Part shown: positions 1-35,113 of the stretch, piece after piece
Layout: every line of letters starts with the position of its first letter
How positions within the stretch are numbered: position 1 is the first letter of the stretch
NCBI GenBank assembly: GCA_029975555.1
Contig: JARKOY010000054.1
Span: 1-35,113 of the forward strand
Reading direction: 5' to 3'
Length of the DNA stretch: 35,113 bases
Source: Spirochaetia bacterium
GTDB lineage: Bacteria > Spirochaetota > Spirochaetia > Treponematales > Rectinemataceae
Position numbers and translations under genes: made by a program
The notes under the pieces: generated by a model
Database searches by the model: none
Told to the model about the DNA's origin: nothing
What the model saw: only the letters and a program-made list of their open reading frames with translations

Positions 1-21
1 ATGAGTCTTTGCCCCCGATGC

Positions 22-1573
22 GTCTTAATCCCTTCTATCAGGTCCATTTCTCATAACCAAATACGCCCTATTGCAACTCTTAGCAATCCCAACCGAGGAG
101 TCTTAATCCCTTCTATCAGGTCCATTTCTCATAACTCAGGAGGCACCATAGAAAAGGTGCTCGGAGGAGGAGAGTCTTAATCCCTTCTATCAGGTCCATT
201 TCTCATAACGCGACAGCCCACAGTTTGGCATATAAGCTCGCGCAAGGGCGTGTCTTAATCCCTTCTATCAGGTCCATTTCTCATAACGGTATGCCGGTAA
301 TAGTCTTAGAGGACGGCGGGGTGCTCGAGTCTTAATCCCTTCTATCAGGTCCATTTCTCATAACTGAAGAGCTTCGCGGGCATTTTGCGCATCTCGACAA
401 TTCGTCTTAATCCCTTCTATCAGGTCCATTTCTCATAACCCGGGGTGACAATGATCATTCAGGCCAAGCAAGAGATTGGTCTTAATCCCTTCTATCAGGT
501 CCATTTCTCATAACGTCAAGCGGCGCTGTCACCTGGGTGTCGGGCATACTCGGGTCTTAATCCCTTCTATCAGGTCCATTTCTCATAACAGGCAAAGATG
601 AATGAGATTGTAGCATTGCAAGATAGTCTTAATCCCTTCTATCAGGTCCATTTCTCATAACAAACCGGGCTCCAGGAGCCGGATGACCTTTCTGATAATG
701 AAAGTCTTAATCCCTTCTATCAGGTCCATTTCTCATAACTCCTGCCTTGCGAGTGGCAGGACAGTTAAACACTCTAAAGGTCTTAATCCCTTCTATCAGG
801 TCCATTTCTCATAACCTGCTTCGCCCGTGTTGGTATGTCGCCGACTGGTCTTGAGTCTTAATCCCTTCTATCAGGTCCATTTCTCATAACAATAGTTTAG
901 GTTATACAATGAATAGAGCCTCGCTTGTCTTAATCCCTTCTATCAGGTCCATTTCTCATAACACGCGTGCTCACGTTGCCGGGTAGCAAACCAAAGGATT
1001 ACGTCTTAATCCCTTCTATCAGGTCCATTTCTCATAACTAACAGCCTCAGCTGCGCAGATGACGATCGTCAAGAGGGTCTTAATCCCTTCTATCAGGTCC
1101 ATTTCTCATAACGTGATCTTCTGAGGAGCCTGGATTCCGAACCGGAACCGCACAGTCTTAATCCCTTCTATCAGGTCCATTTCTCATAACTATAGGCCAA
1201 CTACTAGAGTAGGCCTATATAGGCGTGCGTCTTAATCCCTTCTATCAGGTCCATTTCTCATAACCAAAACCCCAGAGCAGGCCATAGCGTTGATGCTAGT
1301 CGCGCAGGTCTTAATCCCTTCTATCAGGTCCATTTCTCATAACATGCTAGTCGCGCAGTCCGAGGGGCGCAACCCCTTCGAGGGTCTTAATCCCTTCTAT
1401 CAGGTCCATTTCTCATAACGCTGCGCCGTCACCTGGGTGACGGGCATACTCGGTGGAGAGTCTTAATCCCTTCTATCAGGTCCATTTCTCATAACTCGAT
1501 TATTGCAGTTCTTGAAAGAGAGGAGGAGGAAAAATGGGTCTTAATCCCTTCTATCAGGTCCATTTCTCATAAC
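22..1573 (-). CRISPR. Type III-A CRISPR array, 21 repeats
   Basis: Twenty-one near-perfect copies of a 36-bp repeat start at 22, 100, 174, 252, 329, 404, 479, 554, 626, 704, 780, 855, 927, 1003, 1077, 1155, 1229, 1308, 1384, 1460 and 1538. They are separated by 20 spacers of 36-43 bp. On the plus strand the repeat begins GTCTTAATCCC and ends TTTCTCATAAC. Read on the minus strand it ends GGGATTAAGAC, like the GGATTGAAAC-type ends of other type III repeats. The crRNA would therefore run leftward with an 8-nt tag ATTAAGAC. The cas2 end and a leader lie on the right, so new spacers should enter near 1538. The array continues past the left edge, because bases 1-21 are spacer-like. Spacer peculiarities are given in the findings. 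Confidence 0.98.
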
Positions 1574-1780
1574 TGCGTCATCTGCAATTTACAGATCGAC
1601 AATGAATTATGACTATACGTCCGACGACCGGACGTCTGGGGCAGCATAATCCGGCAGTCCCCAGCGCTGAATACCGCTCTGTTCACGTATAATACTATAT
1701 CATAAAAGATGTTATAAATTTGCGCCGACCTCCTTAAAAAAGGCTTGTTGGGGAATAAGGCCTGGGTATGCGCGGCGATC
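1574..1780 (-). promoter_or_regulatory. CRISPR leader between cas2 and the III-A array
   Basis: This is 207 bp without a credible gene between the last cas2 and the first repeat. It fits a leader that drives leftward transcription of the array. An AT-rich stretch at 1688-1721 (tataatactatat and neighbours) could hold the promoter, but no clean -35/-10 pair can be assigned. Two inverted repeats lie close to the array: ATCTG/CAGAT at 1580-1596 and ACGTCCG/CGGACGT at 1617-1635. The leader role is inferred from position and repeat orientation. Confidence 0.6.
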
Positions 1781-2065
1781 TCATAGAATAACGGTTTTTT
1801 CATCGATCTCCTCGTTTGAGTCAAACAGATGTTTTCCAAAGCCCATTTTCCCGGCAAAATCATACATGCACAGAGGAATGTAGACAATAGAATCAGGGTC
1901 TTCGATGATCAAGTGTATTCTCTTTCTAATCATCTCCATAGTCTCCCTGGGGGCGGAGAGTTCGAAGACCGATCTTTGGACTCGCATCCCATATGCCTGA
2001 AGTATCTTGGCGGTTTTTCTGAGTCTTTTTTCATCGCAGATATCGTATACTACAAGCCAGTACAT
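1781..2065 (-). CDS. cas2: CRISPR-associated endonuclease Cas2 (second copy)
   Basis: A 94-residue Cas2-family protein. It starts MYWLVVYDICDEKR, with the conserved beta1 acidic residue (D8 of the YDI motif), and continues with the RVQRSVFEL segment typical of the second strand of the ferredoxin fold. Cas2 dimers bridge two Cas1 dimers in the spacer-integration complex. The start codon shares one base with the stop of the preceding cas2 (TAATG), so translation is probably coupled. The protein is clearly diverged from its neighbour although both keep the core motifs. It could be a redundant copy or a partner in a Cas2 heterodimer. It is the last cas gene before the leader. Confidence 0.93.
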   Translation of the reverse strand: MYWLVVYDICDEKRLRKTAKILQAYGMRVQRSVFELSAPRETMEMIRKRIHLIIEDPDSIVYIPLCMYDFAGKMGFGKHLFDSNEEIDEKTVIL

Positions 2066-2340
2066 TATAAAACAACCACCTTTTCAGGATCGATAATGTC
2101 ATTTGGTCCGTCGATCATGCTAAGACGTCTACAATCTTCACATATCGGATACGCTATGAGAGAATCTGTTCTCCGATTCATGAGTGCCTTAACCCCATCG
2201 AGCAATTTTGAAAGAGTTTCTTTGTCGGCATCGATCTGAAACACCGATTTCTGTAGTCTGATTCCGAATTTCTCGCAATAATGAGCAATTTTATGAAGTC
2301 TCTTCGGGCTTGCGATGTCGTAACAGATAAGCCAGATCAT
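2065..2340 (-). CDS. cas2: CRISPR-associated endonuclease Cas2 (first copy)
   Basis: A 91-residue Cas2. The N-terminus MIWLICYDIASPKRL holds D8 in the YDI motif, followed by GIRLQKSVFQI and a C-terminal strand ending VVVL. The length is normal for the family. It starts 5 bp after the cas1 stop and overlaps the second cas2 by one base, so cas1-cas2-cas2 form a tight adaptation cassette. No strong Shine-Dalgarno sequence is visible, which fits translational coupling to cas1. Family knowledge: Cas2 is a structural part of the Cas1-Cas2 integrase, and its nuclease residues are often dispensable for integration. Confidence 0.94.
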   Translation of the reverse strand: MIWLICYDIASPKRLHKIAHYCEKFGIRLQKSVFQIDADKETLSKLLDGVKALMNRRTDSLIAYPICEDCRRLSMIDGPNDIIDPEKVVVL

Positions 2341-2345
2341 TTCGT

Positions 2346-3431
2346 CTACCGTATCAAAAAAGCTTTATAGGCCTCTTCCTCCCCTGTAAGCACCCTTCGG
2401 AACTGCCGGACTTGATGTGCGATGATTTTCTGGTACGAAAGTCTGTCGTTTTCGGGTGGATAGAAGATGAGGCTGTCCATTTTCTCTTCGAATTTCTCCG
2501 CAACTTTTCGCGCGCCGTCCTTACTCAAGAGGACTCCCTTTACGCTTTCGCTCGTCTCTATGCTCTGCGCTTCAGCCTGATCTCCTTCGGTGAGGTGAAG
2601 CGGCGCATCATCGCTTTCTCTGGAGAAATCTACTGTTTCAAAATCAGAAGCATTCAGAATGCCCAAATTGAACAGCGCGCAGGTGAGGGTATCGCAGATG
2701 CTCGTGCGGTATTCTTCCATCAGATCAAAGCTTAAACTTCTCTTGCCGTACTCTATGGTGTGCAGGTATCCTACATAGGGGTCCATGCCTTCCATCTCGA
2801 TGAATGCATCCACACGGTAAAGCAGCAGTGTGTATAAAAAGCTCATGACTGCATTGACGTTGTCACGAGGAGGATTCATCGATCGTCCCTTGAATACAGC
2901 CCAGTCAGGGTTTATGTTCTGTTTAAACACCGAAAAGTATATCCTAGATCCCATGCCTTCATGGCCTCGTACGACGTCGATGGTCTGCGCTTCTTTCATC
3001 TGATCGAGGTTTCGCTGGGCCTGTGCGATTGCATGATCGACATTGACTTTGTCATTCTTCCGGTTGATGCGCTGCATGAAGGCAATCTGGTTCCCGATCT
3101 TTCCCGCCGCGATGGATTTTGCCACTTCGAGGCAGAATGCTTGATTGTTGAGCGAATCGTACTGGCGTTTACGCAGATGTACGTTTTTCCCTTCTTCAAA
3201 CTGGAGTTTGCCTGAAAACCTACCGTTGGAGCTCAAGAAGACTGTATCGATTTGATGGTGCATGAGCATGCGGAGTGCACTCCCGGTGATTTCAACCGAA
3301 CCGGCGATGATGATCCGATCCGCCTGATGCAAAAAGAGCTTCCGGACATCCCCAGAAGGAGTGGTGAACACCAACGCATCGTTCTGGCGCGCCAGTTTTC
3401 CGTGATCTGAAATGATATAGATAGTACTCAT
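2346..3431 (-). CDS. cas1: CRISPR-associated integrase Cas1
   Basis: A 361-residue Cas1 that inserts new spacers at the leader end of the array. The N-terminal beta domain (MSTIYIISDHGKLARQ) is followed by the helical catalytic domain. The metal-binding residues are visible: E158 in RGHEGMGSR, H224 in GYLHTIEYG, and the acidic SFDLMEEYR segment (D236/E239). The protein is somewhat longer than the common 320-340 residues. The extra length seems to lie in an acidic linker around residues 275-300, before the conserved C-terminal part (FEEKMDSLIFY). The gene lies 30 bp after cad1 and 5 bp before cas2. A non-reverse-transcriptase Cas1 like this one would be expected to take spacers from DNA. Confidence 0.97.
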   Translation of the reverse strand: MSTIYIISDHGKLARQNDALVFTTPSGDVRKLFLHQADRIIIAGSVEITGSALRMLMHHQIDTVFLSSNGRFSGKLQFEEGKNVHLRKRQYDSLNNQAFCLEVAKSIAAGKIGNQIAFMQRINRKNDKVNVDHAIAQAQRNLDQMKEAQTIDVVRGHEGMGSRIYFSVFKQNINPDWAVFKGRSMNPPRDNVNAVMSFLYTLLLYRVDAFIEMEGMDPYVGYLHTIEYGKRSLSFDLMEEYRTSICDTLTCALFNLGILNASDFETVDFSRESDDAPLHLTEGDQAEAQSIETSESVKGVLLSKDGARKVAEKFEEKMDSLIFYPPENDRLSYQKIIAHQVRQFRRVLTGEEEAYKAFLIR

Positions 3432-3461
3432 CTCTATGCCCTCACGTTCTCGTGTATTCCT

Positions 3462-5552
3462 CTACGGCAGAAGTTTGTGTATCAGATCTTCCAGCGTAGT
3501 GTCCGCGGTGGTATAAAGCCTTTCCTTTGTATCATAACTAAAAAAGCTGATATCGAGTGAATTCTTGCACAGTTGCAGGGCATCAAGGACACTGAGGCGC
3601 TCTTCGGTCATGTGCGATGCTTTGACGAACTCATGCGCCAAGGTTGTGCGAGAAATTCCTCTATTGTCGGTGTTGACGGTGACTTTAAGCCCATCATCGA
3701 GGTAACGCTTCAAAGGGTAGACTCTACCCGTTCGGACCCCGGCACAAAAATCGTCATATCCGATGATCTGATAATTTGACGATGGACAGAGCTCGATGCC
3801 GATGCGGCGATCGAGGAATTTGCGCACGAGCGCAGGGTTGTCGATCAAGGTCAGCCCGTGCCCAATTCGGTCTGCGTTTAGGGCATACACCGCATCCCAG
3901 ATACTTGTTGCGTCTTGGGTTTCACCGGCATGGATCGTGATCGAGATACATTCTTTAAGCACCTCGATAAAATCGTCACGCAGGCTTTTCGCCGAACGAG
4001 CATGTTCCTCACCCGCAACATCGAAGCCCCTGATGTACTGGTTGACCAGTGAACTCAGCTCTGGATCGCTGCAATTTTTCTGCAGATCAAGAAAATGTTC
4101 GATTGCTTTTTGTATTTCTTTACGATCCCTGTGTCGGGAAGCGATTAGAATGACAAGCACCTTCAAATCATTGTGGCTCGCATCAATTTCCTTCAGGATG
4201 GTTTTCAGCACCTGGTCATAGGAAAGCCCGCATTTGGTATAATTCTGTGGTGAGCAGCGTATTTCAAGGCCAATACATCCATCTTGTCTGCTTGCTTCGA
4301 GCAAGGCGCGTACCGCTTGCGTTATCGCGGTTTCGGTTTGCAAAAGCGTGCTACCTTGCAAGTCCCCAAGCTTTTCATACTTATAAAACTGAGGTTTTTC
4401 GCCGTCCCTGGATGCCGCCACACCGAAAAATGTTCGCTCGTCGAGGTAGTCTCCGTACCACAACGCTTCCAGCATTGGCTCATAGCCGCGGAAAGCCGCG
4501 AGTGTTTGTAAATACCGGCAATGATCAAGCGTTTTCAATATCGCAGGGTTACTGACAGCCTCCTCGATAGTCGCCCTCGCGTCCTCTAAAGAAAATGCCT
4601 TGTGCCCCGGGAATTCCTCTTCAAGCGCTGCTGCGGCAATCGCAACCGTATCTGCGATGCTGAGGCATCCACCCAGATGACAGTGCAGGTCTATCTTCGG
4701 AATTTTCCTCGCCGTGTCTTCATCGATGGGCGTCGTGGAGAGGCGTTCAATATCCTGATCATCCAAACGGTGCAGTATAGGGAAATTGCGCACAAGGCGC
4801 TGGTTGTGGCTGTGGGAAAACACGTTCCATGCTTGACGCAAGCTTTCTTCGAGGCGATCGGTCAATGATCGATCTGACAGAGGAAGCACCTCTGCCAGAT
4901 TTATGACCCCAGAGGACGCTGTGTAAGGAAGACTCAAAGTCTCTTTAGATTGATCGATCGTTGCTAAAAGATGACTGTTTCTTCGAGTAGTGCCATACCA
5001 GAGCGGTGTATAGTTATTCACTAAATCTTCTGGCACGGCCGAAGGCGGGTATTGAAGTATATTCCTCCGCTCTCCGTCCTGTGCGGCAATCACATGAATG
5101 AATCCTTCGCAACCAAGCGCATGTCCGGCACTGTGGAGGTCGCTGGTCATGGTCTTTCTGCCGCCCGCGATGGAGATGAAGACGCGCGTATCTCTTTTGA
5201 GCGCGGTATACACGAGCCTGGCAGCGCACTCTCGCGCATAAATGGCCTGGTCAGCGCTGCTGATGTCCTCGAATGGCAGCAGGTAGAAAGCAATATGAAA
5301 TAAATCGCCACAGTATTTTGCATTCCACTCGCGAATGTCGTGGACATACGATTCGACATGAGAATGCTTGGTAGTGAGCACCCACACCTCGCGTACCGGG
5401 TCTTGTCTAAAATAATCGTCATAGATTTGCTTTATTTCGTTATAGTGGCGGTGTGTAGGTGTGTACATGCCGAGCTCAGCGAAATTGGTGAGGCCGAGAA
5501 TTTCGGCTAGGATGCCGGGGCTTCCGCCAAGGCTCGCGATGAGGGTGGACAT
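3462..5552 (-). CDS. cad1: CARF-adenosine deaminase effector (Cad1-like)
   Basis: A 696-residue two-domain protein. Residues 1-170 look like a CARF sensor of the Cas_NE0113/Csx type, with a SLGGSPG loop at 7-13 and SIAGGRKTMTSDLHSAGH at 127-144. From about 284 to the end it is an adenosine-deaminase TIM barrel: H290/H292 in DLHCHLGG, H541/E544 in TIHAGE, H565 in DRIGHG, and D629 in NTDNRG. All zinc and proton-shuttle positions are therefore present. Known for the family: the CARF-ADA protein Cad1 binds cyclic oligoadenylate made by Cas10 and then deaminates ATP to ITP, halting growth of infected cells. Placed between csm5 and cas1, it is the only ancillary effector here; no Csm6 is seen. That this copy acts the same way is inferred. 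No clear ribosome site precedes the ATG, 13 bp after csm5. Confidence 0.9.
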   Translation of the reverse strand: MSTLIASLGGSPGILAEILGLTNFAELGMYTPTHRHYNEIKQIYDDYFRQDPVREVWVLTTKHSHVESYVHDIREWNAKYCGDLFHIAFYLLPFEDISSADQAIYARECAARLVYTALKRDTRVFISIAGGRKTMTSDLHSAGHALGCEGFIHVIAAQDGERRNILQYPPSAVPEDLVNNYTPLWYGTTRRNSHLLATIDQSKETLSLPYTASSGVINLAEVLPLSDRSLTDRLEESLRQAWNVFSHSHNQRLVRNFPILHRLDDQDIERLSTTPIDEDTARKIPKIDLHCHLGGCLSIADTVAIAAAALEEEFPGHKAFSLEDARATIEEAVSNPAILKTLDHCRYLQTLAAFRGYEPMLEALWYGDYLDERTFFGVAASRDGEKPQFYKYEKLGDLQGSTLLQTETAITQAVRALLEASRQDGCIGLEIRCSPQNYTKCGLSYDQVLKTILKEIDASHNDLKVLVILIASRHRDRKEIQKAIEHFLDLQKNCSDPELSSLVNQYIRGFDVAGEEHARSAKSLRDDFIEVLKECISITIHAGETQDATSIWDAVYALNADRIGHGLTLIDNPALVRKFLDRRIGIELCPSSNYQIIGYDDFCAGVRTGRVYPLKRYLDDGLKVTVNTDNRGISRTTLAHEFVKASHMTEERLSVLDALQLCKNSLDISFFSYDTKERLYTTADTTLEDLIHKLLP

Positions 5553-5565
5553 GGATATAAGAACC

Positions 5566-6627
5566 CTATGAAGTTTTTATGTGTTCAAACTGTATATGCA
5601 CCCACCCCATTGGTAAGTACAAATTTTTATATTTGAAAAGGGTCCTACTTGAATTGTCATATTTAGGGTTCTCGCATCGCCTTAAGCTGTTAAAAGTCAT
5701 ATATTCAAACTGGCTGTGCATACCTAAACGTATGACGAATTCGTTTTCTTTTTTTTCAATAGCCCCAATCTGGTCATCAATTACCTTGAATCCGCTATAT
5801 ACTGTATCATCAGCACTTTCATAATATGTCTTATACTCTTCATCAAGAAGGTTAAGATAAAATTCTTTGCACCTTCTAGCAATCTCGGGCAGATCAGGCA
5901 TTTCCCAAGCCAAACCTACCAATTTTTGAAGCTCAGTGTTAATCGAGAGAACACAAGTAGCTTCTGGAGGATGCTCTGTGATTGCTTGTCCTTTTATCAC
6001 CTCATAGAACATCTCCAGATTGGCAATTTTTTTAGTTTTTCGATTATAGAGAACAGCACTTCCTACAAGCCGTGTGCCTTTTCCATCGAAATATGCATCT
6101 GTTATGACAAGCGTTCTGAAAGGATCTTTTTGAGGGACACCTTTTTGTTCCTTTCGTATCGAATCATCTAGCACATCCATAACTGCGGTTCGTATTGCAC
6201 CTTTCAAGGAAGAACCCGGAATATAAGGCACAAGGGCCTTGCCAGCCCGAGGTGTTGCAATGGTTGGTCTCACAATGAATGAATTCTGAGGATGTTCTTC
6301 GAGGTCATTCCAAAGATAGAGCATATCATCGGTTATTTCGCTCAATGAAAGGATGATTGATTGATTTTTTGCAACTGCGTTATTTGCTATTTCAATAAAG
6401 AATAGACGCAATTTAGAAAGATCATCTTTTTGAGCAATCTGTAAAAATTTTTCTTTCTCTTCTTCATTTAAAAGCTGGATAAGCTTTGTATCATTAAAGC
6501 GAATAAAACGATAATCTTTATGCTTGGGATTTATATCTTTAATGATGTAGCTGAACGGCAGCAATTCCTCCCCAGTGCCAATATGAATTGGTGAAATAGG
6601 GGTAATATGCAGAAGATACTGTTTCAC
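5566..6627 (-). CDS. csm5: Type III-A effector subunit Csm5
   Basis: A Cas7-family RAMP subunit that caps the crRNA 3' side of the Csm complex. Typical motifs are ITPISPIHIGTGEELLP near the N-terminus and the glycine-rich loop IPGSSLKGAIRTAVMD. I chose the GTG start at 6627. It lies one base after the csm4 stop and has GGGGG at a good distance upstream. An ATG at 6648 would add seven residues (MKRQGDK), overlap csm4 by 20 bp and lack a ribosome site. The length (about 353 residues) suits Csm5. Codon usage is AT-rich like the rest of the csm block. Confidence 0.9.
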   Translation of the reverse strand: MKQYLLHITPISPIHIGTGEELLPFSYIIKDINPKHKDYRFIRFNDTKLIQLLNEEEKEKFLQIAQKDDLSKLRLFFIEIANNAVAKNQSIILSLSEITDDMLYLWNDLEEHPQNSFIVRPTIATPRAGKALVPYIPGSSLKGAIRTAVMDVLDDSIRKEQKGVPQKDPFRTLVITDAYFDGKGTRLVGSAVLYNRKTKKIANLEMFYEVIKGQAITEHPPEATCVLSINTELQKLVGLAWEMPDLPEIARRCKEFYLNLLDEEYKTYYESADDTVYSGFKVIDDQIGAIEKKENEFVIRLGMHSQFEYMTFNSLRRCENPKYDNSSRTLFKYKNLYLPMGWVHIQFEHIKTS

Positions 6628-6628
6628 T

Positions 6629-7558
6629 TTATCCCCCTGTCTTTTCATTAAAAAGCAATAACGGTGCCGCGCCCATACTTACGATTCTCTGATCAGTATG
6701 AACATTTCGCACAACAGTACCAGCATAGGGTTTTGAAAGTGGGTCACATGTGCTGCCCGTGTCAAACATGGCTATTGGTTTTTTGTAGGGGTTTTTTAGC
6801 GAATAAGCCATAATAGGACCAAGCTTGCCATGACGTACGGTAAAGTTTGATAAAAGACGAGGGAGCTGTGATGGTTTTGCGGCAACGCATCCAAGAGCCA
6901 TCATTCTATTCCCGGATGCAAGTGGAACGTACGGTATAACCGAAACTAACCGAACATTCCCATAGCCAATACTAGTTTTTCCTCCATATCCCAGAAGGAG
7001 GGCTTTGCTGAGTGTAATAAATACTTTTTCCGCATCCCATGACGAAAGACAATAAAGATCAAAGCGTTCAACGCTTTCTCCGTTGTCATCATCACCTTCG
7101 AGCTCCTTCTTTTTCCATATATACCCGCGCTCTGCCCATAACGCTCCCTCTTGTACGGTAGAGGTGACACGATTGATGGCATTTCGAACACGCAGGTGAG
7201 TAGACATAGTCACACTAAAAGCCTTATGCCTCTTAATAGATTGAATGATGGTATTCCAACTGAGCGGTTCGGAAAACAATTCCGCAGGTATGTATGAAAT
7301 TTTTGCCAATTTTTTAAATTGAATGTCATCATGTTCGGGTAAAGCCTCGGTCAATCTTGGCATTGGCAAAAAACCTTCCGGAAAGGCATGCGAACATAGA
7401 ATCGGAGGCTGTTCTTCATATTCATCAATGAATTTCTGTAAAGCCTCCTCCCCTTCTTCCAATGCAATGCTCCATGCGATATGACCCCATAGCGTATCGC
7501 TGACCAGTGGAGTTTTCAGCATGCCCTTAATTTCTAATTTGGCAATATACCAGTTCAT
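6629..7558 (-). CDS. csm4: Type III-A effector subunit Csm4 (Cas5-like)
   Basis: A 309-residue Cas5-group RAMP protein. In Csm complexes Csm4 sits next to Cas10 and binds the 5' tag of the crRNA. Supporting features are the N-terminus WYIAKLEIKGMLKTPLVSDTLWG, the FPEGFLPMPRL segment, the glycine-rich GYGGKTSIGYGNV loop, and the C-terminal NPYKKPIAMFDTGS region that Csm4 proteins share. A strong ribosome site (GGGAGGTG) precedes the ATG. The gene lies 27 bp after csm3 and one base before csm5 if the GTG start of csm5 is right. Confidence 0.92.
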   Translation of the reverse strand: MNWYIAKLEIKGMLKTPLVSDTLWGHIAWSIALEEGEEALQKFIDEYEEQPPILCSHAFPEGFLPMPRLTEALPEHDDIQFKKLAKISYIPAELFSEPLSWNTIIQSIKRHKAFSVTMSTHLRVRNAINRVTSTVQEGALWAERGYIWKKKELEGDDDNGESVERFDLYCLSSWDAEKVFITLSKALLLGYGGKTSIGYGNVRLVSVIPYVPLASGNRMMALGCVAAKPSQLPRLLSNFTVRHGKLGPIMAYSLKNPYKKPIAMFDTGSTCDPLSKPYAGTVVRNVHTDQRIVSMGAAPLLLFNEKTGG

Positions 7559-7585
7559 GAGACACCTCCCGGTGCGAGGACATGC

Positions 7586-8263
7586 TTACAATGTTATTGG
7601 TTTGTCTTCTTCATCTCTTAAATCGATGAATTTTATTTTGCCGTTACCACGACTTCCACCGCCGCCAAGATAGTCGTTTTCAAGCATTTTGAGGACGTCA
7701 AGTACCGTTGTTTTGAAAAGCTCTTCATCTCTTTTGCCCTTATCTCCCGTATCTATGATTCGATACGCAATTTCGAAATCAAAGGTAACTCCAGGTACAA
7801 CACGTTCTATGGGACGGGGATTTGCAACTGCGGTAATCCTGTTGATTGAGTTTTCACTTTTTTCTTCGATAATAACGTCAATCTTATCTTTAAATTCATC
7901 GGAAAGAAGCGCATCTCGAACAATAATTCTTGTGGGCCCTCTTTTCAGTGCGTGCTCCTCAGCAGACCTCGATATTGCTGCTCCATAAACCCTACATACA
8001 GGGCAATCCTCTTTACCGCATTTGCATGGTTCACCATTATTCTTTGGCTCTTCTGCGCCTATCCTCCCTAATTCCCACTCCAAAAGTGACCTCATCTTCC
8101 CTTTTAGCGAGGAACCTGGGATATACGGCAAGTTAGTCATCGGATCACGGATGATTGGGTTATCCATACCACCAATTTCTATTGCATCATTCCCTGCACC
8201 GATGTGGAGACCTGTCTCCACCTTTATTTTACCTTTGATTGTCTTGGTTCTTAAAAGTTTCAT
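7586..8263 (-). CDS. csm3: Type III-A backbone and target-RNA nuclease Csm3
   Basis: A 225-residue Cas7-type backbone subunit. Several copies line the crRNA and cut bound target RNA every six nucleotides. The catalytic aspartate is present as D34 in IGGMDNPIIRDP. The RNA-binding loop IPGSSLKGKMRSLLE follows at 48-62. A cysteine cluster CKCGKEDCPVC (80-90) matches the zinc site seen in Csm3 structures. The GGGGSRGNGKI loop near the C-terminus is also typical. The ribosome site GGAGGAAG lies about 9 bp upstream. Target-RNA cutting is therefore expected to be intact. Confidence 0.96.
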   Translation of the reverse strand: MKLLRTKTIKGKIKVETGLHIGAGNDAIEIGGMDNPIIRDPMTNLPYIPGSSLKGKMRSLLEWELGRIGAEEPKNNGEPCKCGKEDCPVCRVYGAAISRSAEEHALKRGPTRIIVRDALLSDEFKDKIDVIIEEKSENSINRITAVANPRPIERVVPGVTFDFEIAYRIIDTGDKGKRDEELFKTTVLDVLKMLENDYLGGGGSRGNGKIKFIDLRDEEDKPITL

Positions 8264-8289
8264 AATAAATCTTCCTCCAGTTATAAAAT

Positions 8290-8763
8290 TTATTTAACTT
8301 TTGCTATTTCATAATAATAGCCATATAGCGCTTCCATAAAATCAGCATAAGCGAGATATTCTTCCTTGGAATGGCATAAATCAATTAGGTTAAAAATCAT
8401 TTTTTTTAAATTATCATAGTAAGAGGCATCATTTTTACTATCATCAGATTTCCTTTTGCAAAGATAGCTAATCTTAGCTTTTTGCATTAATACTAAAGGA
8501 TAGATGTCTTGCCAGTCGCTCCCTGATCTCAACAAGAATTTAAAACGTTTTATTTCGTCGAACATCTTTCGCATCTGGGTTTTTGAAACCTTTTCCAATG
8601 CTCTTGCAGTCTGCGAAAGCACTTCCTGCTGAAAATTCTCTGGATTCAACTTCCCATTTTTGAGTAGTGGTTGAATCTTTGGTAAGTCTGGAGCTTTTAT
8701 TCCAGAATCTTTGTAGCTACCGCGTTGTTGGCCTGAATTGAAGCTGTTGAATTGATTAGGCAT
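8290..8763 (-). CDS. csm2: Type III-A small subunit Csm2
   Basis: A 157-residue, mostly helical, basic protein. Recognisable Csm2 features are the central LEKVSKTQMRKMFDEIKRF stretch, the SYLCKRK region, and the C-terminal FMEALYGYYYE. The first 30 residues are polar and probably disordered. Csm2 forms the inner helical filament of the complex, between Cas10 and Csm5. The gene lies 16 bp after cas10 and has an ideal ribosome site (AGGAGGT). Confidence 0.93.
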   Translation of the reverse strand: MPNQFNSFNSGQQRGSYKDSGIKAPDLPKIQPLLKNGKLNPENFQQEVLSQTARALEKVSKTQMRKMFDEIKRFKFLLRSGSDWQDIYPLVLMQKAKISYLCKRKSDDSKNDASYYDNLKKMIFNLIDLCHSKEEYLAYADFMEALYGYYYEIAKVK

Positions 8764-8779
8764 AATGACCTCCTATGCG

Positions 8780-11158
8780 TTATCTATCTCTATTTTTGTA
8801 CAAAGCATAGCAAATACTAATCTTTGATTTCCGCATCATCGCGTACTCCTCCTCAAGCAAGAATTTCATGAGATTATCCCAATACCCCTGGGGCAATGTA
8901 CTCCTAATTCTTTCTTGCATCCGCTTGATGGTATATTTCAAATGGGATAGCCAAAGCGCATTTTGTGGACTTAATACACCTTTATGGAATGCTTCTGCTC
9001 TATTACTGAAGTCAAGTAACTTCCTTAGAAGCGATGTAGGAATTCTACCATCCTGTATATCCTGAGAAAATTCCTTACCTTTTTTAAGCAGTGTATCAAA
9101 GTCATCCCATGATACGGAGACATTGAACACTGTAATCGCATTTTTATTTGGATTCCTTTTTTGGTTTTTTGATTCTTCCAGTTGGCTCTCTGCTTCCGCC
9201 GCGATATATGGAACCGGTGTAGAGCTATTTGCCAGTGCTATTCCTGCAGATATGGTAACCGAGGGATTCCCATGAACAAATCTATTGAATTCTGCATGGA
9301 TATCGTTGGCAAAATCGAAAATTTTATCCCATGGGCCAATAACACAGATATCGTCGCCTCCAGAAAATACTGTATAGATCGTGTCCTCATATTTCTCTTT
9401 AATGAACTTATTGAGTTCAACAGAAAAGAAGTAATGTATTTGCCGACTTAGGCTAGCAATTTTAGAAATACTCTTCCCTTCTCCCAACCCATCTTTGAAT
9501 ATTTTACCAAGATTATCAACATCAGCCTTGAACATAGCAAGTTTGTGGGTGCCTTGAGCTTTTTTTGCTATTTCTTCAAAGGTCAAGGGGGCTCCATTGC
9601 GGTCTCTTGGTATTGAATATGGCTGAGGATACATTGCATTAAAGGTGCCATCTATTCCATTGTATGAGTTCACTGCAAAGCAAATATTTTTCTGTGTTGC
9701 TTCACTTGAAGGGAAAAAGCAAAAATCAGCATAAGCCTTCGATTCTGATGAAGGGTGGAAGTTTTTCAACACCATCCAATTGCTTGAAGTAAGTCGACCA
9801 GCTTTATCAATCAATTCTGAACAATGAGCACACGCTCTTTTTTCGTTCGTTGCTTCAATGATTTCGCCTTGGTCTGTTTCAACAGGCCGATAGCCACATA
9901 AATCACAGATTTCTCTTCCGCTAACCTTGTCATAATAGTAATTAATTACCGGGCTTTCCATTTTTTCAAGCGTCGAATGGAATTTTCGTAGCTTAGTTCT
10001 ATAATTTTCTTTTTGAATTCTATTAAGCAATTCTTTAGTTTGATTTTGAGCAAGATCGGATGCACAAACTTCTACGTTCCAGCTTAACGCGAGCGCAAGT
10101 ACACCAAGATACTCTCTCATGAGGTATGCATTAATATCCTGCTCATACTGATTTAGTATTTTCTTCGTCTCTGGAGTATTAGGAAGGACAAGCAGAAAGT
10201 TGCCTCCGCCGTTCATCAACTCACACTGAGGTATCACACCACATTCGGAAAGAATGGTAGTGGCTACACTCCTGCAAAGCGCTTCTATCTGATAGCTCCT
10301 GGCACGGAGCAATTTGGAGGAATTTTTCGTATCTTCTATGTTGAATATATATTTTTGTATGCCTTGTACATCACCAAAGACGAGAAGGAATTTGCTATCT
10401 GCAACATTATCGAGTATTGCTTCCTTGTTGAGGCTTGAATTAGAAAGATGATACTTGTATGCGCACACCGCTAGGGCAGCGGTTACTCTCGAATGATCGT
10501 ATAATGATACATCCGGTTCTGTTTTGTATGTCGCGGAAGGGATGTAGGTCGTCCATCGTTCAAGAACCGCATCCAAATTGTAGAGGTATTGTTCCATGTT
10601 TTGATGTTTCGGGAATCGTCTCCAATCTTCAAGAAAGCCATCCCATAATTCTGAATATTGCTTCTTTGTTAGTACAGTTGTATTTAATATCCCTTTTTTT
10701 TGCGTACCATCATCTAAAGCGGCCAACGGAAGATTCACAGATTCAATTTTTTTTCTTTCTTCAAAGTGCACTTGGGATAGAACAGAAATAAGGGGAGCTT
10801 CATAGAATTTATAATCTGAATCGCTCTGTACTGACGATCTATCCAAACCGCTCGCCAAACGATCGCCGAGACTAATACAGAATTGTATTTCGTCATCAGG
10901 TCTATGATGATGCGCCGCATCAAGAGCAATTTTTCGCAAATCAGTTTTAAAATCAAAGCTTTCGGCAAGATGCTGTTCAAGAAAACCGAGCGTATACAAC
11001 GCGTGCTGATGACTAAATCTCTCCTTTTCATAGGGGAGGATTATACCTTCATCTTTAGCACTATAGTATTCTCTTCGATCAGCTCGCTGAGCAAATTTGC
11101 CAATATCATGCAAAAGCGAAGAAACTGCTATTGAAAACACAGTATTTTCCACAGCCAT
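8780..11158 (-). CDS. cas10: Type III-A Cas10 (Csm1), HD nuclease and cyclic-oligoadenylate synthase
   Basis: A 792-residue Cas10. The N-terminal HD domain carries H17-D18 in LLHDIGKFAQRADR and a further histidine cluster AAHHHRP (82-87), so single-strand DNase activity is plausible. A zinc-binding pair is at C418/C421 and C443/C446. The second Palm domain holds the intact cyclase motif SGGDDICV (GGDD at 600-603) and ADVDNLGKIF near 546. It should therefore make cyclic oligoadenylate on target-RNA binding and feed the CARF domain of the downstream deaminase. AAAAGGAG sits directly before the annotated ATG, too close for it. A GTG two codons later (11152) has ideal spacing and may be the true start. 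Confidence 0.97.
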   Translation of the reverse strand: MAVENTVFSIAVSSLLHDIGKFAQRADRREYYSAKDEGIILPYEKERFSHQHALYTLGFLEQHLAESFDFKTDLRKIALDAAHHHRPDDEIQFCISLGDRLASGLDRSSVQSDSDYKFYEAPLISVLSQVHFEERKKIESVNLPLAALDDGTQKKGILNTTVLTKKQYSELWDGFLEDWRRFPKHQNMEQYLYNLDAVLERWTTYIPSATYKTEPDVSLYDHSRVTAALAVCAYKYHLSNSSLNKEAILDNVADSKFLLVFGDVQGIQKYIFNIEDTKNSSKLLRARSYQIEALCRSVATTILSECGVIPQCELMNGGGNFLLVLPNTPETKKILNQYEQDINAYLMREYLGVLALALSWNVEVCASDLAQNQTKELLNRIQKENYRTKLRKFHSTLEKMESPVINYYYDKVSGREICDLCGYRPVETDQGEIIEATNEKRACAHCSELIDKAGRLTSSNWMVLKNFHPSSESKAYADFCFFPSSEATQKNICFAVNSYNGIDGTFNAMYPQPYSIPRDRNGAPLTFEEIAKKAQGTHKLAMFKADVDNLGKIFKDGLGEGKSISKIASLSRQIHYFFSVELNKFIKEKYEDTIYTVFSGGDDICVIGPWDKIFDFANDIHAEFNRFVHGNPSVTISAGIALANSSTPVPYIAAEAESQLEESKNQKRNPNKNAITVFNVSVSWDDFDTLLKKGKEFSQDIQDGRIPTSLLRKLLDFSNRAEAFHKGVLSPQNALWLSHLKYTIKRMQERIRSTLPQGYWDNLMKFLLEEEYAMMRKSKISICYALYKNRDR

Positions 11159-11174
11159 ACTCCTTTTATCATTG

Positions 11175-12095
11175 CTAATTCAATATTTGGTATGACATCT
11201 CTCCTAAACCAAATACTGTATTCTTTCCAATATGAAAAAGTCTGCCTCCTTCAAGCAATTTCTGTTCTTGCCGCCCAACAGTCCCTTGTAGGAGTAAAGA
11301 ACCAATCACGCCGCCAAGTTCCATTTCTGTCTGTTGCCGGTGTGAATAACGTTTAAAATCTTTCCATAAAAGCTTTCGGTCGGTAATACAAATATCACCC
11401 GGTATATGAAACTTATGAATAGCATGATCATTAATACCATTTTCTTGATTTTCATAGAGCAGAGAGAGCGATACAGTCCTTCGATAAAGAGTCCCAAAAA
11501 ATGAATAAGAATCAAACATTGTTGTATATTTGCCCATATATTTGATTCTTGCTGGTGTTCTGAACAACACTATCACCGAATTCACAACAGGATTCTCTTG
11601 AGACGAAAGGTCAAATTGCTGAACAACTGGTCTTCGTAGTGCCTTTCCAAGAAGTGAATTCTGGTTTATTTCATCAAGGACTTGAGAAACCTCAAAATGG
11701 ACTTTTGAAGCAAAAACCCCTTCTTTACCAGCCTGCTGCAACGCATAGATGACAAAAGGAAAATATTCGATACCTTTTCCAATTAGTGTGAGTATAAAGT
11801 CATACCCTAATCCATTATCTGATACTGATCCATGGGTAAGGATAAAAGGATGATAAGCCCTGTTTCTTCCTTGCAGTATAGAATTATCCTGTGGCAAAGG
11901 ACTCTCGAAAAGAACTGAATAAGCACATGATTGAACAAGGATACAATTATCACATACAGACTGACGTTGAATACAGCAAATCTTTTTGAGATACACGCCT
12001 AATATCGATCGAATGAAAAAAGTCGGAATTGTTGACCAGCGGACAGGAGATTCAAATTTTAATGAGAACGCTGTTTTAGTATACGACAATTTCAT
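11175..12095 (-). CDS. cas6: CRISPR pre-crRNA endoribonuclease Cas6
   Basis: A 306-residue Cas6 of the family found with type III systems. The N-terminal RAMP fold carries a cysteine motif (C48, C51, C57 in VCDNCILVQSCAY) followed by VLFESPLP. The C-terminal half has KRYSHRQQTEMELGG, GVIGSLLLQGTVG and the final glycine-rich loop LFHIGKNTVFGLGE. Cas6 cuts the repeat RNA eight bases before each spacer, which would give the ATTAAGAC tag here. AAAAGGA lies about 10 bp upstream of the ATG. It is the first firmly identified gene of the operon, 16 bp before cas10. Confidence 0.92.
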   Translation of the reverse strand: MKLSYTKTAFSLKFESPVRWSTIPTFFIRSILGVYLKKICCIQRQSVCDNCILVQSCAYSVLFESPLPQDNSILQGRNRAYHPFILTHGSVSDNGLGYDFILTLIGKGIEYFPFVIYALQQAGKEGVFASKVHFEVSQVLDEINQNSLLGKALRRPVVQQFDLSSQENPVVNSVIVLFRTPARIKYMGKYTTMFDSYSFFGTLYRRTVSLSLLYENQENGINDHAIHKFHIPGDICITDRKLLWKDFKRYSHRQQTEMELGGVIGSLLLQGTVGRQEQKLLEGGRLFHIGKNTVFGLGEMSYQILN

Positions 12096-12220
12096 TTTTT
12101 ATTTTTCCTTTTAGCCTGAAACCACCTTCGCACCACAAATGCTGGATAGCTGTCTGCCTTTACCGGGCGCGCAAAACGGAAGAGAAGATCAAGCGTAGAA
12201 GCCTCAAGAATTAAACTCAT
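12092..12220 (-). CDS. Possible small ORF ahead of cas6, unknown
   Basis: An ATG at 12220 would encode 42 residues (MSLILEASTLDLLFRFARP and onward, ending KRKNKK). Its stop overlaps the cas6 start. No ribosome site is seen, and its lysine-rich end is simply the A-rich cas6 ribosome-binding region read in frame. An upstream in-frame ATG at 12301 would give 69 residues but lies before the likely promoter. It may be non-coding 5' leader or a small coupled peptide. I recognise no family. Confidence 0.25.
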   Translation of the reverse strand: MSLILEASTLDLLFRFARPVKADSYPAFVVRRWFQAKRKNKK

Positions 12221-12250
12221 ATTTTTATCTTTATATAATTCTAAAATAGA

Positions 12251-12278
12251 ATTATAGCAGCTTTTTGGAGCAACGCAA
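12251..12278 (-). promoter_or_regulatory. Candidate promoter of the cas operon
   Basis: Minus-strand TATAAT (12251-12256) is a perfect -10 box. TTGCGT (12273-12278) lies 16 bp upstream as a weak -35. Transcription would start near 12244 and give a 5' leader of about 150 nt before cas6. This is pattern-based only. Confidence 0.5.
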
Positions 12279-12312
12279 GTATAAAATTCAATGTGGTGCA
12301 CATTTTTTAGCG

Positions 12313-12346
12313 CGCCAAATGTTGCAAATTATTGCAACATTTGGCG
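12313..12346. promoter_or_regulatory. 15-bp perfect inverted repeat between cas operon and DUF1538 gene
   Basis: CGCCAAATGTTGCAA (12313-12327) and its exact complement (12332-12346) flank the 4-base ATTA. It lies in the region between two divergent transcription units, so it may be an operator. TTGCAACA recurs as a single half-site near 12455. On the plus strand GCGGTTTTT follows the stem, so a plus-strand terminator is the alternative. Nothing on the plus strand to the left obviously needs one. Confidence 0.55.
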
Positions 12347-12486
12347 GCGGTTTTTGTAAAATAATGCTTTTATTCAATGTTTCGCTGCCTCGCCCTTCGC
12401 CGAAACAGAATGAGCAGGCTATATATACATCTATTATGCGCAACATCTGACGGATTTGCAACAGTAAATTTGTTTTTCCCTTGCGG

Positions 12487-12516
12487 TTGACGGTACCCAT
12501 CGTCGTTTCTTATAGT
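12487..12516 (+). promoter_or_regulatory. Candidate promoter of the DUF1538/PII operon
   Basis: TTGACG (12487-12492) and TATAGT (12511-12516) are 18 bp apart. Transcription would begin near 12523, about 90 bp before the ATG. The 313-bp gap 12302-12614 otherwise holds the inverted repeat at 12313-12346 and no gene. Confidence 0.55.
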
Positions 12517-12614
12517 AGGCAATTGTTATGCATTTTCCGACAACGAACGCTCAGAAGAAGGAGGTATGATTTCTTGTCGTCCGCAATCTCTCCGCATCGA
12601 GGAGCATCGGCCCA

Positions 12615-14117
12615 ATGAATCTTCTGGCTAAATTCAAAGAAACTTGTATTTCCGTCGTTCCTATTCTGATCATCGTACTCATCCTCGAAGTGACGGTAGC
12701 GCCCATTGGTCTTCCGATGCTCGCGCAGTTCTTTTTCGGAGGTCTTCTCATCATCGCCGGGTTGAGCATCTTCCTTCTAGGGGTCGATATCGGGGTGTTG
12801 CCTGTGGGACAGAAAGTAGGGGCAGCCCTCGTCTACAAGCGCAACCTTCCGTTGATGCTCGCCGTCGGCTTCACCGTTGGGTTCTTCATCACGGTCGCAG
12901 AGCCGGACGTACGGGTGTTGGCAGGTCAGGCGGCCACCATCGATCCTTCTATATCTAGAACGCTTCTTGTGGTGATGATCAGTCTGGGAGTCGGCCTGTT
13001 CGTGGCTGTAGGCTTCACCAGGACTGTCTTGGGTGTACCCTACCGCTACCTCCTCGTTCCCTTCTATATCGGCGTATTCATCATTGCCTATTTCGCAGAC
13101 CCAGTATATTTGGGAGTCGGCTTCGATGCAGGGGGCGCGACGACAGGGCCGATGACCGTCCCCTTCATCATGGCCATGGGCGTCGGTGTGGCTGCGGTCC
13201 GAAAAGGAAAGGCAACGGAGGAAGACAGCTTTGGATTGGTTGGCTTGGCTTCCATCGGCCCCATCGCGGCCGTGCTGATCATGGGCATCATCAACAAGGG
13301 AAGATCGGTGCATGGGGCGACTGAGTTCGTGGAGCAGGCCGAAACGCTTGGCATTGTGGCGAGCTTCATCCATCTGATCCCCGAAACACTCGCCGATGTG
13401 GCGAAGGCGCTCGGACCACTCGCCTTTATATTTGTTGTGTTCCAAATGACGCTGCTGCACATGCCGCCACACCTCGTGGCTCGCACGATAAAGGGCCTCA
13501 TCTACACCTTTCTTGGGCTGGTGATCTTCTTCATCGGGGTCAATGGGGGCTTTTTGCCGGTTGGGTCTGCTCTCGGAAGAATTGTCGGCGGCGCGGAACA
13601 CAACATCATCCTCATTCCGATCGGTTTTGTCTTGGGGGCTGTGGTGGTGCTGGCCGAACCCGCCATCTGGGTCTTGAACAAGCAGGTGGAGGAGGTTTCG
13701 GGCGGCTCCATCAAGAAAGAAGTCATGCTCGTATCGCTCTCCTTCGGAGTGGCCGTGGCCATCGCACTCGCCATGGTGCGAGTCATCACCGGGATGAGCA
13801 TCTGGTGGCTCCTGATTCCTGGCTACGCTTTGGCATTGGCGCTCACGTTCTGGGCGCCTCCTCTATTTACCGCCATTGCGTTCGACTCGGGGGGCGTGGC
13901 TTCTGGGCCGATGTCTTCCACCTTCATCCTGTCGTTCACCTTGGGGGCCTCGAATGCCGCTGGAGGCGCTCCCATCACCGACGCATTCGGCGTCATTGCG
14001 ATGATTGCGATGACGCCCCTCATTACTATCCAGCTCATGGGACTTGTCTTTAAATATAAAGAGAAAAAATTGGCTGCCCTGCATGACAAAGGGACAACAG
14101 AGGAGAGGGGCAAATGA
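12615..14117 (+). CDS. DUF1538-family membrane protein with two DUF1538 modules
   Basis: A 500-residue polytopic membrane protein of DUF1538, a predicted transporter family of unknown substrate. The sequence is an internal duplication. LPVG occurs at 62-65 and 314-317, AEP at 95-97 and 348-350, and FDAGGATTGPM (170-180) is mirrored by FDSGGVASGPM (423-433). Each half ends in a further hydrophobic stretch after D[SA]FG. Such glycine-rich repeats inside membrane segments suggest a pseudosymmetric transport path. The ATG at 12615 has GAGGAG ten bases upstream. The stop overlaps the next gene (ATGA), which encodes PII-like domains, so activity may be gated by a small-molecule signal. Transport and gating are inferred. 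Confidence 0.88.
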   Translation: MNLLAKFKETCISVVPILIIVLILEVTVAPIGLPMLAQFFFGGLLIIAGLSIFLLGVDIGVLPVGQKVGAALVYKRNLPLMLAVGFTVGFFITVAEPDVRVLAGQAATIDPSISRTLLVVMISLGVGLFVAVGFTRTVLGVPYRYLLVPFYIGVFIIAYFADPVYLGVGFDAGGATTGPMTVPFIMAMGVGVAAVRKGKATEEDSFGLVGLASIGPIAAVLIMGIINKGRSVHGATEFVEQAETLGIVASFIHLIPETLADVAKALGPLAFIFVVFQMTLLHMPPHLVARTIKGLIYTFLGLVIFFIGVNGGFLPVGSALGRIVGGAEHNIILIPIGFVLGAVVVLAEPAIWVLNKQVEEVSGGSIKKEVMLVSLSFGVAVAIALAMVRVITGMSIWWLLIPGYALALALTFWAPPLFTAIAFDSGGVASGPMSSTFILSFTLGASNAAGGAPITDAFGVIAMIAMTPLITIQLMGLVFKYKEKKLAALHDKGTTEERGK

Positions 14118-14821
14118 GAGCGACCACACAGATGCGCTATACTCACGGGAAGTTGTTGCTCAGCATCGTCGAGCGGCACACCGGCGAAAGGCTTGTGGCC
14201 GCGACCAAGCGCGCTGGGGCCCGTGGGGGAACGATCATTCTCGGCAGAGGAACTGCAGAAAGTCTCCTGCTCGAACGTTTAGGAATCGGTGATACGGAAA
14301 AGGACGTCGTCCTCACGCTGGCAACCGATGAGCACATAGGTCCGATCATGGCGGCGCTCCGCTCTTCCGAAATGCGGGAGCGGCACATACGGGGTGTCTC
14401 GATGTTGATCGATGTGATGGGTATTCTCAGACACGTCCACAGCGATGATGCCGATGCTGTCTCGTCCGCCGAAAGGAGTTCTCCAATGAAGAGTCAAAGT
14501 GAATATGTGCTTATTACTTTCATCGTGAACAGGGGTTACGCCGACGATGCAATGCTGGCCGCACGGAAGGCAGGCGCAAAGGGGGGTACCATCCTCAACG
14601 CGCGGGGCACCGGCAACGAGGAAGATGTAAAATTCTTTGGAATTTCGCTGGTTCCCGAGAAAGAGATTCTTCTCATTCTGGTGGAGGCGGCGCAGTCCGA
14701 GGCTGTGTTGCAGGCGGTGCGGCAGCTTCCCTGTCTTGCGGAACCGGGGAGCGGCATCGCTTTCTGCATTGCCGTCGAGGAGTTCATCGCGCTAGGGACC
14801 AAGCCCGTGAACGAAAGATGA
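14114..14821 (+). CDS. Tandem PII-like signalling protein (two domains)
   Basis: A 235-residue protein made of two PII-like (GlnB/CutA-type fold) domains. The first spans about 10-108 (HGKLLLSIVERHTGERL, ARGGTIILGRGT). The second spans about 128-232 (EYVLITFIVNRGYADD, AKGGTILNARGTG). The shared GGTI..GRGT/ARGT loop marks the duplication. The residue-51 tyrosine T-loop of classical GlnB is not recognisable, so uridylylation is unlikely. PII-like proteins bind nucleotides or metabolites and usually control a neighbouring transporter. The ATGA overlap with the DUF1538 gene supports that partner. A second ribosome site and ATG lie inside the gene at 14472-14488, so the C-terminal domain (111 residues) may also be made alone. 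Confidence 0.82.
   Translation: MRATTQMRYTHGKLLLSIVERHTGERLVAATKRAGARGGTIILGRGTAESLLLERLGIGDTEKDVVLTLATDEHIGPIMAALRSSEMRERHIRGVSMLIDVMGILRHVHSDDADAVSSAERSSPMKSQSEYVLITFIVNRGYADDAMLAARKAGAKGGTILNARGTGNEEDVKFFGISLVPEKEILLILVEAAQSEAVLQAVRQLPCLAEPGSGIAFCIAVEEFIALGTKPVNER
14472..14488 (+). promoter_or_regulatory. Internal ribosome-binding site and in-frame ATG
   Basis: AAAGGAG (14472-14478) lies seven bases before an in-frame ATG (14486, codon 125), exactly at the linker between the two PII-like domains. It looks like the start site of a once-separate second PII gene that is now read through. It could still start a shorter product. Confidence 0.5.
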
Positions 14822-14996
14822 AAAAAGGGGGCCGACGTGGGTCGAGGTCTTGCTCATCGGCGTATCTTTTTCTTGGCGATTCTCGGTATTTTAGAACAAA
14901 TGGAGATTCGGCATTTTTTCGAGACGTAGAGGAGGAAAAACGCCCGATAGCGAACATTTCTCCCACAAATTGATCAACTACAAGCAAGATTAGCCA

Positions 14997-15024
14997 TTGA
15001 TTCCATACTGTTCCAGTCTATAAT
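14997..15024 (+). promoter_or_regulatory. Promoter of the PAS-GGDEF-HD-GYP gene
   Basis: TTGATT (14997-15002), a 16-bp spacer and a perfect TATAAT (15019-15024) place the start near 15031, giving a leader of about 110 nt. The gap 14822-15143 holds this promoter and nothing else I can identify; no clear terminator follows the PII gene. Confidence 0.65.
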
Positions 15025-15143
15025 ATTGCTCACGTTATGCGACGATATCTGACCTACGCCAATTTACATGGAAATTTTCAAGAAAATACAGGATGGTTGT
15101 TCATCCTAAGTCCTTCGATCGATTCAGTGAATAGGAGAGAAAG

Positions 15144-16694
15144 ATGCCCCTTTCATTGATAGGCTTCTCTCTCCTGGGAGGATTGATAGCCATTGCGGTG
15201 GTGCTTGGAATACAGAACATAAAAATGCGTGCTCTTGTGAAGGCATCACAAGAAGAACGACGGCGCCTGTGCATGGTCCTCGATCGACTGCCGGGTATGG
15301 CCTTCATGTGTCTGATCGATGAGCACTGCACGATGACCTACGTATCCCCTGGCTGCACAATACTTACCGGATATCCACCCGAGATGCTCCTCGAAAACCG
15401 ACGCGTTTCTTTCGAAGAAATAATCGCGCCGGAATATCGGGCGCCGTTGCACGATATGTTCAGGCGCATTAGGGGCACACAAAAAGACCTGCATGCCGAG
15501 TTCGAAATCATCACGAGAGGCGGAACGCGGAAATGGGTTTTTCTCCACGGTGAGATCGTCTATGGGGAGGAAAATACAGCTGAAGCCGTAGAAGGCATAA
15601 TCCTCGACATCAGCGAGAAAAAACGGGCCGAGGCAGAAAAAGAATATCTCAACACTCACGATGCGCTCACGGGCCTGTACAATCGCCGCTATTTCTTTGA
15701 AACGCTCCTCAACCTCGAAGCGAAGAGGCTCTATCCAATATCCTGCATTGTCGGGAACATCAACGGAATGGGCCTTATCAACAGTGCATTCGGGTATGAG
15801 GCGGGCGACAGGCTTCTGGCGGAAACAGGGCACATTCTGAGTGCTCATATGGAAGGGGAGTCGAGCATCGCGGCACACATAGGCGGGGATGAGTTCGCCC
15901 TGATCCTTCCTTCCGCAGACGAGAAGAAAGTCCAAGAAACGATGGACGCGCTCTCCCGCAATTTTCAACAGTGTCGTGATCTGGATGTGTCGGCCGTCAA
16001 CTGCCTCAGCATGGGTTTTGGCTATGGAACTGCGACATCAGAGGATTTTGGGGTGTTTCAGGCATTTAACAGCGCCCAAAAAATGATGCGCCAGGCAAAA
16101 TTGCTGAACAAGGCGAGCGCGTCGCACGGGATTCTCAATTCCATGCTCGCGACGCTGTATGAAAAAAGCGGAGAGACGGAGGAGCACTCCACAAGGCTTG
16201 CGTGCATCGCGACGAGGATTGGGGAGTCGCTTGGCTTGGCCGAAGAAGAGATGAATAAGTTAAAACTTTTTTCAATGCTGCACGACATCGGCAAGATAGG
16301 TATTGATGACAGGATTCTCAAGAAACCGGGGCCTCTTACGGAAGACGAATGGAAGATCATGAGAACCCATCCTCAGATCGGCTACCGCATTGCGATGGCT
16401 TCAAGCGAATTCAAAGAGATCGCTCCTTATATCATCGCACACCATGAGCGCTGGGATGGCAAAGGGTATCCCAGAGGGCTCAGTGGAGAAGAAATACCAT
16501 TGCTTGCCCGCATTCTGGCCGTCGCCGACGCATACGACGCCATGACTACAAGGCGGGTCTACAAAGATGCGTGGCACAAAGAGGCGGCGCTGGAAGAGCT
16601 GAAGAGGAACTCGGGGACTCAGTTTGATCCGAAGATCATCGATATATTTTTGTCGTTGACCGAGGCAGGAAATTTTGGCTGCACTGATGTCTAA
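15144..16694 (+). CDS. PAS-GGDEF-HD-GYP cyclic-di-GMP signalling protein
   Basis: A 516-residue protein. One N-terminal membrane segment (about 3-24) is followed by a PAS domain (45-160), a GGDEF domain (165-325) and an HD-GYP domain (340-510). The HD-GYP motifs are complete: H380-D381 in LHDIGK, HHE at 433-435, and GYP at 441-443. It is therefore probably an active c-di-GMP phosphodiesterase. The GGDEF motif itself is intact (247-251), but the usual metal-binding aspartate of the DxDxFK/DVNG motif is replaced: VGNINGMG, N205. Synthase activity is therefore doubtful, and the domain may instead sense GTP. It has its own promoter and AGGAGA ribosome site. The PAS ligand is unknown. Confidence 0.92.
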   Translation: MPLSLIGFSLLGGLIAIAVVLGIQNIKMRALVKASQEERRRLCMVLDRLPGMAFMCLIDEHCTMTYVSPGCTILTGYPPEMLLENRRVSFEEIIAPEYRAPLHDMFRRIRGTQKDLHAEFEIITRGGTRKWVFLHGEIVYGEENTAEAVEGIILDISEKKRAEAEKEYLNTHDALTGLYNRRYFFETLLNLEAKRLYPISCIVGNINGMGLINSAFGYEAGDRLLAETGHILSAHMEGESSIAAHIGGDEFALILPSADEKKVQETMDALSRNFQQCRDLDVSAVNCLSMGFGYGTATSEDFGVFQAFNSAQKMMRQAKLLNKASASHGILNSMLATLYEKSGETEEHSTRLACIATRIGESLGLAEEEMNKLKLFSMLHDIGKIGIDDRILKKPGPLTEDEWKIMRTHPQIGYRIAMASSEFKEIAPYIIAHHERWDGKGYPRGLSGEEIPLLARILAVADAYDAMTTRRVYKDAWHKEAALEELKRNSGTQFDPKIIDIFLSLTEAGNFGCTDV

Positions 16695-16752
16695 GGCCGA
16701 AGCCGCCGAGCGGCAGGGGCCCGCACACAAAGCATCCTGCTCTTTATCAGTA

Positions 16753-17379
16753 TCAGGTAGGTCCGCCTCTCCGCGCCTCCGGTCTGAGCCACTCGGCCCT
16801 GGGATTCAACGGCTGCACGCTATAATGCACTCTCGGGCCGAGGAATGTGCGGATTTTACTGATGTCATCTTCATCGAGGAGAGGTTCCGCCATGGTCGTC
16901 CTGAAAAGGTAGTCCACGCCGGATGCCTTGATGATCCCGACACTCTTCTGGATTGCACCGATGTCGACCTGGACGCCCGCCAGCTCGCCGTAGCGCCCTA
17001 GGGGCGCCTTGATGTCCATGGCGATGAAGTCGACGAGTCCGGCCGACACGACCGCCGAGAGCTTGTCGGGAAAGCTGCCGTTGGTGTCGAGCTTGACGAG
17101 GTACCCCAGGGCGCGTATCCTCGCCAGCAACGCCGGCAGATCATCGTGCACGAGGGGCTCCCCGCCCGTCACCACCACAGCCTGGAGCCTGCCGATTCTC
17201 GACTGCAGGAAGCGGAACACATCCTCCATATCGAGGGGCTGTCCGAAGCGCGCAGGCTCGACGAGCTGCGGGTTGTGGCAGTACGGACAGCGGAAGTTGC
17301 AGCCCTGCGTGAAGATGACGGCGCTGACGTGCCCTGGGTAGTCGACGAGGGAGGAGCGCTGCAGTCCGCCTACGAGCAT
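16753..17379 (-). CDS. nrdG: Anaerobic ribonucleotide reductase activase NrdG (radical SAM)
   Basis: A 208-residue radical-SAM activase that generates the glycyl radical on NrdD. MLVGGLQRSSLVDYPGHVSAV is followed by the iron-sulfur motif CNFRCPYC (C27, C31, C34) and VVTGGEPL for SAM binding. The ATG at 17379 overlaps the nrdD end by 10 bp. A longer reading to 17694 is only antisense-like noise within nrdD and lacks family similarity. The coupled overlap fits the paired function. Confidence 0.95.
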   Translation of the reverse strand: MLVGGLQRSSLVDYPGHVSAVIFTQGCNFRCPYCHNPQLVEPARFGQPLDMEDVFRFLQSRIGRLQAVVVTGGEPLVHDDLPALLARIRALGYLVKLDTNGSFPDKLSAVVSAGLVDFIAMDIKAPLGRYGELAGVQVDIGAIQKSVGIIKASGVDYLFRTTMAEPLLDEDDISKIRTFLGPRVHYSVQPLNPRAEWLRPEARRGGPT

Positions 17380-19484
17380 AGTTTTTCGTTGGTGAGCCTG
17401 AATGTCTTCCGAAGTTCGAACTCGGCCTTTTTCCCCTTGTTCCACTGCGCGACAGGCCTCAGGTATCCTGTGACCCTGGAGTAGATCTCTGTGGGCTTGC
17501 CGCATTTTGGACATGTGGCGACTTCGCCGGCGATGTAGGCGTGCTCTGGACAGACCGAGAACGTCGGCGTGAAGGTAAAATACGGCAGTCTGTAGCTGCG
17601 GCAGATGGTGCGGACGAGGGCCTTGACCGCCTCGTGATCTTCCACCCGTTCGCCAGAAAAGATGTGGACCACGGTGCCGCCCGTGTATTTGCACTGGAGC
17701 TCGTCTTGCAGGTCCAGGTACTCGAAAATGTCGTCGGTGTAATTCACGGGGAGCTGGGTCGAATTGGTGTAGAAGGGTTCACGCGTGCCACCCTCCGGGG
17801 CGTTGAGGCTGCTGGCGCTTATGATGTCCGGATACTTCTCCTTGTCGAGCTTCGCGAGGCGATAGCTCGCCCCCTCGGCGGGGCTGGCCTCGAGGTTGTA
17901 GTTGTTTCCTGTCGCCTCTTGAAATTCCAAAAGGCGAGACCGGAGGTGATCCATGACGCTGAGAGCGAAGGCCTGCCCTGCGGCCGAGGCGATGCCCTCG
18001 CCGAACAGATTCAGACAGGCCTCGTTCATGCCGATCACGCCGATGGTCGAGAAGTGGTTCTTCCAGAAACACCCGAAATGCTTCTCGATGTCGCGCAGGT
18101 AATACTTCGAGTAGGGGTAAAGGTCGTTCCGAGTGAACTGTTCCAGCACCTTTCGCTTGATTTCGAGGCTCTCCTTGGCAAGCACGAGGCGCTCTTCAAG
18201 GAGCTTTAGGAACTCATCTTCGTCGCGGGCGAGGTAGCCGATCCGCGGCAGGTTGATCGTCACTACGCCGATCGAGCCAGTCATGGGGTTGGAGCCGAAG
18301 AGCCCGCCGCCGCGTTTCTTGAGCTCGCGGTTGTCGAGCCTGAGGCGACAGCACATCGAGCGCGCATCCTCGGGCTCCATGTCGGAGTTGACGAAGTTCG
18401 AGAAATAGGGCACCCCGTAGCGGGCGGTCACCTTCCAGAGCATATCGAGCGAGGGATTGTCCCAGTCGAAGTCAGGAGTGATGTTGTACGTAGGGATCGG
18501 GAAGGTGAAGACCCGGCCTGCCGCATCGCCTTCGTACATCACCTCGAGGAACGCCCTGTTGAAGAGGTCCATTTCGGGCTGAAATTCGCGGTATGTGGCA
18601 GTCTGCGGCTCTCCGCCTATGATCACCGCCTCATCCGCATAGGTCTTCGGGACGACGAGGTCGAGGGTGACATTGGTGAAGGGCGTCTGAAAGCCCACCC
18701 GTGTGGGCACGTTGATGTTGAACAAAAATTCCTGCAGCGCCTGCTTCACGTCGGCGTAGGTCAGCCGATCGTATCGGATAAAGGGAGCAAGCAGGGTGTC
18801 GAAGTTCGAAAATGCCTGCGCCCCTGCAGCCTCTCCCTGCAGCGTGTAGAAGAAATTGACGATCTGACCGAGCGCGCTTCGGAAATGCCGGGCTGGTCTG
18901 CTCTCGACCTTTCCTCCGACGCCTCGGAATCCTTCGATCAAAAGGGCCTTGAGGTCCCAGCCGACACAGTAGACGGCGAGCACGTTGAGGTCGTGGATAT
19001 GAAAGTCGCCGTCGAGATGAGCCTTTCTGATTTCGGCGGGATATATCTGATTCAGCCAGTAGCTGCTCGTGATCTCGGACGAGACGTAGTTATTGAGGCC
19101 TTGGAGCGAGAAGGTCATGTTGCTGTTCTCGTTCACGCGCCAGTCTCGCTGGTTCAAATACTGGTCGATCAGCTCGCCGTTCGCACGCGCGGCGATCTCC
19201 CTGATTCTGGCGTGTTGGTCGCGGTAGAGAATGTAGGCCTTCGCCGTCTTCCGGTACGGCGAGGTGAGGAGCACTTCCTCCACGATATCCTGAATTTCCT
19301 CCACGGTGGGAGTCTTTTCGCCGAGCGCCTGCTGGGCCAGCGTCAGGGCGCGGAGCGCGAGGCGCTTTGCGATCGGCGCATCGAACTCTCCCGTGGCAAC
19401 ACCAGCCTTCATGATTGCGCGGGCGATCTTCTCCGCATCGAAGCTGACCTCGACGCCATTGCGTTTGATGATCGACTGAAACAT
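17370..19484 (-). CDS. nrdD: Anaerobic (class III) ribonucleoside-triphosphate reductase NrdD
   Basis: A 704-residue oxygen-sensitive reductase making deoxyribonucleotides from NTPs. The N-terminus is an ATP-cone (MFQSIIKRNGVEVSFDAEKIARAI) for allosteric control. The barrel carries the paired cysteines of RSMCCRLRLD. A zinc site is formed by C645, H648, C658 and C661. The radical glycine is G673 in RVTGYLRPVAQW. All parts of an active enzyme are present. GGGAGGAAGAG provides the ribosome site. Upstream lie a cobalamin riboswitch and paired NrdR boxes, so expression should fall when B12 or deoxynucleotides are plentiful. This implies that a B12-dependent class II reductase exists elsewhere in the genome. 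Confidence 0.97.
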   Translation of the reverse strand: MFQSIIKRNGVEVSFDAEKIARAIMKAGVATGEFDAPIAKRLALRALTLAQQALGEKTPTVEEIQDIVEEVLLTSPYRKTAKAYILYRDQHARIREIAARANGELIDQYLNQRDWRVNENSNMTFSLQGLNNYVSSEITSSYWLNQIYPAEIRKAHLDGDFHIHDLNVLAVYCVGWDLKALLIEGFRGVGGKVESRPARHFRSALGQIVNFFYTLQGEAAGAQAFSNFDTLLAPFIRYDRLTYADVKQALQEFLFNINVPTRVGFQTPFTNVTLDLVVPKTYADEAVIIGGEPQTATYREFQPEMDLFNRAFLEVMYEGDAAGRVFTFPIPTYNITPDFDWDNPSLDMLWKVTARYGVPYFSNFVNSDMEPEDARSMCCRLRLDNRELKKRGGGLFGSNPMTGSIGVVTINLPRIGYLARDEDEFLKLLEERLVLAKESLEIKRKVLEQFTRNDLYPYSKYYLRDIEKHFGCFWKNHFSTIGVIGMNEACLNLFGEGIASAAGQAFALSVMDHLRSRLLEFQEATGNNYNLEASPAEGASYRLAKLDKEKYPDIISASSLNAPEGGTREPFYTNSTQLPVNYTDDIFEYLDLQDELQCKYTGGTVVHIFSGERVEDHEAVKALVRTICRSYRLPYFTFTPTFSVCPEHAYIAGEVATCPKCGKPTEIYSRVTGYLRPVAQWNKGKKAEFELRKTFRLTNEKLCS

Positions 19485-19511
19485 GGTATCTCTTCCTCCC
19501 TCGAGAAATGA

Positions 19512-19715
19512 ACCGACACATCCGACAGGATAGGTCTTCCGGCTCCGGGCACTCTACTCGCCCGCCTTCCCATCTCACCCCATGGCGAGACAGTGGCTTT
19601 CTGCTGGGCTTTCGCTCCCGACACGGCTGCGGGGCAGCGGGAGAATCGCACTCCTCTTCCCTGGCTTCCTGCCGCTTCACGCTGCATGCCTGCACCTCCA
19701 CCACCGCGGAGCGAT
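19512..19715 (-). ncRNA. Cobalamin (B12) riboswitch in the nrdDG leader
   Basis: The minus strand carries the conserved core in order: GGGAAGAGGAGTGCGATTC, then GCTGCCCCGCAGCCGT, then GAGCGAAAGCCC, GCCACTG, GGGAAGGC, and finally a B12-box-like GAGCCGGAAGACCTATCC. These match the order and spacing of known cobalamin riboswitches. It ends about 30 nt before the nrdD start, leaving room only for control of ribosome access or a very short platform. No terminator with a U-run is seen, so translational control is more likely. The exact ends are approximate. Confidence 0.9.
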
Positions 19716-19734
19716 TCTTGGCATGCAGGATTCT

Positions 19735-19763
19735 AGCTTAGGCGAGAATCGCAGGGCTGTCAA
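19735..19763 (-). promoter_or_regulatory. Promoter of nrdDG
   Basis: A consensus TTGACA (-35, 19758-19763) with a 17-bp spacer to TAAGCT (-10, 19735-19740, weak). Transcription would start near 19728, just ahead of the riboswitch. The -35 lies inside the downstream NrdR box. Confidence 0.65.
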
Positions 19764-19804
19764 TATATTGTGTTGAAAATTTTCATATATACAACAGATT
19801 GTGT
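19758..19804 (-). promoter_or_regulatory. Tandem NrdR boxes upstream of nrdDG
   Basis: Two 16-bp sites, ACACAATCTGTTGTAT (19789-19804) and ACACAATATATTGACA (19758-19773), match the NrdR consensus (ACACWATATATWGTGT) well. They are 31 bp apart centre to centre, three helical turns, as in classic NrdR operators. The proximal box covers the -35 hexamer. The binding protein NrdR represses ribonucleotide reductase genes when dATP is high; its gene is not in the window. Confidence 0.8.
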
Positions 19805-19812
19805 ACTATCTC

Positions 19813-20802
19813 CTACGACGACTGCCGCACGATGAGGCTCGAGGGTAAGAGGACTCGCATGGGATCTGGCTTTTGGCCTTCGATGCATTCGAAGAGCATG
19901 GTGGCGCTCACTTCTCCCATGCGCTCGAGGGGCAGGGCAAAGGTAGTGATGGGGATGGGCCAGAAGGAAGCGAACTCCCTGTCGTCGTAGCCGACGACCT
20001 TGAGGTCGTCGGGGATCGTCAGCCCATGCGCAAGAGCTCGGTTGATGGCACCTGCGGCCATGTAGTCGTTGGCGCAGAAGACCGCATCGATGTCGGGACA
20101 GCGCTCAAGGAGCGCCTCGAGGCAGCGGGCTCCAGATTCGGCGCTGAAGTCGCCGTGAACCACCCTCTCCGTTGGATCAAAGTCGACGCCGCATTCTTTG
20201 AGCGCCATGATAAAGCCGGCAAGGCGATCTATGCTCGCAAGGCGTCTTTCCGGCCCCGCGATCACCGCCGGGCGGCGGGCACCCCTCGATACGAGGTGGA
20301 GCGCTGCCTCTTTTCCCCCTGCAACATCGTCGGGTTGGACGGAAGGCAGCGAATCGTGGATGAAGGTGTTGACCGTGACTGCGGGTAAATCGAAGGCTGC
20401 GCGCATCTCTGGGCTGATCGCCTGGCGCACGCCGTAGGCGGCGATAATGCCGTCCACCCGGCGCTTGCGCAGAAAATCGATGGCGCTGGAGATGTCGTTG
20501 TCGAATTCCACGCCGCTCGTGAAGAGCAAATAGCTGTTCCTTTCGCGCGCGACTTTTTCCACGCCGTGAATGATTCTGGCAGCGAACACTTCGGTGATGT
20601 CGAAGGCAAAAAAGCCGATGACGCCCGAGGTCGTCGTGCGGAGCGCCCGCGCGGCTGGGTTCGGCTCATAGCCGAGCCGCTCGATGGCGTCGTATATCTT
20701 GTCCTTCGTGGCCTGGCTTATGGGGCGTTTGCCGCTGAGGGCGTGGCTGACGGTCGACACCGATACGCCCGCGGCAACGGCGACATCACGGATGGTGACC
20801 AT
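19813..20802 (-). CDS. LacI-family transcriptional regulator of the sugar operon
   Basis: A 329-residue LacI/GalR regulator. The helix-turn-helix and hinge are MVTIRDVAVAAGVSVSTVSHALSG and onward (1-60). A periplasmic-binding-like effector domain follows (GVIGFFAFDITEVFAARII, VFCANDYMAAGAINRAL, VVGYDDREFA). It is the last gene of the operon, 17 bp after the GH31 gene, so it probably regulates its own unit. The 34-bp palindrome at the operon promoter (26210-26243) is the likely binding site. The effector is probably a sugar released by the GH31 enzyme; this is inferred. The stop lies only a few bases from the upstream NrdR box of nrdDG, and no terminator is evident between the two units. Confidence 0.93.
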   Translation of the reverse strand: MVTIRDVAVAAGVSVSTVSHALSGKRPISQATKDKIYDAIERLGYEPNPAARALRTTTSGVIGFFAFDITEVFAARIIHGVEKVARERNSYLLFTSGVEFDNDISSAIDFLRKRRVDGIIAAYGVRQAISPEMRAAFDLPAVTVNTFIHDSLPSVQPDDVAGGKEAALHLVSRGARRPAVIAGPERRLASIDRLAGFIMALKECGVDFDPTERVVHGDFSAESGARCLEALLERCPDIDAVFCANDYMAAGAINRALAHGLTIPDDLKVVGYDDREFASFWPIPITTFALPLERMGEVSATMLFECIEGQKPDPMRVLLPSSLIVRQSS

Positions 20803-20819
20803 GTCTTTACCATACTACA

Positions 20820-23237
20820 TCAGGCCCGCCTTGTGCGATACGCTCCTCTCAGCACAAGGCGGAGGTGTTCTGGCGCGCGCTGGAAGCGAAACTCGACGCT
20901 CCTGCCGCCTGCGTTACTCTCATCATCGAGGATGAGAAAGCCTTCAGGGACAGTAAAGCGCCAGTACTTTCGGTAGTCGGCGTCGAGGGCCGACTGTGTG
21001 CGCACGATGTCGAGCACGGCATCGCCGCTGGGCGTGGTTTCGAAGGCCATGCGCCAGCGCCAGTAGCTGCCGGGAACAAAATCGCTCTCGCCGTCGTCCT
21101 CGCTGTGGATGCAGGCAATGGGGCACGTGGCGACATCGCCGGCGTCAGCGGGAGGGACGACGAGAAATTCATACTCATCCAGCGCCGTCTTCCCCACCGA
21201 GCCTACCTTCAGCGATGTGGGGATCACCGTGCCGCAGCGGAAAAAATATCGCAGCGAATCTGGGGGATAGTCGAATTCGAGGTGGGTTCCCCCGCGGTGC
21301 AGAATGCCACTGGTTGGGTCGAACCAGTCTGCATCCGAAGGAAACTGTATCTCCGCGCCGGTCCTTCCGCGCTCAGGCGGGCCTGGGACAAGGATGGCAT
21401 CTCCCGCCATCCTGTCGAGGCACTCGTAGGAAAGCGAAGGGTCGTGCGGAAATTCGAGCGCCACCGGGCTCTCCATAGGGATCCCTGTCTCCGAGGCGCG
21501 GATCGCCAGGTCGTAGATATAGGGCAAGAACCGATAGCGCTCCCGGATGAAACGCCGAATCGCATCCAGCCGGTGTGGGAATATCCATGGCTCCGTGATG
21601 CTCCCGTCAGGCTTCCACGAGTGCATCACGAAGCGTGGCTGGAACACCGCGCTCTGGCACCAGCGGAGCAAGAGTTCTTCGTCTGGTGCAGGCCCCACGA
21701 AGCCCCCTAGATCGTGGCCGTACATCGGCATGCCGCTCAGCCCCAGGTTCATACCCATGACGATGTTGAAGCGGAAACACTCATAGCTTGAGACATTGTC
21801 GCCCGTCCAGGTGCGTGCATAGCGCTGGAGGCCCGCATAGCCTGAGCGGCTTATGAGCCAGGGCCGCTTGCCCGGATTGGCCTTGCGCAGCGCCTCGAAC
21901 GAGGCCTGTGCCATTTTTACGGGCAAAAACTTTTTGCATGCCTGGATGGGCAGGGACTCGTCCTCGATCTCGAACTCGTTGTTGTCGTTCCAGACTCCCG
22001 AGACGCCCTTGTCGAGGATGTGTTCTGTCAGTGCCTTGACCCACCAGTCGAAACCTTCTTTTCGAGAAAAATCGATGAACGAGGCGCTGCCCCCCCAGTA
22101 ATAGCTCTTGAGCGGAGCGCCATCGGCATCCGGAATGAAGGCACCCGCAGCCGCAAGGTGCCTGTACCACGGGTGGCTCGACAGAATCCCAGGCTTTACG
22201 TTGCAGCAGATGCGGTATCCCCTGGCGCGGAGGGCGCGGATGAACTGCCCTGGATTAGGAAATTTTTCCCTGTTCCAGACAAAGGTGTAGCGCTCGCCGT
22301 TACCAGCTTTGACATACCCTGAAGAAAAATACATGCCTTCGCAGGGGATGCCCTCTTTTTCAACGCGCTCGAAGAATTCGAGTATTTTCTCCTGTGCGTT
22401 GTCCGGTTCGGTGTACCCCATGCTGGAGGTGAGGTAGCCGAAGGAGAAGAGGGGCGGAAGTGCGGGCATGCCAGAGAGCCTGCAGTAGGCCGAGATGATG
22501 TCGCGGTAGTGGTGTCCTGTCATGACATAGTAGCCAAAAGGCCCCCCTGCAAGCACGACATCGTAGTAGAACATGCTCTCGACGCCGAAGTTCACTTCTT
22601 CCACTTGCAGGTTGGGAAAGTAGAGACCGCACAGGGCGCCGCGCTCCCTGTTGACCTTCATAAAAAAGGGCACCGATTTGTAGAGAGGATCGCTCGATGC
22701 CGCGTCGTAGCCGAGGGCGTCCCTGTTGAACAGCTTGAAAAGACGGTTGCGCTTGTTCAAATTTCCCGTCTTTTCTCCGAGGCCGAAGAAGGCGTCGCCG
22801 TCCTCGAGGCGGAAGTTGAACTTGCCCCGCACCGAGCCTGGCACAGCCCCCTCTTGGACCCTGAGCGGGTACTGGGGAACCACGAGGTCCTTGTGGCCTA
22901 TCTCGCCGCCGTGTACGAGCACGCCGTCCTCGTACACGGACAACAGGGCAGTCTCCTTGTGGATCAGGACCTTCGTGCCTCCGTGGCGAAGCTCGTATTC
23001 GGTCTCTCTTTCGACGAACGAGTCCCAGACAAGGCCGGCGTCGCCAGGGGTGTCCACGACGAGCCCAGGATAGGGCACATTCGCCTTGGGCGGCACAATC
23101 GATTCGTCAAAGATATAAAAAACGGACAGGACGCGGGAAGCCTGGATCGAGACTTCAAGCCTGCCGTTTTTTCCGAAAAAGGCCGTGCGGCCACCCTCAA
23201 TGTGGAATTTGTCGAGATTTTTTAGTACATGCAGCAT
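20820..23237 (-). CDS. Glycoside hydrolase family 31 (alpha-glucosidase-like)
   Basis: An 805-residue GH31 retaining alpha-glycosidase. An N-terminal beta domain leads to the catalytic barrel. The nucleophile is D418 in GVWNDNNEF, and the acid/base is D480 in ARTWTGDNVSSYE. No secretion signal is visible, so it likely acts in the cytoplasm on imported oligosaccharide. The ATG at 23237 lies two bases after the permease stop. A longer frame reaching 23459 would overlap the permease and shows no family similarity, so I rejected it. Which alpha-linked sugar is cut (glucoside, xyloside or galactoside) cannot be told from the motifs; isoprimeverose or maltose-type substrates are possible. It is the fourth gene of the LacI-controlled operon. 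Confidence 0.93.
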   Translation of the reverse strand: MLHVLKNLDKFHIEGGRTAFFGKNGRLEVSIQASRVLSVFYIFDESIVPPKANVPYPGLVVDTPGDAGLVWDSFVERETEYELRHGGTKVLIHKETALLSVYEDGVLVHGGEIGHKDLVVPQYPLRVQEGAVPGSVRGKFNFRLEDGDAFFGLGEKTGNLNKRNRLFKLFNRDALGYDAASSDPLYKSVPFFMKVNRERGALCGLYFPNLQVEEVNFGVESMFYYDVVLAGGPFGYYVMTGHHYRDIISAYCRLSGMPALPPLFSFGYLTSSMGYTEPDNAQEKILEFFERVEKEGIPCEGMYFSSGYVKAGNGERYTFVWNREKFPNPGQFIRALRARGYRICCNVKPGILSSHPWYRHLAAAGAFIPDADGAPLKSYYWGGSASFIDFSRKEGFDWWVKALTEHILDKGVSGVWNDNNEFEIEDESLPIQACKKFLPVKMAQASFEALRKANPGKRPWLISRSGYAGLQRYARTWTGDNVSSYECFRFNIVMGMNLGLSGMPMYGHDLGGFVGPAPDEELLLRWCQSAVFQPRFVMHSWKPDGSITEPWIFPHRLDAIRRFIRERYRFLPYIYDLAIRASETGIPMESPVALEFPHDPSLSYECLDRMAGDAILVPGPPERGRTGAEIQFPSDADWFDPTSGILHRGGTHLEFDYPPDSLRYFFRCGTVIPTSLKVGSVGKTALDEYEFLVVPPADAGDVATCPIACIHSEDDGESDFVPGSYWRWRMAFETTPSGDAVLDIVRTQSALDADYRKYWRFTVPEGFLILDDESNAGGRSVEFRFQRAPEHLRLVLRGAYRTRRA

Positions 23238-23239
23238 GA

Positions 23240-24049
23240 TTACGCCTTCACTCCGCCTGCGGTCAGTCCTTTTACGAAATATTTCTGCAGCGCCAAGAAT
23301 ACGATGATCATCGGTATCATCGTCACGACGGTCATCGCGAGGAGGTTCGCCCAGTTTATCTGGAACTGCCCCACAAAGTTGGCCAGCGCCAGCTGCAGGG
23401 TCATCTTTTTTTTGACCGAAATGACGATGAAGGGCCAGAGAAAATCGTTCCACCGCCACATGAACGAAAAAATCGCAATCGTCGCGATAATCGGCGCCGA
23501 GAGCGGTACGATAATCCTTGTGAAGATACGGAATTCGCCCGCGCCGTCGATTCTCGCCGCCTCGATGAAGGAATTAGGAATCGTCTGGATGTACTGCCGC
23601 GCCAGAAACACGCCGGTAGGCGTAGCGGCCGGAGGAATGATGATGCCCCACAGCGTGTTGAGCATGCCGAGGTCCTTCAAAAGGATAAAAATTGGGACCA
23701 TGATGGCCTGGAGAGGGATCATCAGCGTGCCCACCATGATGGAGAAGATGAGGTCGCGGCCCCTGAACCAGAACTTGGAGAGGGCGTACCCCGCCATGAC
23801 ATTGATGGTGATCGTGAGCAGCGTCGCGACCACCGACACAAAGATCGAATTCTTGTAGTAGGTGACAAAGTCGCCGCTGGCGAATGCCTTCACATAGTTG
23901 TCGAGCGTCGGAGAACGCGGCAGGATCGTCAGCGGATACGTGAAAAGCTCCGACTGAGGCTTCAGTGAAGAGATCACCACCCACAGGAGGGGAAAAAGGA
24001 ACACAAACGACACGAGGATGAGGAGAATATACTTGAGTATTCTATTCAT
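23240..24049 (-). CDS. Carbohydrate ABC transporter permease (MalG-type)
   Basis: A 269-residue inner-membrane permease of the CUT1 family. Six hydrophobic segments are apparent, starting with ILKYILLILVSFVFLFPLL. The cytoplasmic EAA loop reads EAARIDGAGEFRIFTRIIVPLSAP. The C-terminal GLTAGGVKA is the usual MalG-like end. It pairs with the MalF-type permease, with which it overlaps by 8 bp. No ATPase gene is in the operon, so a shared MsmK/UgpC-type ATPase encoded elsewhere must energise it. Confidence 0.95.
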   Translation of the reverse strand: MNRILKYILLILVSFVFLFPLLWVVISSLKPQSELFTYPLTILPRSPTLDNYVKAFASGDFVTYYKNSIFVSVVATLLTITINVMAGYALSKFWFRGRDLIFSIMVGTLMIPLQAIMVPIFILLKDLGMLNTLWGIIIPPAATPTGVFLARQYIQTIPNSFIEAARIDGAGEFRIFTRIIVPLSAPIIATIAIFSFMWRWNDFLWPFIVISVKKKMTLQLALANFVGQFQINWANLLAMTVVTMIPMIIVFLALQKYFVKGLTAGGVKA

Positions 24050-24935
24050 TGGTGTACTCCTCCCTCTGCGCCGCGAACTGAAGCGCGGTGAATATCCCTA
24101 TGATGGCCAGGAGAATCACGGATATCGCAGCGCCGTACCCCATTCTGTCCTCCTCGAACGCCGCCTGGTAAATGTACTGGACGATGAACTTAGTCGACGT
24201 GCCCGGGCCTCCCTGGGTCATCACGAATATGAGCTCGTAGGCCTTGAACGCCTCGATCGTGGCCAGCACGACGACGACGAGGATGATGGGCTTAAGGAGG
24301 GGAAGCGTGATGCGTCGAAATACAGTAAAGCGGCCTGCACCGTCGATCTGTGCAGCTTCGTAATAGGTCTTCGGGATGGCCTGCAGCCCACCGACGAACA
24401 TCATCATGAAATAGCCCACCCTGGTCCACACCGTGACGAAGATGAGGCTCACGTTCGCCATCGTGCCGTCGGTGAGCCAAGGCACTGGCTTGCCCCCCGC
24501 CAGTTTCAGCACGTAGTTGATGATTCCCAGATCGTATCCCAAAAGCCATCTCCACGCGATGCCCACGATGATCATGCTGAGCATGGTCGGGACATAGTAC
24601 ATCGCGCGAAACACCCCCATCCCCCTGCCCTCGCCCGCGAGGGGGAGGGCGAGGGCGAGGGCAAAAGCCCCGAGGAGCGGCACGACTGCGACAACATAGA
24701 TGAGGGTATTTTTGAGCGTCAGCCAGAACATCGAATCGTGAAAAATTTCTCTGAAATTCTTGAAGCCCACGAATTTCGAGCCGTCGAGGATACTCCAGTC
24801 GAAGAGCGACATGCGCAGGCCCAAAACCGCAGGGAGGATGATGAAGATGCCGAAGATAAGCAGATTCGGCGTCAGAAACAGCATGGGGGCGAGCGTTTGC
24901 TCAAAGGTGCCGTGAGATCGCTTCCTGGGCTTCAT
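24042..24935 (-). CDS. Carbohydrate ABC transporter permease (MalF-type)
   Basis: A roughly 297-residue CUT1 permease with six membrane segments and the EAA loop EAAQIDGAGRFTVFRRITLPLLKP. The N-terminus is basic (KPRKRSHGTFEQTLAP) before the first membrane segment. I took the ATG at 24935; a TTG at 24947 would add four residues. Neither has a clear ribosome site, although the solute-binding protein stop is near and translation may be coupled. Partner of the MalG-type permease. Confidence 0.94.
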   Translation of the reverse strand: MKPRKRSHGTFEQTLAPMLFLTPNLLIFGIFIILPAVLGLRMSLFDWSILDGSKFVGFKNFREIFHDSMFWLTLKNTLIYVVAVVPLLGAFALALALPLAGEGRGMGVFRAMYYVPTMLSMIIVGIAWRWLLGYDLGIINYVLKLAGGKPVPWLTDGTMANVSLIFVTVWTRVGYFMMMFVGGLQAIPKTYYEAAQIDGAGRFTVFRRITLPLLKPIILVVVVLATIEAFKAYELIFVMTQGGPGTSTKFIVQYIYQAAFEEDRMGYGAAISVILLAIIGIFTALQFAAQREEYTNE

Positions 24936-24959
24936 AGTCGTTGCCAATAGTCGTCGTTA

Positions 24960-26198
24960 TCAGAAGTACGAATTGCCCTTAGCCTGGATGTTGGCCGCGG
25001 TCTGCTCCATCGTCTGCTTTCCGAGGAGCCCTTCCACGATCTGCTCGCGGGCATAGGCGTTGACTTTGGCAACCGCGTCGCTCTTCCAGTCCTCCGCCGT
25101 GTAGGCTGGGGTGAGGTTGAGCTCCTCGGTGAACACCGCGAAGTCCTTCGATCTGGCTGCGTATGTAATGTTGGCATCTTTGCGCGCCGACAGGTTGAAG
25201 GTGTCCCTGCAGTACTGCTCGTTGTGTGCCTTGTCGGAGAAGACTGCAATGAGATCGAGAGCTTCTTTCTTGTTGGGCGAATTCTTGAACGTGCCGACGA
25301 ACTTACCGCCCGGCACCGAGGAATTGATCTTGCGGCTCGGCATGCGCACGGCTGCCCACTCGAAATCCTTGATGTTCTTGTGATAGGCGTTTATGAGCCA
25401 AGAGCCACCGACGTGGCATGCGACAAGCCCCGATTGGAACAGTTCCTGAGGATTTTCGGATCCCATCCAGACCGATTTGGGCGCAAGGCCCTCGTCGTGC
25501 AGCATCTTGAAGAATTTGAGGGCATCCAAAGTTTCAGGGGTGTTGAAGTTCATCGATTTGCCGTTATTGGCGAGGAAACGCCCACCCGCTTCATAGAGAA
25601 AGGTGGAAAAGCGGTGCGTCGAGAAATCGACCGTGATCCCGTACTTGGCCTTCGGGTTCGCTTTGAGCACCTTTTTCATCGCGTCCACCCACTGATCCCA
25701 GGTCCAGGTCTGCGAGAGCTTCTCGACATCGATGCCGGCATTTTTGAAGTAAGTCTTGTTGACGATCATGCCGTTGGCGGTTGCCTCCGTAGGCATAACC
25801 AAGAGCCGACCGTTCTCGTCGCGTCCGAGGGCCAGAGAAGAATCGAAATAGCTTTTGGCCAGCTCATCGAAGACCGGTTTACCGGAGAGCGGTTCAAGGC
25901 TGTTGGCAAAGAGAGGCACGTGGGCGCTCGCGATCCTGGCCACGTCGGGAGGATTCCCGCCCGCGATCATCATCCTGAGCTTGTTCTCGTAGTCCTTAAA
26001 AGGGATGACCTGCATGTCGATGGCGATGTTCGGATGGCTCTTCTGATAGTCTGCCATCGTCGCCATGAACACGTCGGATTCATTCGCGTCGTTGAACCAC
26101 AGCACGGTGAGCGTCGTCTTGGGCTGCGCCCAAAGGGTGCCCAGAGCCGCCGCCAAAAGAAGGAACACCAGGAAGAATGCTGTCTTTCTCTGTTTCAT
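24960..26198 (-). CDS. Sugar ABC transporter substrate-binding protein
   Basis: A 412-residue extracellular family 1 solute-binding protein. The signal peptide is clear (MKQRKTAFFLVFLLLAAALG, then TLWA-QPK as the probable cut site), with no lipobox cysteine. The mature part begins TTLTVLWFNDANESDVF and carries PDVARIASAHVPLF and the central VGGSWLINAYHK typical of CUT1 binding proteins. It is first in the operon, with GGAGG seven bases before the ATG. The preceding 12 bp abut the LacI operator. Confidence 0.95.
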   Translation of the reverse strand: MKQRKTAFFLVFLLLAAALGTLWAQPKTTLTVLWFNDANESDVFMATMADYQKSHPNIAIDMQVIPFKDYENKLRMMIAGGNPPDVARIASAHVPLFANSLEPLSGKPVFDELAKSYFDSSLALGRDENGRLLVMPTEATANGMIVNKTYFKNAGIDVEKLSQTWTWDQWVDAMKKVLKANPKAKYGITVDFSTHRFSTFLYEAGGRFLANNGKSMNFNTPETLDALKFFKMLHDEGLAPKSVWMGSENPQELFQSGLVACHVGGSWLINAYHKNIKDFEWAAVRMPSRKINSSVPGGKFVGTFKNSPNKKEALDLIAVFSDKAHNEQYCRDTFNLSARKDANITYAARSKDFAVFTEELNLTPAYTAEDWKSDAVAKVNAYAREQIVEGLLGKQTMEQTAANIQAKGNSYF

Positions 26199-26209
26199 TG
26201 TCTGCCTCC

Positions 26210-26243
26210 GTAAAAATCATCAAAACGTTTTGATGATTTTTAC
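26210..26243. promoter_or_regulatory. 34-bp perfect palindrome, LacI-type operator
   Basis: GTAAAAATCATCAAAAC is followed directly by its exact complement. The core CAAAACGTTTTG, with a central CG, is typical of LacI-family operators. It covers the predicted transcription start and touches the last bases of the -10 of the sugar operon, which ends with a lacI-type gene. The arms are longer than the usual 18-20 bp operator. Confidence 0.85.
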
Positions 26244-26270
26244 AATAAAGCCATTTTTCAATTCTGTCAA
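26242..26270 (-). promoter_or_regulatory. Promoter of the sugar-uptake operon
   Basis: TTGACA (26265-26270), a 17-bp spacer and TATTGT (26242-26247) on the minus strand. The start would fall near 26235, inside the palindromic operator. Confidence 0.75.
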
Positions 26271-26387
26271 GCTTTTTTTGAGGCTCCTTCGAATGCATTC
26301 CTCTCAAGCCGGTTTACAAGAAGATGACGCGCCTCGAAATGCACCTCGAAAAGGCCACCCCCACACCTTTTTACCACGTCAGCTCGC

Positions 26388-27269
26388 TTAGGCTTCCTCG
26401 GCCTTGCGGACAAGCCTCTTCCATTCTTGGTCGACATACTTCTGAATCTGCGCGATATCTTCGTCCGAAAGGTGGCGGAAGCGACTCTGCGTGCGGAGGT
26501 ACTCCCTCACCGGCTTGTCACCTGCTTGGTTGATGGCGTACGTGGTGCCGTCTTCGACCTCATAGAGCGGAAAGGCCCTCGTCTGAACGGCCAGGCGCGC
26601 CACCCTGACGGAGTGCTCCGGCGCAAAGCCCCAGCCCGTGGGGCACGAAGAATAGAGGTGGATGAAGCGCAGACCGCTCCGTATGGAGGCGGCCTTCCTC
26701 AACTTCCGCTCGAGGTCTTCGGGGTAGGCGATGCTCGCCGTGGCCGCATAGGGAATTCTGTGGGCCGCCATAATTTCGACGATGTTCTTCTTGTAAGTCC
26801 GCTTCCACTTGTCGCCCGGCGTCGTCATCGTCCTGGCGCCCCAGGGGGTGGAGGAACTCCGCTGCACGCCGGTGTTCATGTAGGCTTCGTTGTCGTAGCA
26901 GACGTAGATGAAATCCTCACCGCGCTCGGCGGCGGCGCTCAGGGCCTGAAATCCGATGTCGAAAGTGCCGCCATCTCCTGCCCAGCCGACGATGGTCGTC
27001 TCCCTGTCCCCACGGAGGTCAAGGGCGGCCCGAAGACCTGATGCTGCCGCCGCAGTCGTCGCGAAGGCCGTGTGGAGGATGGGCACCTTGAGCGAAGACT
27101 GCGGATAGTTCCCGCCGATGATCGCCCAGCAAGATGCAGGGATGACCAGCATAGTGTGTTCGCCAAGCGCGCGCAGCGCGAGTTTCATGGCAATGGTCGC
27201 GCCGCAGCCGGGGCAGCCGACATGGCCTGGATTCAAGTATTCAGCGCCGGAATAAAGTTCGTTCTTCAT
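26388..27269 (-). CDS. porB: 2-oxoacid:ferredoxin oxidoreductase beta subunit (PorB-like)
   Basis: A 293-residue thiamine-diphosphate-binding subunit. The CPGCGATIAMKLALRAL motif is near the N-terminus, and GDGGTFDIGFQALSAA carries the GDG...D thiamine/Mg site. YDNEAYMNTGVQRSSSTPWGA is the conserved pyruvate-oxidoreductase segment. With PorA and PorG it oxidises pyruvate (or a related 2-oxoacid) to acyl-CoA and CO2. It is last in the operon, and its start overlaps the porA stop (ATGA). About 190 bp without a gene separate it from the sugar operon. Confidence 0.94.
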   Translation of the reverse strand: MKNELYSGAEYLNPGHVGCPGCGATIAMKLALRALGEHTMLVIPASCWAIIGGNYPQSSLKVPILHTAFATTAAAASGLRAALDLRGDRETTIVGWAGDGGTFDIGFQALSAAAERGEDFIYVCYDNEAYMNTGVQRSSSTPWGARTMTTPGDKWKRTYKKNIVEIMAAHRIPYAATASIAYPEDLERKLRKAASIRSGLRFIHLYSSCPTGWGFAPEHSVRVARLAVQTRAFPLYEVEDGTTYAINQAGDKPVREYLRTQSRFRHLSDEDIAQIQKYVDQEWKRLVRKAEEA

Positions 27270-28432
27270 GATCGTAGCATCTCCTCATTCACCCCGTACC
27301 AGACACTTCCGAGTGGAGGCTCGTCCTGGTCGCGCGTCATGGTGAACAGTTCACTGAACGTATCCACGGTGACGTCCCGTCCGCCCATGCCGGCCACATA
27401 GCTGTACAGCTTCGGCGCCTCAGGGCCATAGAGCGCAGCCTTCAGCTCCTGTGCAAAGACGCCGCCCGCACCGAACGAGCAGTTTCTGTCGAGCACGATC
27501 ACTTTTTTCGCGTGCGCAAGTCCGAGCCTAAAAGCCTCCGCCGGGAAGGGGCGGAACATGCGGAGCCGCAGAAGTCCAACCCTCTCCCCTTTCGCGCGGA
27601 GCGTGTCGACGGCAACCCGCGCGGTGGCCGCGGCCGTCCCCGCCGTGACGAAGACGATGTCCGCATCCTCACAGCGGTACGGCTCGACGAGTCCGTAGCG
27701 GCGCCCAAAGCGTGTATAGAATTCATCCTCAATCGCCTGATAGATTCCGGGAGCGGCTTCCATCGCCATCTGGATGCTCCGGCGCATTTCCATATAGACA
27801 TTGATGGGGGCAACCTCGTCGAGGGCATACGGGTTTTTTGTGTCCATCAAGAATTTTGGCTCATAAGGAGGAAGGAAGGCATCCACGTCGGCCTGGCTTG
27901 GAACATCGACGGGTTCGTAAGTGTGGGAAAGGAAGAACGCGTCCATCACGACCATGATGGGAAGGTTCAGTATCTCCGCCAGCCTGTAGGCGAGCAAAGT
28001 CGTGTCCAAGGCTTCCTGCCCGTCGGAACAGTAGAACTGCAGCCAGCCCGTGTCGCGCTGTGAGAGGCTGTCGGTCTGGTCCACCCAGAGGTTCCAGCCA
28101 GGCCCGAGCGCGCGGTTTACTTCGGCCATGACGATGGGGAGCCGGGCTCCTGCAGCCCAGTGCAGCATCTCGTGCATGAGCGCAAGACCATGCGACGAGC
28201 TTGCGGTGAAAGAGCGCACGCCGCCCGATTCGGCCCCGATCACCGAGGCCATGGCCGAATGCTCGCTCTCAACGCAGATGAATCTGCCGTCGAGACTTCC
28301 ATCCGCGCAATACTTTGCGAGCTCCTCCACGATGTGGGTCTGAGGTGTAATAGGATAGGCGGAGATGACTTTTACCCTCGCAAGTCGCACCGCTTCGGCG
28401 ACGGCTTGGCTCCCTTCAAGCACTTCTCTCAT
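27266..28432 (-). CDS. porA: 2-oxoacid:ferredoxin oxidoreductase alpha subunit (PorA-like)
   Basis: A 388-residue alpha subunit with the pyrimidine-binding half of the thiamine site (AYPITPQTHIVEELA, VESEHSAMASVIGAESGG, FTASSSHGLALMHE). The C-terminal part has the RPFP motif in RLRMFRPFPAEAF and the LDRNCSFGAGG loop. These are typical of pyruvate:ferredoxin oxidoreductases of the four-subunit type. It overlaps both neighbours by four bases. Confidence 0.94.
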   Translation of the reverse strand: MREVLEGSQAVAEAVRLARVKVISAYPITPQTHIVEELAKYCADGSLDGRFICVESEHSAMASVIGAESGGVRSFTASSSHGLALMHEMLHWAAGARLPIVMAEVNRALGPGWNLWVDQTDSLSQRDTGWLQFYCSDGQEALDTTLLAYRLAEILNLPIMVVMDAFFLSHTYEPVDVPSQADVDAFLPPYEPKFLMDTKNPYALDEVAPINVYMEMRRSIQMAMEAAPGIYQAIEDEFYTRFGRRYGLVEPYRCEDADIVFVTAGTAAATARVAVDTLRAKGERVGLLRLRMFRPFPAEAFRLGLAHAKKVIVLDRNCSFGAGGVFAQELKAALYGPEAPKLYSYVAGMGGRDVTVDTFSELFTMTRDQDEPPLGSVWYGVNEEMLRS

Positions 28433-30228
28433 GATTGCTGCTCCTCAATGATCATGGCACAGCGCGGACACTCGGCGGCACAGATGCCGCAGCCTTTGCA
28501 ATAGTCCGAGTTGATCGCCCGCGCAGGTCCCGCTTCTGTCGACCAATCGTCCCGCCTTCCGGCGCGTAAGGCTGTGATGGCGAGCTCAGGGCAATATGTC
28601 CTGCAGTTGTCGCAGTCGTTGCAGATGCCGCAGTTGAAGCAACGCTCGGCCTGCATGGCCGCTTCCGCTGCGTCGAGTGAAGATTCAATTTCCTCGAACG
28701 ATGCAATCGCACGTTCTGGCGGCAATGATGCTCCGCGCTTTTTCTCAGAAGGAGAGAAATAATCAGTAGGTATGTCCTTAAAGGATACAACCCTGCCGCT
28801 GCGGTTTGCGCGCGGTCCGCCGAGATATATTTCCATTGAAAGCGACGTCCCATCGCCCACGGCGCAGCGAGCGAGTTCGGCCTTCACCGCGCCGGCCCCC
28901 TTTTGGAAGAACACATCGAGGGCGATCGCAGCCTGTTTTCCTGAGGCGATCGCGTCGGCGACACTCTCATTCTCATTGACGGGGTCCCCACCGTAGAGCA
29001 GCGGAATCCCAACCGGAGCGTCCCAGAACGCGGCGGCGTGGCTCAACCTTACCACGCGGCCATCGTCGGGAGGCACCATCCAGGATTCAGCGTGGGTCGC
29101 CCCTACCGCTGAGTACAGCGCATCAGCAAAGATCAGCTCGGTTGCATCGCCGTCGGGGACGACGCGCATCCTGCCGTCAGCGCCAACGCCCGCAGGCCGC
29201 ATCTTCTGGACCTTGAGCTCGATGCCACCGTCCAACCGCGCCAAAGCTAGCGGAGCGCGCAGTTCGACCATGCGCACGCCTTCTTCGAGCGCCCGTGCGA
29301 CTTCGTGTTCGAAGGCAGGCATATCCTCGCGCCGACGCCGGTACACGATGGTGGGAGAAACACCCAGACGCCGCAGCGATCGCGCGACGTCGATCGCGGT
29401 GTTGCCGCCACCCACGACAATGGCCGATCCATGTGGTTTTACAGAGATTGTCCGGGCCGCGCCTTCCCCTTGCTTCGCGCTGCGCAAGAAGGCAAGGCCA
29501 TCGAGCGCGAGCTCTTCGCCGGGGACGCCGAGTTTCATGGATGCGCCGTTCCCGCAGCTTAAGAATACGGCGTCGTACGTGTGCTTCGCGCCCTCGAGGA
29601 AGGCAGAATCGACAGCCCTGGCACAGTGAATCATGACGCCCAGCGCTCGTATCCGGGCAATCTCCCTGTCGAGCACCTCGTTCGGAAGCCTGTAGGCCGG
29701 AATACCGTAGCGGAGAATCCCACCAGGTTCCTCCGCAGCCTCGAATATCTCGCACTCATAGCCCAGCATCGAGAGAAAATATGACGCGGCGAGGCCAGCC
29801 GGACCTGATCCGACTATGGCGATGCGCCTGCCCTTCGCGCTTCCCCTCGCCGCTGCAGGAGCGATCGACGCGGCCCAAGCCGCATCGTCGAGATACCGCT
29901 CTATCGCGTTGATCGAAACAGCTTCATCGAACTGGCCCCTATTGCAGGCTTTTTCGCAGGGGTGAAAGCAGACGCGGCCGCAGGTCCCCGGAAGGGGATT
30001 CTCGGCGAGGATCGTGTTCCACGCCGCCGCGATCTGACCGCGCGACACCAACATTTCAATGCGCGGAATGTCCTGACCGCAGGGGCAGTGCACCGAGCAG
30101 GGAGCCGTCTTTTCGAGATAGCTCGGCCGCATGAAACTCCAGGTGCCGGTCTTGTTGGTGACGGTGCTCGTGCTGGACTTCGGAAAGAAAAGGGACACAT
30201 TGAAAGTATTCACGCTGTCATTGCTCAT
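28429..30228 (-). CDS. PorD-start/GltD-like NAD(P)-FAD oxidoreductase with two C-terminal [4Fe-4S] clusters
   Basis: A 599-residue fusion. The first segment (NKTGTWSFMRP, 25-35) resembles the start of PorD ferredoxin subunits. It is followed by a GltD-type iron-sulfur region (C44, C48, C50, C83, C87, C91, C95) and a FAD site IAIVGSGPAGLAAS near 135-150. A second dinucleotide site is AIVVGGGNTAIDVARSL. The C-terminus has two ferredoxin-like cysteine sets, C530-C546 and C577/C580/C583/C587. It occupies the place of PorD in the por operon and overlaps both neighbours by ATGA. Inference: it may pass electrons from the oxidoreductase to or from NAD(P)H, making the complex NAD(P)-linked. GltD-like proteins also serve glutamate synthase, but no large subunit is present here. 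Confidence 0.85.
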   Translation of the reverse strand: MSNDSVNTFNVSLFFPKSSTSTVTNKTGTWSFMRPSYLEKTAPCSVHCPCGQDIPRIEMLVSRGQIAAAWNTILAENPLPGTCGRVCFHPCEKACNRGQFDEAVSINAIERYLDDAAWAASIAPAAARGSAKGRRIAIVGSGPAGLAASYFLSMLGYECEIFEAAEEPGGILRYGIPAYRLPNEVLDREIARIRALGVMIHCARAVDSAFLEGAKHTYDAVFLSCGNGASMKLGVPGEELALDGLAFLRSAKQGEGAARTISVKPHGSAIVVGGGNTAIDVARSLRRLGVSPTIVYRRRREDMPAFEHEVARALEEGVRMVELRAPLALARLDGGIELKVQKMRPAGVGADGRMRVVPDGDATELIFADALYSAVGATHAESWMVPPDDGRVVRLSHAAAFWDAPVGIPLLYGGDPVNENESVADAIASGKQAAIALDVFFQKGAGAVKAELARCAVGDGTSLSMEIYLGGPRANRSGRVVSFKDIPTDYFSPSEKKRGASLPPERAIASFEEIESSLDAAEAAMQAERCFNCGICNDCDNCRTYCPELAITALRAGRRDDWSTEAGPARAINSDYCKGCGICAAECPRCAMIIEEQQS

Positions 30229-30839
30229 AGCGCTGCCTCCGCGCGCGCCGTTTTGGCTGCGGACGCCACAAGCGCATCGTCCAAGAGGCCGTACTCGTGT
30301 AATGCATCGTAGGCAGCCTTGGCAGCGGCTATATTTTCGGCGATTTTCACGGGCATCTCGCGCTCGATGGCGGCCGTCACCAGCTCGAGCGGCGGCATCC
30401 CAAAGAGACGCGCAAAGGCACCCATCATCGACGTGTTGGTGATCGGTTGCGTCTTGGAGCCGAGGCCGTACTCGAGCGCGATGCGCGAAGCATCCACACA
30501 GGCGAGCCTAAAGCCCTTAAAACGCTCCACACCGCGCGGAACTCCGGGTGCATTGAGCAGTATCCATCCTCCTGGCTTCAATCCTTTCGTGACATCGACA
30601 ATCTGCAGAAGACGCGCATCCTGGACGACGACATGATCCGGCTCGTACACATTGCTCCTGAGGTAGATCTTCGAGTCATCCAGTCTGAGATACGCCTCGA
30701 CGGGAGCACCCCGTCGCTCGGAGCCGAAAACCGGAAACGTCTGCACCCACTTGCCCGCCAGAAAGAAAGCCTTGGCCAGCGCAATGGATGCCAGCACTGT
30801 CCCCTGTCCGCCTCTTCCGTGAAATCTGATTTCCTGCAT
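30225..30839 (-). CDS. porG: 2-oxoacid:ferredoxin oxidoreductase gamma subunit (PorG-like)
   Basis: A 204-residue gamma subunit. The hallmark MQEIRFHGRGGQGTVLASIALAKAFF is followed by PVEAYLRLDDSKIYLRS and the GWILLNAPG segment. The ATG at 30839 is preceded by AGAAGGC; the reading frame stays open to 30932, but that extension is unlike the family. It leads a four-gene operon ordered porG-fusion-porA-porB with ATGA overlaps throughout. The C-terminal part (VKIAENIAAAKAAYDALHE) is also typical. Confidence 0.93.
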   Translation of the reverse strand: MQEIRFHGRGGQGTVLASIALAKAFFLAGKWVQTFPVFGSERRGAPVEAYLRLDDSKIYLRSNVYEPDHVVVQDARLLQIVDVTKGLKPGGWILLNAPGVPRGVERFKGFRLACVDASRIALEYGLGSKTQPITNTSMMGAFARLFGMPPLELVTAAIEREMPVKIAENIAAAKAAYDALHEYGLLDDALVASAAKTARAEAAL

Positions 30840-30945
30840 TTGTATGCCTTCTTGCTTCTTGAGAGTATCAGAATATGTGTTGTTGCCAGAAACGACTGAA
30901 CGGGCAGCGAAAGACTGTTTCAGCCCGTGCAATACTGTTTCAAAT

Positions 30946-30973
30946 ATTATAGCACCACCTCAGGAAGCCAGCA
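30946..30973 (-). promoter_or_regulatory. Promoter of the por operon
   Basis: A perfect TATAAT (30946-30951) preceded by TGC (extended -10), with TTGCTG (30968-30973) 16 bp upstream. The 5' leader of about 100 nt contains the inverted repeat ACGGGC/GCCCGT (30900-30905 and 30923-30928), of unknown role. Confidence 0.65.
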
Positions 30974-31076
30974 AGCTCTTTTTGCTCGCACATACGAAAT
31001 TTGCCACAGCGCCGCAAGGCCGTTTTTCGCAGAGGACCAAAATCGATAGAATATAGTGAAGCCAGGAGACAACATT

Positions 31077-31826
31077 ATGCAGAAAACCACCTACGGCAAT
31101 GTCATCGCATACACATTCGCGCCCCAGTCCATACCGAGGGTCTGCCACACCATCTACGCGGTAAAATCAGAAAAAAGCCTGACCATCATCGATCCATCGA
31201 GCGAGGCCATGGTGGAAGAAATCAAAAAGGATGATGATGTTGATGTGAATCGACTAGAAAACATCATCATCTCCCACTACCACGGCGACCATATCAGCGG
31301 CATCGCGCGACTGCCCAAGAGCACCGTCTGGGGCAGCGAACACTACGCGGAAACCCTAGCCAAAAGCTGGCCCCCCTCTACCCTCGAGCTTGTGAAACCG
31401 TCTGTCGACTTGAAATATGGCATTCAATACAACCTCAGCGGGGTACCCGTCCGGTTCTACCAGGGGCGCGGGCACACGGCCTGCGGCATCTTGACGGTCA
31501 TCGGAGATGCATGTATCCACACAAACGACATCATCGGCTTCAACGACCGTGGAGACCCGATACTCCCCCTGATATTCGATTCCGCCTACGAATATCATAG
31601 GACAGTTCAGAAGATATTGGGATTCAACCTGAACATCATAGTTCCGCACATGCAGATTCTCGACCAGACGAAGATCAGGACCACCCTTCTGATTTACAGA
31701 GCATATCTCGAAGGAATCCTCGAATACCGGGAACGATTCGACCTAAAAAAATTCGAAGAGAAACAAGGCGTATCCTTCGATTACGCCATGCACCACTCGA
31801 AGAACCTGAGGCACCTGGGGATATGA
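31077..31826 (+). CDS. Metallo-beta-lactamase-fold hydrolase, function unknown
   Basis: A 249-residue MBL-fold protein. The metal motif is SHYHGDHISG (H67, H69, D71, H72), and further ligands are probably supplied by GRGHTACG, TNDIIG and VPHMQ. The ATG at 31077 has AGGAGA at the right distance; an ATG 21 bp earlier lacks one. No signal peptide is seen, so it is likely cytoplasmic. The gene stands alone, divergent from the por operon. The substrate cannot be named; glyoxalase-II-like or other thioester and phosphodiester hydrolases are possible. Confidence 0.88.
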   Translation: MQKTTYGNVIAYTFAPQSIPRVCHTIYAVKSEKSLTIIDPSSEAMVEEIKKDDDVDVNRLENIIISHYHGDHISGIARLPKSTVWGSEHYAETLAKSWPPSTLELVKPSVDLKYGIQYNLSGVPVRFYQGRGHTACGILTVIGDACIHTNDIIGFNDRGDPILPLIFDSAYEYHRTVQKILGFNLNIIVPHMQILDQTKIRTTLLIYRAYLEGILEYRERFDLKKFEEKQGVSFDYAMHHSKNLRHLGI

Positions 31827-31879
31827 ATCGTAAAAAGGACACGAATGGTGGCCGCTTTAAATATAGAAACATGAAATAC

Positions 31880-31908
31880 AGGTCGATATCAACTATACTT
31901 AGTATAAT
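31880..31908 (+). promoter_or_regulatory. Candidate promoter of the lipocalin gene
   Basis: TATAAT (31903-31908) is a perfect -10 about 46 bp before the ATG. The -35 position (aggtcg) is poor. ATAC-TTA-GTAT, an inverted repeat, overlaps the -10. Confidence 0.4.
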
Positions 31909-31954
31909 AGAAAGCGTGCCCGGTGTTCTGAACGCGTTTTGAAGAGGAGGCTGT

Positions 31955-32485
31955 ATGAAAAAGACTTTCAGTACCGTCATGATTCTGGTGGTCGGCATAC
32001 TATTTCTCGCTTCGTGCGCAACGCTCCCTAAAGGAGCGCGAGTGGTAGACCACTTCGAAAAAGAAAAATATCTGGGGAAATGGTATGAAATCGCCCGCTT
32101 CGATTTTGCCTTTGAGCGGAACCTCAATAATACGACCGCAGAGTACTCGATACGTCCAGACGGGACCATCAATGTCAAAAACAGAGGCTACAACTACGTA
32201 ACCAAAAAATGGCAAGAGGCAAATGGTAAAGCCAGATTCAAAGGAGACGATACCGTCGCTGCCCTGGAAGTCTCTTTTTTTGGACCATTCTATGCCGCCT
32301 ATAATGTCATTGCACTGGACAAAGACTATCAGTATGCGCTCATTGCAGGAAGTAGCCTAAAGTACCTCTGGATACTTTCAAGAACAACGACGATACCGAA
32401 TGACGTACGCAATGAGTATCTCACCATAGCACAGAGTCTTGGATACGATGTTTCAAAACTAATCTGGGTCGAACATGACCAATGA
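31955..32485 (+). CDS. blc: Bacterial lipocalin lipoprotein (Blc-like)
   Basis: A 176-residue lipocalin. The type II signal peptide ends in the lipobox LASC (C21), so the mature protein is a membrane-anchored lipoprotein. The lipocalin signature GKWYEIARFDFAFERN (41-56) and the later YNVIALDKDYQYALIAG and YLWILSRT strands are all present. The length equals that of E. coli Blc. The family binds fatty acids or lysophospholipids and is linked to envelope maintenance and stress. A strong GAGGAGG ribosome site precedes the ATG. It is apparently a single-gene unit. Confidence 0.93.
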   Translation: MKKTFSTVMILVVGILFLASCATLPKGARVVDHFEKEKYLGKWYEIARFDFAFERNLNNTTAEYSIRPDGTINVKNRGYNYVTKKWQEANGKARFKGDDTVAALEVSFFGPFYAAYNVIALDKDYQYALIAGSSLKYLWILSRTTTIPNDVRNEYLTIAQSLGYDVSKLIWVEHDQ

Positions 32486-32967
32486 TTTTCTTACGTCCAG
32501 GAATGAACAATTCAATCGAACGCCGGCCTTGGAAGACATTTCATAACCATGCTCGAGGGTAGCGGTATCGCTGCAGCTTGTCTTGACATAGAGCTCGGAT
32601 CTTTCCGGTGCAGGCGGGCGGATATTACACCCTTATTGGCTGCGATTTTTTCCCAAGGATTGAAAGTACCACTGAAAGTGCCTGCATAGCGCAGAACCTC
32701 GCGGCGACGGGGCATCCACACCCGCTCCTCGGAGACCTTTCGGTCGCCTGCTCGTTAGACGTATCACCTGCCGCGAGGCCAGTAAAATTTTAATGCCAAC
32801 CGGCCCATATAGCAATTGGAATATCATCGGGCATCTCGCATGTCGCTTCCTGGGGGATCATAAGGCTCACTTGCATGGATAATCGCAACTGCATCGCACA
32901 ATCTCCAAAAGCCACATCACCATTGCACAAATGTCAATTTCATCAAAGGGCCAAAGGAGGGCTTCTC
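32486..32967. other. Gap of 482 bp without a recognisable gene
   Basis: GC-rich like the host genes, but no frame with a ribosome site or a known family. A minus-strand frame at 32512-32721 (69 codons, including YAGTFSGTFNPWEKIAANKG) reads somewhat protein-like and could be the worn end of a lost gene. The last 100 bp lead into the orphan I-C repeat. No terminator after the lipocalin gene is evident. Confidence 0.4.
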
Positions 32968-32999
32968 ATTTCAATCCACGCGCCCGCGTGGGGCGCGAC
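32968..32999 (-). repeat. Single orphan type I-C CRISPR repeat
   Basis: On the minus strand the 32 bp begin GTCGCGCCCCACGC and end GCGTGGATTGAAAT. This is the classic type I-C repeat pattern with its GCGCCC/GGGCGC-rich stem. Only one copy occurs. It is followed by 24 bp (33000-33023), too short for a full I-C spacer, and then the first type I-E repeat. It is best read as the remnant of a lost type I-C array. Confidence 0.85.
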
Positions 33000-33023
33000 T
33001 TGTAGACGGGATGACGCAGCGTG

Positions 33024-35113
33024 CGGTTTATCCCCGCATGCGCGGGGAACATCGCCGATACATCCCCAGCATTCAATGCATCAGCAGGTTTATCCCCGCA
33101 TGCGCGGGGAACATACTACTCGGAGTGGAAGGCTGAGAAACGTAGACGGTTTATCCCCGCATGCGCGGGGAACATTATCCTGATCCAATCGTCGGAGTAG
33201 GTCAGTGCGGTTTATCCCCGCATGCGCGGGGAACATTCAATCGCCCATTATTCGGCGATATAATCGATCGGTTTATCCCCGCATGCGCGGGGAACATATG
33301 ATTGCTTCTGCCCATGTACAGGCACGTAACGGTTTATCCCCGCATGCGCGGGGAACATCTACTGCGTCACCCTGCATAGGGACGCGCGCGCGGTTTATCC
33401 CCGCATGCGCGGGGAACATTATCCAATATTTGTATACAGTTCGATTATCATCGGTTTATCCCCGCATGCGCGGGGAACATCCGCCGAATATCTGTCAATC
33501 AGCGAAGCGACGCGGTTTATCCCCGCATGCGCGGGGAACATTCGTTGAGTGGAATGTATACGATATTCCGCGTCGGTTTATCCCCGCATGCGCGGGGAAC
33601 ATCGGTCAAGCCGGGCGAGCATTTGCAAACCCGGCGGTTTATCCCCGCATGCGCGGGGAACATAGCTCTGCGGATGTCGCGAGCTGCACCTTTCCCGGTT
33701 TATCCCCGCATGCGCGGGGAACATCGTACCTATGCGCATAGATGTGGTCTAGTGCGCGGTTTATCCCCGCATGCGCGGGGAACATTGTAGTATGCTATAG
33801 GGTATGGACACGATCGACGGTTTATCCCCGCATGCGCGGGGAACATATCAAAGGAGGTACACATGGAAAAGGTGTACCACGGTTTATCCCCGCATGCGCG
33901 GGGAACATGTTGAGAATTATGGCAATGCGCGCAGGCTGACGGTTTATCCCCGCATGCGCGGGGAACATAATTCTATCTGTACCTGAATTTTGTCGATATT
34001 CGGTTTATCCCCGCATGCGCGGGGAACATTAGCACATCCAGTTGAGAAACACGAAGCACAGCGGTTTATCCCCGCATGCGCGGGGAACATGCAACTGCTG
34101 GAGTATAGGAGCCAGTTCTAAGCGGTTTATCCCCGCATGCGCGGGGAACATTATTATTTGTGATTTTACTCATTCTGGCCGCGCGGTTTATCCCCGCATG
34201 CGCGGGGAACATTCAATCGCCCATTATTCGGCGATATAATCGATCGGTTTATCCCCGCATGCGCGGGGAACATTCAGAAAGGTCTCCGGCCTCCAGAATT
34301 GTCGCCGGTTTATCCCCGCATGCGCGGGGAACATTCCGGAAAGACCAGCTCATCCTTGTGATGCAGCGGTTTATCCCCGCATGCGCGGGGAACATCAATA
34401 TGTCGCCTCAGCATTATATGGTAGATCACGGTTTATCCCCGCATGCGCGGGGAACATTGCAACAAGCCGATGTTGCATAACTCAAAGCCCCGGTTTATCC
34501 CCGCATGCGCGGGGAACATTGCAACTTTATCAATAACATTTGTTACCCATTCGGTTTATCCCCGCATGCGCGGGGAACATACGGATGATGCTCGTATACA
34601 GATTGGGGACATCGGTTTATCCCCGCATGCGCGGGGAACATGACACTGAGCGTCCGCTCCGGTCAGTGAAGGTCGGTTTATCCCCGCATGCGCGGGGAAC
34701 ATTTCTACAAGATCAATCGCCGCTAGCGGTTGACCGGTTTATCCCCGCATGCGCGGGGAACATGTTGCACTATTGTTGCTGCTGTTCTTCATTGTCGGTT
34801 TATCCCCGCATGCGCGGGGAACATTACATATGGCGACAACGCCCACCAATGAGGACCGGTTTATCCCCGCATGCGCGGGGAACATATCAAAATGCAGCCC
34901 GGTGATCGGGCGGTCGTCGGTTTATCCCCGCATGCGCGGGGAACATCTCTAAAAACGCGGGCGCTCGCCCATCATATACGGTTTATCCCCGCATGCGCGG
35001 GGAACATTGGAACCCATGGATTATTATCGGTTCGAAGCACGGTTTATCCCCGCATGCGCGGGGAACATTGGAACCCATGGATTATTATCGGTTCGAAGCA
35101 CGGTTTATCCCCG
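33024..35113 (-). CRISPR. Type I-E CRISPR array, 34 full repeats plus one cut by the window edge
   Basis: A 29-bp repeat, read on the minus strand as ATGTTCCCCGCGC then ATGCGGGGATAAACCG. It matches the E. coli-type I-E repeat, with the 8-nt crRNA tag ATAAACCG. The period is 61 bp from 33024 to 35101. Spacers are 32 bp with a few of 31 or 33 (33053-33085, 33847-33879, 33909-33939, 34400-34457 region, 34458-34490). Repeat 2 (33086) has A for C at its first plus-strand base, as expected of the old end. The crRNA direction implies the leader and the I-E cas genes lie to the right, outside the window. Repeated spacers are described in the findings. Confidence 0.98.

Follow-up and report, generated by a model that had tools for sequence, protein, structure and literature searches.

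A lone type I-C CRISPR repeat at the leader-distal end of a type I-E array in a Spirochaetia bacterium

The array junction and its components

The window, by which we mean the whole stretch of DNA analysed (35,113 nucleotides), corresponds to contig C31 of genome G000, whose assembly comprises 179 contigs totalling 3.27 Mb and was treated as a metagenome-assembled genome (MAG). At its end, a metallo-hydrolase gene and a lipocalin gene are followed by non-array DNA, a single 32-bp repeat and a type I-E CRISPR array (Table 1). Read on the minus strand, the order in the assembly is the I-E array, its last repeat, 24 bp, the 32-bp repeat and non-array DNA, and the two repeats that border the 24 bp have the same orientation. 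The arrangement is thus the one described in the original prediction, a type I-C repeat lying 24 bp from the leader-distal I-E repeat. With the type III-A cas genes located elsewhere in the window, traces of three CRISPR types are present, as had also been claimed.

Table 1. Features of the window around the repeat junction
Feature	Position	Strand	Evidence or remark
Block collinear with G020 contig C9	21207..31824	.	10.6 kb, 85-86% nucleotide identity
Metallo-beta-lactamase-fold hydrolase gene	31077..31826	+	closes the stretch in common with G020
Lipocalin gene	31955..32485	+	
Non-array sequence past the relic	32486..32967	.	without I-C repeats above background
Relic type I-C CRISPR repeat GTCGCGCCCCACGCGGGCGCGTGGATTGAAAT	32968..32999	-	sequence match to sister repeats; stem-loop -14.3 kcal/mol
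24-bp joint CACGCTGCGTCATCCCGTCTACAA	33000..33023	-	unique among 30 family genomes; no viral match
Leader-distal I-E repeat	33024..33052	-	perfect
Leader-distal part of the I-E array	33024..35113	-	34 repeats and part of another; continues past the contig end

The 32-mer, which reads ATTTCAATCCACGCGCCCGCGTGGGGCGCGAC on the plus strand, occurs once in the whole 3.27-Mb assembly when up to three mismatches are allowed, rather than in many unrelated places as a sequence unconnected with CRISPR might. The reversed-sequence control gave no matches, and the number of chance matches expected at 31 or more of the 32 positions is negligible (about 3e-11). The I-C-type repeats of sister genomes differ from it by one to three bases: the copy in genome G019 is identical at 31 of 32 positions, two mismatches separate the relic from the repeats that accompany the I-C cas operons of G023 and G015, and the I-C repeat of G020 differs at one or two loop positions as well as at the last base. 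This last base is T in the relic, the sole difference from the G019 copy, and C in every sister I-C-type repeat compared. The RNA of the relic is predicted to fold into a stem-loop with a 7-bp stem. By this stem-loop and its match to arrays associated with cas8c, cas5c and cas7c, the relic can be assigned to type I-C on sequence grounds.

A functional I-C array, with at least two repeats and spacers of about 33-38 bp, was not found around the relic: it is a single copy, the next best site from position 30900 to the relic scores 18/32 against a background of 18-20, and the window holds no cognate I-C cas operon. The relic shares the 32-bp repeat, the stem-loop and the 3' part GTGGATTGAAA with the I-C arrays of the same spirochaete genus or family (G023:C60/C52 and G020:C9), with two to three mismatches, but it differs from them in standing alone, with neither a spacer array nor a leader or cognate cas genes, and in its altered last base. 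We conclude that it is probably the leader-distal (oldest) terminal repeat of a lost I-C array. It appears to be non-functional at present: transcripts of the I-E precursor may include it at their 3' end, but I-C machinery matching it was not found. A search of Rfam gave nothing relevant at the locus. Within the non-array DNA, a 63-bp intergenic stretch (32696-32758) has 92% identity to G017 (L048:6633-6695) and contains no I-C or I-E repeat.

The original prediction had noted that the 24-bp piece is short for either system, and the measured lengths agree: spacers measure 31-33 bp in the window's I-E array and 33-38 bp in the I-C arrays of relatives, where one outlier has 46 bp, so that the joint is too short for both types. 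We take it to be the remainder of one spacer, or of two, truncated when the arrays were joined. It had no match besides itself in 30 family genomes and in viral contigs. An exact search for the end of an I-E repeat separated by 10-40 bp from an I-C repeat yielded no second instance in about 85,000 genomes, which suggests that intact junctions are rare, so strict a pattern being blind to degenerate ones; a looser I-E-to-I-C junction pattern found none in viral contigs. We also considered that the I-C repeat might have been captured as a spacer by the I-E system and rejected this, as it starts 24 bp past the I-E repeat, overruns any spacer boundary and is not followed by another I-E repeat.

The I-E repeat (29 bp, with spacers mostly of 32 bp) is found in 34 copies at the end of C31, in 27 copies at the end of a second contig, C166, and nowhere else in the genome. 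Most likely these are parts of a single array that starts with its leader on C166 and finishes with its oldest repeats on C31, the sequence between the contigs being unassembled. The I-E cas genes are absent from the window; on C166 the order is cas3, cse1, cas7e, cas6e and cas1e, followed by the I-E array. In a profile scan for Cse1, Cas7e, Cas6e, Cas1e and Cas3, TIGR02547, TIGR01869, TIGR01907 and TIGR03638 scored above cut-off, and Cas3 was identified by TIGR01587. With Cse1, Cas7e, Cas6e, Cas1e, Cas3 and a downstream array, the C166 locus is of type I-E. The GC content is 0.394 in the I-E cas genes and 0.587 in the flank upstream of them (flanks 57-59%), a step as expected for a foreign cassette. 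The system spanning C166 and C31 resembles type I-E in these five Cas proteins, in the 29-bp repeats and in the mostly 32-bp spacers, but unlike type I-E its array ends in a repeat of another subtype, without a decayed I-E terminal repeat. The lack of terminal decay in the leader-distal I-E repeat suggests that the I-E array has lost its genuine terminus. Two pairs of spacers are exact duplicates, 33237-33268 with 34213-34244 and 35008-35039 with 35069-35100; the latter pair is neighbouring and at the contig end, and would reflect a duplication or an assembly loop.

The two flanks in related genomes

On the relic side, the closest syntenic relative is G020, a same-genus Spirochaetales MAG (Spirochaetales bacterium isolate DFE_TRE1), whose contig C9 (JADLKI010000010.1) matches the window up to the end of the metallo-hydrolase gene. 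Homology stops at the gene end, and beyond it the two sequences diverge into CRISPR sequence. In the window, the next elements are the lipocalin gene, the I-C relic and the I-E array. G020 has a 23-bp I-C fragment (L043:6868-6890), about 1.6 kb on a degenerate I-C repeat (~8450-8478), then a degenerate I-E repeat (L043:9578-9606), a truncated I-C repeat and an I-C array, which has the same orientation as the array in the window, with its old end facing the shared metallo-hydrolase gene. The degenerate I-E repeat matches at 24 of 29 positions (background at most 20) and retains the I-E stem-loop fold. The part of the G020 array close to the contig end appears error-rich, and no cas8c was found in G020 with TIGR01863.

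The orders in G020 and the window thus describe one site, occupied by I-C in G020 and by I-E in the window genome, where each genome also keeps a remnant of its counterpart's subtype. Like the relic in the window, the I-E relic of G020 lies at the old, leader-distal end of an array of a different subtype, at a syntenic site and in the same orientation. Unlike it, the G020 case has the reverse pairing (I-E relic, I-C array), is more decayed, and lies about 50 bp from a truncated I-C repeat. In the stretches read, proximity of the lipocalin gene to an array seems peculiar to this genome: in G020 the gene lies in another place, in G015 it is not near CRISPR sequence, and in G017 it sits at the end of a contig on which no I-C or I-E repeat was seen. 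We therefore dropped the lipocalin flank as a syntenic marker, and the presence of the gene between the shared block and the relic shows that the site underwent further rearrangement.

On the cas side, the I-E operon on C166 is preceded by a group of genes that is collinear with G015 and G017 and encodes, among others, a WYL/WCX regulator and a protein of 229 aa. The stretch homologous to G015 (L006 1483-5946) ends directly past the 229-aa gene, about 510 bp ahead of the I-E cas3. In G015 a I-C cas operon and array come next, in the order cas5, 724-aa Cas8c, cas7, cas3, cas4, cas1c and I-C array, whereas the G017 contig ends at the end of the shared genes. A WYL gene also adjoins the canonical I-C cas operons of G023 and G019. 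PADLOC lists WYL regulators as CRISPR-associated, so that the WYL gene alone is weak evidence for a common chromosomal place; the shared place is indicated because the genes beyond WYL also match in G015 and G017. The G015 operon (G015:C1, L046:979-8975) is a divergent one, and its Cas8c was missed by NCBIfam and Pfam and matched by PADLOC PDLC01562.

The original prediction had proposed a search for I-C cas genes and arrays in this genome and its relatives, and a comparison of the syntenic site. The comparison showed I-C arrays in G020 (relic side) and G015 (cas side). The search returned the I-C loci of G015, G023 and G019, the I-C array of G020 and, in the genome itself, a single I-C-like cas operon on contig C84 (L007, G000:C84:1-8561; GC 0.616), with a Cas8c just under the TIGR01863 cut-off. 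The repeat-like sequence at the end of that contig has 13 mismatches in 32 positions to the relic, which, together with the GC content of 62%, indicates that C84 is probably not the relic's source. Searches for I-C cas remnants on C166 and in the window gave weak matches only, mostly cross-matches of Cas1 and Cas3 to the resident I-E and III-A genes.

Origin of the junction

CRISPR-Cas loci turn over rapidly, and a displaced system rarely leaves a readable trace. We consider it likely that in this case an I-E cassette of foreign origin took over the chromosomal site of a resident I-C locus, whose terminal repeat stayed behind. A I-C locus would originally have stood between the relic-side and cas-side flanks. 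A low-GC foreign cassette, made up of the I-E cas operon and its own array, would have entered and supplanted both the I-C cas genes and their array, and the distal end of the I-E array would have been joined to the last I-C repeat by deletion or illegitimate recombination, leaving 24 bp. Pointing to this replacement are the relic and its orientation, the flanks common on both sides, the I-C loci at those flanks in sister genomes, and the GC step. The synteny on both sides of the I-E locus, from two independent comparisons, also lends support to the suggestion in the original prediction that a I-C array relic was joined, by deletion or recombination, to an I-E array now occupying its site. Against replacement, the WYL regulator could travel with cas genes, though the match to G015 and G017 extends past WYL, and C166 and C31 are separate contigs; among the relatives, no single genome was found with both flanks around an intact I-C locus, G020 representing the relic side and G015 the cas side. 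Further points against it are the loop differences between the G020 repeat and the relic, the lack of a TIGR01863 hit for cas8c in G020, and the lipocalin gene interposed at the site.

The original prediction had offered a further possibility, namely that a foreign Cas1-Cas2 integrated the I-C repeat. Cas1-Cas2 inserts spacers and duplicates a pre-existing repeat, and is not known to import one; because this alternative is at odds with the known mechanism, we regard it as unlikely and reject it. A more serious competitor, which we still consider improbable, is that I-E and I-C loci lay side by side and that the I-C cas genes, together with every I-C repeat except the last, were lost through a deletion reaching from one array into the other, so that the cas position was never replaced. 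The 24-bp joint is compatible with a deletion between two spacers, and G020 carries relics of both types in a row; yet in G015 the I-C cas genes directly follow the same genes, at the position held here by the I-E cas genes, and no tandem I-E/I-C locus was seen among the loci examined. A single replacement event seems to us likelier than a side-by-side stay followed by deletion.

Two other explanations, in our estimation, have very little chance of being correct. Solitary repeats are known in viral genomes, and an experimentally tested I-C example, RacrIC1, has been described (PMC10651486); the relic resembles such repeat-mimic anti-CRISPR RNAs (Racrs) in being a lone CRISPR repeat without cas genes, and the same 31-mer is solitary inside two IMG/VR contigs, so that a Racr-like role for a repeat brought by a phage or plasmid is possible in principle. 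The context argues instead for an array remnant. Racrs are on mobile elements, often directly downstream of a promoter (PMC10651486), whereas the relic abuts a co-oriented array 24 bp away, at a site with a I-C array in a sister genome. Its neighbour genes are metabolic or chromosomal and not phage-like, the flank gave no phage match, its sole plasmid match covers 41 bp at the repeat, and a consensus scan found no promoter-like site just upstream on the minus strand. The remaining explanation is that the assembler fused two genomes at a CRISPR repeat, as might happen in a MAG-like assembly of 179 contigs in which the GC content of C84, C97 and C146 deviates. Even with a false join at one or the other repeat, however, the repeat-24 bp-repeat sequence would have to exist in some genome, since the same unique 24 bp is bordered by both repeats. 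The left flank, moreover, has 85% identity to a genome of the same genus.

The terminal repeat of an old subtype fused to a new array, the I-C loci at the same flanks in sister genomes and the reciprocal relic in G020 constitute direct evidence for in-place subtype exchange. The literature searched, from which most subscription papers fell outside the scope, contained no precedent for cross-subtype arrays or in-place subtype replacement. The relics of G020 hint at further I-C/I-E/I-C turnover at the site. Tentatively, the site could be a serial landing place for CRISPR-Cas subtypes in this genus, at which terminal repeats record the succession, I-C then I-E in the window and I-C, I-E, I-C in G020. 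The finding also points to a simple way of scanning genomes, by looking at the leader-distal ends of arrays for a repeat of another subtype, and, if true, reciprocal terminal-repeat fossils could order subtype turnover in other places.

Other CRISPR-Cas sequences in the window and elsewhere

The type III-A locus of the window (2346-12095) has a GC content of 0.43, compared with 0.57 at 12300-32485, and encodes a CARF-adenosine deaminase protein (3462-5552; PADLOC CARF5--CARF_ADA). Contigs C84, C97 and C146 of the same assembly, which deviate in GC, may be contaminants, and the I-C-like operon on C84 may accordingly belong to another organism. C97 (L005) carries a second I-E system with a different repeat and a GC content of 0.577, and C146 (L016) a type II-like cas1 on a contig of 38% GC; both may be foreign to the MAG.

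Lone I-C repeats were also seen in two other settings. In G019:C114 there are two non-array copies (L042:1096-1127 and 2194-2225), one of them perfect, which may be decayed remnants or solitary units. The copies in the two IMG/VR contigs (L090:532-563 and L091:3785-3816) are exact lone I-C repeats and are possible candidates for type I-C RNA anti-CRISPRs.
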